Part shown: one piece after another, positions 1-64,000 of the stretch | Numbering within the stretch: the stretch's first letter is position 1 | Layout: every line of letters begins with the position of its first letter | Virus record (IMG/VR): IMGVR_UViG_3300025087_000036 | Location: 1-64,000 of that record | Reading direction: 5' to 3' (one strand) | Source of the DNA: a virus | DNA: 64,000 bases | Made by a program: the position numbers and the translations under genes | The notes under the pieces: model-generated | What the model was told of the DNA's origin: nothing | Database searches by the model: none | The model's input: the letters and a program-made list of their open reading frames with translations, nothing else

Positions 1-40
1 TAGGGGAACCCGAGTCAGAGGATTAACAAGGAGATAGGTT

Positions 41-253
41 ATGAGCAACAAAGAGCATAGTTTTCAATTGATTTTGAAGGTTGACGACAAAATGGTGGCT
101 ACCAGACAGGCAACGGTCACTGAATTTAACGATAACATCATCTATTCACTTAGGTTGAATCAATTGATGAAAGATATGTGTGGTTTGATTGAAGCTGCCC
201 TACGGGAAAGGTCAATAGAGAAGGTCTTCGAATACAGAGAAAGTGGGTTCTAG
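41..253 (+). CDS. Small phage protein of unknown function
   Basis: A 70-residue ORF begins behind a good ribosome binding site (AAGGAG, about 10 bases before ATG 41). The sequence is mixed charged and aliphatic, with no membrane segment, cysteine pair or recognisable motif. The middle (LRLNQLMKDMCGLIEAAL) could form one amphipathic helix. I recognise no family. It is the first complete gene in the window and is followed by a 130-base AT-rich spacer in which I see no gene or hairpin. Confidence 0.6.
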   Translation: MSNKEHSFQLILKVDDKMVATRQATVTEFNDNIIYSLRLNQLMKDMCGLIEAALRERSIEKVFEYRESGF

Positions 254-383
254 CATTTTTTTTAGTATGGTAAAAAGCATACATAGGTTGATATTTTGAG
301 TTACGATATATCCGAGATTGTGGGGTTTTGGCAGGCGCACCCAATAGCAGAGAGATCAAAAATTGTAAACCAAAGAAGGTATC

Positions 384-983
384 ATGATGGAAACTAAAAA
401 GGTTCTAAAAGAAAGACACATGAGAAAGTTTGGGTATGTCTTAAAAGATGTGGAATATAGTGGTGAGGATGCTCATGGGTGTGAAAAAATTATCCTGAAA
501 CAAGCTTTCACAGAGGGTGGTTTACTCATAGGGCAACCAAAAGATGCAGTTAAGTTATGCAAGAAGATGGGCATAAAGCCAGAGCTTGCTAACCCAGGTA
601 ATTCTGTTTGTTCAATTGGGTTTTGTACTATTGACAATAAATGGTTTGGTTGGTCGCACCGTGCAATCTATGGTTTTACCATTGGGTCTACTTGTAAATT
701 TGGGGACTGCCACTATAAACCAAAGGATAGAGATGATGCTTTAAGGTGTTCCATAGATTTTTGGAGTGATAAAGGTCGCAAGAATGTTAGGGCAGAGTGG
801 GCTTTCAATGCTAATGGTGATGAAGTTGTAATGGTATCTTGGGAATGCGTAGATGAAGACATTAATATTAGAGAGCTTGAAACCAAATATTACCCAGAAG
901 ATTTTGGTCGTGGGGAATGGGTTGCTGAAACAATGGAAGATGCTAAACAGATGGCGATAGATTTTGCAAGGGGTGTTTCATAA
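384..983 (+). CDS. Hypothetical protein, 199 aa
   Basis: ORF of 199 residues; AGAAGG lies before a double ATG (384/387), so the start is uncertain by one codon. It is soluble and has scattered cysteines (NSVCSIGFC, STCKFGDCHYKP) that could bind a metal but do not form a standard zinc ribbon. The C-terminal part (GEWVAETMEDAKQMAIDFARG) resembles the ending of many small phage proteins that finish in a helix, but I cannot name a family. Its stop overlaps the next start as TAATG, so the two genes are probably co-translated. Confidence 0.7.
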   Translation: MMETKKVLKERHMRKFGYVLKDVEYSGEDAHGCEKIILKQAFTEGGLLIGQPKDAVKLCKKMGIKPELANPGNSVCSIGFCTIDNKWFGWSHRAIYGFTIGSTCKFGDCHYKPKDRDDALRCSIDFWSDKGRKNVRAEWAFNANGDEVVMVSWECVDEDINIRELETKYYPEDFGRGEWVAETMEDAKQMAIDFARGVS

Positions 984-1312
984 TGCCAATGAGCAAGATA
1001 AACGTTGGTGGGTTCATTTACAAAATAGAATATTGTGATTGACCATCCGATGTAGATGGTCATAAGCGAGATTCCCTTTGGGGTCAGATAGATTTCTGGG
1101 ATAGAACCATACGCATATATTCTGGAACAAGAACCCCAGAAGATAAGTTTCAGACGTTGATATATGAGGTTCTTCATGCTGTAGAAACGGACTTCAAGTT
1201 GAAATGTTTTGAGGGAGAAGAGGGGCACACAAACCTTGACAGAATAGCACACGTTTTGGCTGACACCCTAATCAGAAATGGAATGATAAATGAAAAGGTT
1301 ATTGCTGATTGA
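983..1312 (+). CDS. Metalloprotease-like small protein interrupted by in-frame TGA at codon 20
   Basis: Reading starts at ATG 983 (AAGGGG 10 bases upstream) or ATG 989 and runs in one frame to the TGA at 1310-1312, except for a single TGA at 1040-1042. Downstream the frame is clearly coding (GQIDFWDRTIRI, then LIYEVLHAVE). The layout, a short beta-rich N-terminus followed by an xExxH helix, resembles small phage proteins of the SprT/ImmA-like zinc peptidase type, although the first histidine of HExxH is tyrosine here (YEVLH). The stop is preceded by GAT 1037-1039, and GAT recurs at 1049-1051, so a 12-base hop would rejoin the frame. An 8-bp hairpin starts at the stop itself. Readthrough, hopping or a nonsense mutation are all possible. 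With a hop the product would be about 105 residues. Confidence 0.55.
1040..1062 (+). other. Hairpin beginning at in-frame TGA
   Basis: TGACCATC (1040-1047) and GATGGTCA (1055-1062) are perfectly complementary, with a 7-base loop. The 5' arm begins with the in-frame TGA of the gene at 983. A stem at the stop could stimulate readthrough or hopping, or be coincidental. Confidence 0.5.
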
Positions 1313-1362
1313 TTAGAAAATTAGTATATTAACCAAGATGGTTTGGGAGAGAAGGTGGGGTG

Positions 1363-2408
1363 ATGCAAGTGGATAGAAATCGGATAGTAAATAATTATAG
1401 GAAAAAATTGTTACTGGTTGATTTCTATAATTAGGCATGTTCATACGAAGCTTTCATGTCGTGGAAGTTACAAACATTGATGGTGAACATTATGGTGCTG
1501 TATTTGGAACACTCCGTAGCATGAAAACTGCCATTAATATGTTTACTCCTGACGAAGTTTATGTTATAATGGATGGACCAAACTCTGGACTAAAGAGGAA
1601 GCTCCAGAATAAAAACTACAAAGCAAACAGGAAAAAGGAATTCAAAAAGGGGGTGGTGAAAGCTTACGATTTTTTGAATGAGAACGATAGGGATACAAAC
1701 TTCTCATTCCAGCTAGGTCGTCTTTCAGAATATTTGGGGGTGTTGCCAATCAAGGTAATATCAATCCCATATGTAGAGGCAGACGATATCATAGCAGAGA
1801 TTGTTGGTTCGATGGAAAAAGATTGTGAAGCTATTATTTACTCAACTGACGCTGATTTCAAGCAGTTGGTAAATGAGAGAGTTTCATGCTACAATCCAAC
1901 AGTGAAAATGTTGACAAACGAGAAAGCTTTTTTCAGCAAGCATGGATATTTACCTGGGAATCATATCTACTTCAAGTGTCTAAATGGTGACAAGAGTGAT
2001 GGGATTTCTGGTGTAAAGGGAATAGGGGAAAAGACTTATCTCAAAATGTTCCCGATTGTCTCTATAGAAAAGATTGAGAACGTGACGGAATTGGTTAACA
2101 TGGCTCAACACGCTTTGGACAGTGGTAACGCTGGGAAAATGTTGGGCAAATATCAGGTTGTGGTTGACAACCAAGATTTGATACAGGCTAATTGGGAATT
2201 GATGCAATTGACAAGAGTTAATATCAGTCTCCAAGCCAAGAAACAAATTGATGAATTGGTGAACAGTAAACCACAACGATTTAACGATATCAGATTGAGG
2301 ATGATGTTCCTGGGTGACAAACTAAACCATCAAGTGAAATACTATGAGGATTGGGAACATACATTTTCAGAACTGGTGTTCAAACAAAGGAGAATGAAAC
2401 ATGATTAA
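1363..2408 (+). CDS. Flap-type 5'-3' exonuclease with a 5'-proximal frame interruption
   Basis: The main body from 1437 carries the FEN/5'-3' exonuclease hallmarks: FIRSFH, YKANRKKE, the metal-binding acidic motif YVEADDIIAEI, STDADFKQLV, and a helix-three-turn-helix (LNGDKSDGISGVKGIGEKT). The catalytic N-terminal Asp of this family lies in a beta-strand just before the 'NxFIRS' segment. That strand (KKLLLVDFYN) is present but in another frame, in an ORF starting at ATG 1363 with a good AAGGTGGGG site and ending at TAG 1432-1434. Skipping TAGGC (5 bases) gives DFYN-M-FIRS, which fits the family alignment as I remember it. The rejoined protein is about 346 residues. Starting only at ATG 1437 would lose an essential metal ligand. 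Likely role: removal of RNA primers and flaps, as for T4 RNase H. Confidence 0.8.
1392..1433 (+). other. Stem-loop ending on the TAG of the exonuclease gene
   Basis: TAATTATAGGAA (1392-1403) pairs with TTTCTATAATTA (1422-1433): 12 pairs with one G-U and an 18-base loop. The 3' arm covers codons TTC-TAT-AAT and the first two bases of the TAG that interrupts the reading frame, inside coding sequence. The placement matches the inverted repeat in the glycosyltransferase at 22.9 kb. Confidence 0.65.
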
Positions 2409-3252
2409 GAAAATTTTGTTGGTTATGGTGGTTGCAATGATGGGTGCCTTTCCAGTGTTGGCAGGGGATTTTGGTGGTACTGCTGCTATTGATGCTACAG
2501 TTAATGTAGACAACGATGCACAGAACCTTTCAACAGATCTTACCTACGTTGCTGGGTGGTGCAATGCAGAATCCTTTGAGCTTTATGGTGTTTGGAATCA
2601 AGACCTAAACACACTAGAGTTTGAGGAAGCTAACATCAAGTTTAGCCTGTTCGATTTGAATTGGGCCATTGGTCAAAAGGCTGTGCCCATTGGGTTCATG
2701 CATATGCAAAGACCGGATCAGTCCGTGTTTATTACGGCACCAAGGGGAGATTTTATTGCAAAAGGTTTACATTTGGATACAGGGTATGATATACTTTCTG
2801 TAGAAGGAATGTACCTTGAGGGATCAGAAGAGTACGTTGTCAAGACAAGTGTGAATTTGTTTGAAGATGGGTTGGAAGTGTTTGTTAGCTACAACGATGT
2901 TGACTCTTTGAAAACTACATACGGGAGTTTTGTGGTTGGGGGATTGTTCAAGTATGAATCGTTGTTTGCAAACTTGTCTTTCATGGGTGAGTATATGCCT
3001 GACAATGGAAACTTTTGGGCAAAGGGTGTAACAAGCCCAGGGATCTTTGATAAGGTTGGGTTGTTTGCTGGATACTATAATGTGAGAGACAATGCCGATA
3101 TCATCAATGGATACTCTGAATTTGTTTACAACCCAGATGCTTGGGTGTATGGCGCATACATGGACCTTTCTGAAAGGGTAACAGCTTCGGTTGAATACAA
3201 GCTAGATGAGGGGTTGAATCCAATTGTTATGCAGTTTGTTGCAACATTTTAG
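2401..3252 (+). CDS. Outer-membrane beta-barrel (porin-like) protein
   Basis: 283 residues with a classical Sec signal peptide (MIKKILLVMVVAMMGAFPVLA, cleavage probably after residue 21). After it come alternating hydrophobic/polar strands rich in Gly, Tyr and Phe, and a C-terminal phenylalanine (VMQFVATF), the recognition signature for beta-barrel assembly in diderm bacteria. The gene overlaps the exonuclease by 8 bases and is followed by a strong terminator, so it ends its transcription unit. A phage-made outer-membrane protein could alter the receptor or exclude other phages; that role is inferred. I cannot assign a specific porin family. Confidence 0.75.
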   Translation: MIKKILLVMVVAMMGAFPVLAGDFGGTAAIDATVNVDNDAQNLSTDLTYVAGWCNAESFELYGVWNQDLNTLEFEEANIKFSLFDLNWAIGQKAVPIGFMHMQRPDQSVFITAPRGDFIAKGLHLDTGYDILSVEGMYLEGSEEYVVKTSVNLFEDGLEVFVSYNDVDSLKTTYGSFVVGGLFKYESLFANLSFMGEYMPDNGNFWAKGVTSPGIFDKVGLFAGYYNVRDNADIINGYSEFVYNPDAWVYGAYMDLSERVTASVEYKLDEGLNPIVMQFVATF

Positions 3253-3284
3253 GATGTTGAATAGTTACTAGTAGAACACAGTAG

Positions 3285-3328
3285 ATCCCACCACTAGGCT
3301 TGTATGGAGTTTGGTGGTGGGATTTTTT
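3285..3328 (+). terminator. Rho-independent terminator after the outer-membrane protein gene
   Basis: ATCCCACCACTA (3285-3296) pairs with TGGTGGTGGGAT (3312-3323), 12 pairs including one T-G, with a 15-base loop, followed by T6. It separates the outer-membrane protein gene from the helicase gene. Confidence 0.9.
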
Positions 3329-3354
3329 GACACCTAAAAGAGAAAGTAGACTGT

Positions 3355-4782
3355 ATGGATTCGTTTGAAAAATTCGGAGAAGCATTTCAGAAAAAAATCA
3401 TATATCATATCATCAATGATTCAAAATTTGCATTACAAGTCTTAGATATCTTGAAGCCAGATTTTTTCAGCAACGAAAATTTTGGTGTAATGATTCAAAC
3501 AATTGTTGAATGGAACAAACAGTATACAACAATACCATCTTTCGAAAACCTGACAACCATATTCAACACAAAAATTGAAGATGAAATCAAGAGGGAATAT
3601 CTATTGGGTGAGATTAATGATATCTCGAAACGTGAATATGGTGTGGACAAGAAATTCATTGTTGAGGAAACCGTTAAGTTCTGTAAGCAACAAGCCATGA
3701 AAAGAGCCATTCTTGAGTCGGTTAACTTGCTGGACAAGGAAGACTATGATAGGATATCACAGATAGTCCAGAGGGCTTTGATGGTCGGGCAAACTAGAGA
3801 CATAGGACATATGTATGTGAAAAATGTTTTGGGGAGAACGACAGCAAGGAGGCATCCAATACCAACTGGTTTTCCCATGTTGGACGAAGAGTATATTGCT
3901 GGTGGGTTGTCTAGTGGAGAATTAGGTTTGATCATGGGCGGCACAGGGGTTGGAAAAAGTTTTATGCTTGCTCACCTTGCGTATGCTTGTTTTATGAATG
4001 GGGGAACCCCCCTCATATACTCATTCGAATTGCAAGAGATTCCTTTTGGTATGAGGTTGGATTCAAAGATAACGGGAATACCGTTGACCAAATTAATGTT
4101 GGATGCAGATGGAAAGTATAGGAAACAAGTTGAGGCAAAGGTACAGGAAATATCCAGTAGATTTGTGCATAAACCAGAAATTATCATCAAAGAATTTCCA
4201 ACTATGGGTTCCAGTATTGCTGATTTGAAAAACCACCTAGCGCAACTTAGGGCCATGGGGATAAATCCATCCATGATAATTGTTGATTATGCTGATTTGA
4301 TAAAACCAACTAGAAAATATGGTGAGTACAGATTTGAGATTGATTCCATAATAAAGGAGCTTAGGGGGTGGGCAGGAGAGGAATCTTTGCCCCTATGGTC
4401 TGCTACACAAACTAATCGTGATGGTTTGGATGTGTCTATTGTTGCTTTGAAGACAATATCAGAAGCATTGGCAAAGGCTTTCACGGCAGACCTAGTGATT
4501 TCTATTGGAAGATCCCCAAGGCTAAGAGAGTTGGGTATGGCTTGTTACTTTTTAGCCAAGAGTAGAATGGGTGAAGATAAGGTTGCCTTTACTGGTTTAT
4601 TTGACACCACTTGCATGAATTTTACAATTGATGAAGTTGGGTTGGATGAAGAAGATTTAGAAAACAGGGATCGGCAACATGATGTGAATACGGCAGTAAG
4701 AAATGTGCTAGATCACAGCAGCAATATATTAAGAAGTGGTTCCGTTGATATAGCGTCCTTATTGAAGGACTTGGAGGATTAG
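3355..4782 (+). CDS. 41: Replicative DnaB-like DNA helicase (T4 gp41 type)
   Basis: 475 residues, the usual size for phage DnaB-family helicases. The N-terminal ~150 residues form the helical primase-interaction domain; the RecA-like motor follows, with Walker A GGTGVGKS (residues 195-202), Walker B IIVDYAD (about 308-314), and a Gln/Thr sensor-like segment (SATQTNRDG). It unwinds duplex DNA ahead of the leading-strand polymerase as a hexamer. It is followed after 3 bases by the ribonucleotide reductase gene and lies 7.8 kb before the DNA polymerase, within a replication/nucleotide block. No primase gene is visible in the window. Confidence 0.93.
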   Translation: MDSFEKFGEAFQKKIIYHIINDSKFALQVLDILKPDFFSNENFGVMIQTIVEWNKQYTTIPSFENLTTIFNTKIEDEIKREYLLGEINDISKREYGVDKKFIVEETVKFCKQQAMKRAILESVNLLDKEDYDRISQIVQRALMVGQTRDIGHMYVKNVLGRTTARRHPIPTGFPMLDEEYIAGGLSSGELGLIMGGTGVGKSFMLAHLAYACFMNGGTPLIYSFELQEIPFGMRLDSKITGIPLTKLMLDADGKYRKQVEAKVQEISSRFVHKPEIIIKEFPTMGSSIADLKNHLAQLRAMGINPSMIIVDYADLIKPTRKYGEYRFEIDSIIKELRGWAGEESLPLWSATQTNRDGLDVSIVALKTISEALAKAFTADLVISIGRSPRLRELGMACYFLAKSRMGEDKVAFTGLFDTTCMNFTIDEVGLDEEDLENRDRQHDVNTAVRNVLDHSSNILRSGSVDIASLLKDLED

Positions 4783-4785
4783 ACC

Positions 4786-7700
4786 ATGGATAAATTTGAG
4801 ATGAGTGATTTTCAACGGAGCATAATGGCACAAAGATACGCATTGCCAACAGAAAAAACATGGGAAGAGGTAGCAAGAAGGGTAGCGAATCATTTATCAA
4901 AAGCAGAACACAATGGAGATATGGTTATATGGGAAAAGAGGTTTAATTGGGTTTTGTCAAATGGTTATTATTTTCCAGGTGGAAGGGTTCTGTATGGGTC
5001 GGGCAGAAGACTTGGTGGTTTGTTGAATTGCTTTTGCAAGGATGTTGAGGACAACCGGCACTCTATTGCCAAGCTTATGCACGATATGTATCTAATTTCT
5101 ACATTTGGTGGGGGAGTTGGAACAAACTACAGCAACATAAGACCAAAGGGGGATCCTATCCAGGGTGTCCAAGGGGTTGCCCCAGGAGTCGTTTCAGAGA
5201 TAAGGAAGATAGATGCCATTGGTAATGAGATAAAGTCGGGTGGGGGCAGGAGGGTGGCTCTAATAGCCAACCTGGATATACCACACCCCGATGTTCAAGA
5301 GTTTTTGAATGTAAAGTTGACTTTGCATGAGTTGAACAACCACAATATTAGTGTGAATTACTTCAATAAGTTTTTTGAGGCTGTGAAAGCAGACAAGGAT
5401 TGGGTGTTTGAATTTAGGGGGCAGGTGTTCAATAGGTATCTGCTAAAGAGAACATCTAAGGGTATTGAGGACGAAATTTATGTGGTTGCCACATCCGAAG
5501 AAACTGCTTTGAAGACAGCAGAAAATTTCTTTAGACTTCATTGGGAAGATACCTTTGAAGTGGTTGGTCTGACAAACATCAAAGCCAAAGAGTTGTGGGA
5601 TACCATTTGCAAGAATGCAGTTGAGTCCGGTGAACCTGGGTTCCTGTTTGTCGATAACATAAAGAACAATTTTGCAACCAAGTATTTTGAAGAGTATAGC
5701 AGTTGCAATCCATGTGTAGTTGGGGATACATTGGTTGCCGTTGCAGATGGGAGAGATCCAATTAAGATTTCAGAATTATCAGAAATTGGTGAGGATACTG
5801 ACGTATATTGTGTTGACAACAATGGAAGTCTATCAATATCAAAAATGGAAAACATACGGAAAACTGGAAAAATGAATGACATCTATAGAGTTTCATTTTC
5901 CGATGGAACATACTTAGATGTAAATGACAAACACAAATTCATAATGAAAGATGGATCAGAGAAAACTTGTATACAATTGAAAAATAACGATTCAATACAT
6001 TCAATGACAATGTGGAAACAGAAACTTTGGAATAAACCAAAATCCCAATATTATAATTGGATTTCCCATAGTGGTAATAGAAGAACAGAGCACAATATCC
6101 AAGTAGAATTGAGAACTGGTGTTAAAATTGGACCAGATGAGTGTGTTCATCATATAGACTTAAATGGTTTAAACAACCATAGGGTTGTGTCTGTTGAAAA
6201 AATAGGTGTTGAAGATGTATATTGCGGGAATGTACTAAAACACCATAATTTTTTCTGCATTGGTAATCCAACAGTTGATAAAAATGGAAACAACAAATAT
6301 AGTATGGTGTTAACAAGAAATTGTACAGAAGCCTTGCTTCCCGATGATGGAAACTGCAACTTGGGAAGCATCAACCTTGGGTTGATGTATGATGAAGTCA
6401 CGGATGATGTGAATTGGTCTTTGTTGGAAAAGGTGATCGGGATTGCCGTGAGGATGTTGGACAATGTACTAACCATGAACGTTTATCCAACTCCAGAGAC
6501 AAAGATCGTAGCAGAGAGGTCTAGGAGAATAGGTCTAGGTGTCATGGGTCTTCACCATTTGCTAATCAAGCTTGGGTATAGATATGGATCGGAAGAGTCT
6601 TTGGAGTTCATAGAGAGGTTGTTCACAACCATACGCAACGAAGCATTCAAGGCAAGTATAGATACAGCAAAAACCAAGGGGTCTTTTCCAGAGTTTAACT
6701 ATGAGAAATACATAGACAATAACTTTGTGAAGAAGCTACCAACTAGAATTTTGAAGAGCATACAGAAGTACGGGATAAGGAATGCTGTTATTCTTTCCAT
6801 AGCTCCAACCGGGACAATATCCATGATCGCCGGAACGTCTAGCGGGATTGAACCAATCTTCTCACCTATGTATAGGAGAAAGTATAGAGTTGATAATGTC
6901 ATAGCAGAAGAGATTGTGGTTGACCCAATGTTCGCAAGGGCTGTTAATAGCGGAAACAAATGGGAGCATATCGTTGGGGCTTATGATGTAACCCCAGAGG
7001 AACACATTGCGGTTCAAGCAGCCATTCAGGATTATGTTGATCAGGCAATAAGCAAATGTGTCATCGAAGGAACGCTAATTAATACAAATTTCGGCACTAT
7101 AAAAATAGAAGATATAGCAAAAACAAAGAACATTCCAAAAGATACATTTACCACTCCACATGATGGGATTATGGTTTTGGATGAAAATGGCTGTATGAAA
7201 AAAGTTGTAAGTGTATATAATGGAGGAAGAAAAAAATGCTATTCTATTAAGTTTTCTAACGGAAGAGAAATAAAATGTTCTCTTAACCACAAATTTAAAA
7301 CACCAAACGGATGGGAGGGGGTAACAAGTTTAGATATTGGAGATAGGGTGTTTTATAATACAACGCCAATGTTGAACGATAATTTGTTTGAATACAAAAA
7401 AATTGATAGACCAAACAATTGGGTAAAAGATTACCCAACGCATATGGACGAAGATTTTGCCTTATTTCTTGGTATGTGGTTAGCAGATGGATATACAAAT
7501 AAAAACTCTGTTGGTATAGTTGAAAAAAATCATATTGTTGGTGAATTGATTGACAACCTTTTTGTTAAGTGTTTTGGGGTAGAACCGAAAACTTCGGTTG
7601 ACAAAAGATCTGGTGTTAAGTCGCACCACATAAATTCAAGAGTAATGGTTAAACACTTCAGAGATAAATTTGGTTCTAATTGTGTAGACAAGGTGGTCCC

Positions 7701-8508
7701 AGGTGAAATTATGTGTTCAAATAATCTTGTGAAGAAACATTTTTTGAGGGGCTTAACCTTAGATGGATACAAAATTAATGACACCGGAAAGCTTGTGATT
7801 TATGAGGGGTATTCAAAAGACATAGCTGAGAAATGCATTTCTATTTGTGCCGGGTTGGGATACCAATATTATTTTGGGGAAAAGAAAGTTAAGACCGGGT
7901 TGAAATCAAATAAGTCTTATGGAATTTCCATATATTATAACGATGGTTGTGATTTAATTCCAATTGAAAGCCACAAGTTACCAAGTGGAGGTAGAAAATG
8001 GATTCAGAGGTTTGTTAAGGAAGAAGATAGAGAAAAATTGGTTGAATTAATTGGGGTTGGAACCACTGAATCGTATAAGAGAAGAAATTTTAAGAGGTCC
8101 ATGAATTTGTGTGGTGGTTTTATGGTTGAAGAATCCTTGAAAAATCTTGGGTATAGTGGTTATGATTCCAATGTTACTTGTGTAAAGGTGGTGTCAATAG
8201 AATGTGTTGGAGTTAAACAGGTGTGGGATATTTCAGTTGAAGATACTCATTCATACCTAATAGATGGGATAGTTTCGCACAACACCATAAATCTCCCAGA
8301 GGACTATGACTACCATAATTTGATGGAGTTGATATTGAATTACAGCGATAGCTTGAAGGGGTTGACATTGTATCGTGCTGGGTCAAGAGCTAATGAACCA
8401 TTGGTTGCCATACCAACAACAGAAGAGAATGTTGAGTTGTATGCTAAGAACAAAGATTTGGTTAAGGTTGTTAATGAAGAGTGCAAAACAGGATCATGTG
8501 AGGTATAA
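4786..8508 (+). CDS. nrdJ: Class II (cobalamin-type) ribonucleotide reductase with two inteins
   Basis: The 1240-residue ORF is 628 residues after removal of two inteins. Extein motifs: NCFCKD with Cys82, FGGGVGTN, KSGGGRRVA, the thiyl-radical motif NPC-TE (split by intein 1), CNLGSINLG, ILSIAPTGTISMIAGTSSG and a C-terminal redox pair (CKTGSC). The KSGGGRR pattern and the absence of a nearby nrdB gene fit class II, oxygen-independent, adenosylcobalamin-using enzymes. It would supply dNTPs together with the dUTPase, dCMP deaminase and ThyX genes in the window. Both inteins sit at strictly conserved catalytic-domain sequences, the usual choice of inteins. NPCTE instead of the common NPCGE is a small oddity. 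Confidence 0.92.
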   Translation: MDKFEMSDFQRSIMAQRYALPTEKTWEEVARRVANHLSKAEHNGDMVIWEKRFNWVLSNGYYFPGGRVLYGSGRRLGGLLNCFCKDVEDNRHSIAKLMHDMYLISTFGGGVGTNYSNIRPKGDPIQGVQGVAPGVVSEIRKIDAIGNEIKSGGGRRVALIANLDIPHPDVQEFLNVKLTLHELNNHNISVNYFNKFFEAVKADKDWVFEFRGQVFNRYLLKRTSKGIEDEIYVVATSEETALKTAENFFRLHWEDTFEVVGLTNIKAKELWDTICKNAVESGEPGFLFVDNIKNNFATKYFEEYSSCNPCVVGDTLVAVADGRDPIKISELSEIGEDTDVYCVDNNGSLSISKMENIRKTGKMNDIYRVSFSDGTYLDVNDKHKFIMKDGSEKTCIQLKNNDSIHSMTMWKQKLWNKPKSQYYNWISHSGNRRTEHNIQVELRTGVKIGPDECVHHIDLNGLNNHRVVSVEKIGVEDVYCGNVLKHHNFFCIGNPTVDKNGNNKYSMVLTRNCTEALLPDDGNCNLGSINLGLMYDEVTDDVNWSLLEKVIGIAVRMLDNVLTMNVYPTPETKIVAERSRRIGLGVMGLHHLLIKLGYRYGSEESLEFIERLFTTIRNEAFKASIDTAKTKGSFPEFNYEKYIDNNFVKKLPTRILKSIQKYGIRNAVILSIAPTGTISMIAGTSSGIEPIFSPMYRRKYRVDNVIAEEIVVDPMFARAVNSGNKWEHIVGAYDVTPEEHIAVQAAIQDYVDQAISKCVIEGTLINTNFGTIKIEDIAKTKNIPKDTFTTPHDGIMVLDENGCMKKVVSVYNGGRKKCYSIKFSNGREIKCSLNHKFKTPNGWEGVTSLDIGDRVFYNTTPMLNDNLFEYKKIDRPNNWVKDYPTHMDEDFALFLGMWLADGYTNKNSVGIVEKNHIVGELIDNLFVKCFGVEPKTSVDKRSGVKSHHINSRVMVKHFRDKFGSNCVDKVVPGEIMCSNNLVKKHFLRGLTLDGYKINDTGKLVIYEGYSKDIAEKCISICAGLGYQYYFGEKKVKTGLKSNKSYGISIYYNDGCDLIPIESHKLPSGGRKWIQRFVKEEDREKLVELIGVGTTESYKRRNFKRSMNLCGGFMVEESLKNLGYSGYDSNVTCVKVVSIECVGVKQVWDISVEDTHSYLIDGIVSHNTINLPEDYDYHNLMELILNYSDSLKGLTLYRAGSRANEPLVAIPTTEENVELYAKNKDLVKVVNEECKTGSCEV
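5713..6321 (+). mobile_element. Intein 1 in ribonucleotide reductase, with eroded HNH endonuclease
   Basis: 203 residues (310-512) inserted directly before the radical cysteine of the NPC motif. It has an N-terminal Cys (CVVGDT), a block B histidine (VNDKHKF), block F (RVVSVEKIG..EDVY, then HNFF) and ends in Asn followed by extein Cys. The penultimate residue is Arg (LTRN) rather than the usual His. Between the splicing blocks only a fragment of an HNH nuclease remains (VHHIDLNGLNN), so the element can probably splice but not home. Confidence 0.88.
7057..8283 (+). mobile_element. Intein 2 in ribonucleotide reductase, with LAGLIDADG endonuclease
   Basis: 409 residues (758-1166) inserted in QAISK/TINLP. 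It has an N-terminal Cys (CVIEGTLI), block B (SLNHKF), block F (VVSIECVG..QVWDISVEDTHSY) and the C-terminal dipeptide HN followed by extein Thr. Two LAGLIDADG helices are visible, LFLGMWLADG (893-902) and FLRGLTLDG (986-994), both with their catalytic Asp. Length and motifs suggest an active splicing and homing element. Confidence 0.93.
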
Positions 8509-8510
8509 AA

Positions 8511-8875
8511 ATGAGTGAATGCAAAAGGTGTAGGAGGGGTTTCATTGGTGTGGTAGTTGTGGGTGGAATCGTGGTCTTCACCCATTGTCAGAGGGGTATT
8601 GTTCATGGGAGTGTGCCCTAGAAGATAACCCAAACTTCGAAAAAGAGTACGATGATCTCTTTGAAGAAGACGATTCAGAAATGGAGGATATTATGTTTGA
8701 AAATGATTTTTTTGTGCGAAATGGTATCGTACCTACATGGAATGATATGGTAGAACCACAAAAAGATGCAGAAGAAATTTTGTATGAGTTAAGAGAAATA
8801 CTTTGCGTTCCAGAGGGTGAAAGTATTTTGGAACACGCTAAGATATTGATGATTGAATTGGAGGGAGAAAAATGA
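8511..8875 (+). CDS. Zinc-ribbon protein, frame change near codon 11
   Basis: ATG 8511 starts MSECKRCRRGF and then the frame degenerates and stops. In the -1 frame the protein continues as HWCGSCGWNRG, YCSWECALEDN and an acidic, helical tail to TGA 8873-8875. Together the pieces give four CxxC-like cysteine pairs (CKRC, CGSC, CSWEC), a coherent zinc ribbon of about 121 residues. At the junction is the heptamer G-GGT-TTC (8537-8543), a canonical X-XXY-YYZ -1 slippery pattern, with an imperfect 9-bp hairpin at 8559-8585. An alternative is a missing G in a homopolymer (sequencing or mutation). The shorter reading from 8585 would lack half of the cysteines. Confidence 0.6.
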
Positions 8876-9252
8876 AGGTACTATTTTTAGGAGGAAGCCA
8901 ACATCTTAAACTAAAGGAACTAGAGTCTGATACGGATAAGTACACAACCATTCATGCTGGGAATGAGGTCATAGATTTTCCAGGGGAACCCTTGCCAGCA
9001 AAAAGACCAGACAAGGTAAAGAGGGAAGTCTACACCAAACGGAAGATAAGTATTCCTAGTGTGTATGTGCTAGAGGATCTAGGCAACATAAATTTTTCAG
9101 AGATGTTCATGGAAGTTTTTAACAAGTTGTTGGAGGTATACAATGAAAAAGCCGAACAAACACTCAATGGCGATCAAGCAAAAGAAAGCTCAAAAGAGGA
9201 ACCGATTGAAGAAAGAAAATCACCAGCTAAGAGCAGAAAGCTTGAACCATAG
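8872..9252 (+). CDS. Hypothetical protein, 126 aa
   Basis: Starts in an ATGA overlap with the preceding gene (GGAGGGAGAAAA upstream). The first ~90 residues look folded (MKVLFLGGSQHLKLKEL, VIDFPGEPLPAKRPDKVKRE, RKISIPSVYVLEDLG), and the C-terminal ~35 are charged and disordered (AKESSKEEPIEERKSPAKSR). Proteins of similar layout occur in T4-like phages but I cannot name a function. Its last 110 bases are shared in another frame with the next gene, an unusually long overlap. Confidence 0.65.
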   Translation: MKVLFLGGSQHLKLKELESDTDKYTTIHAGNEVIDFPGEPLPAKRPDKVKREVYTKRKISIPSVYVLEDLGNINFSEMFMEVFNKLLEVYNEKAEQTLNGDQAKESSKEEPIEERKSPAKSRKLEP

Positions 9253-9346
9253 GAAGAACAAAATCCATGAGTTTGCTGAAAAAATGCAACAAGCATACAT
9301 GGATGAGATTGTGAAGAGGTTCAATGAAAGCCAAAAAACCACATAA
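9143..9346 (+). CDS. Small basic protein overlapping its neighbours
   Basis: 67 residues, very rich in Lys/Arg/Gln and predicted helical (KQKKAQKRNRLKKENHQLRA). It has the best ribosome binding site in this area (TTGGAGG, 8 bases before ATG 9143), which is why I accept it although it overlaps the previous gene by 110 bases and the next by 23. Function unknown; the charge suggests nucleic-acid binding. Confidence 0.6.
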   Translation: MKKPNKHSMAIKQKKAQKRNRLKKENHQLRAESLNHRKNKIHEFAEKMQQAYMDEIVKRFNESQKTT

Positions 9347-9917
9347 GGCATTCAAGCCAAAGCGTGCCAAACATTCATTTAGGGATGTCAAGGGTAAGTT
9401 TACCAAGAAGGTTGTCATCACTGGAGAGGTTGCCAGGGATGTTAGGGGTAAGTTTGCCAAGAAACCAGAGCTTGCTCCAATCAAATATAGAAGACCAATC
9501 CCCCCAGGTATGATTAGGAAGTCATACTCTATTGTGAAAAAAATTCCGTATGGAACAGTCCTTGAATTTGTATATGGAAACAAGCAAGTTCAAGGACAGA
9601 TCGGTGGTTGGAAGGTGGACCGGAAACCAAACCTATTGGTGTTCTGGGATGATATGCCAAAGGATCGTATTGAGGGTATCAATATGAATTACTTGTCTGG
9701 GTTTTATGTTCACAAGTTAAAGCTAATCATGAAACGGTTTCCTGGTATTGATGGGGAAGAGTTCTACCATATCCTTAGGAGGACAGCTAGGTTTGCGATA
9801 ACCAAGGGATACAGAAAGTATGTTCGTTCGAGCTTTCGAAATATATTTACATACATATACTATAACGTAGAAAACCAAAACTTAGTTGAGAAGATACAGG
9901 ATAAAAAAGAAACATGA
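9324..9917 (+). CDS. Hypothetical protein, first of two tandem paralogues
   Basis: 197 residues. The N-terminus is strongly basic with two copies of a GKFxKK element (DVKGKFTKK and DVRGKFAKK). Residues ~60-165 form a module that recurs in the next gene (EFVYGNKQVQGQIGGWK, then IEGINMNYLSGFYV, then FPGIDGEEFYHI and KGYRKYVRSS). The module reads as a small beta-barrel followed by helices; I do not recognise a family. ATGA overlap with the paralogue suggests coupled translation. Confidence 0.7.
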   Translation: MKAKKPHKAFKPKRAKHSFRDVKGKFTKKVVITGEVARDVRGKFAKKPELAPIKYRRPIPPGMIRKSYSIVKKIPYGTVLEFVYGNKQVQGQIGGWKVDRKPNLLVFWDDMPKDRIEGINMNYLSGFYVHKLKLIMKRFPGIDGEEFYHILRRTARFAITKGYRKYVRSSFRNIFTYIYYNVENQNLVEKIQDKKET

Positions 9918-10801
9918 GCTACAAATTCGGATCAATATTGTCGTTTGTTTATGGCAAGAAACAAAGACCTGGACAGGTTGGTGGGTGGAAAAACGATAAA
10001 TCACCATTGCTCCTGGTGTTCTATGATGATGGAGAAAGATACATAGAGGGGATAAATACCAACTATTTATCAAAATGGTACATAAAAAGACTAAGGACGT
10101 TAATAAGGACGTTTCCAGGTGTGGATGGCGAAGAGTTTTACAACATTGTCAAGAAAACAGCTTGGTATGCAGTTGGTAAAGGGTATCGAAAGTATATGCG
10201 GGCAAGCTTGAGGAAGCCCAGCGTAAGAGAAAAAAGAGAGTTCTATGGTAAACTATTGACCGAAAGAAAGGTAAGCAGCATGAAAAGAATAGATGTAAAC
10301 GAATCATTCAAGGCGCATTATCCCTCATTGAAGAGGATAACCCAATTGCATTATACAGATCCAAGATTGTCCAAGGATCTTAAGAACAACATCAAACTTG
10401 AAAGAGATGGAAATTTCAAGAAGGGTAAGAAGTTGTTAAAAGGTGCTTACCTTGTATACGAGGATGCTGGTTTCTATGTTGGGGTGCATGTTTCCAGTGA
10501 GTTGAATGAGGAAGATGGGAAACCCTACATAAGTGTTGTGGCCTTGGATAAGAGCTATAGGACAGTCAAAGAACGGGTTGCTTACCGTATGCGAAGGGGT
10601 AAGAACCTTGCTGAAACAGTCAAAGAGGGTGTTGAGAAAAATGATACAGTTCCATTTTCAAAGTTGAAGGTTGGGGATAAGTTTAGATACCCAGATGAAG
10701 GTGACGATATAGTCCTTGTTAAATCTGGACCCACCACATACAAACACGATGGTCTAAGATATCCAATACCAAAAAAGACTGACTTGGTTGTGCAAATATA
10801 G
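9914..10801 (+). CDS. Hypothetical protein, second tandem paralogue with C-terminal extension
   Basis: 295 residues. The first ~100 match the preceding gene (SFVYGKKQRPGQVGGWK, IEGINTNYLS, FPGVDGEEFYNI, KGYRKYMRAS). From about residue 122 (MKRIDVNESFK) a different, longer region begins, preceded by GAAAGGTAAGCAGC, so an internal start near 10280 is possible and the gene may be a fusion. The C-terminal part ends with a short beta domain (LKVGDKFRYPDEGDD). No function is evident. Confidence 0.72.
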   Translation: MSYKFGSILSFVYGKKQRPGQVGGWKNDKSPLLLVFYDDGERYIEGINTNYLSKWYIKRLRTLIRTFPGVDGEEFYNIVKKTAWYAVGKGYRKYMRASLRKPSVREKREFYGKLLTERKVSSMKRIDVNESFKAHYPSLKRITQLHYTDPRLSKDLKNNIKLERDGNFKKGKKLLKGAYLVYEDAGFYVGVHVSSELNEEDGKPYISVVALDKSYRTVKERVAYRMRRGKNLAETVKEGVEKNDTVPFSKLKVGDKFRYPDEGDDIVLVKSGPTTYKHDGLRYPIPKKTDLVVQI

Positions 10802-10870
10802 GTTGGAAAAGTAACCAATAAATAACGATTAACCCGCATACGGAGATATGCTGATCGGAAGAAAAAGTAA

Positions 10871-11020
10871 ATGATGTATTTGTGTCCAAAGTGTAAACGT
10901 CTTATAATCATACCTGTTGGAGATGTCTTACTAGAAAAAAACATGAAATGCTGGTGCGGTGAAAAGGCTTCCGCATTTTTTGTGGTAAATAGTGAAGGAA
11001 AACCTTTACATCTATGCTGA
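10871..11020 (+). CDS. Small zinc-ribbon protein, 49 aa
   Basis: ATG 10871 (or 10874) opens a 49-residue frame with a treble-cleft style cysteine set: YLCPKCKR near the start and KCWCGEKA in the middle. It is too short for a catalytic domain and probably binds nucleic acid or protein. It sits alone between the paralogue pair and the dUTPase gene; AGAAAAAG lies upstream. Confidence 0.6.
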   Translation: MMYLCPKCKRLIIIPVGDVLLEKNMKCWCGEKASAFFVVNSEGKPLHLC

Positions 11021-11052
11021 AATAGTGTAACATTACCAAACAAGGGGGTTCT

Positions 11053-11469
11053 ATGCTGGTCAAGAAATTGGTAGATGGTGCTATCGTTCCAACAAGAGCG
11101 CATCCAAGTGACGCTGGGTTGGATCTTTACACGATAAGCAATGGTTGTATTCATCCTGGTAAAGATGCGGTTGTGAGAACAGGAATAGCGGTGGCTATTC
11201 AAGAGGGTTATGTTGGGGTTGTCAAAGAGAAATCTGGCAGGGCAACAAAAGATAAGCTTACAATAGGTGCTTGTGTTATTGATTCTGGTTATAGGGGTGA
11301 ACTGTTGGTTCATATGTTCAACAATGGAGAGCTTCCCTTTACCTACAAAATTGGTGAGAAGATTGCACAGCTAGTTGTTGTGCCATGTTGGGTTGGTTTA
11401 CCAGATTTGGTTGAAGAGCTAGATGATACTCCAAGGGGTGAGGGAAAATTTGGGAGTACAGGGACATGA
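11053..11469 (+). CDS. dut: dUTP diphosphatase (dUTPase)
   Basis: 138 residues, the normal size of the trimeric dUTPase family, with all five motifs in order: AHPSDAGLDLY (1), VVKEKSGRA (2), GACVIDSGYRGEL (3), GEKIAQLVVVP (4) and the C-terminal P-loop-like RGEGKFGSTGT (5). It hydrolyses dUTP to dUMP and pyrophosphate, keeping uracil out of phage DNA and feeding dUMP to the ThyX encoded at 36 kb. AAGGGGG precedes ATG 11053; the stop overlaps the next start (ATGA). Confidence 0.96.
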   Translation: MLVKKLVDGAIVPTRAHPSDAGLDLYTISNGCIHPGKDAVVRTGIAVAIQEGYVGVVKEKSGRATKDKLTIGACVIDSGYRGELLVHMFNNGELPFTYKIGEKIAQLVVVPCWVGLPDLVEELDDTPRGEGKFGSTGT

Positions 11470-12188
11470 GTTATGAAGATCAATGGGGAAATTGGTATGA
11501 TTGTTGGTGTGAACAGGAAAGAGAGAAGAAAATGAAAGAGAAGTTTGTAGAAATCGTGGTTATCTTGGATCGGTCTGGGAGTATGTCTGACATTCGTTCG
11601 GATGCCATTGGTGGGTTCAATGAATTTTTGAGGCAGCAAAAAGAAATGGGGGGCAATGCATATCTTACCATGATTCAATTTGACGACCAGTATGAGTGTG
11701 TTTACAATCATGTACCCATTCGAGAGGCAAGAGAACTAACCAATGCATCGTTTGTTCCAAGGGGTATGACTGCTTTGAATGATGCTATTGGTAGGACGAT
11801 CAACATGGTTAACAAGAAAGTTGAAGAGGAAACTTACCACTATGATTCGCATAGATCGGGGGAACATAATTGTTGCAGACCAAGGGTTATCTGTGCTATA
11901 CTTACCGATGGGCAAGAGAACTGTTCAAAGGAATTCACAACCCAAAAGATAAACGATATGGTGAGTCACCAAAGGTCTTGCCATAATTGGGAATTCGTTT
12001 TCTTGGCAGCTAACCAAGATGCCTTTGCCACAAGTCGTGCATATGGTTTTAATCCATCATTTACATGGTGTTATGCTGCCGATGCTGTTGGCACTAGAAG
12101 TGCATTTGATAATATGTCTATCTCAACATCATGCTTGAGGGAAGAAGACAATGATGATGGAAACAAGATTGGAAAGCAAGGGGTTTGA
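11466..12188 (+). CDS. von Willebrand factor A domain protein
   Basis: 240 residues. A metal-ion-dependent adhesion site is clear: VVILDRSGSMSD (DxSxS), the conserved Thr in PRGMTALNDAIG, and the Asp in CAILTDGQEN. Phage vWA proteins of this type are known but poorly understood; a chaperone-like or DNA-metabolism role is possible. Starts by ATGA overlap with dut. The acidic C-terminus (REEDNDDGN) is probably disordered. Confidence 0.85.
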   Translation: MSYEDQWGNWYDCWCEQEREKKMKEKFVEIVVILDRSGSMSDIRSDAIGGFNEFLRQQKEMGGNAYLTMIQFDDQYECVYNHVPIREARELTNASFVPRGMTALNDAIGRTINMVNKKVEEETYHYDSHRSGEHNCCRPRVICAILTDGQENCSKEFTTQKINDMVSHQRSCHNWEFVFLAANQDAFATSRAYGFNPSFTWCYAADAVGTRSAFDNMSISTSCLREEDNDDGNKIGKQGV

Positions 12189-12190
12189 AA

Positions 12191-12571
12191 ATGAAACAAA
12201 CCATATACCCAAACCACAAGAGGAAGCTGAAGAGAAAGTTTCTTTGGCTTCCCAAAAAAATTGGGCCAGAACGTAAGTGGTGGAAAACAGTGGGCTGGAT
12301 TGAGGGTGGATATTTCACAACTGATTTCTTCACAGTAAGGGGGACAAAAGAAAAATGGGTTTCCATGTCCTGGGTGAAAGATGATCAACGTCTTGACTAC
12401 TATCGACTCACAAATGTTTTGAAGTATTGCTTGGTTTGCCGTAAGGGAAAAATGAAATATGATCATACAAATTTGTTCCGTGGAAAAGATAGGCACAAAC
12501 ACATTTGCCCAACTTGTGGTGCAATAGAGTGGATGAGGGAAATCAATGAAGTTAACAAGGGTGTGTTCTGA
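12191..12571 (+). CDS. Hypothetical protein with C-terminal zinc ribbon
   Basis: Start chosen at ATG 12191, behind AAGGGG; the frame is also open from a TTG at 12185. 126 residues: a basic N-terminus (KQTIYPNHKRKLKRKFLWL), a Trp/Lys-rich middle and a CLVCRKG...HICPTCGA ribbon near the end. Its last 26 bases overlap the DNA polymerase start. Unknown function; it may bind DNA or the polymerase. Confidence 0.65.
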   Translation: MKQTIYPNHKRKLKRKFLWLPKKIGPERKWWKTVGWIEGGYFTTDFFTVRGTKEKWVSMSWVKDDQRLDYYRLTNVLKYCLVCRKGKMKYDHTNLFRGKDRHKHICPTCGAIEWMREINEVNKGVF

Positions 12572-15014
12572 ATTTTCCTACGGCGATTGGGTTATCCATA
12601 GGTTCGGTGTGTCAGATTCCGGTGAGCGGGTTCATCTGAAATCCGAATTTAGGGATTGGTTCTACTTTGATGAATCCCAGGTTGGAAATTTAGACAGGTT
12701 TCCTAGAATGGAAATACCAGAATCGGTTGGGTATAAGTCTATCTTCGGCAAGAACGTTGTTAAGGTAGAATACACAAGCATTCGGGAAAAACTATCTCTA
12801 GCAGAACTCTATCCAGGTTACATATACGAATCGGATATTCGACCAGAGTTCAAGTACCTTATGACAACAAAGTTTGAATGGGCAGATGCCAAGGATAGAA
12901 ACATCTTCTATTTTGACATTGAAACATTCACAGACGATGTTACATTTATGGGTCCAGACAATCCAAAGGCACCGATCACTTCCATTCAAGGATATCTATC
13001 CGGTGAAAAAAAATATGTCATGTTCACATGGCATGAAACCGAAACTGAAAACCTTAAGGAAACAAAGATTGAAGAGTCTGGGGATAAGATAATTGTCTTT
13101 TGCAAGGATGAGGAAGATGTTATCCTCTCGTTTTTTGCTTTCCTAGAAGACTACAGCGTTGATGTTGTAACAGGTTGGTGGTCTTCTCAATTTGATCTTC
13201 CATACATTGTGAATCGTTGTAAGCTTTTGCACATTGATTACAACCAAATGTCTCCTATGTATAACACCATAAGGGAGAGTGGTGGGATGGTTGACCGATT
13301 GGTTAACTGTTACAAGAAACCAAGGGATCAACAATGGGCAACATACACGGTTGGGCTTGATCACATTGATATGTTGATTGCTGTCAGTGAAAAGATGAAC
13401 TACAATTTATCCAACAACAAATTAGCTACGGCAGCAGTTGAGATAATTGAGGATCCAGATATAGAAAAGTTAACAGAGGTAACTTGGAAAAACTGGAAAG
13501 ATGATTATCCAGGGTTTATTCGATATGGGTTTAGGGATGTTGAGATTCTAAAGGAAATTGATGATAGGTTAGGAATATTCAACCTGTTCTGTTTGGTCCA
13601 GAAAATGACAAATATTACAACGCTTGACAGCGCAATGAACGAGTCTTCAATTGTGGACAGCTATATCATGTCGCAATGTAGTGGGCAAGTGGTTTTGCCA
13701 ACCAAAAACCCATCTGAAAAAGAAAGTTACATGGGTGCCATTGTTTTGGATCCAAAACCGGGGTTGTATAGTGACATTGGTTTGGTTGACTATGCATCAC
13801 TATACCCAACAACAGTTATGAGTTTCAATTTGTCGCCGGAAACCTTTATCTGTTCGCAAGCACAGGCAGAAGAAAATGGGTATACCATTGAACAGATTAT
13901 CGAAAGGCTTGACAAGAAAAAGGTGAAGTATGTTGATACTGGATACAGTGATGAGTTGGTTGGAAAACGGTATCTGTTTTATGCCCACACAAATAGGGTT
14001 GGGGTACTCCCAAAGATCCTGAAAGAGATGTATGGGGAACGTAGACGCATAAAGAAATTGATGAAAACAGAAGAGGATCCTGTTAAACTTAATGCGCTAG
14101 ACAAGCACCAGTATGCATTGAAAATCATTTTGAACTCTGCCTATGGAACCTTTGGTTTTAGGTTTTTTAGACTGTATAAGATTGAGGTTGCAGATGCCAT
14201 AACATTCTTTGCTAGGAGAGCTTTGAATTATGCAATGGATAATCTCAATCAGGATGGGTTTGAAGTCATATATGCCGACACTGACTCATCATTTTTTAAA
14301 CAATCTGGGAGATCGAATGAAGACATAGGATCTTGGGTGGAGATTTTCAATAAGACGCTCAAAAAGGTCTTTATTCCAAGGTACAACAAATATCCCCTAC
14401 CCGAATATGAAATGATGGAACTTGAATATGAAAAGGATCTTGAGGTTATCTATTTTGGGGATTCAAAGAAGAGGTACTATGGAATAGAACGTGAAAGCGG
14501 AAAGAAGTACATTCATGGGTTGAACATCATACGAAAGGATACACCAAAATTCTTGAGAGCAAGGATGAACGAGATAACTGAATTGGTTGTCAGGGGAAAT
14601 TTGACAACCCAAACCTTGGTTGACTTAAGACAAGAGATAGAAACCTTGCCACCAGAATCATTGGGTATCTTCAAGAAATTTGGGATGCCGTTTGATAAAT
14701 TTAAGAACAAACCCCAGCATGTAAAGGGTGCTAAGTTTGCCAATGAACATCTTGGAACAAATATTACATACAGGGATATCCCATTGATGTTCTACATAAG
14801 ATCCAAGGTTGAAGATGATAAAAAACCAAGGTTGAGGACAACGGCAATTTGTTTGTTGCAGGAAGACCTACACTTAATTGATGAGAGGAAGGATGTCTTT
14901 GAGATTGACTATGATTTGGTGTTTGATAAACAGGTGTTCACGCCATTAAAAGAATTTTCTCATATTAGTTATATAAAACCGATACTTGATGAATATAAAA
15001 CCATGACTTCGTGA
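12546..15014 (+). CDS. DNA polymerase, family B, with 3'-5' exonuclease
   Basis: 822 residues. Proofreading motifs: FDIET (Asp124, Glu126), the ExoII region VTGWWSSQFDLPYI and ExoIII YGFRDVEIL. Polymerase motifs: A, VDYASLYPTTV (Asp415); B, KIILNSAYGTFGF; C, YADTDSS (Asp578, Asp580); then KKRYYG. It is shorter than T4 gp43 (about 900) but complete. It is the replicative polymerase partner of the helicase at 3.4 kb. Start at ATG 12546, inside the end of the previous gene. A GIY-YIG endonuclease gene follows directly, a common homing position next to polymerase genes. Confidence 0.95.
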   Translation: MKLTRVCSEFSYGDWVIHRFGVSDSGERVHLKSEFRDWFYFDESQVGNLDRFPRMEIPESVGYKSIFGKNVVKVEYTSIREKLSLAELYPGYIYESDIRPEFKYLMTTKFEWADAKDRNIFYFDIETFTDDVTFMGPDNPKAPITSIQGYLSGEKKYVMFTWHETETENLKETKIEESGDKIIVFCKDEEDVILSFFAFLEDYSVDVVTGWWSSQFDLPYIVNRCKLLHIDYNQMSPMYNTIRESGGMVDRLVNCYKKPRDQQWATYTVGLDHIDMLIAVSEKMNYNLSNNKLATAAVEIIEDPDIEKLTEVTWKNWKDDYPGFIRYGFRDVEILKEIDDRLGIFNLFCLVQKMTNITTLDSAMNESSIVDSYIMSQCSGQVVLPTKNPSEKESYMGAIVLDPKPGLYSDIGLVDYASLYPTTVMSFNLSPETFICSQAQAEENGYTIEQIIERLDKKKVKYVDTGYSDELVGKRYLFYAHTNRVGVLPKILKEMYGERRRIKKLMKTEEDPVKLNALDKHQYALKIILNSAYGTFGFRFFRLYKIEVADAITFFARRALNYAMDNLNQDGFEVIYADTDSSFFKQSGRSNEDIGSWVEIFNKTLKKVFIPRYNKYPLPEYEMMELEYEKDLEVIYFGDSKKRYYGIERESGKKYIHGLNIIRKDTPKFLRARMNEITELVVRGNLTTQTLVDLRQEIETLPPESLGIFKKFGMPFDKFKNKPQHVKGAKFANEHLGTNITYRDIPLMFYIRSKVEDDKKPRLRTTAICLLQEDLHLIDERKDVFEIDYDLVFDKQVFTPLKEFSHISYIKPILDEYKTMTS

Positions 15015-15021
15015 TATTTAT
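15015..15021 (+). promoter_or_regulatory. TATTTAT late-promoter-like box
   Basis: GATATTTAT 17 bases before ATG 15038 of a GIY-YIG gene, followed by GGAGG. One of eight similar boxes near start codons; probably the gp55-type late promoter of this phage. Confidence 0.55.
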
Positions 15022-15037
15022 TTTTTGGAGGTAAGTC

Positions 15038-15844
15038 ATGATTATTTATATAGCGGAAAATTTAATTAATGGAAAACAATATATTGGTCAAACAAAATTT
15101 GAGTTGGATATTAGAAAAAAACAGCACCTTAGATCTGCAAAAAACGGGTCAACTGCAACATTTCATTGTGCAATTAGGAAATATGGGGAAAACAATTTCA
15201 CTTGGAAAGTTTTATGTAGTGGGAAAACAAGAGAAGAATTGAATATATTGGAACAGAAATATGTTGGCGAGTTTGGTTCATATGCGTCTGGATATAATAA
15301 CGATCATGGTGGTAGAGTTGGAAAAATGACTCGGGAAACCATTGGTAAAATTTTGGAAACAAAAAGAAAAAATGGAACCATAAACCCATCATTAGAAACA
15401 AAGAAAAAAATTAGTCGATCCCATATTGGAATGAAATATCCAAAATCGTTTGGGGAGAGATTAACTTTAGCGAATACTGGAAAAAAGATGACAGACGAAG
15501 CAAAACAAAACATGAGGGTAGCCCAAATAAAACGCTGGGCAGAAATAACACCCGAAAATTTGGAAAAATTTAAACAATCTGCATCTATTTCTGCAAAAAG
15601 AAGATTTACATCAAATGAAGAACGAAAAAAAATTAGTGATTCTTTGATTGGAAAGAAAAAATCCTCAAGACATATTGAGAACTTAATAAAATCAAGAACA
15701 ATTGTGTTTACAGAATTGGAAATGGAAAGAATGTTGGTATTGAGGGAGGGGGGATTATCATACAGAAAAATTTCTGTAGAGTTTAATGTATCGTGGAGCA
15801 AGATTCGGTCTGTGCTAAAGGAATACAAACGAAAGGTGGTTTGA
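15038..15844 (+). CDS. GIY-YIG homing endonuclease (free-standing)
   Basis: 268 residues. N-terminal GIY-YIG nuclease: IYIAENLINGKQYIGQT, the catalytic-type Arg/Lys region, CAIRKYGENNF, and Glu in NILEQKYVGEF. A middle of short basic NUMOD3-like repeats (TRETIGKI, TKKKISRSHIG, GKKMTDEAK) precedes a C-terminal helix-turn-helix (LSYRKISVEFNVSWSKIRSV) that would read DNA. It lies between the DNA polymerase and an unknown gene, with its own TATTTAT box and GGAGG. The downstream gene looks intact. Confidence 0.9.
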   Translation: MIIYIAENLINGKQYIGQTKFELDIRKKQHLRSAKNGSTATFHCAIRKYGENNFTWKVLCSGKTREELNILEQKYVGEFGSYASGYNNDHGGRVGKMTRETIGKILETKRKNGTINPSLETKKKISRSHIGMKYPKSFGERLTLANTGKKMTDEAKQNMRVAQIKRWAEITPENLEKFKQSASISAKRRFTSNEERKKISDSLIGKKKSSRHIENLIKSRTIVFTELEMERMLVLREGGLSYRKISVEFNVSWSKIRSVLKEYKRKVV

Positions 15845-15845
15845 A

Positions 15846-16193
15846 ATGGGAAGGTATTACAGTTACCCAAATGTCAATTATGATGATCAAGATTCGATTG
15901 AAAACGCAATTGATGAGGCATACAAAGAAGGGTTTGATGATGGAAAAGCAGAAGCGATGGAAGCTATTGAGGATGAATATCCAAGTAGGCTGATGGAGAA
16001 ACGCCATGTTATTAATGGCAAATCTGTATCGGTTTGGGTTCCAACAATACAAGATAATGTGGAAGCCATACAAAAAGATGGTAAAATGGTTTCCATTGGT
16101 CTAAAACATGGATTCTCCCCCATATTTGAGGATCAATACGGTAAATTTACATTTGATGGGGTATATGTTGGGAGCCATTGTGGTGACTTCTAG
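15846..16193 (+). CDS. Hypothetical protein, 115 aa
   Basis: ATG 15846 lies just after the stop of the GIY-YIG gene. The N-terminal half is acidic and helical (DSIENAIDEAYKEGFDDGKA), and the C-terminal half looks beta-rich (INGKSVSVWVP, YGKFTFDGVYVGSHCGDF). No recognised family. Its end overlaps the deaminase start. Confidence 0.65.
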   Translation: MGRYYSYPNVNYDDQDSIENAIDEAYKEGFDDGKAEAMEAIEDEYPSRLMEKRHVINGKSVSVWVPTIQDNVEAIQKDGKMVSIGLKHGFSPIFEDQYGKFTFDGVYVGSHCGDF

Positions 16194-16647
16194 CGGTCGC
16201 CCCCCTTGGGCCGATATATGGATGGGGCTTGCTCAAAAAATTGCCCTCCGGTCAACCTGCAAGATCCCAGGTAGGAAAATTGGGTGTGTTATTGTTCCAA
16301 CCAACAATGAGGGGGTCTTGGCTATTGGTTATAATGGCGGTGCCGCAGGTGATGATAATGATTCCTGCGAATATTGTGGAGAAAGCACAATCAATGGGGT
16401 GAGTTTACCGATGATTGGTACTTCAAGGTGTACCTGTATTCATGCTGAAATGAATGCCATGATAAAACTGGATAAAAATCATCCTGGTGATAAAACTATG
16501 TATGTGACAACTTCACCCTGTATGCTTTGTGCCAAAATGATAATCAATGCAGGCATAACTAGAGTGGTGTATGGAGAGGTCTATTCTCAAGATCCAATAG
16601 ACTTTCTCAAAAAAATGGGGGTAAGGTGCCGATGTTGGAAACAGTAG
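16183..16647 (+). CDS. Deoxycytidylate (dCMP) deaminase
   Basis: Start placed at GTG 16183 (GTG 16180 also possible) behind GGGAG; the frame is open further upstream inside the previous gene, but homologues begin near SGRPPWADIWMGLAQ. About 154 residues. Zinc site: HAEMNA and the PCMLCAK motif (HAE...PCxxC), plus an extra structural zinc region (CEYCGE, TRCTCIHAE-like) typical of dCMP deaminases. Converts dCMP to dUMP, the substrate of the ThyX encoded in this window. Confidence 0.92.
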   Translation: MTSSGRPPWADIWMGLAQKIALRSTCKIPGRKIGCVIVPTNNEGVLAIGYNGGAAGDDNDSCEYCGESTINGVSLPMIGTSRCTCIHAEMNAMIKLDKNHPGDKTMYVTTSPCMLCAKMIINAGITRVVYGEVYSQDPIDFLKKMGVRCRCWKQ

Positions 16648-16856
16648 AAGTCGGAGAGGATAAATATGAGATACTAGTTAGATTGAAAAATGAAGACAAG
16701 GATGGGGCTAAGGTTGCTTTAGGGAGATGCGAAGGCTCCCATGGGAGCCTTATTTTATTGGCGTCAAACTCCAATTTTGGGGGTGGTAAGGAGTATTTAA
16801 TATGCAGCAAGATACACGATGCTGAAATAGTACAAGACATTGGTGGGGTTGTTTGA
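16632..16856 (+). CDS. Hypothetical protein, 74 aa, containing a perfect palindrome
   Basis: Overlaps the end of the deaminase gene; ATG 16632 or GTG 16626 with GGGGTAAGG upstream. Composition looks coding (YEILVRLKNEDKDGAKVALG, KEYLICSKIHDAEIV). In its middle, codons for CEGSHGSL coincide with a 20-base perfect palindrome followed by T-rich sequence, which could terminate part of the transcription. No known family. Confidence 0.5.
   Translation: MLETVEVGEDKYEILVRLKNEDKDGAKVALGRCEGSHGSLILLASNSNFGGGKEYLICSKIHDAEIVQDIGGVV
16732..16751 (+). terminator. Perfect 20-base palindrome with T-rich tail
   Basis: AAGGCTCCCATGGGAGCCTT reads the same on both strands and is followed by ATTTTATT. It could fold as an 8-bp stem with a CATG loop. 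It lies inside the small ORF at 16632, so it is either an intragenic terminator or evidence against that ORF. Confidence 0.45.
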
Positions 16857-16863
16857 TATTTAT
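16857..16863 (+). promoter_or_regulatory. TATTTAT late-promoter-like box before the lysis genes
   Basis: TTTGATATTTATCTGT is the same as the box before the adhesin gene at 55719. It lies 33 bases before GTG 16896 and could drive the lysis cassette. Confidence 0.55.
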
Positions 16864-16895
16864 CTGTGTGATGTATCAATGGGGGATTTACTTAG

Positions 16896-17072
16896 GTGAC
16901 AAAAGAAGAGTTAAAGGATTTGATAAGAAGTGTTGTATCAGATATGTATGATAACTTGATAGACGAAGAATCTCCAGCTAATACAACAGCTAATGTTGCA
17001 GGATACGATGCCCCATTTGGTTCAACTATTCGTAGAAAACTCAAAGATGTTATTGACGACAAAAAAGAATAG
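16896..17072 (+). CDS. Small phage protein, 58 aa
   Basis: GTG start behind GGGGGA. Helical N-terminus (TKEELKDLIRSVVSDMYD) and a C-terminal motif ANTTANVAGYDAPFG seen, as I recall, in several short myovirus proteins. No membrane segment. It leads the probable lysis cassette and ends 8 bases before the holin-like gene. Confidence 0.6.
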   Translation: MTKEELKDLIRSVVSDMYDNLIDEESPANTTANVAGYDAPFGSTIRRKLKDVIDDKKE

Positions 17073-17080
17073 GGTGGAAT

Positions 17081-17305
17081 ATGGTGGACTTGAATGTTGC
17101 TGATGTTGCTAGTCAACTTGTAGAAAAATATGGTGCTGCTGGGGTAGCATTTTATTTTATCTTTGCATATATGAAAAATGAGATGAATAGAATTAGCGAT
17201 AGATTGGATTCACTGATATCTTTGTGTAATAAATCCTTTGGTGTAGTTATTGCTATGGCTCAAGAAAAATTCAAGGATAAGAGTGGGGGTGACTGTGATG
17301 ACTAG
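17081..17305 (+). CDS. Holin-like small membrane protein
   Basis: 74 residues: a short N-terminal stretch, one membrane helix (AAGVAFYFIFAYM) and an amphipathic helix with a charged end (MNRISDRLDSLISLC). This is the build of BhlA/UviB-type phage holins. GGTGG precedes ATG 17081. With the amidase 0.6 kb downstream it supports a lysis role (controlled pore formation), but the holin call rests on architecture and position only. Confidence 0.6.
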   Translation: MVDLNVADVASQLVEKYGAAGVAFYFIFAYMKNEMNRISDRLDSLISLCNKSFGVVIAMAQEKFKDKSGGDCDD

Positions 17306-17819
17306 TTTTGTGGTTAGTATAATCGGTATCACTATGTTTTTTATCTTCTACAAAGTTGCCCTGCATAAATTAGCAAAGTTTAGATTTGCAACTGACAAAA
17401 GATTCGAAGATTTGTATGAAAAATGGGACAATGATATAACATCTCTAATAGATGAATTTGGTATAGAAAACATTGATTTTCATTGTATGGATACCCCCAC
17501 ACTTAAAAAAAAAATAGGTGATGGAGCAAAGATTGTGTCTATTGGTAACAAGACAGACAAGGGTTATGATTTTTTTCATTCAAAAATTAACTCTGGGTAT
17601 TATCTAGGGGAGCATTGTCACCATAGCTCTTCTGAATTTTTTTATGTGCTACACGGAAAAATGGAGATATCTGTAAGTAACTCCTACACCAACATTTTAA
17701 AGCGTGGGGATTGTTTGTATATTCCCCATAACATAAAACACACAGTTAGATGTTTGGAAGATGCAGATGTTATCGTTGTGGCTTTGCCACCAATTTTTCC
17801 AATACGCAAAGTTGGTTAG
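17298..17819 (+). CDS. Membrane-anchored cupin protein
   Basis: Start chosen at ATG 17298 (GGGGGTGA just upstream); GTG 17289 is an alternative. An N-terminal membrane helix (VVSIIGITMFFIFYKV) is followed by a charged linker and a single cupin fold: GEHCHHSSSEFFYVLHG (metal His/His/Glu), then LKRGDCLYIPHNIKHTV. The protein should sit in the inner membrane. It overlaps the holin-like gene by 8 bases and precedes the amidase, an odd place for a cupin; a lysis-linked role is inferred, not shown. Confidence 0.75.
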   Translation: MTSFVVSIIGITMFFIFYKVALHKLAKFRFATDKRFEDLYEKWDNDITSLIDEFGIENIDFHCMDTPTLKKKIGDGAKIVSIGNKTDKGYDFFHSKINSGYYLGEHCHHSSSEFFYVLHGKMEISVSNSYTNILKRGDCLYIPHNIKHTVRCLEDADVIVVALPPIFPIRKVG

Positions 17820-17873
17820 GGTATGACATTGTTTGCGTTCATAAAACTATTCGTGGCAATCAAGGAGAAGCTT

Positions 17874-18404
17874 ATGGCAATATCTGGTGACTTCAAAATC
17901 AATGAAATAGAACTAACTGTTAACCCAAAGTACAGCGGGCAAACTCATATCTGGGGGCAAAGGGATCTAAGTAGAATCAAGAAGATAATTAACCACCAGC
18001 AATTAGCAGAGGGTACAACTGTTGCAACTAACAACTACCATATTAGTGAGGACTCCCATTTGAAAAAAGGTGGGGCACCAAAAATAGCTTATCACTACAC
18101 CATAGAAAAAGATGGAACAGTGTATAAGGTTAACGATCACACAGATGTTGTTTGGCATTGTGCTGGTCAGAATACCACGTCTATTGGAATTATGTTGTGT
18201 GGAGATTTTACTGGTCCAGGTCATGTTGGAAAATCAGAACCAACAAAGGCACAACTAGGAAGCTTGAGGGGGCTCTTGAATCATCTCACCAAGGAGCTTA
18301 CCTTACCCAGGACTAGTGTGTATGGGCATTGTGATTTTGGTAAGCCAGCCTGCCCAGGAAACATTGTGATGGATCTAATCAAAGAATACAGGGGTGATGC
18401 TTAA
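17874..18404 (+). CDS. N-acetylmuramoyl-L-alanine amidase (endolysin)
   Basis: The frame is open from 17823, but AAGGAG (17862-17867) points to ATG 17874 (MAISGDFKIN), giving 176 residues. Amidase_2/PGRP fold: a zinc His in HISEDSH or YHYTIEKDG, WHCAGQNTTSIGI, a second zinc His in YGHCDFGKPACPG, and the Cys three residues before the Pro-Gly. It cuts the lactyl-peptide bond in peptidoglycan at the end of infection. No signal peptide or cell-wall-binding domain is present, so it needs the holin for export. Confidence 0.9.
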   Translation: MAISGDFKINEIELTVNPKYSGQTHIWGQRDLSRIKKIINHQQLAEGTTVATNNYHISEDSHLKKGGAPKIAYHYTIEKDGTVYKVNDHTDVVWHCAGQNTTSIGIMLCGDFTGPGHVGKSEPTKAQLGSLRGLLNHLTKELTLPRTSVYGHCDFGKPACPGNIVMDLIKEYRGDA

Positions 18405-18691
18405 TGAACAAACCATTTTACCACAAGCTCTATAGTTATCCCATCTTGGTTTTGGAAAATGGAACTTGGTGCGGAAGAAAAATGAGTAGCTTTGTAACCA
18501 AAATTTCAGTTGGGAATTTTTCATACTTGGTGGTTAACAAATCAATGGTGAAAGAGGGTGTTGATTTTGATGGGTTCTTAACCTTGTACTTGTCAGCAAA
18601 CAAAACCTCAGAGAGAGTTCACCCAAACAATAAAGCTAAGTTTGTCGAGGAAACCACATTTCTGTATAACAGACTTGGGGGCAAGATGTAA
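18404..18691 (+). CDS. Hypothetical protein, 95 aa
   Basis: TAATG overlap with the amidase stop. Beta-rich sequence (KLYSYPILVLENGTWCG, KISVGNFSYLVVNKSMV). No known family or motif. Confidence 0.62.
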   Translation: MNKPFYHKLYSYPILVLENGTWCGRKMSSFVTKISVGNFSYLVVNKSMVKEGVDFDGFLTLYLSANKTSERVHPNNKAKFVEETTFLYNRLGGKM

Positions 18692-18692
18692 C

Positions 18693-18950
18693 ATGAAAAA
18701 ATTAGATGTTGATAAGGTAATCAAAGAAGTAATATTGGAGATGCTAGAAGAGGGTGACAAGAAGCTTATTTTTTTGATGAAACAGCATGACCTAGTTTAT
18801 GGTGAAATCAATGAGGGTGGGTTTGTTGAAGATAAGGTTAGACTGATAATGGAATCGTTGGGGTTGTCTAGTGAACCCAAGGAACCAACAGCAGATGTTA
18901 AAGAGAAAAACAGGTTGTTGGAGTTAGCTGGTATAGGGGGTAAGCAATGA
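18693..18950 (+). CDS. Hypothetical protein ending in an ELAGI motif
   Basis: Start at ATG 18693, one base after the previous stop and behind TTGGGGG; the frame is open upstream but overlaps coding sequence. 85 residues, highly charged and helical. It ends NRLLELAGIGGKQ; a similar xELA(A/G)I element begins the proteins at 40505 and 50448. Function unknown. Confidence 0.62.
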   Translation: MKKLDVDKVIKEVILEMLEEGDKKLIFLMKQHDLVYGEINEGGFVEDKVRLIMESLGLSSEPKEPTADVKEKNRLLELAGIGGKQ

Positions 18951-19342
18951 AAAGATCGGAACTGAAGGCCATAATAAAGGAAGCCCTAATTGAAGCACTA
19001 CCATCCGTGCTATTGACAATAAATGAAGCACAAAAGCTGCCAACCACAATAGCAAAACCGTCCTTAAAAGAGAACATTTCTTCTACACCAAAGTTTGGTT
19101 CTACAAAAAAGAAGACCTTAAACCCATATGGTGACATTGAAGAAATCAGACAACAGGTTAAGGTGCCCCCAATAGAGGAAACTAGTGATAGGGTGGATAT
19201 CACAAGGGGCATTGGAATACTAGAATGGTTCGCCAAAGAGGGTGGTCCAGTTGTAACTGAATCTGAATTTGGGCACACAGACGAAGATGTCGAGAACCTA
19301 CTAAAAAAATATAATTTGGGAGCGATAAATGCCAAGAGCTAA
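18947..19342 (+). CDS. Hypothetical protein, possibly 3'-altered by HNH insertion
   Basis: 131 residues, ATGA overlap upstream. N-terminal helix (MKRSELKAIIKEALIEAL) then a disordered, Pro/Thr-rich middle. The last five codons (NAKS-stop) are made of the start of the HNH gene at 19329, so the original end may have been replaced when that gene inserted. Confidence 0.6.
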   Translation: MKRSELKAIIKEALIEALPSVLLTINEAQKLPTTIAKPSLKENISSTPKFGSTKKKTLNPYGDIEEIRQQVKVPPIEETSDRVDITRGIGILEWFAKEGGPVVTESEFGHTDEDVENLLKKYNLGAINAKS

Positions 19343-20036
19343 TTTTGAAACAGGAACGAAAGTATGTTCAAGGTGTAAGATTGAGAAACCTATTGAGCAA
19401 TTTTGTACTAAGAAAGCAAATAAAGATGGGTTGAATAGTTGGTGCAAAAATTGTTGTAACAACCAAGGTAACATTTACAGTGAAAACAACAAAGATAAAA
19501 TAAAACAGTATTATGAGATTAACAAAGATAAGATTAAGCAGTACAACAAAGCTTGGAGAGAAGACAACAAAGATCACATGAAACAATGCCAAAAAGCTTG
19601 GATGGAAAACAACCAAGATAAAATGAAACAATATACAAGAAACAAATACGAAAAATATAAAAAATCTGGCCTGTGTACCCAATGTGGGTCACAGCTTATG
19701 ATAAATAGTAACACATTGTGTGAAAAATGTTGGTTCAAAAGTTGTTCCAATAACAACCTTGGCTCAAGAAAGCATTGGGAACATCTAAAAACCCTGTTTG
19801 AAGAACAAAATCATAAGTGTGCCTACACAGGGCTTGATCTTATCTTGGGAGTCAATGCTTCCATTGATCACATAAAACCAATATCAAGGTATCCAGAATT
19901 AGCAAAAAACCTGAAAAATGTTTGCTGGTGTGATTCATTAACAAATAAGTCAAAAAATGATCGTGATCTAAGTGAATTTGAAAATGAACTTAATGAGTTG
20001 GTTTTTTATGACAGAAAGCGTTGTAACACCCAATGA
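19329..20036 (+). CDS. HNH homing endonuclease with repeat linker (copy A)
   Basis: 235 residues. Order: an N-terminal zinc ribbon (CSRCKIEKPIEQF, CKNCC), four tandem linker units of 12-15 residues built on NKDKxKQYxKAWxE, a second zinc site (CTQCG, CEKC), then the nuclease (HKCAYTGLDLILG, ASIDHIKPISRYP, NVCWCDSLTNKSKND). It overlaps the 3' end of the preceding gene and the start of the next by 4 bases. A sister copy lies at 42093 and remnants at 50251 and 52795. Confidence 0.9.
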   Translation: MPRANFETGTKVCSRCKIEKPIEQFCTKKANKDGLNSWCKNCCNNQGNIYSENNKDKIKQYYEINKDKIKQYNKAWREDNKDHMKQCQKAWMENNQDKMKQYTRNKYEKYKKSGLCTQCGSQLMINSNTLCEKCWFKSCSNNNLGSRKHWEHLKTLFEEQNHKCAYTGLDLILGVNASIDHIKPISRYPELAKNLKNVCWCDSLTNKSKNDRDLSEFENELNELVFYDRKRCNTQ

Positions 20037-21271
20037 AAATTCCAGCAAGCATAAAAAAGAGAATGGACGAATTTGATCTTGATCAAATCAAGATGGGTAT
20101 TGGTGTAGAAAAAGAACACGATACAGACGATGAACTTGATGTGGTTGATTCCAATCTTGATTTATTGAAGATTGTGCTTGCTCATTTGGAAGAGGATCCA
20201 AAGTATTACACCAAACTGAAAACAATAGATGAAGGGACTAAAATGATTATCAAAGAAAACCCAGATCGTGTGAAGGCAAAGAAGGTTTCCTTTTATTGGG
20301 ATTCCAAAGAGAATTATGCATTCGGATATCTCAATGGTGAAATGAAGGTTAGTGAACATCAAGGAACAACCCACCGGGAACTTGGTAGGAGTAGAAGAAA
20401 CTTCAAGTATCCAGGAAGATTTTGGCCTGAAAAAAAGCTGATTAGTTTTTGGGTTTATCCACCCAGGGATAGTTTGAAAAAGGTGTTGCTGGACATACAG
20501 GAAGTACACAATGGTCACATCAAAAATCGTGATATGGTTCCTGGAAAAAGAAGAAGGCCAATCATCATATTGAATTGGAGAATTGAAATTCCTGCCAAAG
20601 ATGTTATTGTTGCCATCAAAGGAAAGGGCGAAACCAATGCAAGTAAATACATAAACGCAGAGGGAATGCAAGCAGCATCGGAAAAAGCTATAAGGGTAAA
20701 TGATTTTTTCAACGATGCTAAGAACTCTATCCTATATCCAATCAAAGATGTGTTGTCAGGAAAGCCTTTAAAGGGAATGGGGGAAGATTGGCTTAGTAGT
20801 GTTGGTTTGAGTGTTGACAATGGACAAGAGCATATGAAGGCAATCAAACAAAAGACAATAGTAAAGATGTCGCCAGAAGAAAAGGTGAAGCTATACAACT
20901 ACTTCAAAGAAAAGGGTAGGTTGTCTCCAGCAGAAGAGAGAATGTATCGGTTGATGTACCATGAGAACTATGAGATGTACAGGCAACTTGGATCCAAGAA
21001 AATTTATTTGGTTGAGGGAAAATACTTTACAAGACAGAAGAGTTATGATATAATAACAGAAATGCCTTATGTGATCATTGGTGAGAAAGAGATAGACCTT
21101 GAGTTTGAGAAAGACAAAGTTGCTGGGTTAAAGAAAATCATCAAGGCAACCATGAAGGAAGAAATAACAGACAAGCATGGCAACCACTTCAAGTTAGAAA
21201 CACCACAGGAGATAGATGAGTTTGTTAACAGGCTAATGAAAAATCCTCAAGTGAGGGGAATGCTGAAGTAA
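20033..21271 (+). CDS. Hypothetical protein, 412 aa, with DUF5661-like N-terminus
   Basis: ATGA overlap with the HNH gene. Residues ~25-70 (VEKEHDTDDELDVVDSNLD, then LLKIVLAHLEEDPKYYTKL) resemble the short DUF5661 helical module found in phage structural-type proteins. The remainder, with a basic centre (GKRRRPIIILNWRIEIP) and a helical C-terminus, is not recognised. No transmembrane segment. Placed by neighbours in an unassigned block after lysis. Confidence 0.7.
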   Translation: MKIPASIKKRMDEFDLDQIKMGIGVEKEHDTDDELDVVDSNLDLLKIVLAHLEEDPKYYTKLKTIDEGTKMIIKENPDRVKAKKVSFYWDSKENYAFGYLNGEMKVSEHQGTTHRELGRSRRNFKYPGRFWPEKKLISFWVYPPRDSLKKVLLDIQEVHNGHIKNRDMVPGKRRRPIIILNWRIEIPAKDVIVAIKGKGETNASKYINAEGMQAASEKAIRVNDFFNDAKNSILYPIKDVLSGKPLKGMGEDWLSSVGLSVDNGQEHMKAIKQKTIVKMSPEEKVKLYNYFKEKGRLSPAEERMYRLMYHENYEMYRQLGSKKIYLVEGKYFTRQKSYDIITEMPYVIIGEKEIDLEFEKDKVAGLKKIIKATMKEEITDKHGNHFKLETPQEIDEFVNRLMKNPQVRGMLK

Positions 21272-21289
21272 GGAAGGTGGTGATGTCAA

Positions 21290-21355
21290 ATGCTTGGGTT
21301 TGAACTTGTATTGGCTCTTTCCTTGATCGATCTTTTTTGGTGGTTAAGGAAGTAG
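21290..21355 (+). CDS. Possible 21-residue membrane peptide
   Basis: MLGFELVLALSLIDLFWWL followed by RK-stop, behind AAGGAAGGTGG. It would be a single membrane helix with a positive end. Such tiny ORFs occur by chance; the binding site and hydrophobicity are the only support. Confidence 0.3.
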   Translation: MLGFELVLALSLIDLFWWLRK

Positions 21356-21358
21356 CAT

Positions 21359-21390
21359 GAGCGGAGTCGAGCGGGGGTAATTGAGCGGAG
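21359..21390 (+). repeat. Three GAGCGGRG repeats in a GC-rich patch
   Basis: GAGCGGAG (21359), GAGCGGGG (21369) and GAGCGGAG (21383) lie within 32 bases of a spacer, in clear contrast to the AT-rich surroundings. Possibly a protein-binding site or part of a structured RNA. The rest of the 21272-21442 spacer shows nothing else except the tiny ORF. Confidence 0.45.
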
Positions 21391-21442
21391 CGGAAGATAT
21401 GCAACATGATTGCCCCCCATTTATTTGAAAGGTTGGTTACAG

Positions 21443-21592
21443 GTGAGCATTATTAGTTCCATACATGCCGACATTGGTAATAGAAAAAGAGAAGAGTGGA
21501 TAAAGATGTTGGAGGAAGCCTATGCCACAAGGGATTGGAATCTCCTACGATCAGTCATTGATTACATGAGAGAGGATGTGTTCTGTGAATGA
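21443..21592 (+). CDS. Small hypothetical protein, 49 aa
   Basis: GTG 21443 with AAAGG about 9 bases upstream is preferred over the earlier TTG 21410. Acidic helical protein (KREEWIKMLEEAYATRDWN, then LLRSVIDYMREDV). Overlaps the next start. Unknown function. Confidence 0.5.
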   Translation: MSIISSIHADIGNRKREEWIKMLEEAYATRDWNLLRSVIDYMREDVFCE

Positions 21593-21842
21593 GATAATTG
21601 AGTGCGCTGCCATAAAGCTAAACGGAAAAATTCACGCACTAGAAAGACCAAATCGGCACCACAACATAATCCACATGCTATTCGATGAAACTGGTATACC
21701 AGTTAGGTCTTTCGGTCAAGGATTTTTAACTAGTCGTGGTAGGTTTGTGTTGCGTGATGAAGCGTTGGTTATTGCTAAATCTAGTGGTCAAGTTGGGGAA
21801 AAGTTGATTGGGTCTATTTTAACCAGTGAGGATATGTGGTAG
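21585..21842 (+). CDS. Hypothetical phage protein, 85 aa
   Basis: Start placed at GTG 21585 (AGAGG 8 bases upstream); ATG 21576 is the alternative. The pattern IKLNGKIHALERPNRHH...GFLTSRGRFVLRDEALVIAK...SEDMW matches a widespread small phage protein type that I know only as 'hypothetical'. The RPNRHH and GRF elements are its conserved core. Confidence 0.65.
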   Translation: MNEIIECAAIKLNGKIHALERPNRHHNIIHMLFDETGIPVRSFGQGFLTSRGRFVLRDEALVIAKSSGQVGEKLIGSILTSEDMW

Positions 21843-21845
21843 GTT

Positions 21846-22205
21846 ATGGGGAAAATCATTGGTATTGTAGGTTCTAGGAATCGTGAGAACCCAAATACAT
21901 TGTTGAAAATTCTGGAAGTGTTCGATGTGATATACCAACCAGGAGATTGGATATGCTCTGGTGGTTGTTCCAGGGGTGCGGATAGCTTTGCCCACTACAT
22001 CCATCTTGATCGTAAACTACCATACCTTGAGTTTCCTGCTGATTGGAAAACGCACGGTAAGCGTGCTGGGTTTGTTTGTAACACGGATATAGCAAAGTTT
22101 TCGGATGTTCTCATCGCTGCCCCTGGAGATCCAGGACATGGCACAAGGGACACCATAAAGAAGTTTGTCGAGTTTCATGGAGAGGAAAATTTACACATAA
22201 TATGA
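21846..22205 (+). CDS. SLOG-fold (YspA/DUF2493-like) protein
   Basis: 119 residues of a Rossmann-like fold: KIIGIVGSRNREN at the N-terminus, WICSGGCSRGADSFAHYI (the GGxxGxD nucleotide-binding loop of DprA/SLOG proteins), then a DVLIAAPGDPGHGTRDTI loop. Members are thought to bind nucleotides or nucleotide-sugar derivatives; the phage role is unknown. GTAGGTT precedes ATG 21846. Confidence 0.75.
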   Translation: MGKIIGIVGSRNRENPNTLLKILEVFDVIYQPGDWICSGGCSRGADSFAHYIHLDRKLPYLEFPADWKTHGKRAGFVCNTDIAKFSDVLIAAPGDPGHGTRDTIKKFVEFHGEENLHII

Positions 22206-22247
22206 ACACTACTGATTATTGGTAGAGCAAAAATGACCCCAACTGCA

Positions 22248-22254
22248 TATTTAT
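22248..22254 (+). promoter_or_regulatory. TATTTAT late-promoter-like box
   Basis: CATATTTAT 18 bases before ATG 22272 of an HNH endonuclease gene, followed by a GGGGG-containing ribosome binding site. Confidence 0.55.
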
Positions 22255-22271
22255 TGTGTGGGGGTGAATAG

Positions 22272-22829
22272 ATGTATACTGCAACTTGTGTTGGCTGTGG
22301 GTTAATTAGAGTTTTTCCAAGATATTGGACAAGGCGGCATAAAAATTGGAAATGCAGACCTTGCGCTCATTCTGGATTAGACACATGGAATAAAGGTTTA
22401 ACAAAAGAATGCCACCCTGGTTTAATGAAAATCGCAGATGCATCAAAAAATTTTTACGAAAAGAATAGAGATAGCATAAGGGTCCACCATGAGTCAACTG
22501 GATATTGGACACCACTTTCTGCAAAAACAAAATGGGAAGCATATAAACAGTTGGTAAATTTGTACACAAAGCATTCCGATATATCTTTACTGGAAAATTA
22601 CAGTGAATATATCCAAACAAAACACATATTGCAACCATCTGGATACACATTGGATCATAATTTTAGTGTCCTAGAGGGGTTTAAACAAGATGTTCCCCCG
22701 CATATAATTGGTTGCGTTATCAATCTTAGCATAATATATCGTGGGGAAAACAGTTCGAAGCACGCAAAGTGTTCAATAACGAAAGAAGAGTTATATGAAA
22801 GATATGACAGATTCATTAAAGGTGGGTGA
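22272..22829 (+). CDS. HNH homing endonuclease upstream of a glycosyltransferase
   Basis: 185 residues. N-terminal zinc ribbon (CVGCGLIRVF, KCRPCAHS), a helical spacer, and a nuclease core with LDHNFSVLEGFKQDVPP, IGCVINLSIIYRGENSSKH and SITKEEL, a pattern shared with the HNH gene at 49511 (LDHIYSIYDG...). It ends 8 bases before the GTG of the glycosyltransferase gene, whose 5' end is interrupted by TAG and an inverted repeat, an arrangement resembling an endonuclease plus resistance insert. Confidence 0.85.
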   Translation: MYTATCVGCGLIRVFPRYWTRRHKNWKCRPCAHSGLDTWNKGLTKECHPGLMKIADASKNFYEKNRDSIRVHHESTGYWTPLSAKTKWEAYKQLVNLYTKHSDISLLENYSEYIQTKHILQPSGYTLDHNFSVLEGFKQDVPPHIIGCVINLSIIYRGENSSKHAKCSITKEELYERYDRFIKGG

Positions 22830-22832
22830 TCA

Positions 22833-22897
22833 AATAGTGCCCAACAAAATTAGAATTTTAATCATACCCAGCGATTCTTATGGTGTTGGGCACTATT
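22833..22897 (+). other. 14-bp inverted repeat ending at TAG in a glycosyltransferase gene
   Basis: AATAGTGCCCAACA (22833-22846) is the exact complement of TGTTGGGCACTATT (22884-22897), with a 37-base loop. The left arm contains the GTG start codon; the right arm covers GGG-CAC-TAT and the T of the interrupting TAG. Such a stem could control initiation and/or promote hopping from TAT. Confidence 0.8.
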
Positions 22898-23987
22898 AGC
22901 TTACCGATCAATTTGGGTTGCACAAGAGATACAAAAAAACCATGGGGAAGAGTTTGAGGTTGACATTAGACTAATGCAACCAATAACAGAGGACGATATA
23001 GGGGAGTTTGATATTGTCCACTATCACAGACGCATCGCCGAACCTGAAACAACCCCACTATGGGCTGATAAATTTCGCACAGCCGGTGCGATTGTTGTTT
23101 CTGATATTGACGACTTCTGGCTGCCGTTTTTTGGGCACCCAGCTTATCACATGGTTGTGGCGAAGGGTATCCATCACCAAATCATTGAAAATCTAAGGTG
23201 CGCTGATTGGGTTACAACAACCACAGAAATCTATGCAGAACACATAAGAAGGACCATAAACAAAAATGTTCACATCATACCAAATGCTATTGATCCCAAT
23301 TTGAAGATGTGGCAAAACCCAACCACAGAATCAGATAGAGTTAGGGTTGGTTGGATTGGTGGCTCAAGTCATGAGAGAGATTTGGACAAAATCAAGGGCA
23401 CTTTCAATGTGTTGTTCAATGATAAGGAGATTGCTAGTAAGATTCAGGTTGTTATGTGTGGATATGACACAAGGGGAACTGTTACTGAATTACATCCCCT
23501 AACCAAAGAGGAAAGAACAAGGAAAATAACCCCAGAAGAGTCCATATGGAACAAATTTGAAGCCATATTCAACGACAATGGTAAGGCAACACCAGAACAG
23601 TATGTAAGAAGGACAACACTTCCCATAACTCAATATGGAAACCACTATAAGCATGTGGACATTTGCTTGGCACCGCTAGATGAACACACATTCAATGAGT
23701 GCAAGTCTGAATTGAAGATAATTGAAACTGGTATGTGCAAAAAAGCGTTGATTGCATCTGATTTGTATGTCTACAAGCAGTTGTTAACTCATAGGGAGAA
23801 TGCGTTGTTGGTCAACCCAAGGAAAAACCATAAGCTATGGCACAAATACATTCGGCAACTGATACTAGATGATGCAATGAGAAAAGAGTTGTCAGAAAAT
23901 TTGTATAAGTTGGTATACCCAAAATATTCATTGGAGCATGTTACAAATGAAAGGTGTGAGTGGTATAGAAAAATACTTTCAACATGA
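22837..23987 (+). CDS. Glycosyltransferase with TAG interruption at codon 21
   Basis: From GTG 22837 the frame reads KIRILIIPSDSYGVGHY then TAG (22897-22899). Eight bases later the other frame continues RSIWVAQEIQKNHGEEFEV into the long ORF. Joined, the start has the family pattern of GT4-like phage glycosyltransferases (PSD.YGVGHYRS...AQ). TAT before the stop and TAC (22902-22904) before the resumption are synonymous Tyr codons, so a ribosome hopping TAT to TAC would restore the frame and give about 380 residues. The body has DIVHYHR, a C-terminal Rossmann part (RVGWIGGSSHERDL, LAPLDEHTFNECKSELKIIE) and modifies host or phage sugars. It is the first gene of the sugar cluster. Confidence 0.75.
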
Positions 23988-24688
23988 TGTATTACATTCT
24001 TTATGAAACAACAAACTTGATAAATGGAAAAAAATACAGGGGCGTTCATAAAACAAAAAATCTCAATGATGGGTATTTGGGGTCAGGGGTGTTGCTTACA
24101 AAAGCAATCCGAAAATATGGAAAACAAAACTTTAGTAGGGAGATATTGGTTGAGTTGTTTTCATACGAAGAAATGATTGAAGAAGAAAAATATGTTGACC
24201 ACAAGTGGGTTTTTCGCAGAGACACATACAACCTAGAAACAGGGGGAATTAGTGGAAGAGAATGGTCAAACGAAGCAAAAACTAAACACAAATTAAGGAT
24301 GAATAGTCCAGAGACAAAAAAAAGATTGTGTGAAGCGCAAAAGAAATTACAAAACACCCCAAAAAGAAAAAATAGGGCAAGAGAGATAATGAACGAGTTA
24401 TGGGGAAATAGTGAATTTAGGCACAAACAAAAAAGAATAATGGAGAGCCTAGAGTTCAAAGTAAAACAATCCAGGGGGATTTCTAAATCCTGGGAAAAAA
24501 GAGATAGAGAATCGTTTTCAGATAAAATGCGTGGTAAAAATCACAAACTACATAAGTCATTTGTTGTTGGTTGTAGACAGTTTGATTCTTTAGATGAAGC
24601 AAGCAAGGTGTTTGGTGTTACCAGAATGACAATTAGTAATAGATTAAAGTCAAAAACAAAAAAATGGAAAGATTGGGTTTATCTATAA
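23984..24688 (+). CDS. GIY-YIG homing endonuclease with NUMOD1-like tail
   Basis: 234 residues, start overlapping the glycosyltransferase stop. Nuclease domain: YYILYETTNLINGKKYRGVH (GVH replaces the common GQT), AIRKYGKQNFSREI, and Glu in MIEEEKYV. A charged helical linker leads to a C-terminal NUMOD1-type DNA-reading helix-turn-helix (FDSLDEASKVFGVTRMTI). It has no TATTTAT box, unlike other members here. A strong sigma-70-like promoter follows. Confidence 0.88.
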   Translation: MMYYILYETTNLINGKKYRGVHKTKNLNDGYLGSGVLLTKAIRKYGKQNFSREILVELFSYEEMIEEEKYVDHKWVFRRDTYNLETGGISGREWSNEAKTKHKLRMNSPETKKRLCEAQKKLQNTPKRKNRAREIMNELWGNSEFRHKQKRIMESLEFKVKQSRGISKSWEKRDRESFSDKMRGKNHKLHKSFVVGCRQFDSLDEASKVFGVTRMTISNRLKSKTKKWKDWVYL

Positions 24689-24693
24689 AAACC

Positions 24694-24722
24694 TTTACAT
24701 TTTTTGGTGAATGTGGTATAAT
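24694..24722 (+). promoter_or_regulatory. Sigma-70-type promoter (TTTACA-17-TATAAT)
   Basis: TTTACA at 24694-24699 and TATAAT at 24717-24722 with a 17-base spacer. Near-perfect host-type promoter upstream of the HD-domain gene; it probably acts early. Confidence 0.85.
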
Positions 24723-24757
24723 GAGTGTGTTACAAACAAGTTATAGGAAGGTAAGTC

Positions 24758-25369
24758 ATGAAAGAGTTTAGGTTGGAAGATAGCAGAATCATAGAGCTAT
24801 CTGAAAAATTCACGGAGATTGTCAAGGGGATAAAGAATACTGAAAATCTGATTGCTATCGAGAACTTGATGGCAGAGATTGGGAACAGGTTTTTTGTTGC
24901 CCCAGCATCGAACAGACTAGAATACCACAACTGTTTCCCAGGTGGGTTGTTGGAACACTCAATGAGGGTGTATTCCAATCTTTCAACTATGGCAAACAAG
25001 AAAAACATTAGCCAAGATTCAATCATTGTCTGTGGGCTGTTTCATGATTTGGGAAAGGTTGGTACGGTCAATGAAGATTACTTCCTCCCCAATGAATCAC
25101 AGTGGCACAGAGAAAAGCTTGGGATGATGTATGAGCATAATGAGAGTCTTATATATCTTGGCACAGCAATCAGATCCGTAAAACTCCTAACAGACTTTGG
25201 TGTAAAGCTTACCGATGAAGAATACCAAGCCATTATTATTCACGATGGGCAATACACCCCAGAAAACAAACCCTATGCACACAAGGAAACTTGGTTGGCA
25301 TTATTACTTCACCAAGCGGACATGCAAGCCTGCCAGTTTGAAAAAGAAAGGTGGGCAAAGATACAATGA
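24758..25369 (+). CDS. HD-domain phosphohydrolase
   Basis: 203 residues. HD signature: first His in EYHNCFPGGLLEHSMRVY, metal pair LFHDLGKVG, a later His-Asp in IIIHDGQY and Asp in LLHQADMQAC. HD proteins hydrolyse phosphate esters of nucleotides; substrate here unknown. It has its own strong host-type promoter and a GGAAGG binding site, so it is probably an early gene embedded in the later sugar cluster. Confidence 0.85.
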   Translation: MKEFRLEDSRIIELSEKFTEIVKGIKNTENLIAIENLMAEIGNRFFVAPASNRLEYHNCFPGGLLEHSMRVYSNLSTMANKKNISQDSIIVCGLFHDLGKVGTVNEDYFLPNESQWHREKLGMMYEHNESLIYLGTAIRSVKLLTDFGVKLTDEEYQAIIIHDGQYTPENKPYAHKETWLALLLHQADMQACQFEKERWAKIQ

Positions 25370-25395
25370 TAATGGATTTGGAGACTTTCTACTAG

Positions 25396-25402
25396 TATTT
25401 AT
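25396..25402 (+). promoter_or_regulatory. TATTTAT late-promoter-like box
   Basis: AGTATTTAT 16 bases before ATG 25418 of a GIY-YIG gene, with GGAGG between them. Confidence 0.55.
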
Positions 25403-25417
25403 TAGTGGAGGTTGTAA

Positions 25418-26152
25418 ATGGTAATATATTTGATAACAAACAAAATAAATGGAAAACAGTATGTTGGTAAAACAACTCTTACTATGGAAAAAAGGTGGTT
25501 TAAACACATATATGATGCAAACTCATTAAAAATCAATTGTTCCATACAAAGAGCAATCAGGAAATATGGAAGTGAAAATTTTTCCATAGAAAAAATTGAT
25601 GAAACTTTGTTATTTGAGGAGCTTGGAAAACTAGAAATAAAGTACATCGAAGAATATTGCACATTTAGGTCTGGATATAATCAAACTCTTGGTGGAGATG
25701 GGGCAAGTCCTGGAGAAAACAACCCAATGTATGGAGTTAGATTAACAGGAGAAACAAACCCATTTTATGGAAAAAAACACAGCGAAGAAACAAAGAAAAA
25801 AATGAGCGAAAAAGCCAAAGGGAAATATTCTGGAGAAAACAACCCAATGTATGGAGTTAGATTAACAGGAGAAACAAATGGAATGTATGGAAAAGAACAT
25901 AGTGAAAAAACGAAGAAAAAGATAAGTGAAACAAGGTTAGAAAAAAGCAAACGTGGGTGGTATAAAAATTCATATGGGGGAAAAAAATCTAAATCTCATA
26001 GAGAAGCATTATCAGTGGCAATTAAGAAACGCTTTTCCGATCCAAATGAGAGAAAAAAAATGAGTGAGGCTGCTAAAAAAAGGAAACCAGTATCAGAAGA
26101 AGTAAGATTAAAAATGAGTTTAAGCCAGAAAAAACGATGGGAGAAAAAATGA
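25418..26152 (+). CDS. GIY-YIG homing endonuclease with duplicated NUMOD3 module
   Basis: 244 residues. Nuclease: IYLITNKINGKQYVGKT, AIRKYGSENFSIE, Glu in LEIKYIEEY. Three or more NUMOD3-like DNA-binding units follow (NPMYGVRLTGETNPFYGKKH, SEETKKKMSEKAKG). One unit of exactly 40 residues has been duplicated almost perfectly at DNA level. The stop is overlapped by the ATG of the next gene, whose frame is broken 23 codons in. Confidence 0.9.
   Translation: MVIYLITNKINGKQYVGKTTLTMEKRWFKHIYDANSLKINCSIQRAIRKYGSENFSIEKIDETLLFEELGKLEIKYIEEYCTFRSGYNQTLGGDGASPGENNPMYGVRLTGETNPFYGKKHSEETKKKMSEKAKGKYSGENNPMYGVRLTGETNGMYGKEHSEKTKKKISETRLEKSKRGWYKNSYGGKKSKSHREALSVAIKKRFSDPNERKKMSEAAKKRKPVSEEVRLKMSLSQKKRWEKK
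25710..25878 (+). repeat. 49-base direct repeat, period 120
   Basis: Identical 49-base segments at 25710-25758 and 25830-25878 inside the GIY-YIG gene, encoding GENNPMYGVRLTGETN. The 120-base period keeps the frame, indicating recent tandem duplication of a DNA-binding unit. Confidence 0.85.
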
Positions 26153-26935
26153 GTTTCATGCAAGGGTTGTTAGCAAATGTAGAGAACAAATTCTATTTTG
26201 GAATAGGTGGTCTAGGTGATTTTTTTTTTACTGATGGCAACATTTTACGATAACATTGATTCTCACACAGATGTTGTTTTTGTGTGCAACAATGTAACCA
26301 CAATCAGAGAGATATCCAAGCAGTTTCCAAAGGTGAAAAAATGGTGGTTTTACCCTAGAGCATCATTTCACACTAGTCCGATTATTTGGGAGCTTCTTGT
26401 TCAACACCCAAATTTTGTTGGGTCTGGTGTAACACCAAGGCAGTTTATGTATGTTGAAGATTGGATTGAGTGTGGAAAGACAAATGTGTTTGATTACTAC
26501 GGAGTGAAACGATACCCAGCATGGGCTTTCCCGATACCAAATGAGCAAGTGTTGACGGTCATTCAGCCTTTTGGTGGTGCCGATGATCCAACAAAGATCA
26601 AAGAGATTCCAAGGGTTGTGTTAAACTCCATTGCCAATGAGTATTCTGGGTATGGAAGAGTTTGTTTGATTGGGTCAAAGAAGGACAAGGAAAAAATAGG
26701 AGAACCCTTTGGTGATGTGTGGGTGACAGACTTTGAGAATTCATTTAGGTTAATACGAAGCTGTTCAAAATTCATAGGTGCTGATTCATGGGGAAAGACA
26801 CTAGCAGCTTTCGCTGGAAAAGAAGTTGTGGTGTACCCCAATAGGTATGAAAAACCAGCGGAAAAAATGTTCAACCACCCCAAGGATCCTGGTGATTATG
26901 TGTTCCTAGATGGATGGGGGTTTGGGTTAGTATGA
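26149..26935 (+). CDS. Glycosyltransferase (GT9-like) with frame change at a T10 run
   Basis: ATG 26149 overlaps the GIY-YIG stop and reads MSFMQGLL...KFYFGIGGLGD. At T10 (26220-26229) the conserved reading moves +1 (FFLLMATFYDNIDSH). GIGGLGD followed by a hydrophobic helix is the typical N-terminus of ADP-heptose-type glycosyltransferases, so both parts belong together (about 261 residues). The remainder has the family's C-terminal pattern (VCLIGSKKD, IRSCSKFIGADSWGKTLAAF). T9 instead of T10 would restore the frame: slippage, mutation or a homopolymer error. The unbroken ORF starts at GTG 26216. Confidence 0.7.
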
Positions 26936-27819
26936 GCAATGTTAAAATTTGGGGCATACGAGCGGGCATCATAGGTGACACAATAATAGGTTTAACTATT
27001 TTGGATTACATCAAAGAACAACACAAAGACAGCTATGTTAATTGGGTAATCCACAGAAAAAATTCCCAGGCTGCTCCACTTTATATATCACAAAAACACA
27101 TAGACAAAATCTATATTACGGAGGGCTGGGAAAGTCTTGGAAGTAACGACAAAGCTTTGAAGGAATCTTGTGACATTCAAATTAATGAGGCCCCTTCGGT
27201 AGATGATCTGTTTTGGTTCAATAAAATTAGTAGCGTTGAGCAGAACTTTAGAATGGCTGGCATATGGGATACCATTCCAGAATCTAAGCAATACCCAACT
27301 CTTACAAAATGGTGGGTTGATATCTCTACACTTCATATCCCAGAAAACCATGGGTACTCTAACTTGGAGGTAATCAACGCTCCCAAGAAAAAAAGTATTG
27401 CCATTTTTCCATTTGCACATTATGGGTCAGAACCAAGTAGATCCCCAACAGTCGAGTGGTGGGAAGCGGTTATTTCTGGGTTGAAAGAGTATGATGTCCA
27501 CCACTTTGGTTGGATCACAGAGCCAACTATTGCGGGTGTAACAAAGAGACACACCAACACATCTTTATTTGACCAAATTCGGTTGGCGTTAGAGTGTAAC
27601 TTGGTAATTGGTTCTGATTCTGGCGCAATGTGGATCATTGGGGCGTATTCAATGCCAGCTATTCACATTCTAACATACCATAGGGTAAAGGGGCATACTG
27701 AAAACCCAATGGCATTTGAGCCAAAAAACAAGAATGGTAAATCGTTTTTCAACCCAAACAGTTGCAGCATGGTGAAACCAAACCGTGTGATAGATTGTGC
27801 CAGGGAGATTTTACAATGA
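26932..27819 (+). CDS. Glycosyltransferase family 9-like (heptosyltransferase fold)
   Basis: 295 residues from ATG 26932 (ATGA overlap). N-terminal Rossmann start KIWGIRAGIIGDTIIGLTI, middle SIAIFPFAHYGSEPSRSPT, and the nucleotide-sugar region LALECNLVIGSDSGAMWIIG, which mirrors the GT9 'vg.DsG..H.A' motif. Paralogous in layout to the preceding gene. Likely adds a sugar to host lipopolysaccharide or a phage glycan; acceptor unknown. Confidence 0.75.
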   Translation: MSNVKIWGIRAGIIGDTIIGLTILDYIKEQHKDSYVNWVIHRKNSQAAPLYISQKHIDKIYITEGWESLGSNDKALKESCDIQINEAPSVDDLFWFNKISSVEQNFRMAGIWDTIPESKQYPTLTKWWVDISTLHIPENHGYSNLEVINAPKKKSIAIFPFAHYGSEPSRSPTVEWWEAVISGLKEYDVHHFGWITEPTIAGVTKRHTNTSLFDQIRLALECNLVIGSDSGAMWIIGAYSMPAIHILTYHRVKGHTENPMAFEPKNKNGKSFFNPNSCSMVKPNRVIDCAREILQ

Positions 27820-28475
27820 ACTATACTAGTATGGAAATGCAAGATCAATTTGCCCATATTCTACTTGGCAACAGGGGAACATTCTTGGATTTGGGTAGTG
27901 CTGATCCCATAGTTGGGAACAACACAGCAAGTCTTGAGTCTATTGGGTGGTCTGGTTTAGCATTTGATTCAATACAACACTTAGCAGATGCTATGAACAA
28001 TTCTAGCAGGAAGACACCGTGTTTTTGTGTTGATGTTTCAAGGGAAGATCCATTCGTAAAAATACTGTTGAAGTTTAAACCGGGCAAGCATTTTAATTAC
28101 ATATCACTAGATGTTGATGATGCTAGTGTAAGCTGTTTAAACCTTCTAACTAACAACGGGTTTACATTTGATGTGATGACATTTGAACATGATGCTTATT
28201 TGGGGGATGAGACAAGGCGAGTATTATCCAGAGAAATTCTTTTTGACCATGGATATGGGTTGTTGTTCAAAGATGTAAAGACTTGTAGTAAAAATTGGAG
28301 CCCATATGGGCCACAGTGTAGACCATGCAATCATGTTAATGTGGAAAAATGGGAGTGGGAAGATTGGTGGGTTGGGCCAAGGTTTTTTCATTGTTTGGGG
28401 TATTCTGCATCGTCGATGGCTCATCAAGACTGTATTAAGATTTTGCGTAATATTGGGGGGGAGATTAAATGGTAG
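27816..28475 (+). CDS. FkbM-type methyltransferase
   Basis: Start at ATG 27816 (ATGA overlap); 219 residues. SAM-binding motif I FLDLGSADPIVGNNT, followed by SLESIGWSGLAFDSI, then NYISLDVDDASVSCL and TFEHDAYLGDE, the pattern of FkbM-family sugar or peptide methyltransferases, which often carry the same DVEG-like strand. It sits between glycosyltransferase and C-methyltransferase genes, so a sugar hydroxyl is the probable substrate. Confidence 0.72.
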   Translation: MNYTSMEMQDQFAHILLGNRGTFLDLGSADPIVGNNTASLESIGWSGLAFDSIQHLADAMNNSSRKTPCFCVDVSREDPFVKILLKFKPGKHFNYISLDVDDASVSCLNLLTNNGFTFDVMTFEHDAYLGDETRRVLSREILFDHGYGLLFKDVKTCSKNWSPYGPQCRPCNHVNVEKWEWEDWWVGPRFFHCLGYSASSMAHQDCIKILRNIGGEIKW

Positions 28476-29701
28476 AGTTGTTCTCATTGGGAGATTTGTT
28501 TGTTTCAGACTTTATTAAACCAGGAGATAAACCAAGGGGTGGAAGAGAACCACTTAAGATGATGTTTGACCCAGAAACTACTGCATTACGTTTGGAATCT
28601 CCTACTGATCCGAATAAGATGTATGGCCAATACTGGTATAGGTCTGCTATAAATGATACAATGGTTAAGGAGTTGAAAAGTATTGCAGAAAAGCTACCTT
28701 CTTTGGTAAAGATTGATGATGGGGATGTGTTCTTAGACATTGCTTGTAATGATGGAACACTTCTAAAATACACCCCAAGTAATATGATAAGGGTTGGTGT
28801 AGATCCAGCAGATAGTACATACACAAAGGAATCCAGGGCGATTTCCGATGATGTTATCCAAGATTACTTTTCAGAGGAAGCATATAGATCTGGAAAATTT
28901 GGGGAGAAACAAGCTAAGATTGTAACAATTATAGCAATGTTCTATGATGTAGATGATCCAATGGGGTTTCTCAATGATGTTGAGAAAATCCTAGATGATG
29001 ATGGGTTGCTTGTAATTCAAATGAGTTACACCCCACTAATGATAAGGCAACTGGCCTTTGATAATATCTGCCATGAACATATCTATTACTACAATTTGAC
29101 TTCGATCACCAGACTACTAAGCCAAGTTGGAATGAAGGTTGTGGATTGTAAATTGAATGATATTAATGGTGGTAGCTTTAGGGTGTATGCTAGAAAATGT
29201 AAATCAAGTGACTACAATTTTGCAACTTCACCATTCAGGGATGTTGCTCAATATAGAATTGAAAGCATACTAAACATGGAAGAAGCTCAACACATGACAA
29301 CAGTTGAGCCATACTTAAACTTCTATGAACAAATCTGTAAGCTTAGAGAACAGACGATGGAGTTCATACGAGAAATAAAGACCCAAGGAAAAAGCATGTG
29401 GTGTTATGGTGCATCAACCAAAGGCAACACACTATTACAATGGTACGGGTTGAATGATACACTTGTTGACGGTATAGCCGAACGCAGTCCGTTTAAGTTT
29501 GGGTTGAGAACAGTTGGGTCAAACATTCCAATTTACTCTGAAGAAGAAATGAGAAAGATCAACCCAGATTATATGCTTGTTTTACCTTGGCATTTTATTG
29601 GTGAGTTTGTGAAGAGGGAAAAAGAGTATCTAAACAATGGGGGGAAATTCATTGTTCCATGCCCAAAGTTTGAAATAATTGGTGGAGGAAGTAGAATATG
29701 A
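28469..29701 (+). CDS. Nucleotide-sugar C-methyltransferase-like protein lacking the zinc cysteines
   Basis: 410 residues. Three-part layout of TylC3/NovU-type C-methyltransferases: an N-terminal domain (FSLGDLFVSDFIKPGDKPRG, then MYGQYWYRSAIN), a SAM domain (VFLDIACNDGTLLKY, VDPAD, MSYTPLMIRQLAFDNICHEH) and a C-terminal Rossmann domain (WCYGASTKGNTLLQWYGL). The normal members bind Zn with four Cys at the N-terminus; here both pairs are absent (the start is shortened and FDPETTALRLE replaces the second pair). Acts probably on a dTDP/GDP-keto sugar, fitting the adjacent dehydratase. Confidence 0.82.
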   Translation: MVELFSLGDLFVSDFIKPGDKPRGGREPLKMMFDPETTALRLESPTDPNKMYGQYWYRSAINDTMVKELKSIAEKLPSLVKIDDGDVFLDIACNDGTLLKYTPSNMIRVGVDPADSTYTKESRAISDDVIQDYFSEEAYRSGKFGEKQAKIVTIIAMFYDVDDPMGFLNDVEKILDDDGLLVIQMSYTPLMIRQLAFDNICHEHIYYYNLTSITRLLSQVGMKVVDCKLNDINGGSFRVYARKCKSSDYNFATSPFRDVAQYRIESILNMEEAQHMTTVEPYLNFYEQICKLREQTMEFIREIKTQGKSMWCYGASTKGNTLLQWYGLNDTLVDGIAERSPFKFGLRTVGSNIPIYSEEEMRKINPDYMLVLPWHFIGEFVKREKEYLNNGGKFIVPCPKFEIIGGGSRI

Positions 29702-30669
29702 AAACTTCATTAATAACCGGAATCAATGGTATGGATGGGTCACATCTTGCGGATCTTTTGTTGTCCAGGGGCTATAGGGTGTATGGTATGGAGAGAAGAG
29801 TTTCAACACCCGTCAGGAAAAATTCTGCACACCTAGTTGGAAATAACCACTTTTCGTTTATTACCGGAGATTTAACAGACCCCAAATCGTTAGCTAATTG
29901 TATTGACCACACTCAACCAGATGAGGTTTACAACTTGGCTGCACAATCTTTTGTTGGGTCAAGTTGGGAAATCCCAAATCAGACAAGTGAAGTGAATGGA
30001 ATTGGTGTATTAAACATACTAGAGGCGATCCGACAGGTTAAACCAAACACCAAACTATATCAAGCCAGCACTAGTGAGATGTATGGGAATCATGTTGGTG
30101 TAATGGCAAACGAAGATACCCCATTTAAACCAAGGAGTCCATACGGAATAGCTAAGGTTTATGCACATCACATGACAATAAATTATAGAGAATCTTACGG
30201 AATGTTTGCTTGTTGTGGGATCTTGTTTAACCATGAGTCAGAACGAAGGGGGTTGGAATTTGTAACAAGGAAAATAACAGATGGTGTAGCACAGATTGTG
30301 GCTGGGAAAAAAGACAAGTTAACCCTTGGAAATTTGGATACAAAAAGAGATTGGGGATACTCCCCAGATTATGTTGATGCTATGGTTAGGATATTGGGTT
30401 GTGATGAACCGGAAGAGTTTGTTGTTGCAACAGGGGAAAACCACACAGTTGAAGAGTTTGTAAGGTTAGCGTTTTCTCATGTTGGTATAGATGATTGGAA
30501 AAAATATGTTGATTGCGACAAACGGTTTATGAGGCCAGCGGAAATCTATAACCTATGCGGAGATTCATCCAAGGCCAGGGAAAAATTGGGTTGGAAACCA
30601 AGTTGCTCATTCAAAGAGATGGTTGGTAGAATGATCAATAATGATTTGAGTATACATAATGCAGGATAA
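29698..30669 (+). CDS. gmd: GDP-mannose 4,6-dehydratase
   Basis: 323 residues of the extended SDR family. NAD(P) loop TGINGMDGSHLADLL (GxxGxxG), GDLTD, NLAAQSFVGSSWE, the active-site Ser/Glu in ASTSEMYGN and YxxxK in SPYGIAKVYAH, then FNHESERRG, a signature specific to GDP-mannose dehydratases. Converts GDP-mannose to GDP-4-keto-6-deoxymannose, a precursor of fucose, rhamnose, perosamine or C-methylated sugars. The neighbouring C-methyltransferase would be a logical next enzyme. Confidence 0.95.
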   Translation: MKTSLITGINGMDGSHLADLLLSRGYRVYGMERRVSTPVRKNSAHLVGNNHFSFITGDLTDPKSLANCIDHTQPDEVYNLAAQSFVGSSWEIPNQTSEVNGIGVLNILEAIRQVKPNTKLYQASTSEMYGNHVGVMANEDTPFKPRSPYGIAKVYAHHMTINYRESYGMFACCGILFNHESERRGLEFVTRKITDGVAQIVAGKKDKLTLGNLDTKRDWGYSPDYVDAMVRILGCDEPEEFVVATGENHTVEEFVRLAFSHVGIDDWKKYVDCDKRFMRPAEIYNLCGDSSKAREKLGWKPSCSFKEMVGRMINNDLSIHNAG

Positions 30670-31393
30670 TGTTTCTGTATGCACGATAGTAAAAAATGGT
30701 ATGGACACACTTCCAATGTGGTTAGAGTGGGCAATGGACAACTTCTCGGAAGTCAATGTTGTTTGTGATACAGTAAACGAAGATGGAACATTGGAGTTTG
30801 TTATAGCTTTCAAACCAAAGCACCCAAGCGTAAATCTTTTGGTTCACAAGTTTGATGATTTTTCATCTCAATGGAACAGAGCAATTGCAATGTCTAACGA
30901 AGGGTTTTGTTTGTACATGGGATCAGATGAAATCATTGAAGAGATGCCAAATGATTGTATTGTAAAAATGATGTGTGCCTCTGGTTCCAAGGTTGGGATT
31001 TTGGAGAGATTTAATTTGCAGGGGTCACACAATAAGTACAACAAGATTGGCTATCCAGATTATCAATATAGGGTTATTGATATGACTTCTGGGATAAAGA
31101 TGAATGGGAAATTGGTTGACGAAACCCTTTCTGTAAAGAGAGAAGACAAGTGCGTTTTATTACCATGGAGTATTATTCATTTTGGGCACATAAGAAGTGA
31201 GTCTTATCTTAGGACAAAGGGTAGAGATAGAATCAAGTTTGCCGATAGTGATAACTGTGATGGAAAGTCCCTAAAAGAATATGGGGAAAATTGGTTCGTT
31301 GTCAGAAACAAACTATGGGAATCTAACCCAGATAATCTTGAGGATGTTCCCCCAAGAGTGTTGGAGCAAATTGAAAAGTATTATCTACAATGA
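30659..31393 (+). CDS. Glycosyltransferase, family 2-like
   Basis: 244 residues. N-terminal VSVCTIVKNGMDTLPMWLEW, then FSEVNVVCDTVNEDGT, SSQWNRAIAMS and the metal-binding region LYMGSDEIIEEMP (Asp-Glu in place of DxD) fit GT-A enzymes acting on nucleotide sugars. Starts inside the end of gmd (11-base overlap). Confidence 0.75.
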   Translation: MQDNVSVCTIVKNGMDTLPMWLEWAMDNFSEVNVVCDTVNEDGTLEFVIAFKPKHPSVNLLVHKFDDFSSQWNRAIAMSNEGFCLYMGSDEIIEEMPNDCIVKMMCASGSKVGILERFNLQGSHNKYNKIGYPDYQYRVIDMTSGIKMNGKLVDETLSVKREDKCVLLPWSIIHFGHIRSESYLRTKGRDRIKFADSDNCDGKSLKEYGENWFVVRNKLWESNPDNLEDVPPRVLEQIEKYYLQ

Positions 31394-32283
31394 AACTATA
31401 CATAGAAGGTTTTCGCGGACCTTGGGGGTGGGTTGGTGATTATGAAAAAGTGTCAAAATTTGACATTGTATCTAATGCAGATGAAGCCGATGTTATCTTT
31501 CAGTGTGATCCAGGGAATTGGAGATTGAATGAGCGGCATTTGGAAAGAAAGATTGTCATTGCTAATGTCCTTGACTTTTCAGAGTGGTTGGGTGGCAACC
31601 CAGAGATAGAAAACTATGTGCAATCTTTTTGCAAGAGAGCCACAAAGGTTACAGCTATTTCTAAAAAGGTTATTTACCAACTGAAAGAAAGAGGAATAGA
31701 TGCTGGTATGTTTTATTACCCAAGTCAAGTTTCCTCTGAAATGGTTGACGATCTAAGGGGGATACCAAGGAAAAACAGAATTATTTCGTTTTGTAGATTG
31801 GGTGATCCTGGAAAGAAACTAGATGTGGCAGCTAAAGCATTCATTGATTCAGATTTTGAAAAAGCTGGATGGTTATATTGGTTATGCGGGCCAGAGAGCC
31901 CCATCATTCCAAAGCATAAGCAAATAAAGGTTATGGGATATATGCCAAAGGAAGTGTTGGTTGCATCTATAGCATCTTCAAAATTAACCATCATGCCATC
32001 AATTGGGGAGGGTTTGGGTCTTCCAGCAATAGAGTCTACGTTGCTTAATACTTGGTCGATGGTTAGATCAATAGAACCAATGGTTGATGTGTTTCAAGGA
32101 ACAGCAAAATATTTTTCGGATGATGATCATTTGTTGAAAGCATTGAATGATGTTTATGGTTTGATTTGTGGATCAAGCTACCCTAGCATTGGGGATCACC
32201 AACTAGATATGTGGAAGAGAGATGTGGCATTTGGGGAGTTCGAAAGGCTAATAGTGGGGGTTTATAATGATTACAGATCCTAG
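31390..32283 (+). CDS. Glycosyltransferase, GT-B (family 4-like)
   Basis: 297 residues. C-terminal domain is clear: RIISFCRLGDPGKKLDVAAK, IKVMGYMPKEVLVASIASSK and TIMPSIGEGLGLPAIESTL, the EX7E-type donor site of GT4 enzymes. The N-terminal acceptor domain is short. ATGA start overlap; part of the sugar operon. Confidence 0.82.
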   Translation: MKLYIEGFRGPWGWVGDYEKVSKFDIVSNADEADVIFQCDPGNWRLNERHLERKIVIANVLDFSEWLGGNPEIENYVQSFCKRATKVTAISKKVIYQLKERGIDAGMFYYPSQVSSEMVDDLRGIPRKNRIISFCRLGDPGKKLDVAAKAFIDSDFEKAGWLYWLCGPESPIIPKHKQIKVMGYMPKEVLVASIASSKLTIMPSIGEGLGLPAIESTLLNTWSMVRSIEPMVDVFQGTAKYFSDDDHLLKALNDVYGLICGSSYPSIGDHQLDMWKRDVAFGEFERLIVGVYNDYRS

Positions 32284-32845
32284 AAAAGAGATAACACACA
32301 TTGGGCGTGGAGATAGCTTTTTTAGTGCATTAACAATTTTTCATGATATGCACATAGAAGACCCAATATTTGTGGAGGTTGGTACAACCAGGGGGGGTTA
32401 TGGTGGTGGTCCTAGTGGAGATGGGTGGGCAACAAACGCATGGGGGTGGTATTGTAAAAATTTCGGTGGTAGGGTACACACAATTGACATAGATGAGAAT
32501 TGTATAGACCAATGCAAACAAATAACAATTAAGTTTAAAGATGTGATTGAATATCATGTTATGACCGGAGTAGAGTTTTTGGATAAGATTTTAGATAGGA
32601 ATATTAACTTTTTGTATTTGGACGGTGGAGATGACCCACAAGAAATGGTTGATGAATATTCCTTCGCCAAGAAGTGGTTGGGTGATAAGTCTTTAATTCT
32701 ATTGGATGATATTCCTCCCGATTGTCTGAATGCCGGTAAAGGGAGGTTATTAATACCAATCCTCTTGCGTGATGGTTGGAGGATTCGTTATCATGATATT
32801 AATCAATCGGTAATGCAAATGTTATTTGAAAGGAACAACCAATGA
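32267..32845 (+). CDS. Class I SAM-dependent methyltransferase-like protein
   Basis: 192 residues. FVEVGTTRGGYGGG is motif I, GGRVHTIDIDENCIDQC motif II, INFLYLDGGDDPQEM and SLILLDDIPPDC later strands. It resembles cephalosporin-hydroxylase/methyltransferase-type sugar or small-molecule enzymes. Overlaps both neighbours, consistent with translational coupling. Confidence 0.7.
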   Translation: MITDPRKEITHIGRGDSFFSALTIFHDMHIEDPIFVEVGTTRGGYGGGPSGDGWATNAWGWYCKNFGGRVHTIDIDENCIDQCKQITIKFKDVIEYHVMTGVEFLDKILDRNINFLYLDGGDDPQEMVDEYSFAKKWLGDKSLILLDDIPPDCLNAGKGRLLIPILLRDGWRIRYHDINQSVMQMLFERNNQ

Positions 32846-33774
32846 AACTATACATTGAAGCAAAACAGTATCCATGGGTCACATGGGGAAATCAGATGTG
32901 GAAAGTTTCCAGGCAAATTAAAGACAAAGAGTTGGAGGTTGTGGCAGACCCAGATGAAGCTGATACACTATTGATAGAGTGGGATGAGGTTCTTCAATCA
33001 TCCGATTTACAAACTAGAAAACCAACTTGGATTTTTGTTGAGTCTATTGACAGCCATTTGGTTCCAATCTTTGTGGACTTTGTGAAGAACAACAAGGATG
33101 TTGTTGGAGTGTTAAGTCAATCGTATTATATGTATGAGTTGTTGAGTGACAAGGGTATCAAGGTTTTCATATGGGATTTGCCAACAAGGGTTCAGCCATC
33201 TCTCTGGTATAAGGGTGGAGAGGAAGTGTTGGAAAAAAATGGCGACTTTGTTATTGTGAGCAACGCAACTAGATATCCAGACAACATAGCAGAGGTCGTG
33301 AAAACTTATTTTGCCATGTATATGAGGCAAGGGGAGGATGAAGAAAAGATTCCAGATCACAACCTAGACATATATAGCGCATACGAAATGCCATTTGAGA
33401 CATTCAACAACGTAAGGTTCAATGGACTACAATCCAATTTATTGGTGCATAGGAAAATCAAGAAGTCCAAGTTGTTCATTTCTCCTTACAATGGAAATGG
33501 TGTTCCGCTTAGTGTTGTCGATGCCGTTTTTCTTGGAACGCCAATCCTGGTTAGGGACACGGAAGCAAATAGGGCAATAGTTCCCTGGGGGAAGAATTTC
33601 TTTAGAGAGAAAGAAGATTTAGCAAAGGTTCTAAAATACTACATGGATATACCGATCTCTAGTGAAGAGTACCGAACAAGCATAGAGGAAAATTTTGCTA
33701 GGTTTGTGGTTGACTTTTCTCCAGATAGGTGCTATACTAAACTGAAAAACATTCTGATCGGAGATGCTACATGA
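32842..33774 (+). CDS. Glycosyltransferase-like protein, 310 aa
   Basis: Shares the opening MKLYIEA with the gene at 31390 (MKLYIEGF). C-terminal part KLFISPYNGNGVPLSVVDAV, FLGTPILVRDTEANRAIVPW and a helical end match the donor domain of GT4-type transferases. The paralogous starts suggest duplication within the cluster. Substrate unknown. Confidence 0.72.
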   Translation: MKLYIEAKQYPWVTWGNQMWKVSRQIKDKELEVVADPDEADTLLIEWDEVLQSSDLQTRKPTWIFVESIDSHLVPIFVDFVKNNKDVVGVLSQSYYMYELLSDKGIKVFIWDLPTRVQPSLWYKGGEEVLEKNGDFVIVSNATRYPDNIAEVVKTYFAMYMRQGEDEEKIPDHNLDIYSAYEMPFETFNNVRFNGLQSNLLVHRKIKKSKLFISPYNGNGVPLSVVDAVFLGTPILVRDTEANRAIVPWGKNFFREKEDLAKVLKYYMDIPISSEEYRTSIEENFARFVVDFSPDRCYTKLKNILIGDAT

Positions 33775-34877
33775 TAAAAGGAACAGCAGGTTGGTTCACG
33801 GAAAATTCTTTTGAGTCGTTGACATTTGATGATGTGCAAATTGTACCTAGTCTTTCTCAATCAAAGACCAGGGCTGATATAACGACTAGGACAAGATTGG
33901 TGTCAGACATATACATTGACCATCCGGTTATTCCAGCAAACATGGACACCATATCGGATGTTGAAATGGTGTTAGATGCAAACAAGTATGGTGGGGTATG
34001 TTTCCTCCATAGGTTCAACAATGATATACATGATCTAATTGAGAGGGTGAAGTTGTTACTCAAATCTCAAGTCAAGGTTGTTGGAATATCCCTTGGGTGT
34101 CAGGATCATGATTTGTGGATTGCAGAACAAGTGGTTGGTGTGTTTGAATCATATGGGTCAAACAGTAGGTTGGTTTTCTTGGTTGATGTTGCCCATGGAC
34201 ACCACACAATGGTTGGGGAGTTTTGCGGGAAGCTACGGCAAAAATTTCCGATTGATTATCCAATCATAGCTGGTAATGTTGCTACAGCCGAAGCTGCAAA
34301 ATATTTGTGGGATCATATGGTTGATGGAATTAAGGTCGGGGTGGGGCCGGGGTCGCTTTGTAGTACTCGCCTAGAAACTGGTTGTGGTGTACCACAGTTT
34401 ACAGCTATTGCAGATGTTTACAATTGGGCAAAGGGGTTGCCCCCATTGGGGCCAACTGAAAGACCCACTATCATAGCCGATGGGGGTATAAAATACACAG
34501 GAGACATCCTCAAAGCCATAGGAGCAGGAGCAAACAGTGTCATGGCAGGCTATTTATTTGCAGGAACGTCTAGGACGCCTGGAGAAGTGATTCACAAGCA
34601 GGGTGGGATATATAAGGTCTACAGGGGTTCCGCTTCAAGAGAAGCGAAGTTAGATAGGGATGAGGACAAAAATATAGAGGGTGTTGCCATGGAAATTCCA
34701 TACCGTGGTGAAACTTCTTCGGTTTTTCAGTCCACAATGGACGGTATAAGGTTTGGTTTAAGCTATGCTGGCATGGAAAAGCTTGAAGATGCAATTGGGA
34801 ATGTTGTTTTTACCAGGATATCCCCATCGTCAATCTATGAAGCTACTCCACACGCGGTATACAGAGGGAGTAATTGA
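33771..34877 (+). CDS. guaB: IMP dehydrogenase/GMP reductase family protein
   Basis: 368 residues, a (beta/alpha)8 barrel without the CBS pair of cellular [25 protein letters not shown] is the family N-terminus; the catalytic Cys197 is in [40 protein letters not shown] and the MEIPYRG flap follow. The SLCSTR loop and the flap favour IMP dehydrogenase over GMP reductase, but I cannot exclude the latter. It would raise guanine nucleotides, including GTP for GDP-mannose synthesis upstream of gmd. Confidence 0.88.
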
Positions 34878-34879
34878 AT

Positions 34880-35056
34880 ATGGCAATAACAATTCGTGAT
34901 TTTTACGAGTCTTTAACCCCAACCCAGAAACAAAGGGTTGAAGAAAAGCTAAATAGGATGCTAAAAGTAGAGAATCAGATAACATTAGATGAAAGTAGGG
35001 TGCATATTATGAGATGTCAAATCGCATCTGATATGTATCAGATACTAAAGGGTTGA
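34880..35056 (+). CDS. Small hypothetical protein, 58 aa
   Basis: ATG 34880, three bases after the previous stop. Helical and charged (DFYESLTPTQKQRVEEKLN). The short TPxQxxRxEE motif is reminiscent of small helical phage proteins; no function. It ends just before a host-type promoter. Confidence 0.6.
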   Translation: MAITIRDFYESLTPTQKQRVEEKLNRMLKVENQITLDESRVHIMRCQIASDMYQILKG

Positions 35057-35080
35057 TATATAACAAGATACAGTTTATCC

Positions 35081-35109
35081 TTTACATTCCTCTTGATTTG
35101 CTGTATACT
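35081..35109 (+). promoter_or_regulatory. Sigma-70-type promoter (TTTACA-17-TATACT)
   Basis: TTTACA 35081-35086, TATACT 35104-35109, 17-base spacer, followed by AGGAGG and ATG 35137. Starts a new unit containing thyX. Confidence 0.82.
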
Positions 35110-35136
35110 TGGTAGTAAATTAGGAGGTTCAAGTGC

Positions 35137-35739
35137 ATGATTGATGGTATAAATAAAAGGATTGTTGCCCATGAGTTTGGGCACATAGTTGCTTCCATGA
35201 CCCATGATAATTTTTTGATGCCAAGTCGAATGGTGTTAAAGAAAGATGGTTATGCTGAAGCTTATACGCTATTTGATGATGTTCCGTTCAAAAATTTGGG
35301 CACAATCAAGAAAAACCTCACAAACGTCAAGAATTTGTGCAACCTTGGGGGAATTTTTGGTGAGCTTTTGGTGTATGGAAGTTGGACACCATGGCAGGCT
35401 AGACAAGATCTTGATGAATTTGTGACCTTAAATATCAAAAGACAAAAATTAGTAAAAGAGATTGTTGCTTGGATGTGGTTAGACACAGATCCGCAATCTT
35501 TTGTTGAATTAGTGAGGGAGGATTATAGGAATCGGGCAAAGAAGATAAGAAATCACATATTTTTCAGTGAAAACCAAATGGTGGAAAGACTTCCGCTGCT
35601 GCATTCTACATATTGTGATTTTTTGAGTATAATACATCAAGATGAGTTTAAGGCCATAGTTAATGAGATCTATGCAGATGGTAGAACTGTTTACACAAAG
35701 AGAAACTTTGCTAAATTTGCTGAAAGGGTGATCCTATGA
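35137..35739 (+). CDS. Zinc metallopeptidase-like protein (HExxH)
   Basis: 200 residues. AHEFGHIVASM at residues 11-21 is a HExxH zinc helix (HEFGH) of the FtsH-like M41 type. A possible third ligand region is GGIFGELLVYG. No ATPase or membrane domain is present, so it is a stand-alone peptidase domain; target unknown. AGGAGG precedes the start and a strong promoter lies directly upstream. Confidence 0.7.
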   Translation: MIDGINKRIVAHEFGHIVASMTHDNFLMPSRMVLKKDGYAEAYTLFDDVPFKNLGTIKKNLTNVKNLCNLGGIFGELLVYGSWTPWQARQDLDEFVTLNIKRQKLVKEIVAWMWLDTDPQSFVELVREDYRNRAKKIRNHIFFSENQMVERLPLLHSTYCDFLSIIHQDEFKAIVNEIYADGRTVYTKRNFAKFAERVIL

Positions 35740-35999
35740 ACAAGATACTAAGAAGACCAACCGCAAAGCAGGTTGAGGCTGCGGCAAGGGATCATAGATG
35801 CCATGTGAATCAACCAAAGCACCCAAAACGCGGTGAATTTCCTGCGGCAGATAGACTATGTGACTTTCTTGGCTTTGATCAAAGGCCAAAAAAAGTGCCA
35901 TTTGACATATGGTTCGTTGAACACATTGACCAGATATTTTTATCAGTATTGGCTGTCATCTTACTTGTTTTATTTATCTTTGGGGGTGTACCACAATGA
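35736..35999 (+). CDS. Small protein with C-terminal membrane helix
   Basis: 87 residues; soluble N-terminus (RRPTAKQVEAAARDHRCHV) and one C-terminal membrane helix (IFLSVLAVILLVLFIF), i.e. tail-anchored layout. ATGA overlaps on both sides. A TATTTAT sequence at 35971-35977, inside the membrane-helix codons, lies 18 bases before the thyX start. Function unknown. Confidence 0.65.
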   Translation: MNKILRRPTAKQVEAAARDHRCHVNQPKHPKRGEFPAADRLCDFLGFDQRPKKVPFDIWFVEHIDQIFLSVLAVILLVLFIFGGVPQ

Positions 36000-36646
36000 T
36001 TGTTCTTGGTAATGGATATATCGAGTTAGAAAAATTTATGGGAACGGATCTTGATGTAGTTAATGCGGCTAGAGTTTCTAGGGGAGAGGTTTCTGAAGTG
36101 TTTGGGGATAGGAGGCTGTTAGCGTACCTATGGAAAAATAAGCACACAAGCCCATTTGAATTTGTTGAGTTTACATTTATAGTAAAGGCTCCATTATTTG
36201 TTGTTAGACAATGGCAAAGACATAGGACTTGGAGCTATTGTGAAACAAGTAGAAGATACACTAAAGATAATGTGTCATTTTACTACCCAGAAAAATGGCG
36301 ATTCCAGGATGATAAAAACAAGCAAGCGTCAACCGGGGAATTTGAAGATGATATAATGATGTGTACAGCACTTATAAATGTTGTTGATACCTCCTTCTTG
36401 GCATATAATTTTTTGCTGGGCAATGGTGTTTGCAATGAGCAGGCCAGAATGGCATTACCTCAAAACATGATGGTGACGTTTAAGGCAAAAGTTGACCTAA
36501 ACAATCTCCTGAAATTTTTGATGTTGAGAAATGATGAACATGCCCAATGGGAGATACAGGAATATGCCAGGGCGATAGAACAATTGATTGAACCAATTGT
36601 GCCTGAAACAATGAAGCTGTATAGAGAGTCCAAGGGGGTGAAATGA
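35996..36646 (+). CDS. thyX: Flavin-dependent thymidylate synthase ThyX
   Basis: 216 residues, the family's normal size. The ThyX signature RHRxxSxxExSxR is present as RHRTWSYCETSRR (residues 75-87); the substrate-binding ARMALPQNMMV and LRNDEHAQWEIQEYA regions are intact. Converts dUMP to dTMP with methylenetetrahydrofolate, FAD and NADPH. With class II reductase, dUTPase and dCMP deaminase it forms a complete dTMP supply route. Confidence 0.96.
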   Translation: MIVLGNGYIELEKFMGTDLDVVNAARVSRGEVSEVFGDRRLLAYLWKNKHTSPFEFVEFTFIVKAPLFVVRQWQRHRTWSYCETSRRYTKDNVSFYYPEKWRFQDDKNKQASTGEFEDDIMMCTALINVVDTSFLAYNFLLGNGVCNEQARMALPQNMMVTFKAKVDLNNLLKFLMLRNDEHAQWEIQEYARAIEQLIEPIVPETMKLYRESKGVK

Positions 36647-36963
36647 TGTTAATTGCATTGTTGGTGCTTTGTGTCTTATCTTTGATCTTAAACTTTGCCA
36701 TGTTTGTTGTCTTGAGGGGGGCTTTGAGAGTAGACCAAGAAGAGCGTGATCAAATAGAAATCAAGCCATTGACCGGAAGGGACATTGAGGTTATTAGACG
36801 TAAGCTTGTGAATGTTGGGCTTGGTGGGGTGTCTCTTAACGAAGTGTTGAATTTGGTGAAGACCATTAGAGATATTCAGCTTGGGTTGTATGAGGACAAA
36901 GACCCCTATTTGCCAGCGGACCCCTATGGTGATATTGATGATTGGCGGGAGTTTCAAAAATGA
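36643..36963 (+). CDS. Membrane-anchored hypothetical protein, 106 aa
   Basis: An N-terminal membrane helix (LIALLVLCVLSLILNFAMFVV) precedes a cytoplasmic acidic domain (LTGRDIEVIRRKLVNVGLGG). ATGA overlap with thyX. No known family. Confidence 0.65.
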   Translation: MMLIALLVLCVLSLILNFAMFVVLRGALRVDQEERDQIEIKPLTGRDIEVIRRKLVNVGLGGVSLNEVLNLVKTIRDIQLGLYEDKDPYLPADPYGDIDDWREFQK

Positions 36964-37157
36964 AAACATTTGAAAGAATTTGTATAAAGGATTGGGGTGT
37001 TCAAGCAACCATTCCACCGTTTTATAAAGTAGAATTGAAGTGGGGTGAAAAATACATAACTTCATCGGTTGGTGAGGATGGTATGGTAACTGTTTTTACC
37101 AATTATTGGGTTCTTGTCCCTGCCGATATCTTTGCTGGTGAAAAGGCATTCACATGA
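36960..37157 (+). CDS. Hypothetical protein, 65 aa
   Basis: ATG 36960 in an ATGA overlap; the frame is open 18 bases earlier. A beta-rich small domain (TIPPFYKVELKWGEKYITS, then VTVFTNYWVLVPAD), perhaps SH3-like. Unknown function. Confidence 0.6.
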   Translation: MKTFERICIKDWGVQATIPPFYKVELKWGEKYITSSVGEDGMVTVFTNYWVLVPADIFAGEKAFT

Positions 37158-37633
37158 AGAAGGTGTTGCTAGTATTGATCTTTCTAATTATTTTCTGTTT
37201 TCTGTTGACTTTCTTTCCGAAAGATGGTATTGTAAAACCCAATGTGGAAATATCACAACCAGAGGTTATTGTCTTACCGAAGTCAAACCTTGATGTTATC
37301 AAGTACGTTGTGACGGTGACACTTTACCAACCATTACTTGCACAAACCGATTTGGACCCAGATGTATTGGCAGACGGCACAAGGATAAAGATTAACAAGG
37401 CTGGATCTTATAGGTATTGTGCCTTATCCAGAAATTTGCTTAGGCAATGGGGTGGTCCGTTTAGGTTTGGGGATATGGTTTTCATTGATGATGTTGGTGA
37501 TTATTCCGGTTGGTGGGTTGTCAAGGATACCATGAATGCAAGGTGGGTCAACCATGTTGACCTGTTGACAGACATAGGAACCAAGAGGGCAAAATACCAT
37601 GGTGCCGAAGTCTGGAAATTTGAAAGGACGTAA
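37154..37633 (+). CDS. Exported 3D-domain (RlpA/YuiC-like) protein
   Basis: 159 residues with an N-terminal membrane/signal segment (KVLLVLIFLIIFCFLLTFF). The rest is a double-psi beta-barrel of the 3D type: TVTLYQPLLAQTDLDPDVLA, ADGTRI, YCALSRNLLRQWGGPF, FGDMVFIDDVG, WWVVKDTMNARW and HVDLL with its Asp. Relatives act on peptidoglycan (lytic transglycosylases). It could assist lysis or cell-wall remodelling from the periplasm. Confidence 0.78.
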   Translation: MKKVLLVLIFLIIFCFLLTFFPKDGIVKPNVEISQPEVIVLPKSNLDVIKYVVTVTLYQPLLAQTDLDPDVLADGTRIKINKAGSYRYCALSRNLLRQWGGPFRFGDMVFIDDVGDYSGWWVVKDTMNARWVNHVDLLTDIGTKRAKYHGAEVWKFERT

Positions 37634-37637
37634 AGAA

Positions 37638-37904
37638 ATGAAGTGGTTACTTGCTGCCTTTATGGTGCTTATGTTGTGTGGGTGTGAGTGTTCAAAAACA
37701 TACACAGAATATACCTATACCATGATCTTTGCAGATGGTGACACAACAAATGTTGTGGGTTATTCTATGTACAGTTATACAAAAAATGGGAATCCACATC
37801 TTTTTGTTTATTTTAGGGACATTAATGGTTATGCCTTTGCAAGATATTCTGATGTTGAAAGTGTTGTGCTTGTTTCCCGTAAGGTTGTGAAAGGAGAAAA
37901 GTAA
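37638..37904 (+). CDS. Phage lipoprotein, 88 aa
   Basis: Start at ATG 37638 (AAAG upstream), four bases after the previous stop. Signal with lipobox: MKWLLAAFMVLMLCGC, Cys16 as the lipidation site. The mature part is short and beta-rich (YTYTMIFADGDTTNVVGY). Following the 3D-domain protein it may be an outer-membrane component such as a spanin or an exclusion protein; neither is proven. Confidence 0.65.
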   Translation: MKWLLAAFMVLMLCGCECSKTYTEYTYTMIFADGDTTNVVGYSMYSYTKNGNPHLFVYFRDINGYAFARYSDVESVVLVSRKVVKGEK

Positions 37905-38077
37905 TGACAGAACAAACAAAATTACCTTTTCATCATGTAATGTATATACTCCCGTTTCATGAGTATAATGATCGCAAAACGTGTAAGGAAATGCTTCAAC
38001 GCTTGGATGAAGGTTGGGTCATAATTTCAGAGAATGCAACAAGAGATGCTGTGTTTTACATACTTCAAAAGAGGTAA
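37904..38077 (+). CDS. Small hypothetical protein, 57 aa
   Basis: AAAGGAG lies 9 bases before ATG 37904, which overlaps the previous stop (TAATG). Basic and helical (NDRKTCKEMLQRLDEGW). Unknown. Confidence 0.6.
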   Translation: MTEQTKLPFHHVMYILPFHEYNDRKTCKEMLQRLDEGWVIISENATRDAVFYILQKR

Positions 38078-38081
38078 AATC

Positions 38082-38645
38082 ATGTCGGTTATAAATGGCT
38101 GGAAAACCCTTGAGGGTGAACCCGTAAATGACATTGAACAAGCAATCAGGGAAACCCACCAAATAGCTCAAGTAACTGGCGGGTTTGTCTTTGCCTACAT
38201 TGGTACGGATAGCCAAAACCTTGGACAAAGATTTACCTCAATGGTTCAATGTGTTGCCCTACATAGATACGATGTGAATTGTATCGGTAAGGGTGGTAGG
38301 GTATTCTATATCAGACACCTTGAGAACAGGCACGATAATAGGCAAAGAAGGCTTCTTAGGGAGGCTGAAATTTCTGTTAAGCTGGCGCAAAGACTTGAGC
38401 CTTTGTTCACAGAACTGGACATCCCTTTTGAGGTTCATGCCGATGTGAATAGTGATCCTGGGCTTCACAATGAGAATAAGTCAAATGAAGTCCATGATGC
38501 TGTTAAGGGGTGGGTAGAGGGTACATTGCATGTTCCATGTGTAACAAAACCAAATGCATTTGTCGCATCAATTTGTGCTGATAAGCATACAAGGGGGGTT
38601 AAGAAACCAAGAGCATTTCCTAAGAAGACTCTACCAAAAAAATAA
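38082..38645 (+). CDS. RNase H-like DUF458 (YkuK-type) protein
   Basis: 187 residues from ATG 38082. AYIGTDSQN is the first RNase H-fold strand with its Asp; later RVFYIRHLENRHDNRQRRLL, PFEVHADVNSDPG (second acidic site) and SICADKHTR. The family is predicted to be a nuclease with an RNase H fold; substrate unknown. It is followed by a GIY-YIG gene. Confidence 0.8.
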   Translation: MSVINGWKTLEGEPVNDIEQAIRETHQIAQVTGGFVFAYIGTDSQNLGQRFTSMVQCVALHRYDVNCIGKGGRVFYIRHLENRHDNRQRRLLREAEISVKLAQRLEPLFTELDIPFEVHADVNSDPGLHNENKSNEVHDAVKGWVEGTLHVPCVTKPNAFVASICADKHTRGVKKPRAFPKKTLPKK

Positions 38646-38666
38646 GATTCAATCCAACCCTTGATA

Positions 38667-38673
38667 TATTTAT
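38667..38673 (+). promoter_or_regulatory. TATTTAT late-promoter-like box
   Basis: TATATTTATTATTGGAGG, box 17 bases before ATG 38690 of a GIY-YIG gene. Confidence 0.55.
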
Positions 38674-38689
38674 TATTGGAGGTAATTCA

Positions 38690-39397
38690 ATGATAATATA
38701 CAAGACAACAAACTTGGTAAATGGTAAAATTTATGTTGGGCAAACAACAATAAACAATAAGCGATATATTGGATCGGGGTTGAAATTACAAGCTGCCATT
38801 AAAAAATATGGAAGACAGAATTTTGTTCGTGAAAATCTATGCGAGTGTTCTTCACAAGAAGAATTGAATGAGAAAGAGCAGCATTGGATTAAAGAGTTGA
38901 ATAGTAAAGATGAGTATGTTGGTTACAATATTGACAATGGCGGAAATTCTTTTGGTAGGTGTGCAGATGAAACAAAGAAAAAAATATCTGATAAAATAAA
39001 AGCAAAGTGGATGGATAAAGAATATAGAACAAAGGGTGAAAATAGAATCCCAAGTTTTTTGGGTAAGCACCATAGTAAAGAAACAAGAGAGAAATTGAGC
39101 AAAATACACAAAGGAAAAAAATGCCCTTGGTCTAGTAAACCACGATCAATTGAAACCAAAGAAAAAATACGAGAAAAATTAACCGGGGTTCCATTTTCAG
39201 AAGAAAGAAAAAGAAACATAAGTACTAAAACAAAGCAGGCAATGGGAACAAAAGAAATGAAAGAAAAGTTGAGGAACGGTAAATTGGATAGAGTTTGGAT
39301 ATGTAAAGATGATAAAACAAAAATGATTCGCCCGGATGAATTAACTGAATACACTAATGGTGGGTGGTTAAAAGGAAGAAAAGGTAAGGCAAAATGA
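38690..39397 (+). CDS. GIY-YIG homing endonuclease with NUMOD3 repeats
   Basis: 235 residues. MIIYKTTNLVNGKIYVGQT nuclease start, AIKKYGRQNFVRE, Glu in LNEKEQHW; several NUMOD3-like units (GKHHSKETREKLSKIHKGKK and similar) and a C-terminal module VWICKDDKTKMIRPDELTEY ending GGWLKGRKG. The same C-terminal module survives as a remnant at 39680, 300 bases downstream. ATGA overlap with the next gene. Confidence 0.9.
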   Translation: MIIYKTTNLVNGKIYVGQTTINNKRYIGSGLKLQAAIKKYGRQNFVRENLCECSSQEELNEKEQHWIKELNSKDEYVGYNIDNGGNSFGRCADETKKKISDKIKAKWMDKEYRTKGENRIPSFLGKHHSKETREKLSKIHKGKKCPWSSKPRSIETKEKIREKLTGVPFSEERKRNISTKTKQAMGTKEMKEKLRNGKLDRVWICKDDKTKMIRPDELTEYTNGGWLKGRKGKAK

Positions 39398-39489
39398 CAA
39401 AGCGGGATTTGGCAGATGTTGAATTTATGCTGGTTTTGATATTTTTGGCATTGTGTGTAGGAAACTGCATATCCTGTCTTGGGGGGTAA
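39394..39489 (+). CDS. Tiny membrane protein, 31 aa
   Basis: Overlaps the GIY-YIG stop (ATGA). MTKRDLADVEF then one membrane helix (MLVLIFLALCVGNCISCL). No family. Confidence 0.45.
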   Translation: MTKRDLADVEFMLVLIFLALCVGNCISCLGG

Positions 39490-39492
39490 ATA

Positions 39493-39681
39493 ATGAACAA
39501 GCTAACTATCGGAGTAAAGAATAGTGGTGGTATGCCGAAGACAGTAACCAGCAAGCTGCGATATCGGGTGTTGAATACGGAGTACGATCAGGACGATTAT
39601 GTTGAATTGATCCTTATCCTGTTGGATAGGATTGATTGGATGAGAAAGCAGAAGGACACACAAGGGTTTGATAAAAAATAG
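39493..39681 (+). CDS. Small hypothetical protein, 62 aa
   Basis: ATG 39493 behind GGGGGG. Basic N-terminus and acidic helical C-terminus (DQDDYVELILILLDRIDWM). Its last codons abut the GIY-YIG remnant. Unknown. Confidence 0.55.
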   Translation: MNKLTIGVKNSGGMPKTVTSKLRYRVLNTEYDQDDYVELILILLDRIDWMRKQKDTQGFDKK

Positions 39682-39793
39682 AGTTTGGATCAACAATGGG
39701 GTTGAAACAAAAATGATTCGTCAAAATGAGATTGATCAATTTCTAAATAATGGTTGGTTAATTGGACGAAAGATTGGAGGTTTGGTGAAATGA
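39680..39793 (+). pseudogene. C-terminal remnant of a GIY-YIG homing endonuclease
   Basis: The frame reads RVWINNGVETKMIRQNEIDQ then FLNNGWLIGRKIGG, the same C-terminal module as the intact endonuclease ending at 39397 (RVWICKDDKTKMIRPDEL, GGWLKGRKG). No nuclease domain or start remains. Its stop still overlaps the phosphoesterase ATG, showing that a full endonuclease gene once sat directly upstream. Confidence 0.85.
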
Positions 39794-39823
39794 GCGAAAG
39801 ATTTTATACCGCAGATTTTCACC
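39784..39823 (+). other. 7-bp inverted repeat spanning start codon to hop site
   Basis: GGTGAAA (39784-39790) pairs with TTTCACC (39817-39823), loop 26 bases. The left arm touches the ATG of the phosphoesterase gene; the right arm ends on the first base of CTT, the codon before the in-frame TGA. Short, so weaker than the repeats at 1.4 and 22.9 kb. Confidence 0.4.
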
Positions 39824-40314
39824 TTTGAAGGCTTTTCCACAACAACATCATCAAGTATTGCAATCGCCCATTTGAAACTATCTGGGAAATGCACGATGCC
39901 ATTGTTTCTGGAATGAATGAAAAGGTGAAGCCAAATGATGAGCTATTCATCCTTGGTGATGTGTCTTTTTATGGTGGGGAAAAAGTTAAAGATATCCTTA
40001 AGCAAATCAATGGTCGTAAGCATTTCATCATTGGCAACCATGATGCCAAGAATATGAAAAATTGGGATGGGTGGAAGTCTGTAAATTCCTACCTTGAGAT
40101 AAAAGACCAGGGGCAATTGGTTGTCCTCTTCCATTATCCAATTGAGAGTTGGCGAAACATGAGTCATGGTTCCATACACCTTCATGGGCACAGACACGGT
40201 ACTGTGCCGGATAAGGGGTTTAGATGCGATGTTGGAGTTGACCCATGGAAGTTTTCTCCTGTGAGCTTAACCATGCTAACAGAGAAGTGGCTTAAAGAAG
40301 GTAAGTTGGTGTAA
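39790..40314 (+). CDS. Calcineurin-type metallophosphoesterase with in-frame TGA at codon 13
   Basis: Reads SERFYTADFHL, TGA (39826-39828), RLFHNNIIKYCNRPFE in one frame. Family members have D.H(L/F)xHxNIIKYCNRPF; skipping TGA-AGG-CTT (9 bases, CTT before and CTT at the end) gives ADFHLFHNNIIKYC, which matches. Other metal motifs are intact: LGDVSFYGG, IIGNHDAKN, HYPIESW and HGHRHG. With the skip the protein is about 171 residues. The unbroken part alone would start after the first metal-binding Asp/His. Probable nucleotide or protein phosphoesterase. Confidence 0.75.
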
Positions 40315-40352
40315 ACAACTTAAAAAAATCTCAAACTTTCTTCATTTTTTTG

Positions 40353-40381
40353 TTTACATTTCTCCTGGAATAGACGATATT
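40353..40381 (+). promoter_or_regulatory. Possible sigma-70 promoter (TTTACA-17-GATATT)
   Basis: TTTACA 40353-40358 and GATATT 40376-40381 with a 17-base spacer, in the 190-base spacer after the phosphoesterase gene. The -10 element is weak, but the -35 repeats the TTTACATT of the promoters at 24694 and 35081. Confidence 0.55.
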
Positions 40382-40382
40382 G

Positions 40383-40496
40383 ATGTTGTGGTTGAAGCAA
40401 GGGTTTTCAAATCAGGGAGAATTGAAACAAGGTGGGTACACCAAGGCATATTTAATGGAGTGTGATAATGGGTTTGTTTTTTGTGAAGTAGAATAG
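40383..40496 (+). CDS. Possible leader/small protein, 37 aa
   Basis: ATG 40383 to TAG 40496 reads MLWLKQGFSNQGELKQGG...YLMECDNGFVFCEVE, plausible coding composition, but there is no ribosome binding site and the start falls inside the promoter region. It could be the eroded end of an older gene. The rest of this spacer holds only the promoter. Confidence 0.25.
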   Translation: MLWLKQGFSNQGELKQGGYTKAYLMECDNGFVFCEVE

Positions 40497-40504
40497 GAGA
40501 CTAT

Positions 40505-41059
40505 ATGGATTTGAATGAGTTGGCTGGGATAGATGAAACAACTTTGTCCAGGGTATATCGTCACTTTAAAAACGACAATATTCCTGTTGTGGTTATCACA
40601 GCTTTTCGTAGCAAAGAGAGAAGCAAGGAACAAAATATTGCCTTGAATAAGCAGATCGCTAGGGAGGCAAGAAAGGCTGGGTATGGCTATGTTTTTCTTG
40701 ATGGTGCATGGCAAGATCCAAAGAGTGGGGAAGAACTAACAGAGGATTCTGTTCTGATAATTGGTGGCGAGAATGACAATGGTAAATTGAAGGGTATGGT
40801 CAAGAAGTGGATTGTTAAGTACAATCAAGACGCTGCACTTTGGAAAGAAGAGGGGCAGGGGGATATTGCTTTGCTGTTCCAGAATGGCAGCACACAAAAG
40901 CTTGGGGCGTTCTCTCCGAAGGCTCTTGCAAGTGGGTACACAAAACTGCGTGGTCGTGGAGATCGAACATTTGTCTTTGAACATGCCCATGGGGAAAGAA
41001 ATTGGATAAGCAGATGGGCAGAGATCATTAGGCTCACAAACTTAAAGAAGGTTGGTTGA
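40505..41059 (+). CDS. Hypothetical phage protein, 184 aa
   Basis: AGGAG before ATG 40505. Begins MDLNELAGIDE, sharing the ELAGI element with other genes here. Body: VVVITAFRSKERSKEQNIAL, RKAGYGYVFLDGAW, DSVLIIGGENDNGKL, a nucleotide-fold-like alternation. C-terminal FVFEHAHGERNWISRWAEI. I recognise it as a recurrent phage protein without known function. Confidence 0.68.
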   Translation: MDLNELAGIDETTLSRVYRHFKNDNIPVVVITAFRSKERSKEQNIALNKQIAREARKAGYGYVFLDGAWQDPKSGEELTEDSVLIIGGENDNGKLKGMVKKWIVKYNQDAALWKEEGQGDIALLFQNGSTQKLGAFSPKALASGYTKLRGRGDRTFVFEHAHGERNWISRWAEIIRLTNLKKVG

Positions 41060-41062
41060 CAC

Positions 41063-41410
41063 ATGAACATCGAAGCTTACCAAAGGGCAGACAATGGAAT
41101 AGCAGAGATCATGGGAAAATACCCATTGGGGGATAAACGAAAGGGGATTATCAATTTAATCCTTTGGCGTGTTTCGAGTCTTTGTGGTAATGATGTTGCC
41201 AATGCTTTGATTCAAAAGCATTCTTTGTGGTATGCTTGTGAAGGTTCACACGCTTGGTTTGATGATGCTGAAACTAGGGGGGCATATCGACCCATGTTGA
41301 ACCCAATTCCAGTGTTGGTTGAGGGGGTTGACTATAGATACCAAACAAAAAACGAGGTTAAAAAATTTGAAAGAACTGTAGAATTTCTTTTGAAAAAGCT
41401 TGACAAATAG
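41063..41410 (+). CDS. Hypothetical protein, 115 aa
   Basis: ATG 41063, four bases after the previous stop; helical N-terminus (GIINLILWRVSSLCGNDVAN) and a charged C-terminus. The last codons overlap a sigma-70-like -35 element. No family known. Confidence 0.62.
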   Translation: MNIEAYQRADNGIAEIMGKYPLGDKRKGIINLILWRVSSLCGNDVANALIQKHSLWYACEGSHAWFDDAETRGAYRPMLNPIPVLVEGVDYRYQTKNEVKKFERTVEFLLKKLDK

Positions 41411-41428
41411 TAATATTTGTTGTAAGAT
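41400..41428 (+). promoter_or_regulatory. Sigma-70-type promoter (TTGACA-17-TAAGAT)
   Basis: TTGACA 41400-41405 and TAAGAT 41423-41428, 17-base spacer. The transcript would start about at the hairpin at 41432. Confidence 0.7.
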
Positions 41429-41431
41429 ATG

Positions 41432-41460
41432 CGGGTGGGAGTTTGTCTCACCCGTATTTT
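41432..41460 (+). terminator. Promoter-proximal terminator/attenuator hairpin
   Basis: CGGGTGGGA (41432-41440) pairs with TCTCACCCG (41446-41454), one G-U, loop GTTTG, followed by TATTTTTATT. It sits between promoter and ATG 41474, so it may attenuate the HAD gene or release a very short RNA. Confidence 0.7.
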
Positions 41461-41473
41461 TATTGGAGGTAAA

Positions 41474-42091
41474 ATGATAACAGTTGGTTTTGATATTGAT
41501 GGAACCCTAAGAAACATAGTCGATAACATAGGATACTTCTTGGAAATAGATCATCCTGATAAGGTGGATACCTATTTGGGGTGTTTTAAGTCAGAGTATT
41601 ATGCCCTGGAAAAGGCTTTTGGTGATAGGGGACAAATGTTGAGTTGGATGTATGAGGAACGTCCATTTGAGATATTTGGTAAATCTGGCAGGGTACACCC
41701 AAGGGTTATTGATGATCTGAATATCTTTGCCAATGTGGCGAAACAAAATGGTGTCCAGGTTGTTATTGCGTCTGTTCAACAACAAAGGTCCATCACGGCA
41801 ACCTTGCATTGGTTGTCAAAATACGGCTGCAAGCTAGACAAGTTTGCGTTTTTCCCCACCATGCAAGAAAAAATAGACGCAAATTTTGATATTTATGTTG
41901 ATGACTGTCCAATGGTTCTGAATGCGTTTTGTTCGGAACAAATACAACACAACGGTTTATCAATATACAGAGCAATAAAGGTGCCCTATGATTTCAACTC
42001 TAGTATAGAGTGTCCATATTTGGATATAGCTGGGGGGCAATTCGATGAGCTATACAATTTGCTTGGGGTAGAGAAAGTTTTAAAGATATAA
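41474..42091 (+). CDS. HAD-superfamily phosphatase-like protein
   Basis: Start at ATG 41474 (GGAGG 9 bases upstream); the frame is open from 41429 but that part covers the hairpin. 205 residues. FDIDGTLRN is the nucleophile motif (DxDGT), VVIASVQQQ motif II, and FDIYVDDCPMVLNAF the acidic motif IV. Phage HAD proteins of this kind include 5'(3')-nucleotidases; substrate not evident. Confidence 0.8.
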   Translation: MITVGFDIDGTLRNIVDNIGYFLEIDHPDKVDTYLGCFKSEYYALEKAFGDRGQMLSWMYEERPFEIFGKSGRVHPRVIDDLNIFANVAKQNGVQVVIASVQQQRSITATLHWLSKYGCKLDKFAFFPTMQEKIDANFDIYVDDCPMVLNAFCSEQIQHNGLSIYRAIKVPYDFNSSIECPYLDIAGGQFDELYNLLGVEKVLKI

Positions 42092-42092
42092 T

Positions 42093-42914
42093 ATGTCAAA
42101 AGCTAATCTTGAAACAGGGTTGAAAGTATGCCCTAAATGTGGGATTGAAAAACCTATTGGCCAGTTTCACGTTAGTAGGAGAAACAAAGATGGGTTGCAG
42201 TATGTGTGTAAGAATTGTAATTGTGTTGCAACCAAAAGTTGGGTAGAGAACAACAAGGATAAGGCGAAGGAGAGCCGTAAAGCTTGGAAAGAAAACAACA
42301 AAGATTACATGAAAAATTGGAGAGAAAACAACAAAGATAAAGTGGAACAGTATGGAAAAAATTGGAGAGAGAACAATAGGGTCTACAGAAAAAATTATCG
42401 TGAAACCAACAAAGACAAAATAAAGCAATATAGTAAAAAATATTATGAAAACAATAGAGATAAGGTGAATCAAATTGGTAAAGCTTGGAGAGAGAACAAC
42501 AAAAATAAGATGAACCAACTCAATAGGGGTTTGTATGAAAAATACAAAAAAATGGATCTGTGTGTTAAATGCGGATCAGAATTGATGGAAAATAGCAAAT
42601 TGTTTTGTGAAAAATGTTGGTTCAAAAGTTGTTCTTACGGAAATCTTGGTTCAAATAAACATTGGGAACACCTGAAAAACTTGTTTGAACAACAAAATCG
42701 TAAGTGTTATTGGAGTACACTTGATCTTATATTGGGAGTCAATGCTTCCATCGATCATATAAAGCCTGTATCAGAGTATCCAGATTTGGCAAGGGATTTG
42801 GATAATGTTTGTTGGTGTGATGATTCAACAAACAAATCAAAAGGAAACCGTGATCCAGATGAATTCAAAGAAGAACTTGACACATATGTCTTTTATGACA
42901 GAAAGGATAATTAA
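42093..42914 (+). CDS. HNH homing endonuclease with repeat linker (copy B)
   Basis: 273 residues, sister of the gene at 19329: zinc ribbon CPKCGIEKPIGQF and CKNCNC, a linker of about seven units based on NNKDKxxQxxKxWRE (versus four in copy A), CVKCG/CEKC, then RKCYWSTLDLILG, ASIDHIKPVSEYP and NVCWCDDSTNKSKGN. The linker difference shows expansion or contraction of in-frame repeats. One base separates it from the HAD gene stop; no TATTTAT box. Confidence 0.9.
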   Translation: MSKANLETGLKVCPKCGIEKPIGQFHVSRRNKDGLQYVCKNCNCVATKSWVENNKDKAKESRKAWKENNKDYMKNWRENNKDKVEQYGKNWRENNRVYRKNYRETNKDKIKQYSKKYYENNRDKVNQIGKAWRENNKNKMNQLNRGLYEKYKKMDLCVKCGSELMENSKLFCEKCWFKSCSYGNLGSNKHWEHLKNLFEQQNRKCYWSTLDLILGVNASIDHIKPVSEYPDLARDLDNVCWCDDSTNKSKGNRDPDEFKEELDTYVFYDRKDN

Positions 42915-42916
42915 AT

Positions 42917-44023
42917 ATGGCGATAACAAAAGATGGGGTTAGGGAGGTTATCAAAAAGGTAGAGGACGGTAGTTTCACAAGCTACTTTTTCTTACCAGAT
43001 TTCGAAAAACAATCTGGTGGAGTCAAACTAACATACGATCATGTTCGCTGCATGAACCAAAATGGATTCAGGGCAGTTGTCTTGCACCAAAAGTCTGGGT
43101 TTCAACCAAAGTGGCTTGAAGAGTATTATCCAAAAACGGAAGACGGAAAAATTGAAGATGTGATCTTCCAATATTTGGACGATGGGAAACTCCAAATAAA
43201 CATGGAGGATTTCTTTTTTATACCAGAAGGCTTTCCTCAATTGATGGAAAACCTACAGAAGCAAAATGCACCATGCAAGAGGATCGTGTTTTGTCAGAAC
43301 TGGTATTATGTGTTGAATGCTTTGCAACCTGGTGTTCTTTGGAACCACTATGGGATAAATGATTGCATGAGTGTGTCCAATACCCAATCTGATTATCTGA
43401 AAATGATCATGCCATTTCTTAGGATAAAGAATGTTGTTGGTAAGATTGATCCAGCCGATTTTTACCCTCCGAAAAAGATGACAGACAAGAAGCTTCAAAT
43501 TTCATTCATCCCCTCTAGGGATGGTGGGTTGAAGTCATACAATGTGATCAAGACATTCTATGCTCTTTTCCCCCACCTACGGTTCATCCAATTCAAGGAA
43601 ATCAAAGGTCTATCCAGGGAAGATTATGCTTCTGCTTTGCGTGAATCTGCTTTCTATGCCCACTTCGATGAGTTTAGTTCTTGGGGCACAGCACCAATTG
43701 AGGCTTGGTTATCCAAGTGTTTGTTGGTAGGCTGGGATGGTGTTGGTGGCAGAGAGTACATGAGTGGAGATAATAGTTGGCTTGCCCCAAACGGAGATAT
43801 ATTCAGGGTAGCTTTGGTGATGGGTAAAATGGTTGAAGCGTATATCATGAATGATATCCCGCAAAAGATTTGGGATTCGATGGAAGCTGCAACAATGTTG
43901 TATTCACCAGAGGCAGAAAAGGATTCTATTATCAGAGTCCACAATGAATACAGGGAAGATAGGATCAAAGAGTTGGAACACTTGATAACTATTATCGAAG
44001 AAACGGAGGAAAAGGATGCTTGA
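42917..44023 (+). CDS. Glycosyltransferase-like protein, 368 aa
   Basis: GT-B like layout. N-terminal SYFFLPDFEKQSGGVKLTYD, GFRAVVLHQKSGFQPKWLEE; C-terminal QISFIPSRDGGLKSYNVIKT, FDEFSSWGTAPIEAWLSKCL and GWDGVGGREYMSG, typical of phage GT4-like transferases. It overlaps the following GT gene by 8 bases. With its neighbour it forms a second, smaller sugar module directly before the late sigma gene. Confidence 0.75.
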   Translation: MAITKDGVREVIKKVEDGSFTSYFFLPDFEKQSGGVKLTYDHVRCMNQNGFRAVVLHQKSGFQPKWLEEYYPKTEDGKIEDVIFQYLDDGKLQINMEDFFFIPEGFPQLMENLQKQNAPCKRIVFCQNWYYVLNALQPGVLWNHYGINDCMSVSNTQSDYLKMIMPFLRIKNVVGKIDPADFYPPKKMTDKKLQISFIPSRDGGLKSYNVIKTFYALFPHLRFIQFKEIKGLSREDYASALRESAFYAHFDEFSSWGTAPIEAWLSKCLLVGWDGVGGREYMSGDNSWLAPNGDIFRVALVMGKMVEAYIMNDIPQKIWDSMEAATMLYSPEAEKDSIIRVHNEYREDRIKELEHLITIIEETEEKDA

Positions 44024-44777
44024 TATCAGATACATTATACCACTTCACAAAAAAGATGAGAGAGTCATCAAAGCTATAAATTCAGTAATTGAGTGTGTCG
44101 TTTATGTTGTCTGCGGCGACAGTGAAATTTTTGAGTGGATGAAGACTAAGATTTTACCTGGAGAAGCCGTGTTGTTGAATGCTAACTCCAAAAGCAAATC
44201 TTATCCAGAGTTGGTGAATTTTGGGTATGCGTCTATGAGTGGAACTCCAGACTACATAAGCATCCTTGAGTTCGATGATCAGCTTACCCCAAATTCTGGC
44301 AAGATACTTAAAGAATACCTACAGGACTTTCAGGATGCAGACATTGTAGCTCCCCTAGCTTGTATATGCAAAGAGGGGGATGGAAGCGACAACCTTCCAA
44401 TATTGCTTGGAATGTCGAATGAAGTTTGCTTCGCTCCAAACATGGTTGATGAATATGGGCAATACGACTTCAACTTGATGCTTAGATCAAACTTCATGTT
44501 TGTCAATGGGTGCTATATCAAACCAAGGTGTTTCGAAGAGTGGGGAAAATTCAAGACAACCTTCAAGGTGTTCTATGATTATGAGTGGGCATTGAGGATG
44601 ATATATAACGGTGCCATTGTTCGTGGGGTTCCAAAGGCAACTCATTTTCATTATTTGTCAGATGATGGTGCCTTTGAAACAAACAAGAAATTGGATAAGA
44701 AGATTGTTGAAAAATGGCTTAGTGCCGTAAGAAGGGAATACTTTTTTGAAGAAGAAAGGCCCCTTAAGATAGAGTAA
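44016..44777 (+). CDS. Glycosyltransferase family 2-like protein
   Basis: 253 residues. DIRYIIPLHKKDERVIKAIN start, SYPELVNFGYASMSG, SILEFDDQLTPNSGK (acidic donor/metal site) and FKVFYDYEWALRMIYNGAIV C-terminal, the pattern of GT-A phage transferases. Overlaps the preceding gene. Confidence 0.75.
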   Translation: MLDIRYIIPLHKKDERVIKAINSVIECVVYVVCGDSEIFEWMKTKILPGEAVLLNANSKSKSYPELVNFGYASMSGTPDYISILEFDDQLTPNSGKILKEYLQDFQDADIVAPLACICKEGDGSDNLPILLGMSNEVCFAPNMVDEYGQYDFNLMLRSNFMFVNGCYIKPRCFEEWGKFKTTFKVFYDYEWALRMIYNGAIVRGVPKATHFHYLSDDGAFETNKKLDKKIVEKWLSAVRREYFFEEERPLKIE

Positions 44778-44796
44778 AACTAGAGAGATAAAGAGA

Positions 44797-45474
44797 ATGG
44801 TAAAACTCAAAAAGAAGGAGTATTGGGGAGAGAAAGAAGAACGTGCTGTTGTTGAATACTTGCAGTTGAAAAATGTGGATCTAGCTAAAGCAGATTTAAT
44901 TTTCCAGCAAACCCTATACAAGCCACTTAAAAAACTTGTTGAAAACATCATGTTCACCTATAGGTTAAGCATACCTAATGAAGATGTTTCTGAACAGGTT
45001 ATGGATTGTATGGTTTTTGTTGTCTATAAAATGGATAGATACAATCCAGATTTGGAAACAAAGGCGTTTTCCTATTATGGCACAATAGCAAAAAACTACA
45101 TGATTGCTAAAAAGAACAAAAACCAAACGAAAATAAACTCCTTTGTTGACATTGATGATGTGGTTGGGTTTGAACATGAGCAAGGATTGTTTGTGGGCAA
45201 CGAATATGAGGGTGAGGTAGAATCCCTTTCCTTCCTAATCTCCGTTGCAGCAGAGGACATTGAGAGGGCTTTAGAGGGAGATCTGACATTGGACAGTAAC
45301 ACCTATAAACTTGGAGAGGCTATTGTGACATTGTTAAAAAATTATCAGGATATAAACATACAGCACAAGAGGCAGTTTTACTTTATAGCTAGGGAGTTTA
45401 CAGGGTTGACTGCCAAGGAAATAACCAAGTCCCTCCACAAAATACAAGAGATATTCGATAGATCAAATCGATAG
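44797..45474 (+). CDS. 55: Late-transcription sigma factor (T4 gp55-like)
   Basis: 225 residues. The region-2-like core reads LVENIMFTYRLSIPNEDVSE, MVFVVYKMDRYNPD, then KAFSYYGTIAKNYMIAKKNK and SFVDIDDVVG, a series I recognise from gp55 proteins of T4-like phages. It should direct host RNA polymerase to -10-only late promoters; the TATTTAT boxes upstream of endonuclease, lysis and structural genes are the obvious candidates. It directly precedes the structural block, whose first gene has such a box. Confidence 0.82.
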   Translation: MVKLKKKEYWGEKEERAVVEYLQLKNVDLAKADLIFQQTLYKPLKKLVENIMFTYRLSIPNEDVSEQVMDCMVFVVYKMDRYNPDLETKAFSYYGTIAKNYMIAKKNKNQTKINSFVDIDDVVGFEHEQGLFVGNEYEGEVESLSFLISVAAEDIERALEGDLTLDSNTYKLGEAIVTLLKNYQDINIQHKRQFYFIAREFTGLTAKEITKSLHKIQEIFDRSNR

Positions 45475-45478
45475 CTAA

Positions 45479-45485
45479 TATTTAT
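45479..45485 (+). promoter_or_regulatory. TATTTAT late-promoter-like box before the baseplate block
   Basis: AATATTTATCC, 21 bases before ATG 45506, with GGGGG between. Position at the head of the structural genes supports a late promoter. Confidence 0.6.
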
Positions 45486-45505
45486 CCACAGGGGGTATAT
45501 AAAAA

Positions 45506-45904
45506 ATGAGTGAAAAAAGGTTAGCATTGGACAGTGAAAGCATTGTCTTCATATTGAACTATATATTGATGAATATTGAAGAGGACAGAAGGCTTGCCCT
45601 GACCCACCATGACGCCCTAAATGAGGCCATAGACACGATGGGTGGTCTTGGTGGTGGGGAGTTAGTGTTGCTAGTTGAGCCCTTTGCAAAGAGCATTGTG
45701 GGCTTCCTGGATTCAACTTCAAAGTCAACGGATAATGCAATTAAGGTTGCAAAACTATTATCCGATTATGTCCTTAAAATCCAGGCAACAAGTCAGGCTT
45801 TTTCCGATGAAGAAAGAGAGAGCATTGAAGCTTTGGTTAAGGATCTGAAAAATGAGAAAAAGACCGTGGATGATTCCATGTCTGGATTAAGGGTGGTTAA
45901 GTAA
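45506..45904 (+). CDS. Hypothetical structural-region protein, 132 aa
   Basis: First gene behind the late-type box. Mostly helical (LDSESIVFILNYILMNIEED; IVGFLDSTSKSTDNAIKVAK), with a central Gly-rich turn (MGGLGGGE). Likely a minor baseplate or tail-assembly protein by position; no family known. Confidence 0.65.
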   Translation: MSEKRLALDSESIVFILNYILMNIEEDRRLALTHHDALNEAIDTMGGLGGGELVLLVEPFAKSIVGFLDSTSKSTDNAIKVAKLLSDYVLKIQATSQAFSDEERESIEALVKDLKNEKKTVDDSMSGLRVVK

Positions 45905-46143
45905 TGGCATTAGACTACAAAAAGGCTGCACAACAAGTGGTGGATAAATTGGATTCACTTGGAATGGATTCAACTGTTGATGGGAAACCATCTCATACAG
46001 CTAGATTAGTTGAAGAAATCATGAAGGCAATTATCCAAGAGATCAAAATGGATGGGGTTGTTATGGTTACAACTCAAGTGACCACACAAGGAAGTCCTGG
46101 GTTTCACACTGGAACTGGAATAGGAAAGGGTTACATACTATAA
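45904..46143 (+). CDS. Small structural-region protein, 79 aa
   Basis: Starts on the last base of the previous stop (TAATG). Helical N-terminus (LDYKKAAQQVVDKLDSLG), then a beta/Gly-rich end VTTQGSPGFHTGTGIGKGYI, a pattern frequent in short baseplate-region proteins of myoviruses. Role unknown. Confidence 0.62.
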   Translation: MALDYKKAAQQVVDKLDSLGMDSTVDGKPSHTARLVEEIMKAIIQEIKMDGVVMVTTQVTTQGSPGFHTGTGIGKGYIL

Positions 46144-46334
46144 TGGGAGATCTAAAGATTCTGTCAAAGAACCAATTGAAGGATAGGCTAAGATTTTTGT
46201 CAGACAAGATTCAGAGCATATACGATTCTATTGAGCCAAAGCTACTTGAGTTTTCTGAATTGAAGAAGGAATACACAGCCATTTTGGTTGAGCTAAAAGA
46301 TAGGGGATTGCTTGGAGAGGTAGATAAAAAGTGA
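46143..46334 (+). CDS. Small coiled-coil protein, 63 aa
   Basis: Charged, uninterrupted helix with heptad character (LKDRLRFLSDKIQSIYDSIE, then LLEFSELKKEYTAILVELKD). TAATG overlap upstream and GTGA overlap downstream. Possibly a structural adaptor. Confidence 0.62.
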   Translation: MGDLKILSKNQLKDRLRFLSDKIQSIYDSIEPKLLEFSELKKEYTAILVELKDRGLLGEVDKK

Positions 46335-46738
46335 GTAATAAAACCCTGCAATCGTTGTGTACCTTTGCCAACTCTTCCAGCAAGAATAGTGCGGTGGAAA
46401 CAGAGATTTTGTACCATGCTAAAGTTGTTTCGGTTGAGGATCCATGGAACTGCAAAAGGATAAAGGTAAGAATAGATGGAGTAGACAATAGCTTTAGGGA
46501 TAAAGAACTAGCATGGTGCATTCCTTTTATGTCGTCTTTTTTCCATTGCTTGCCACTTGTTGGGGAGCATGTCCTTTGCTTTTGTAAGAATCCGTGGAAC
46601 AAAGCCTTTGATAGATTTTGGATAGGACCAATACTAACAGGAGACAATACCGAAACGGAAACATACGAATCTTCTATGAATGAGCTTGGTTTGACGGTTA
46701 GAAACAAAAACAAAGGAACCTCGGTGGGCAGAGCATGA
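46331..46738 (+). CDS. Baseplate OB-fold protein (gp5 N-terminal-like)
   Basis: GTG 46331 overlaps the previous stop (GTGA). 135 residues. KVVSVEDPWNCKRIKVRIDG, then LAWCIPFMSSFFHCLPLVGE and HVLCFCKN...FWIGPIL follow the OB domain of T4 gp5/VgrG-type central spike proteins. No lysozyme domain is attached. It overlaps the next gene (ATGA), which may supply the following part of the spike. Confidence 0.68.
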   Translation: MSNKTLQSLCTFANSSSKNSAVETEILYHAKVVSVEDPWNCKRIKVRIDGVDNSFRDKELAWCIPFMSSFFHCLPLVGEHVLCFCKNPWNKAFDRFWIGPILTGDNTETETYESSMNELGLTVRNKNKGTSVGRA

Positions 46739-47142
46739 AATTTCTAAGGGATGATGACATAGGGTTTGTTGGAAGGGGGGAATCTAAGAACTGTGTTTTG
46801 TGTAGACAAGACAGAAGCATTCTTATTACCAGTGACATATTGAAGACAAACTCCCAAACTGAAACAGAATCAATATCCCTAAATGCCCTGGAGGAAAAGA
46901 TAGGGGTATTGGCTAAAGACATTGAACTGTTTTCCAAGGGTTCAACCAGGACGCCAGAATCAATTGTTTATGGTGAGTCCCTTGTAGAAATCCTCAAGTG
47001 GATTGTCAACATAATGATGACCCACAAACACCCGCCAAATGCACCACCCATTCCAGATTGGTTTTCAGATGCTAGGAACAAGATGAAAGAATTGACGGAC
47101 GATAAATCTGGGATAGTCAACAAAAGGGTGAAGTCAAGATAA
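46735..47142 (+). CDS. Baseplate-region protein, 135 aa
   Basis: Begins MKFLRDDDIGFVGRGESKNC, a gp5-like segment after the OB domain, then helices and HKHPPNAPPIPDWF. The split into two proteins with ATGA coupling is unusual if it corresponds to one T4 protein. Function inferred from position. Confidence 0.6.
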   Translation: MKFLRDDDIGFVGRGESKNCVLCRQDRSILITSDILKTNSQTETESISLNALEEKIGVLAKDIELFSKGSTRTPESIVYGESLVEILKWIVNIMMTHKHPPNAPPIPDWFSDARNKMKELTDDKSGIVNKRVKSR

Positions 47143-47163
47143 TTATGTTGTAGGGGTATACAC

Positions 47164-47580
47164 ATGAAAAATAGGGATTCAGCATTCAGGAAAGAAAAGA
47201 CGTTCAACATTGTTAACCCCATCATTGGAACAAACACGGATGGGGTTTTCAAGCTTTCAAAAACATCCATTGACAAGTACAAGTCAAATCTATACACCCT
47301 AATTTTTACTGGTGTAGGAGAAAGACTAATGATGCCAAACTTTGGCACTATGATTAGGAACTACTTATTTGAGCAGTTGGATGATAACACTTTTGAAGCA
47401 ATCAGAACAGATATCATAAACAAGGTTTCGTATTGGATACCAGAATTAGTGGTGAACAATGTATCATTCAAAAGTGAAACAGCAGATGTGGAAAACAACA
47501 TCATGAATATTAGGATAGACTTTTCTCTGAAGAGAGATGAAACGATACAAGATTTCATCGAAATAGAAACAAGGGTGTAA
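47164..47580 (+). CDS. 25: Baseplate wedge protein (gp25-like)
   Basis: 138 residues. The GPW/gp25 pattern is clear: TLIFTGVGERLMMPNFGTMI, LFEQLDDNTFEAI, then a beta-rich end DFSLKRDETIQDFIEIE. gp25 proteins form the inner wedge near the tail tube and initiate the sheath. It precedes the gp6-like gene as in many myoviruses. Confidence 0.88.
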   Translation: MKNRDSAFRKEKTFNIVNPIIGTNTDGVFKLSKTSIDKYKSNLYTLIFTGVGERLMMPNFGTMIRNYLFEQLDDNTFEAIRTDIINKVSYWIPELVVNNVSFKSETADVENNIMNIRIDFSLKRDETIQDFIEIETRV

Positions 47581-47586
47581 ACAGAT

Positions 47587-49452
47587 ATGGCAGATAGAAA
47601 AATAAACTTCAACTACTTCAATAGGGACTTTGATTCTTTGAAGGTTGACTTGAAAAATTACATCAAGTTAAACTACCCAGACCAGTATAATGACTTTTCA
47701 GAATCGTCTGTTGGTATGATGCTATTGGAAATACCAGCGTATGTTGGGGATATACTCTCCTACCATGTTGACCAAAAGTTCAATGAATTGTTTTTGGATT
47801 CAGCACAGAATAGGAACAGCGTACTTAGGTTAGCTAAAAACCTTGGCTACAAACCAAGGGGTAAAAGACCCGCTGTAACAATGTTGGATGTTAGTATTGA
47901 GATTCCTGTTTCCGGCGATGGGTACGATGCAGATTATCTTTTGACGATTGGGGAAGGTATGCGAGTAGCTTCTACCTCTGGTCAGAAGTATGAGGTCATA
48001 GAAGCAATAGATTTTAGTGTGCAAACTTCTCTTGGTGGTGTGAATAACAGAACTATTGAACCAATCTATAATACCCAAAACGAAATAGTAAACTACAAAG
48101 TAACGAAGAGAGTTGCAGCTATGGCTGGGGAATCAAAAATCGTTTCCCTGGAAATTACAAACGCAAATGCCATACCATACATGAAGTGGAAGATCAACTC
48201 TGGTGATTATAACATAACAGAAGTTAGGGATATGATTTCCAAAGACGATAGATACTCTCCAACCACAGAAGCAGATTGGTCAGAGGATGGATCATATAAT
48301 GTGTGGTATGAAGTTGATTCTCTTCCACAAGAAAGAGTGTTTGTAGATACGTCCGTTGTAAGTGGAGCGGAAGGATATTGGAAATATACAGAGAGAAGGT
48401 TCATAAAAGAGTATGATGAAAATGGGGACTGTGTTCTAACATTTGGTGCTGGATATACAGATTTTGACAACTACAATAATTACATTACCAATGGTTTGAG
48501 TGGGCTTAATTTGGCAACTCTGTTGAACAACGATTCCCTTGGTAGGATTCCAGATGCCGGAACGTATATGCATTGTAGATACAGGACAGGGGCGGGCAAG
48601 GAAACAAACGCTTCCCAGGGAACAATCACTAGGGTTGATTCATATGAGGTAACGTATGTTCCAGGTGGATCTGTTCCAGTACAAACCTTGTCCGATGTTG
48701 TGTCTAGTTTGAAGACAACAAACCCAATCCCAGCTATAGGTGGTAGGGACTTTGAAACCATAGAAGAAATAAAGCATGTTGCGTCTAAGCATTTCTCAAG
48801 CCAAGATAGATGTGTAACAGTTGACGATTACATGAGTAGGGTCTCACAGTTGCCATTGAACTATGGAACAATATTTAGATCATACGCAGAACCAGATACA
48901 GTATCAAAGAACACTAAGATTTATGTGTTGGGGTTGGATGAAAACAACAAACTAAAGAACACAGGGAACGATCAGTTGAAATACAACTTGGCTTCTTACT
49001 TGAAGAACTACAGGGTGTTAAATGATGTTGTGACCATTCATGATGGAACAATAATAAATGTTGGGATAAGGTTTTCTGTCCAATGTACTCAAACAGATAA
49101 CAAGAAAACTGTTGTTGCAAACTGTATAGGGGTGTTGAAAGATTACTTTGCTATTGAGAAATGGCAGATGAACGATACCATATATATCAGTCAAGTTATA
49201 GAACTGTTGAGGAAGCAACCTGGGGTTGTCAATGTTGGGAGTATCAAGTTTTCCAATTTGGTTGGCGGGGATTATTCAAGTGATGTCTATGCAAGAGAAG
49301 GAATGAGCAACACACAGATAATTAGTAAGATAACTCTTGGTGATGGATCAATTGAGATGATACCAATTAACAACAAGTTGACAGCACCAAAAAGTGGTAT
49401 GTTCGAAATCAAGTATCCAGAAAAAAACATAAGTGGTGCTGTAATAACATAA
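47587..49452 (+). CDS. 6: Baseplate wedge protein (gp6/baseplate J-like)
   Basis: 621 residues, the T4 gp6 size. N-terminal FNYFNRDFDSLKVDLKNYIK, YPDQYNDFSESSVGMMLLEI, AYVGDILSYHVDQKFNELFL and RLAKNLGYKPRGKRPAV are the hallmarks of gp6-type wedge proteins; the C-terminal half carries SQDRCVTVDDYMSRV and baseplate-J-like beta domains. Forms the inner baseplate ring with gp25. Confidence 0.9.
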   Translation: MADRKINFNYFNRDFDSLKVDLKNYIKLNYPDQYNDFSESSVGMMLLEIPAYVGDILSYHVDQKFNELFLDSAQNRNSVLRLAKNLGYKPRGKRPAVTMLDVSIEIPVSGDGYDADYLLTIGEGMRVASTSGQKYEVIEAIDFSVQTSLGGVNNRTIEPIYNTQNEIVNYKVTKRVAAMAGESKIVSLEITNANAIPYMKWKINSGDYNITEVRDMISKDDRYSPTTEADWSEDGSYNVWYEVDSLPQERVFVDTSVVSGAEGYWKYTERRFIKEYDENGDCVLTFGAGYTDFDNYNNYITNGLSGLNLATLLNNDSLGRIPDAGTYMHCRYRTGAGKETNASQGTITRVDSYEVTYVPGGSVPVQTLSDVVSSLKTTNPIPAIGGRDFETIEEIKHVASKHFSSQDRCVTVDDYMSRVSQLPLNYGTIFRSYAEPDTVSKNTKIYVLGLDENNKLKNTGNDQLKYNLASYLKNYRVLNDVVTIHDGTIINVGIRFSVQCTQTDNKKTVVANCIGVLKDYFAIEKWQMNDTIYISQVIELLRKQPGVVNVGSIKFSNLVGGDYSSDVYAREGMSNTQIISKITLGDGSIEMIPINNKLTAPKSGMFEIKYPEKNISGAVIT

Positions 49453-49486
49453 TACACTATTTGTGGGTTTTTAACCTCTAACCATA

Positions 49487-49493
49487 TATTTAT
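49487..49493 (+). promoter_or_regulatory. TATTTAT late-promoter-like box
   Basis: TATATTTATATTGCGGAGG, box 18 bases before ATG 49511 of an HNH gene. Confidence 0.55.
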
Positions 49494-49510
49494 ATTGCGG
49501 AGGTTGAAAA

Positions 49511-50155
49511 ATGGAAAAAACTGATCGCGGATTTGAAGAGAGATCAAAAAAAGAAAGAAGCGAACTACAAACAAAAATTAATAAGAAAATTTGGGCTTCT
49601 TATACAGAAGAAGAAAGATTGGCTAGATCGTTAGCTATAAGTAAAGCGAAGATTGGAAAACTACGGGGTAAGTTTTCTGTTGTGCCGCCAAGAAATAAGA
49701 AGTGCGGATATGGTGTATGTGACAACTTAGTATATGAAAAAATATTGCAAAATGGTGGAAGGAAGTGGAATAAATATTGTTGCAAAGAACACTCTCGTTT
49801 GGGGGCTGGAAAGAACATAACAAAGGCAAACACAAAATCCATAGAAAACAAAACAAAATATTACGAATATAGGAAAGAGGTTTATAGGTTTACATTTAGA
49901 AACAATTTATCAAAATTGGTTGGGTACGAAAAAAGGGGTAAAATGAAAATTGGAACTGACAATTATAATTTAGATCACATCTATTCCATATATGATGGGT
50001 ACACAAATAAAGTAGATCCAAGTGTTGTTGGAAACATAGAAAACCTGCGGTTTATACCATGGAAAGAAAACAGAAAAAAGGGAAACATCTCCCATATTAC
50101 ACTAAATGAATTAATTGATAGAGTGGTAAGGAGCCAATATGCCAGCAACATCTAA
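49511..50155 (+). CDS. HNH homing endonuclease in the baseplate block
   Basis: 214 residues. Basic N-terminus with NUMOD-like helices, a zinc site (KKCGYGVCDN; KYCCKEHS) and a nuclease core YNLDHIYSIYDGYTNKVDPS, VVGNIENLRFIPWKENRKKG, NISHITLNEL, related to the gene at 22272. It has its own late-type box and its end overlaps the damaged gene at 50139. Confidence 0.85.
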   Translation: MEKTDRGFEERSKKERSELQTKINKKIWASYTEEERLARSLAISKAKIGKLRGKFSVVPPRNKKCGYGVCDNLVYEKILQNGGRKWNKYCCKEHSRLGAGKNITKANTKSIENKTKYYEYRKEVYRFTFRNNLSKLVGYEKRGKMKIGTDNYNLDHIYSIYDGYTNKVDPSVVGNIENLRFIPWKENRKKGNISHITLNELIDRVVRSQYASNI

Positions 50156-50451
50156 AAAACAACAGCAAGCAGCAGCCATAGCTTTAGCTGCAAAAAAAAG
50201 GAAAGAAAGGGGCATCGGAGCTAACTGGTGCTGCGAAGGAAATGTATGATGGAATGGGGGTCAACGCTTCCGTTGATCATATAAAACCCATATCAAGATA
50301 TCCAGGTTTAACAAAAGATCCAAACAATGTCTGTTGGTGTGATGTTTCAATAAACACTTCAAAGAATGATCGTGAGCCGGATGAGTTTAAAGAAGAGATT
50401 AACACACTGGTTTTTTATGATGATTTACATAGGAGGAATAAAGACACATGA
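50139..50451 (+). pseudogene. Chimeric relic: DUF3008-like 5' part joined to an HNH C-terminal fragment
   Basis: ATG 50139 reads MPATSKKQQQAAAIALAAKK, the start of small DUF3008-type phage proteins. After A8 (50192-50199) the homologous sequence continues in another frame (GASELTGAAKEMYDGM), so one A is extra. At about 50251 the DUF3008 sequence switches, in that second frame, to the HNH C-terminus GVNASVDHIKPISRYP...NVCWCDVSINTSKNDR, matching the endonucleases at 19329 and 42093. The nuclease N-terminal half is missing. The gene is a recombination scar, not functional as either parent. Confidence 0.82.
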
Positions 50452-51158
50452 GTGTGAAACGATTAAAGGAATTGGCTGCTATCAATGAAGCAAAAGTTGA
50501 CCCAAAACATAAGAAGCTGTTTTATCAGTATGCAAAGGAGATACTTGAAAACCTAAAAAAACAAGGATATCATATTGGTAAAGATGACACTACTACTCAA
50601 TCTGTAATAGGTATATTTCAAAAAATGAGTCAATTCCAACGTGCAAAAATGCCCCAAGAATATAAACGAGTTCTACCAAAAAACTACGATGAGGTTTTGT
50701 TTACCAATGGAGATAAAAATACATACGATAGCGTCTATTGGTCAATGACAGATGCACAACAGTACACCATAGTAAAAAAGGCATTGTTTGGTTTTGATTT
50801 GGATGAAGAGTTGAATAGGATGAAAAATTTGTCTGGTATCAATGAAGAAACAGGTGGGGTTGATAAAAATAAATTGAAAGATCAACTTGAAAAGTATCTT
50901 GACAAGCTTAAAGCGTATCATGATGCAGACTACAAAAAGAATTATGATCGTCTTGAGCCACCAACATTTACAACCATGTGGGGGAAGAAATTCATTCGAG
51001 TTGTTAGGGTGCAACCTCATTCTAAGGCTGTCCATTGCTTTGTGGATATGGAGGGGAATATCTTTAAGGCTGCTGGATGGGCTGCCCCAGCAAAAGGAAT
51101 ACGGGGAAGTATTTTCGATCCAAAACCACCATTGGATGGTAGGGAGTTTTATAGATAG
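50448..51158 (+). CDS. Hypothetical structural-region protein, 236 aa
   Basis: ATGA overlap with the relic. N-terminus KRLKELAAINEAK carries the ELA(A/G)I element, and a second similar element is LNRMKNLSGINEE at ~130. The C-terminal ~100 residues (YKKNYDRLEPPTFTTMWGKK, VRVQPHSKAVHCFVDMEGNI, FKAAGWAAPAKGIRGSIFD) form a small domain common in T4-like phages as a separate 'unknown' protein. It looks like a fusion of two such units. Confidence 0.68.
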   Translation: MSVKRLKELAAINEAKVDPKHKKLFYQYAKEILENLKKQGYHIGKDDTTTQSVIGIFQKMSQFQRAKMPQEYKRVLPKNYDEVLFTNGDKNTYDSVYWSMTDAQQYTIVKKALFGFDLDEELNRMKNLSGINEETGGVDKNKLKDQLEKYLDKLKAYHDADYKKNYDRLEPPTFTTMWGKKFIRVVRVQPHSKAVHCFVDMEGNIFKAAGWAAPAKGIRGSIFDPKPPLDGREFYR

Positions 51159-51185
51159 GATGTAATGAATGGGGGTAGAAAATAG

Positions 51186-51356
51186 ATGACACAATTAGAG
51201 GTTAGCCTACGAGACTATGCCGCTGATTTGAGAAACAAGAATAAGATTGAATGGTTTCCAATTTTGTTATATGATATGCTGCAAGAGAATTTACCACAGG
51301 GGTTGATCATAAAATTGGGAGAGATTATTTTGAAAAACAAGGGAGCAGGAAAGTAA
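51186..51356 (+). CDS. Small hypothetical protein, 56 aa
   Basis: ATG 51186 behind GGGGGTAG. Helical (EVSLRDYAADLRNKNKIEWF; LLYDMLQENLPQG). Ends one base before the next ATG. Unknown. Confidence 0.55.
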   Translation: MTQLEVSLRDYAADLRNKNKIEWFPILLYDMLQENLPQGLIIKLGEIILKNKGAGK

Positions 51357-52784
51357 ATGAAAAAAATTGGAATATATTTGATTGGGTTGTTGGTTTTGAT
51401 GTTGACTAGTAGCTGTGCTAGCGCCCTGAATATCAGTGATTTGGTTGTTACTCAATCACCATATTTGGGGTTGGCGTTTCCTGGTGATGATGAAATTTAC
51501 TACCCATATGTGCAAGACGCTGGTGCAAAATTTTCTAGGATTGATGTGTATTGGTCATTGAGAGAACCAGTAACGGACAACAACTATGATTGGGATGGAC
51601 TTGATACTAGAGTTGGTTATCTTAACTCATATGGGATAGAAGCTGTGATGACCTTTGTTACAGACAACACAGCATCATGGGCAGCACCAATTGTTGATCC
51701 AGAAAAAGACGCATTGAACCAAGTTCCAGTTGATCTAAATGTTTGGGCAGACTTTGTTACTGACTGTGTGGAGAGGTATGACTTTGATGGGGTCAATGAT
51801 ATGCCAGTTGGAGCGTCCATGGTAAACAGATTTTTTTCTATAGCCAATGAGTGGCCAAACCAAGGGCATCAAGGCGGTGGTTGGGCAGGAACCACAGAGC
51901 AATTGATAGACTTCACCAACGCAACCTACGCTGGAATACAAGCAGCAAATACTGGTGGGAAACTTATCATGGGGGCTTGGTCTTCTGGAACATTCAACAA
52001 GATAGCCTGTGGAAATTTTTATCTTGATCACGGAATTTCTTGGGAGATAAGAGATTCAGATAACCTTGGTAATGTTGAAATAATCGATATCAACGATCTT
52101 ATTACAGACGCTTTCAGGGCAGAGGTTAGGGAAGCCTATAGGGTGTTGAATGAATCAACCTATGATTACTATGCAGTTCACCTATACGGACCAGTATCAG
52201 ACAACGCATATAGGATAGAATTCATAAAGGATCTTCTTCCAAATAAACCATTGGTATCTTTGGAGTGTGGTGGACCAAACAGAGCATATGATTCAAATAT
52301 CACAAACGATGAGCTATTCAATTATGCAATAGAAATGAACCTGGACAACATAGATAACGACATTGAGTTTAGCCTGTGGTTTAGACTAACCTCTCCAGAG
52401 CCATATGTCCCGGGTGGGACATTGACATGGGGCAACTCTTATGTACCATGGCTCAATTCAAGTGCGGTTCCTTTGACAGTTGCTAATGCTGCCAGAGGAT
52501 CATATTGGGCATACTTTATCCTAGCAGAGATGTTAGAAAATGCAACTAGCGTGGAAAAGATATCAGATGGAGTGTTTAAGGTGATAAGATCGGATGGAGA
52601 TATTATGGTTGGGTTCAATAGTGGTACAATGACCATGCCTGTTGGATTTGTTCCTGTGCAAAGAATAAACATATTGACTTCAAAACCAGGAACATATGAG
52701 GTTGGAACAACCCCTGCCGCCGAAGCTACTGTTAGCTTTGGGTCTTTGCCGGTAATAATAAGCGAAGTAATACTTGGAAACTGA
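51357..52784 (+). CDS. Secreted glycoside-hydrolase-like protein with lipoprotein signal
   Basis: 475 residues. MKKIGIYLIGLLVLMLTSSC is a lipoprotein signal (lipobox TSSC, Cys20). The rest reads as a TIM-barrel glycoside hydrolase of the GH5/GH39 type: AGAKFSRIDVYWSLREP, GIEAVMTFVTDN, FFSIANEWPNQGHQ (acid/base Glu in the 'NEW/NEP' position), KLIMGAWSSG, DYYAVHLYGPVS, KPLVSLECGGPN (nucleophile Glu), then a small beta domain. A lipoprotein among tail genes is odd: it may be exported to the cell surface, or be a depolymerase recruited with its signal. Confidence 0.75.
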   Translation: MKKIGIYLIGLLVLMLTSSCASALNISDLVVTQSPYLGLAFPGDDEIYYPYVQDAGAKFSRIDVYWSLREPVTDNNYDWDGLDTRVGYLNSYGIEAVMTFVTDNTASWAAPIVDPEKDALNQVPVDLNVWADFVTDCVERYDFDGVNDMPVGASMVNRFFSIANEWPNQGHQGGGWAGTTEQLIDFTNATYAGIQAANTGGKLIMGAWSSGTFNKIACGNFYLDHGISWEIRDSDNLGNVEIIDINDLITDAFRAEVREAYRVLNESTYDYYAVHLYGPVSDNAYRIEFIKDLLPNKPLVSLECGGPNRAYDSNITNDELFNYAIEMNLDNIDNDIEFSLWFRLTSPEPYVPGGTLTWGNSYVPWLNSSAVPLTVANAARGSYWAYFILAEMLENATSVEKISDGVFKVIRSDGDIMVGFNSGTMTMPVGFVPVQRINILTSKPGTYEVGTTPAAEATVSFGSLPVIISEVILGN

Positions 52785-52794
52785 GGTAAAATAT

Positions 52795-52945
52795 ATGCCG
52801 AGAGCTAATTTTGAAATGTGGATAAAGATATGTTCGAAGTGTAAGACTGAAAAGTCCATTAACCAATTTTCTTTAAAAAGGAAAAGAGCTTGATGCGTAT
52901 GTCTTTTATGGCGATTTGAAAACAAAGAGAGTAGGGGTAACATGA
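52795..52945 (+). pseudogene. HNH endonuclease relic with internal deletion
   Basis: ATG 52795 reads MPRANFEMWIKICSKCKTEK, SINQF..., the N-terminus of the HNH gene at 19329 (MPRANFE..VCSRCKIEK), and stops at TGA 52891. In another frame directly behind, ELDAYVFYGDLK matches the last residues of the 42093 gene (ELDTYVFYDRK). Everything between was deleted. The stop still overlaps the next ATG, as in intact copies. Confidence 0.88.
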
Positions 52946-55713
52946 AAAAAATTGGAATATATTTGATCGGGTTGTTGGTTTTGTCGTTTATCATAAGTTG
53001 TAACGTCCAGGACTACAACCTTAGAGTTATCCATGACATAGACAGAGAGTATGTGTCTATTGACAGCACAACTTATCACATGAACTGGAAATCACAAGCA
53101 TGGAGAGACAAGAATGTCAAGTATTTTTCTTCTGCTGGTGTGATCATAACCAACCCTTACAACGTATTCAAACACCCAGAGTGGATTAGATATATTGTGG
53201 ATGGGAATGGTGCCAACAACTTTGAGGGAGCCATTTTGGTTGAGTACGATCCCCAATACATAAACATTGATTGGATGTCACAGCCAACTGGAACCTTTGA
53301 GGGTGACATATTTGATCACTTTGTACAAAGTAATAACACCTATTTGTTGAGAGATGAAAACAATGAGATTGTGTTTGTTGATCCAAACTATATCATCAAA
53401 CCATCTGCTTTTGCCAATTCAACTTTCAAGCTAGAGCTAACAGACATTTTTACTACATACTTCGATACTCTTCATGTTTATCTTGGTGAGCCTGCCCATG
53501 TGACCTATGGGTATTGTTTTCCAGACTATAACTGGCAAGACTACGGACCAATTTCTGTGCTGACGCCAACATTGGTTGATCCATTTGAGCTTGGTAAAAC
53601 CTATGACCAATACACGTTGGCTGAAAAGTCTGCCAACTTTCACCCATATCAAAACAACATTGTGGACACCATGAACAATGCTGGGTGCCTTATCATTCGT
53701 GGGGATAGGTTTGAACATGAAACCCCTAGTGCTTCTTTGTTAGCTACCAAGGATATCAATGGGGTATTTTTTGAAGACGTTGATTTTTCATCTATGCTTA
53801 GTGTTATTGATAAGGCAACATCTTATAGGACAGCTTTTACACCAGCAACAGAAAATCAGTCGTTGTTATTGGTTGCTGGAATAAAGACGGACTTGTATCA
53901 CACACCATCGCTATACAACCAAGCAAGACTTTTTCAAAGTATGCTAAATGGGGGAATATACTTTACCCCTGGGTATGATGGAACAAAGTATGAAAACTTT
54001 CCAGACCAACAACTTGCGGATTGGTGGTTGAGATCTAGTGATGATAAGAATTGGGGGGCTCATCACATGAACCCAACCTATGTTAGTATTGCTGCTACCC
54101 CAAGAAAAGTAACCGATAGGACTGTTTATAATACAGTGTTAAACCTCGGGCACCCAGCGTATGTTCATTGGCACTACCAAGATTTTTCTGCCGATGCTAC
54201 GATAGACTATGATACAGCAGCCTTGAATGATGCTACCGTTATAAACACTCATGCCTTTAGGGAATATGATCCTCAATATCCAGAAACAGCTTGGATAGAC
54301 TATGTGGATAATGTCAGAGAGATAAACCCAGATTTTGTTAATATCATATACACAAGCGTTCACCCAAGAATAGAATGGGCGTCCTGGAGCAACGAGAGCC
54401 TGCCAGGGAGACTTTGGAACACTATGGATAGAATCGATCAACGTATGATTAATGAACAAGGAAAGCCATATGGGGCTTGGTTGCGTGACATAGAAGGAAA
54501 TATTGTTTTGAATTATTCGGAAGTCACAAGGATCATAAACCCTTATGCTGTGTATGATGGCATAGCTGATTCCCTTGCCGCTGTTATTGTTGATGAGTTA
54601 GATGGTCTTACCAATGACAGGGAATATACTGGAATATTCATTGATTGGTTAGATAACGGATACCCAAATTGGGCTTGTGCTGGAGATAATTGTTACATGG
54701 GTGTGGGAACCATTGGTATTGACATGGATGGAGACACCATACCATACAAGGATACTAGTGGGTTGAACCCAGATACAGATGAATCAATAGGCTATGCTTT
54801 GTTCTGCCAATCATACCTTGAGGCACTAAGGAACGAGTTTGCAGAACGTGGCATGGCAAATAGACTTATTGTTACCAATGGAACTTATGTTAGATACAAT
54901 CAAGCCGGGGCAGATTTGGTTGAGGGTATGATGTGGGAGGGTTTCAATATTTACACACCAGGAACAGCTAGTGAATCAAATTGGGATTTTGCAATAAATG
55001 ATGTGGCTAATATGTTCACAAATTCATTATTGAATCCACCGTTTATCGCTTTTCAGGCAACAGCATATGATACAAGCACAGGAAGATTTGTGGCCCCAAT
55101 AGCAATGGCTGGAAATGGTTGGGCAAATGTTCATGAAGCTAGTGATATGGTTGGACAGACAACAATGTTTGGTCTATCTGAAAGACTGCCTGCTGCGGGT
55201 GCGCTTGTGTCAAAAGAATACATTGATGTTGGCAATCCTGCAACAACTCTTGATGATACCATTCATACCGTGTTTGAAAACTATGAGACATATTCAGTAA
55301 TAAAGGTTGATGCAATTACTCCTTGGCCATACCTAGCCATATCAGGAACGGACACTTTGAGTGTTGGTGGTGGTTGGAGGTTGGTTGTAGACGAGACTGA
55401 TCCAACCCTTAGTGGTGTTGATGCTATATGTGCTGCCGGCGGTGATCAACAGTCAGTATATGCCTTTGCAAGTGAACCCATATACTTCAAAACTAGATAT
55501 GGCAGCGGGTCACAACTTAACAAAATTGTACTTGGCTCTTGGTCTGCTTATTCTGGAACATTAACAAGCACCGTGAATTATATTGTGAGTGTAATTTCAC
55601 TACCAGCAAATTACTTTTGGAAGGTAGAAATTATGGCTAAGGATGCTGTTGGAAATGAGAGTATTGTATATTCGGATTATTTCCAAGTAACGGTTAGTGG
55701 AGATTGCCCATAG
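52942..55713 (+). CDS. Large secreted glycoside-hydrolase-like protein
   Basis: 923 residues with signal MKKIGIYLIGLLVLSFIISC, sharing its first 14 residues and almost all of the first 42 bases with the gene at 51357. The middle resembles a putative alpha-glycosidase-type TIM barrel (INPDFVNIIYTSVHP, YTGIFIDWLDNGYPNWAC with Asp, NRLIVTNGTYVRYNQAGADL, GMMWEGFN). The C-terminal ~120 residues are an Ig-like domain (DETDPTLSGVDAICAAGGDQ, KVEIMAKDAVGNES). Probably a surface polysaccharide-active enzyme or adhesin; lipobox-like ISC suggests lipidation. Confidence 0.68.
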   Translation: MKKIGIYLIGLLVLSFIISCNVQDYNLRVIHDIDREYVSIDSTTYHMNWKSQAWRDKNVKYFSSAGVIITNPYNVFKHPEWIRYIVDGNGANNFEGAILVEYDPQYINIDWMSQPTGTFEGDIFDHFVQSNNTYLLRDENNEIVFVDPNYIIKPSAFANSTFKLELTDIFTTYFDTLHVYLGEPAHVTYGYCFPDYNWQDYGPISVLTPTLVDPFELGKTYDQYTLAEKSANFHPYQNNIVDTMNNAGCLIIRGDRFEHETPSASLLATKDINGVFFEDVDFSSMLSVIDKATSYRTAFTPATENQSLLLVAGIKTDLYHTPSLYNQARLFQSMLNGGIYFTPGYDGTKYENFPDQQLADWWLRSSDDKNWGAHHMNPTYVSIAATPRKVTDRTVYNTVLNLGHPAYVHWHYQDFSADATIDYDTAALNDATVINTHAFREYDPQYPETAWIDYVDNVREINPDFVNIIYTSVHPRIEWASWSNESLPGRLWNTMDRIDQRMINEQGKPYGAWLRDIEGNIVLNYSEVTRIINPYAVYDGIADSLAAVIVDELDGLTNDREYTGIFIDWLDNGYPNWACAGDNCYMGVGTIGIDMDGDTIPYKDTSGLNPDTDESIGYALFCQSYLEALRNEFAERGMANRLIVTNGTYVRYNQAGADLVEGMMWEGFNIYTPGTASESNWDFAINDVANMFTNSLLNPPFIAFQATAYDTSTGRFVAPIAMAGNGWANVHEASDMVGQTTMFGLSERLPAAGALVSKEYIDVGNPATTLDDTIHTVFENYETYSVIKVDAITPWPYLAISGTDTLSVGGGWRLVVDETDPTLSGVDAICAAGGDQQSVYAFASEPIYFKTRYGSGSQLNKIVLGSWSAYSGTLTSTVNYIVSVISLPANYFWKVEIMAKDAVGNESIVYSDYFQVTVSGDCP

Positions 55714-55718
55714 TTTGA

Positions 55719-55725
55719 TATTTAT
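55719..55725 (+). promoter_or_regulatory. TATTTAT late-promoter-like box before adhesin genes
   Basis: TTTGATATTTATCTGT, identical to the 16857 box; 22 bases before ATG 55747, with TTGGAG between. Confidence 0.6.
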
Positions 55726-55746
55726 CTGTAACACATTGGAGAATAA

Positions 55747-57072
55747 ATGGCAAGATATAGAATATACCCAACAAAGAACACCACGATTATGGAGAATAAA
55801 CCAACCCATAATACTGGGAGAAATGAAGTTTCAGAGTTGTGGTATGGCGTCGATGGTATAACCAGACTTTTGATGAGATTTGACACAGAGGATTATGTTG
55901 CCAAGTATGATGAAAACTTGGTCCCCCACATAACTGCAATAACGGCTTCTTTGGTGTTACCAAACTGTTATCCAACCTTTGAGTCGTCTGAATATTCGGA
56001 CGCTGTTCAAGCATCAAGTGTAAACCTGTTGGTTAAGCTAGTACAGCAAGATTGGGATGAAGGTAATGGACACGATTTTGTTGGGTATGAAATGGACACT
56101 GGATATGCTTCTTGGTATTCTGCAACATCAAACACCGATTGGGCAGCAGATGGTGGGGACTTTGTTTACACTGTGTTTAGTGGGCATATTGACAAGGGAT
56201 ATGAGAATTTTTCCGGTGATGTAACAGATGAAATCCAATTATGGAATGCTTTTACCGGGACAGATTTTGGTGTTGGTATCATGTATTCCGCAAACACGGA
56301 AGCTTTGTCAGCAGATGCCAGGACTGTGCTTAAGTTCTATACTAGACACACTAACACATACAACCTGCCATATATACAGTTTGATTGGGATAATCAGGTA
56401 ACAGACCAAAGAGATGAAATTTATACTGGGGTGAGCAAGCGACTATACCTATACACCAAGAAAAGTGGAACCTTTGATAACGTTTACTCTGCTAACTCCG
56501 TGGTTGTTACCTATAGCGCAAGTGGTGGGGTGTCAGGCTGGACAGCAACAATCATAAACAACCCGATGGAAGGTATGTATTATGTTGACTATACATCACC
56601 AGGACCAGCTAGTGCTGGCACGATTATAACAGATACCTGGAATGTTACTTATGAAAATGGTATGGATACATCAAGTGTGGTGCAAACTGGATTGGTGAAA
56701 AGTGTGTCCTCTGTTTGGTCAACCGATGCTTCTACTGTTATAGATCCATCCGATTATGATGTGTCTATCCCAGATATTAAGCCAGAATACAAACAGGGGT
56801 CCAGGGTGTTTTTGGAAGTACAAAACCTAACCAACTATACCACAACAAAAAACGTATTGAAAACAATGGAGTATTGGGTGTACCTAAAGGATGGAATCCT
56901 AAAGACAGAAATGATACCTTGGGAAGGTGTGTCATATACCCAGGATGAAAACTTTATCATGTTCGATACACAATGGTTTATAACAGGGTGTACCTATGGG
57001 GTTGAATTTAGATACAACGTGGACGGTGCTTTGATCTATACGGAAAACGAAAGAACATTCAAGGTGGTATGA
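55747..57072 (+). CDS. Tail fiber/adhesin-like protein, 441 aa
   Basis: N-terminal ~200 residues look like a DNRLRE-type beta-sandwich: YRIYPTKNTTIMENKPTHNT, ITRLLMRFDTEDYV, VNLLVKLVQQDWDEGNGHDF, then a second beta domain (KRLYLYTKKSGTFDNVYSAN) and a C-terminal one. No coiled coil or peptidase motif. By position and composition it is a component of the host-recognition apparatus. Overlaps the next gene. Confidence 0.68.
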   Translation: MARYRIYPTKNTTIMENKPTHNTGRNEVSELWYGVDGITRLLMRFDTEDYVAKYDENLVPHITAITASLVLPNCYPTFESSEYSDAVQASSVNLLVKLVQQDWDEGNGHDFVGYEMDTGYASWYSATSNTDWAADGGDFVYTVFSGHIDKGYENFSGDVTDEIQLWNAFTGTDFGVGIMYSANTEALSADARTVLKFYTRHTNTYNLPYIQFDWDNQVTDQRDEIYTGVSKRLYLYTKKSGTFDNVYSANSVVVTYSASGGVSGWTATIINNPMEGMYYVDYTSPGPASAGTIITDTWNVTYENGMDTSSVVQTGLVKSVSSVWSTDASTVIDPSDYDVSIPDIKPEYKQGSRVFLEVQNLTNYTTTKNVLKTMEYWVYLKDGILKTEMIPWEGVSYTQDENFIMFDTQWFITGCTYGVEFRYNVDGALIYTENERTFKVV

Positions 57073-60000
57073 TGCTAACAAATTTGAAGAGAGAATTCTT
57101 ATACAACGACAGCAACAAGGTGATACCAATTCAGCTATTGAAAATGAGCTATGGCATCGCAGTTGAGAACCCAGACTTATCCATAATCGGTGGCGTTGAT
57201 ACAAGTAAATTAGATGTCAACTTGAACACAGAAACATCCATAGGGTATTTGATTGATATTGAGAGGGATGTCATCACAGAATCACAACCTGCTGGATCGG
57301 ACGGAAGCATAAATTTCCAGAGACTAGAAAGAGGAAAGAGATATTGGGTATATCTTGTTAGCAAAAGTCATGATGATGGATACATAACTGCAACAGGAGT
57401 TAGCGATAGTGAATCTCAAAGTGGAAGGAGAGTTTTTACTTTCAGGGAAGGTGGAGAGGTTGTTACCATTGATCTTGTTCTAAGTGCAAATGAAAATGAT
57501 AACACCCAATGGTACAACTATGCCGGATCATATCAGGGGGAGTTAATATTCTATCCAGAAAGTGTGGACTATTCGGATACCCTAAATGAGATATTGGGAA
57601 ACATGGATAGAATGGAAGGAAGCTTATTATCTGCCATTGCAGGAATTCCGGGTGGTGGCACAGATCCAATTGCCCCTCCAATTGTTATAGTACCACATAT
57701 AGATCCAACGGCTACGTCTTTACCAAGCAGCGGAGGAACGATAACTTTTCATGACGTTACCGAAAACACAACAAGTAGAGAGTGGAAATTTGCCGGTGGT
57801 AATCCTGCTTCTTCAACCTCAAAGGATGTAACTGTATCATACCAAAAAAACGATACAACCAACAATATAGTTAATCTAGTGGAGCTTAAAGCAATAGCAG
57901 CAGATGGAACCTTTAAGACAACATCCATAAATATTACTATTTCCAAAAAAACCATACTGCAAGTTCCGGTTCTAAAGTTTAGTGTTAGGAAACAGGGAAG
58001 CACAGACACAACTGTCAGAGCCTTTTTATACAATGATAATATAGAATTCATTAACACATCAACCAATACAACAGATGTTAAAGAGTGGATATGGGATTTT
58101 GATGATGGTGGTTTGCCACATTCAACAACAGACATGCTTAAACCATTTGTGTATGATTATGAAGAACCAGCAGACCATTCTGCTTCTTCGCATAGACCAT
58201 ACCTTACTGCTGTGCTTCAGGATGGGGCAAGATATACATCAAATCCAATTTGGATAAATATTTTTCCAACCACAATTCCAACACCTGTTTTAGGAACAAT
58301 GGTTAGTACTGGCGGAACATATTACGATGTTCGTGGTGGGGCAGGCAATGTGATTGATGAATACCCAACCACCATTGTTTTTGTGTGTAGAACTTCATCA
58401 AATACACAATACAAATTTGAGTTAGTATCAAATGATCCCTCTGATCCAAAAGTTACACGAAACTATTCTACCGATGCTTCTTTTTCTTGGGGTGTTGGAA
58501 CCCCAACTTTTGTGGCAGATAGATTAACTAAAATATATTACCTTAAGATAGATGTGAAACGAGTTGTTGCTGGTATTCCAGATGCTTTTTCCACCGATAC
58601 TATTACAAACATAATAACATTGACTAATCCAGATACATCCATATCTAATTTCGAAGAAGTGTATATTGCAAAAATTGGTAGAAAATGGGCAAACCCAATC
58701 CCCCCATATCCATATTATCCTCCAGGACAAACAGTTACTACGGTTGATCCAGCTAGAATTTCTGCTGATATATCTGTAATGAATATGTCTGTTCCTGGGG
58801 TTCAATTTTCTCGTCCTGGCGGGGCACCAACTTTTGACAAGTATCAATGGGTGTTGCTTAAATTTAAAAATCCAGATGGGATACCGTATTCTGAATACCC
58901 AAATTTAGGTCCATTGGGAACCAAAAAAATAATTAGACTACAGGCTCAACTTTATGGAAGGTCATACAACACACCATATACTTGGTTTAGGTATGTGTTT
59001 TATGATGAGGCAGATGCGCTGGTTAGAAATGGGATATCCATTGATGGGAAAAGATATACCTTTTCTATCGTTTATAGCATAGATGCTATTCCATATTATG
59101 CCTATGAGGATGGTCCAGAGCATCTTGTAAATGCCAGAGATAAAATAACATTGATGTGGCACCCAAGCGATAGTTCGGAAGACCCAAACTACAATATGTA
59201 TGATCTGTTTTCTGATAATGAATTGAGTCACGAGCCACACATTACCAATGGTTGGAAATATGTAATGGGGCAAGGTGGATCTTATTCACATGAGGGGGCA
59301 GATTTTTATGGTGTAAAGCCTGGGATACTAGCATCTCATTCAGAGTCAAAAAGTCTGGGAACAGGGTCTTTTGGTGTTGACAATCCATTTGTTGTTACAC
59401 AAACCACGGATAAGTCTGGTGAACTTCCTGTGCATTATAACACACAGGAGGCTGGACAGTTAGCAATCTTGATGAACATTAGGTTCCTTAAAAACATGCT
59501 AAAGTCGGTTGATGATAATATGTGGGGGACCATAAATAACACCAATAGGGTAATCATGGATTCTATCGTTGAGATAAAGGGAAACCTATCCAATCAGACG
59601 AATAGCATATTCAACATTACCAATGCCAATGTGTCTCCTGCAAATGTTAGTGTGACGTACAAAAGATTACCGGGGTTTGATTGGCAACCAATGACAACTT
59701 CTGTTAATAATGGCGATGTTGCAATGCTTAACCTAACCAATGTTGAAGACTTCAACTCGCCAGGGAAATACACAATCAAGGTTGAGCCAGTTAGGATATT
59801 GGCTAAGGTGGATAGAGTTGTTGATGGTGTTGTGTATGTGAAGGATGACTTGAATGGGTACACAACAAAGAACACTTTTTATGGATGGAACATACAGTTT
59901 ATGGATCAAAACCTAGTGAAGCTTGGTGATCCAAAAGTTGTGGTTGGGTCTTATTACAAAGATTCAGAACAAAGACTGCAAGTGTCCCCAAATATTGAGG

Positions 60001-60257
60001 GGCAAATAAATAGCGGTAGCAAGATATATCTATGGTCAAGCTCTTTTGTTCCTGTGATGGTTGAGGTTGACATAGTTGAACACAACTCCTTGACCCTAAG
60101 CTATGCAGACTATGGTAAGAAAGAACTGAATACTGCAACTGGTCTATGTACCATATATGACCACAACGGGAATATTTACAAACAGTTCTCTTATGGTAAG
60201 ATACTTAACCAAAGTACAGGGTTCGATTTGATAGAATACAGAGATCCAATAAGGTAG
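57069..60257 (+). CDS. Large tail/adhesin protein with PKD-like domains
   Basis: 1062 residues, ATG 57069 or 57072. N-terminal ~190 residues are beta-rich and start LTNLKREFLYNDSNKVIPIQ. Two PKD-like domains follow (PSSGGTITFHDVTENTTSRE at ~215-290; FINTSTNTTDVKEWIWDFDD at ~320-400). A large middle beta region contains Tyr/Pro-rich loops (PPYPYYPPGQTVTTV). After ~800 comes a helical patch (LAILMNIRFLKNMLKSVDDN) that may trimerise, then a final beta domain. Likely a fiber or baseplate-attached protein contacting the cell surface. Confidence 0.7.
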   Translation: MMLTNLKREFLYNDSNKVIPIQLLKMSYGIAVENPDLSIIGGVDTSKLDVNLNTETSIGYLIDIERDVITESQPAGSDGSINFQRLERGKRYWVYLVSKSHDDGYITATGVSDSESQSGRRVFTFREGGEVVTIDLVLSANENDNTQWYNYAGSYQGELIFYPESVDYSDTLNEILGNMDRMEGSLLSAIAGIPGGGTDPIAPPIVIVPHIDPTATSLPSSGGTITFHDVTENTTSREWKFAGGNPASSTSKDVTVSYQKNDTTNNIVNLVELKAIAADGTFKTTSINITISKKTILQVPVLKFSVRKQGSTDTTVRAFLYNDNIEFINTSTNTTDVKEWIWDFDDGGLPHSTTDMLKPFVYDYEEPADHSASSHRPYLTAVLQDGARYTSNPIWINIFPTTIPTPVLGTMVSTGGTYYDVRGGAGNVIDEYPTTIVFVCRTSSNTQYKFELVSNDPSDPKVTRNYSTDASFSWGVGTPTFVADRLTKIYYLKIDVKRVVAGIPDAFSTDTITNIITLTNPDTSISNFEEVYIAKIGRKWANPIPPYPYYPPGQTVTTVDPARISADISVMNMSVPGVQFSRPGGAPTFDKYQWVLLKFKNPDGIPYSEYPNLGPLGTKKIIRLQAQLYGRSYNTPYTWFRYVFYDEADALVRNGISIDGKRYTFSIVYSIDAIPYYAYEDGPEHLVNARDKITLMWHPSDSSEDPNYNMYDLFSDNELSHEPHITNGWKYVMGQGGSYSHEGADFYGVKPGILASHSESKSLGTGSFGVDNPFVVTQTTDKSGELPVHYNTQEAGQLAILMNIRFLKNMLKSVDDNMWGTINNTNRVIMDSIVEIKGNLSNQTNSIFNITNANVSPANVSVTYKRLPGFDWQPMTTSVNNGDVAMLNLTNVEDFNSPGKYTIKVEPVRILAKVDRVVDGVVYVKDDLNGYTTKNTFYGWNIQFMDQNLVKLGDPKVVVGSYYKDSEQRLQVSPNIEGQINSGSKIYLWSSSFVPVMVEVDIVEHNSLTLSYADYGKKELNTATGLCTIYDHNGNIYKQFSYGKILNQSTGFDLIEYRDPIR

Positions 60258-60260
60258 GCA

Positions 60261-63200
60261 ATGAAAAGATTAGCAGATTTTGAGTCGATACAGGATTTTG
60301 GATTTGACGAAGTTGGGTCTGGTGCAAGATCTAAACCAGAGTTCATCTTTTGTGATAATAGCCTAAGTAAATCTCTTGGGCAACTCAACATAATCTTGGA
60401 CGATTCTCAAAGAGGTAGCATTGGAAGATATGAATCACTAGAAAGCATTTACTCTGGTGGTGGTGTCAATGTGCAACCAAGATCATACGTTGATTTGTCA
60501 CAAGCAAAATTGGCTATTGATTATACTGAGCCACAATCTCTTGGGTACTTGGGGTCTGTTTATTCTGTGGTTGCCTCTGCTATAAACAACATTACTGAAA
60601 ATTATCCAAATGGTTTCTTGATAATCAATGCTGATACTGGAGTCGGGAACACACTAATTTTTGACCACAACCAATCTTACACCTATGGGAGACAATTCAA
60701 TACATCATCTGCCTATACCGGATTCGCTCTTTACTCACTGTTGTCTAACATTATCCAAACCTCATATAGCATTGTAGCTGTAACTGGGGGTACAGGACAA
60801 ACAACATTTGAGTTGGATGGAACTCCACCAACAGGAGCAACGTGGTCATATGCTGTCTACCCAACAACAGAGAACCTACAAAACTTCTATAAGACAATAT
60901 CTGATTATGAGTATGATTTGGTTGTTCCCCCATATGGGAGAGACAATTATGTTCCAAGAGATTCCGCTGTTTCTCAAAATTTGGTGTTGGTTGGAACAGA
61001 CTACGATGACTTTGTGGAAACAGAATTGGATTGGGCAGAGGGTTGTGACAATGAAAATTCAAACTTCCTATGGAGAAAGTTGTACCCAGATGGGCAGAAA
61101 CAACTAGACAGCAACGACAACTTGATGTACAAACTGATTGTATCTTATGGTAAAATGTTTGATCAGATAAAAAATTACCAAGACCAACTTCAATACATGC
61201 ACACTATTGATTACGGAAACTATGACCACATTCCAAAAAGTCTTGTGAATAGACTGTGTGGGTTGTGGAACATTAGCATATCAGAATCCTTTTTGGATGA
61301 ATATTACTACCAATACATATTTGATGTTTATGACAACTATGTTACCGGAAACACATTACAGTCGAGTGTTAGTGGAGAGTACCTAGAGTTTGAAGTGTGG
61401 AGAAGAATTCTCACCAACATCATTTACCTATACAAGAAAAAGGGAACCCTGGAGAGTGTCAAATATCTATTCAACATTTTCAGTATACCTGAAAACTTAT
61501 TGAGCATCAAGGAACTGATTGGTATTGAGGGAAATTTTGTGTGGAGTGATGGAACCACCCCAATTATTGGTAATAAGGAAACGGCATACCTTCCGTCACT
61601 CATTTTAATCCAAACAGGAAACAAGTATGAATACATAGATGACAATGGAGCGGTGTCAGCCTTTACTGCAACCTCAATAATTAACAATAGAAAATTAACA
61701 ATAGACGTATCTGTTTATAATGCTATGGAGTCTGACTTCTATAGTTGGGGGTGGGATAACCACCCAAGGGTGTATGGTCCAGATGGGCTTTTGAAAACAG
61801 TATCCTCAACTACACAACCAAACCAATTCATATTTGAGAATAGAATACAGACAGCTTTGGTTCGTTCGGATGGTATGCATAGGTATGCTGAAAATTATCC
61901 AGAACTAGCGGCGGAATTTTTTGTGTACAAGAGTGGGGATCCAGACTATGTTACCCCAGCATCCTTAAAATCATACGTTGACTTTTTGGATAACAGTTGG
62001 ACACAAACAGTTGGTAAATTGATCCCAGCATCATCATCGGTAGTTGGCATTGGGGAAACTCACAGGAACCCTTGGTGGCATAGAGAAAAATACAAGTGGC
62101 AAGTATCGGAATTGGACCCAGTTGAATTACCATTCCAATCTGGGATGGTTATCACCCATGTCTATCCTTCTGTTAGTAAAAATGCTGTATATAGTGGTGC
62201 TGCCGGTAGTGGTCACTCTATACCATCTGCTAGGGTTTCGGTTCATAATGTAGACATTTTAACTGGAAACTCTTTTGCGTCAACAAAGAAAACTCTCCAC
62301 TCTGCTACGGTGTTGACTGGATATTCTTTGCCAACGTCAAGGGTGTCTTGCTATGCTTCTGAAATAGACACATACGTTTTGTCCACAGAACAAACTAACA
62401 TTCCATCTGACATCATTAGTATGGATATAGTTGAAACCGGATTGACTGAAACTTTGGGTAGTCCATTATTAGTTCCTATTTCTGGACAATATGGAACCAC
62501 AACATTTATTGACTACGATAGCAATGCTACGGTTGTTACCAACAACAACACCGTTGATATAGTATTTTCAGCATCAAACCTTTCAACTAGTGGGTACACA
62601 AAATTTAACATAGAGTTATTCAAGAGTAACCAAAATGTTTCACTTGTAGATGAAGATTATGAATATAGCATAATAAAATCAGTGAGAGAGTCTTACGGAT
62701 CGGGAATATATAAAATTTCTTCTTTGATTAATCTTGACGCTGGAACAAATTTGGTTGTCAGATCTGGATCTTACGATCCATGGCTCAACACAGGTGTAAC
62801 CATTACGTCTGTCAATGAACTTAAGAACACAATCACAACTTTCCCAGAGATAGGGTTCTGGACAAGCCCAGGCAGCTTTATGGGAGCAGGTGTCGATTGG
62901 TTGAAGTATGTTCGCTCCTATGCGTTTGAAATTATAGATGGTGTGTTTTACGATCTTTACAATCAAAGCAATGTGGTTACACCAACCCTGTATGTGTCGT
63001 TCTTGAATGATATGTACAATATGCATACGGATGTTTACAACATTGAGACACCAAGTTTAGACTTAATGAAAAATGTTGTCAATAGATACTTCCCAACTTA
63101 CACCAATAGGTTAGCACCATTGTTTATGGATATTGGCAAAAACAACAACCTTGGATCAATCAATTTGTTGAACCACTTGAGGCAAAATGCCAACCGTATC

Positions 63201-64000
63201 AACATATCTAACGGAGAGGTTAAGATAATAGAACATTACTTAGTTTCGTTGTTCAATGGTACAAAAGCATATAGGTCAATAAACTATTTTGATTGGAACA
63301 ACCCAGACCAATCCATAGAGATCACAAATCTAACCTCAACAACAATGAGTGGTTGGAGCTTACCAGTAATGGTTACAGATTTGGCAGGAAGAAAAACAAA
63401 CACATATTCTATTACTGGAACTGTTAGCGTTGGTGGGTTGAACAGTTTGTATGCCGATATTCTAAAAGACAAAGAAGAGTATTTCTTGAGATACAAGGCA
63501 ACAACTCATTGCCCATCTGGGTGGACAGAACAAATGACCATCCTACCTGTGTTTAGTGGAATAAATTTGATTGAAGGAGAGTATGACAAAACGGTGTACA
63601 ATGGAATCAGATATTATGGAAACTACTTCCTATATCTGAATACCCCAAAGGAACCGAACCTAACTTCTTACCCAGAAGATAGCACAGCCACAACTTTGGA
63701 TTCAGCATCGGTAACTGTAAAATGGAATGGTGTTAGTGATGCAACTAGACTAGAGGTTCAATTTTGGAACAATGGAACTAGTGATGCAAGTACCCTAAGT
63801 GCTTACACACAAATAGCAGATGGCAATTGGGCAACAGCTATAACCATCAATGTTGCAGCAAGACAAAATGTTGCCGATGATTATACCTACACTCAACAGA
63901 CAACCCTAGAACCAGATACATATTATTGGTGGAGGGTGAAAAACTTTAGGGGCAAGTTGAATATGTTTGGGCACAACCTAGAGTCATATATTTCAACCCA
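60261..64000 (+). CDS. Very large tail/baseplate-attached protein, 3' end outside window
   Basis: The frame from ATG 60261 stays open to the window end (over 1240 residues; incomplete). N-terminal ~200 residues are beta-rich. Around 370-415 is a tail-protein-I-like segment: FEVWRRILTNIIYLYKKKGT then LESVKYLFNIFSIPENLLSI, as in baseplate proteins that hold fibers. Later regions are long beta stretches, and the last ~110 visible residues look like a fibronectin-type III domain (ASVTVKWNGVSDATRLEVQF; EPDTYYWWRVKNFRG). Probably a baseplate-to-fiber connector. Confidence 0.75.
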   Translation, partial: MKRLADFESIQDFGFDEVGSGARSKPEFIFCDNSLSKSLGQLNIILDDSQRGSIGRYESLESIYSGGGVNVQPRSYVDLSQAKLAIDYTEPQSLGYLGSVYSVVASAINNITENYPNGFLIINADTGVGNTLIFDHNQSYTYGRQFNTSSAYTGFALYSLLSNIIQTSYSIVAVTGGTGQTTFELDGTPPTGATWSYAVYPTTENLQNFYKTISDYEYDLVVPPYGRDNYVPRDSAVSQNLVLVGTDYDDFVETELDWAEGCDNENSNFLWRKLYPDGQKQLDSNDNLMYKLIVSYGKMFDQIKNYQDQLQYMHTIDYGNYDHIPKSLVNRLCGLWNISISESFLDEYYYQYIFDVYDNYVTGNTLQSSVSGEYLEFEVWRRILTNIIYLYKKKGTLESVKYLFNIFSIPENLLSIKELIGIEGNFVWSDGTTPIIGNKETAYLPSLILIQTGNKYEYIDDNGAVSAFTATSIINNRKLTIDVSVYNAMESDFYSWGWDNHPRVYGPDGLLKTVSSTTQPNQFIFENRIQTALVRSDGMHRYAENYPELAAEFFVYKSGDPDYVTPASLKSYVDFLDNSWTQTVGKLIPASSSVVGIGETHRNPWWHREKYKWQVSELDPVELPFQSGMVITHVYPSVSKNAVYSGAAGSGHSIPSARVSVHNVDILTGNSFASTKKTLHSATVLTGYSLPTSRVSCYASEIDTYVLSTEQTNIPSDIISMDIVETGLTETLGSPLLVPISGQYGTTTFIDYDSNATVVTNNNTVDIVFSASNLSTSGYTKFNIELFKSNQNVSLVDEDYEYSIIKSVRESYGSGIYKISSLINLDAGTNLVVRSGSYDPWLNTGVTITSVNELKNTITTFPEIGFWTSPGSFMGAGVDWLKYVRSYAFEIIDGVFYDLYNQSNVVTPTLYVSFLNDMYNMHTDVYNIETPSLDLMKNVVNRYFPTYTNRLAPLFMDIGKNNNLGSINLLNHLRQNANRINISNGEVKIIEHYLVSLFNGTKAYRSINYFDWNNPDQSIEITNLTSTTMSGWSLPVMVTDLAGRKTNTYSITGTVSVGGLNSLYADILKDKEEYFLRYKATTHCPSGWTEQMTILPVFSGINLIEGEYDKTVYNGIRYYGNYFLYLNTPKEPNLTSYPEDSTATTLDSASVTVKWNGVSDATRLEVQFWNNGTSDASTLSAYTQIADGNWATAITINVAARQNVADDYTYTQQTTLEPDTYYWWRVKNFRGKLNMFGHNLESYIST

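Follow-up and report, generated by a model that had tools for sequence, protein, structure and literature searches.

The HNH endonuclease gene that precedes the glycosyltransferase gene in this phage is a 638-nt cassette lying within codon 3 of the glycosyltransferase gene itself, an arrangement recognised here for the first time, and eight additional bases (TAGCTTAC) break the glycosyltransferase frame 20 codons after the start codon that the cassette supplied. This anatomy is real and unusual. With slightly better than even confidence, we attribute it to insertion of the cassette, production of an inverted copy of the adjacent codons during repair, and acquisition of the eight bases as a scar or resistance insertion, the outcome being a split gene. 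A translational hop over the insert is the other live reading, and the less likely one on the present evidence, which is that of the sequence. The window, as we call the whole 64,000-nt stretch analysed (positions 1 to 64,000 of record IMGVR_UViG_3300025087_000036), belongs to a phage of the T4 superfamily, as judged by its major capsid protein. The features of the locus are listed in Table 1.

Table 1. Features of the glycosyltransferase locus, in window positions.
Feature	Positions	Strand	Evidence
SLOG/YAcAr-like gene; its TGA overlaps the ancestral glycosyltransferase ATG (ATGA)	21846..22205	+	PF10686, E 3.5e-5; order and overlap the same in L004
Ancestral glycosyltransferase ATG, now separated by the cassette	22202..22204	+	Alignment with L004 glycosyltransferase start ATGAATAAAATTAGAG
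Left-hand AACA of the direct repeat marking the ends of the cassette	22205..22208	+	Empty-site alignment with L004
638-nt HNH cassette in glycosyltransferase codon 3 (right AACA, 22843-22846, included)	22209..22846	+	Joined flanks compared with L004
HNH-type freestanding homing-endonuclease-like ORF, 185 aa	22272..22829	+	Motif relatives; phrog_23051, phrog_5104
81-nt hairpin holding the GTG start	22825..22905	+	RNA fold, −31.6 kcal/mol, z −7.0
Left arm of perfect 14-bp inverted repeat, cassette 3' end	22833..22846	+	Repeat search
GTG, substitute start codon from the cassette	22837..22839	+	Window sequence; empty-site alignment
Right arm: GVGHY codons and first base of the insertion	22884..22897	+	Repeat search; all relatives share the motif
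TAT-TAGCT-TAC: putative take-off codon, 5-nt gap that begins with the stop, and landing codon	22894..22904	+	Window sequence
Frame-breaking 8-nt insertion between conserved Y and R	22897..22904	+	Missing in 79 relatives
Remainder of GT4 glycosyltransferase, 360 open codons	22905..23987	+	phrog_7162, E 3e-36; PF00534; L003/L004
Second homing endonuclease (GIY-YIG), directly downstream of the glycosyltransferase	23984..24688	+	phrog_314, E 7e-41

An HNH cassette lies within codon 3 of the glycosyltransferase gene

The boundaries of the cassette were established at base resolution by comparison with the intact gene of a syntenic phage (L004). The gene begins ATG AAC A, is interrupted by the 638 nt of the cassette, and resumes at 22847 with AAATTAGA; the flanks, once joined, align base for base with the start of the L004 gene, and both ends carry AACA. 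The GTG at 22837-22839, which the sequence-only reading took as the start of the gene, is indeed in place, but the ancestral start is the ATG at 22202, upstream of the HNH gene. It follows from these boundaries that the GTG and the left arm of the inverted repeat described below are derived from the cassette, and that the right arm is ancestral coding sequence.

The HNH endonuclease gene recognised earlier just upstream was confirmed; its ORF ends at 22829, 7 nt before the GTG. The HNH assignment is by sequence motif only, the protein itself having no Pfam match. We observed relatives of the LDHxFSI..GF..KCSITKEEL type at 45 loci, some of them within inteins, and the segment WNKGLTKE is similar to NUMOD3, to which two of the aligned relatives have matches. 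As in freestanding HNH homing endonucleases, an HNH-type ORF with homing relatives and a NUMOD3-like segment is present, it is missing from the syntenic phages, and the empty site was found; the present case differs in that the insertion falls within codon 3 and supplies a replacement start codon. A group I intron was rejected, as no Rfam match was obtained at the gathering or the permissive threshold and only 80 nt of the cassette are outside the ORF. No HNH relative was seen beside such a glycosyltransferase among the loci with HNH relatives, the endonuclease proteins of the window had no matches in the glycosyltransferase loci, and no close relative was found among GTDB contigs.

Eight additional bases break the frame at a conserved junction

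The sequence between the GTG at 22837 and the TAG at 22897-22899 is VPNKIRILIIPSDSYGVGHY. As described earlier, GVGHY is followed by TAG, and RSIWVAQ is then encoded in another frame after eight extra bases, flanked by the synonymous Tyr codons TAT (22894-22896) and TAC (22902-22904). The CGA at 22905 starts the open frame that runs to 23987. The exact position of the insert is ambiguous by a few bases. In a comparison with phages without the HNH gene, proposed as a check in the sequence-only reading, none of the 79 glycosyltransferase relatives examined (L003, L004 and about 77 more distant sequences) has the eight bases, and all read uninterrupted through the Tyr–Arg junction. The eight bases are therefore an insertion in the present lineage. 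The N-terminus of the relatives, [PN]SD..GV[GS].[FY]R, is unbroken, and the arginine after the insert corresponds to R20 of the L004 protein and is invariant in an alignment of 24 sequences. A second contig (IMGVR 3300025073_000327, 15,280 bp) is 100% identical, including the eight bases.

The glycosyltransferase is 55-59% identical to its homologues in the two syntenic phages, L003 and L004. A model of the L004 homologue (pLDDT 90) has the GT-B fold and matches the GT4 enzymes MshA, BshA and GlgM, and the GT4 C-terminal domain is recognised by PF00534. In this model the Tyr–Arg junction falls within helix 16-31, shortly beyond strand 1. Decoded in the ordinary way, the gene consists of a 20-residue peptide and an ORF that has lost the first strand and part of helix 1. 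At 80 conserved columns we counted 7 departures, versus 8 and 11 in the intact closest relatives, and this undecayed remainder fits a recent break or a rescued gene alike. A search for a second, intact glycosyltransferase copy found none.

Other ways of decoding the gene were considered. A −1 programmed frameshift was rejected because no X-XXY-YYZ heptamer precedes the TAG in the window sequence. A recoded TAG or a phage suppressor tRNA was also rejected, given that TAG ends 28 of 123 long ORFs and none of the 26 phage tRNAs is a suppressor; moreover, reading TAG as sense would still not restore the frame. These 26 tRNA genes are located in one region (L146, 1277-19733), and none of them is for Tyr. 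In the window sequence, the downstream frame has no ATG, GTG or TTG before 22974.

An inverted repeat covers the substitute start codon

The 14-bp inverted repeat reported earlier, with its left arm over the GTG and its right arm ending on the T of the TAG, is perfect, and forms the core of a 32-nt pair (22825-22856 / 22874-22905) that is 81% complementary. It is the sole inverted repeat of at least 12 bp with a spacer of up to 150 nt in the window. A chance origin was rejected, since only 0.03 repeats of at least 14 bp are expected in shuffled sequence and the fold has a z of −7.0.

The sequence-only reading treated this repeat as part of a take-off and landing arrangement. Most of that arrangement was borne out: the frame-breaking eight bases with their stop, the synonymous Tyr codons, the adjacent HNH gene, the relatives without the insert, and the undecayed downstream ORF. 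The role of the repeat as a bypass signal of the T4 style was not, because with TAT in the P site the right arm would be inside the ribosome and the part still able to fold amounts to about −1 kcal/mol. A repair scar left by the cassette insertion accounts for the repeat better. Since the motif encoded by the right arm is common to all relatives, the left arm would be the copy, and since the left arm belongs to the cassette, copying would have run from right to left. The hairpin covers the GTG, so that initiation would probably require ribosomes that have just completed the HNH ORF 7 nt upstream. Stable hairpins over a start codon beside homing-endonuclease sequences are also present at I-TevI, segB, soc and e of T4-like phages (PMC2988022); here, in contrast, the start codon concerned is that of the gene following the nuclease gene, and the far arm of the hairpin consists of codons of that gene.

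Frame breaks and homing endonucleases in the window

The phage carries at least 10 freestanding homing-endonuclease-like ORFs. Relatives in the two syntenic phages are known for 67 genes, of which only two, the glycosyltransferase gene and a gene at 26149, are clearly frame-broken; each lies directly after a homing endonuclease. Two further broken genes, at 39790 and 50139, follow homing-endonuclease sequences, and at least six other genes downstream of homing nucleases look intact.

The gene at 26149-26935, which follows a GIY-YIG ORF, is broken at a T10 run (26220-26229) that is identical in the second contig; transcriptional slippage is possible there. The metallophosphoesterase gene (39790-40314) reads CTT-TGA-AGG-CTT at codons 12-15, its relatives are without these 9 nt, and the product without them would be TADFHLFHNNIIKYCNRPF, in agreement with the family. 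Just upstream is the remnant of a GIY-YIG C-terminus (39677-39772), and a hairpin at this gene was not significant (z −1.0). The small gene at 50139-50451 is broken at an A8 run; it comes after the HNH gene at 49511-50155 and is joined to a remnant of an HNH C-terminus.

Probable origin of the split gene

According to the explanation that we favour, a freestanding HNH cassette would have entered codon 3 of the GT4 glycosyltransferase gene, which thereby acquired its GTG start. Within the cassette, the 10 nt that precede the right AACA (AATAGTGCCC) form, together with that AACA, an inverted copy of the GVGHY codons of the gene. We infer that the bottom-strand 3' end at the AACA junction (TGTT) snapped back on its own strand and paired with the AACA of the right arm, and that copying from there yielded AATAGTGCCC by microhomology-primed repair. 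Such templated copying would account for both the perfect 14-bp repeat and the hairpin that covers the start; copying of the outer part is uncertain, as the outer stem is less well matched. Homing nucleases tend to target conserved sites such as the Tyr–Arg codons, and this junction may have been the target. By analogy with T4, the eight bases in the conserved motif are most likely a scar of repair or a cleavage-resistance insertion inherited with the nuclease, and little or no full-length protein would be made.

This sequence of events is consistent with the empty site of L004, the intact junction in all relatives and the origins of the two repeat arms. The position of the two clear frame breaks among the 67 genes argues for it as well, as do the missing slippery heptamer and downstream start, the location of the junction within a helix of the modelled fold, and the T4 precedent (PMC5009743, PMC3014915). 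Against it, the glycosyltransferase shows no further decay, which could mean that it is still expressed; a search for a template for the eight bases within 2 kb returned only chance matches of 7-8 nt; and both block insertions in the window have the geometry of a hop, which is unlikely by chance.

This geometry bears on the main alternative, a stop hop, which we regard as possible although we lean away from it. The tRNA-Tyr would leave TAT at the TAG, skip TAGCT and re-pair on TAC, yielding a normal protein, and the nuclease cassette and a tolerated gap would travel together, as in T4 gene 60. Only a hop would yield the family protein exactly (GVGHYRSIW). The TAG comes directly after the take-off codon, TAC pairs perfectly with the Tyr anticodon, the 360 downstream codons are undecayed, and stop hops work in synthetic constructs (PMC5009743). 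The metallophosphoesterase gene, with its 9-nt insert (CTT-TGAAGG-CTT) after a homing-endonuclease sequence and a product that fits the relatives, would be a second case. Random insertions give such geometry in 0.6% of cases, and a match like TAT/TAC arises in about 3-5% of those carrying 2-3 nt of microhomology; its occurrence in both block insertions is a modest argument for hopping. In contrast, a nascent-peptide signal, an A-site stem-loop and an SD-like sequence before the landing codon were not identified; the first ORF comprises only 20 codons, mostly family-conserved, and therefore has no room for a nascent-peptide signal of the T4 type. Additionally, most of the hairpin would be unable to form at take-off, the phage has no tRNA-Tyr gene of its own, and no natural in-frame stop hop is known (PMC5009743). 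That this phage has more than one natural stop-hop element, placed within the first 20 codons after a homing-endonuclease sequence (22894, 39823), appears doubtful; if true, nucleases would protect the sites that they target by means of very short insertions over which the ribosome hops, and the arrangement of T4 gene 60 would be one instance of a recurrent strategy.

A plain recent inactivation, in which a random indel unconnected with the nuclease struck a dispensable gene, is unlikely. It agrees with the intact relatives and the insertion in one lineage, and elsewhere in the window frames are broken by homopolymer slips (T10 at 26220, A8 at 50192); nevertheless, the breaks are found immediately behind homing endonucleases, the 67 genes contain no further clear case, and the insertion is present in two identical contigs. 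Use of the downstream ORF from the ATG at 22974, alone or with the N-terminal peptide, as a truncated or two-piece enzyme seems improbable. T4-like phages offer examples of enzymes split in the wake of nuclease insertion (PMC2988022), but this one would be without strand 1, helix 1, the nearly invariant P-S-D..G-V-G and the invariant R20, the methionine at 22974 is not conserved, and it has no well-placed ribosome-binding site. An assembly or sequencing artefact is very improbable: the data are metagenome contigs only, but the same eight bases occur with no mismatch in the second 15,280-bp contig, possibly from a shared study, and an 8-nt non-repeat insertion is atypical of read errors.

Comparison with T4 gene 60 and other systems

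The closest known system is mobA/gene 60 of T4, in which, as here, an HNH-type gene is inserted in a gene of a T4-like phage and relatives are without both nuclease and insert (PMC5009743, PMC3014915); the 50-nt gene 60 insert has been proposed to be a scar or resistance insertion inherited with mobA (PMC5009743, PMC3014915). In both, a single tRNA can read the take-off and landing codons, the stop directly follows the take-off codon, homologues are free of the insert, and bypassing restores the sequence of the family protein. The T4 bypass needs a nascent-peptide signal and stem-loops (PMC5009743, PMC11194080), whereas in the present locus, which is known from sequence only, a nascent-peptide signal, a take-off stem-loop and an SD-like landing aid are not identifiable. 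The gap is 5 nt (TAGCT) instead of 50, 20 codons precede the stop instead of 46, and the codons are synonymous, not identical. A strong hairpin is present near take-off, but its 3' arm would be in the ribosome at that moment, leaving a free top of about −1 kcal/mol. Two defining features, a stimulator 25-30 residues before take-off and a long gap with an SD-like sequence before landing, were not found at this locus, and we therefore do not claim membership in programmed bypassing. The synthetic stop hops of E. coli span 9 nt, with matched codons flanking the stop, and encode one residue (PMC5009743); here 11 nt are involved, the frame changes, and the gene is a natural one.

The layout resembles the one famous case of T4, and the hop itself is a candidate. 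Bypassing of an insert beside a homing endonuclease rests essentially on T4 gene 60. Were this locus a second natural example, the idea of a protective insert combined with a hop could be tested on it, given its exact empty site, its gap of 5 nt and a junction peptide that can be looked for. If no hop takes place, the locus documents damage by a homing endonuclease to its neighbours, through a cassette in codon 3, an inverted copy that was probably templated, and a block of 8 nt in the conserved motif.

Other interrupted genes were also observed. Two ORFs at 46331-47142, which overlap by ATGA, correspond to a single gene in L134 (2190-2942), with no insertion and no nuclease nearby. Intein-like in-frame insertions are present in a ribonucleotide reductase gene (window 4786-8508), a large terminase-like gene and a third gene (L147, 9834-13937 and 17957-19636). 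In L148 (806-5702), two related major-capsid-like genes flank a nuclease-looking ORF of 461 aa.
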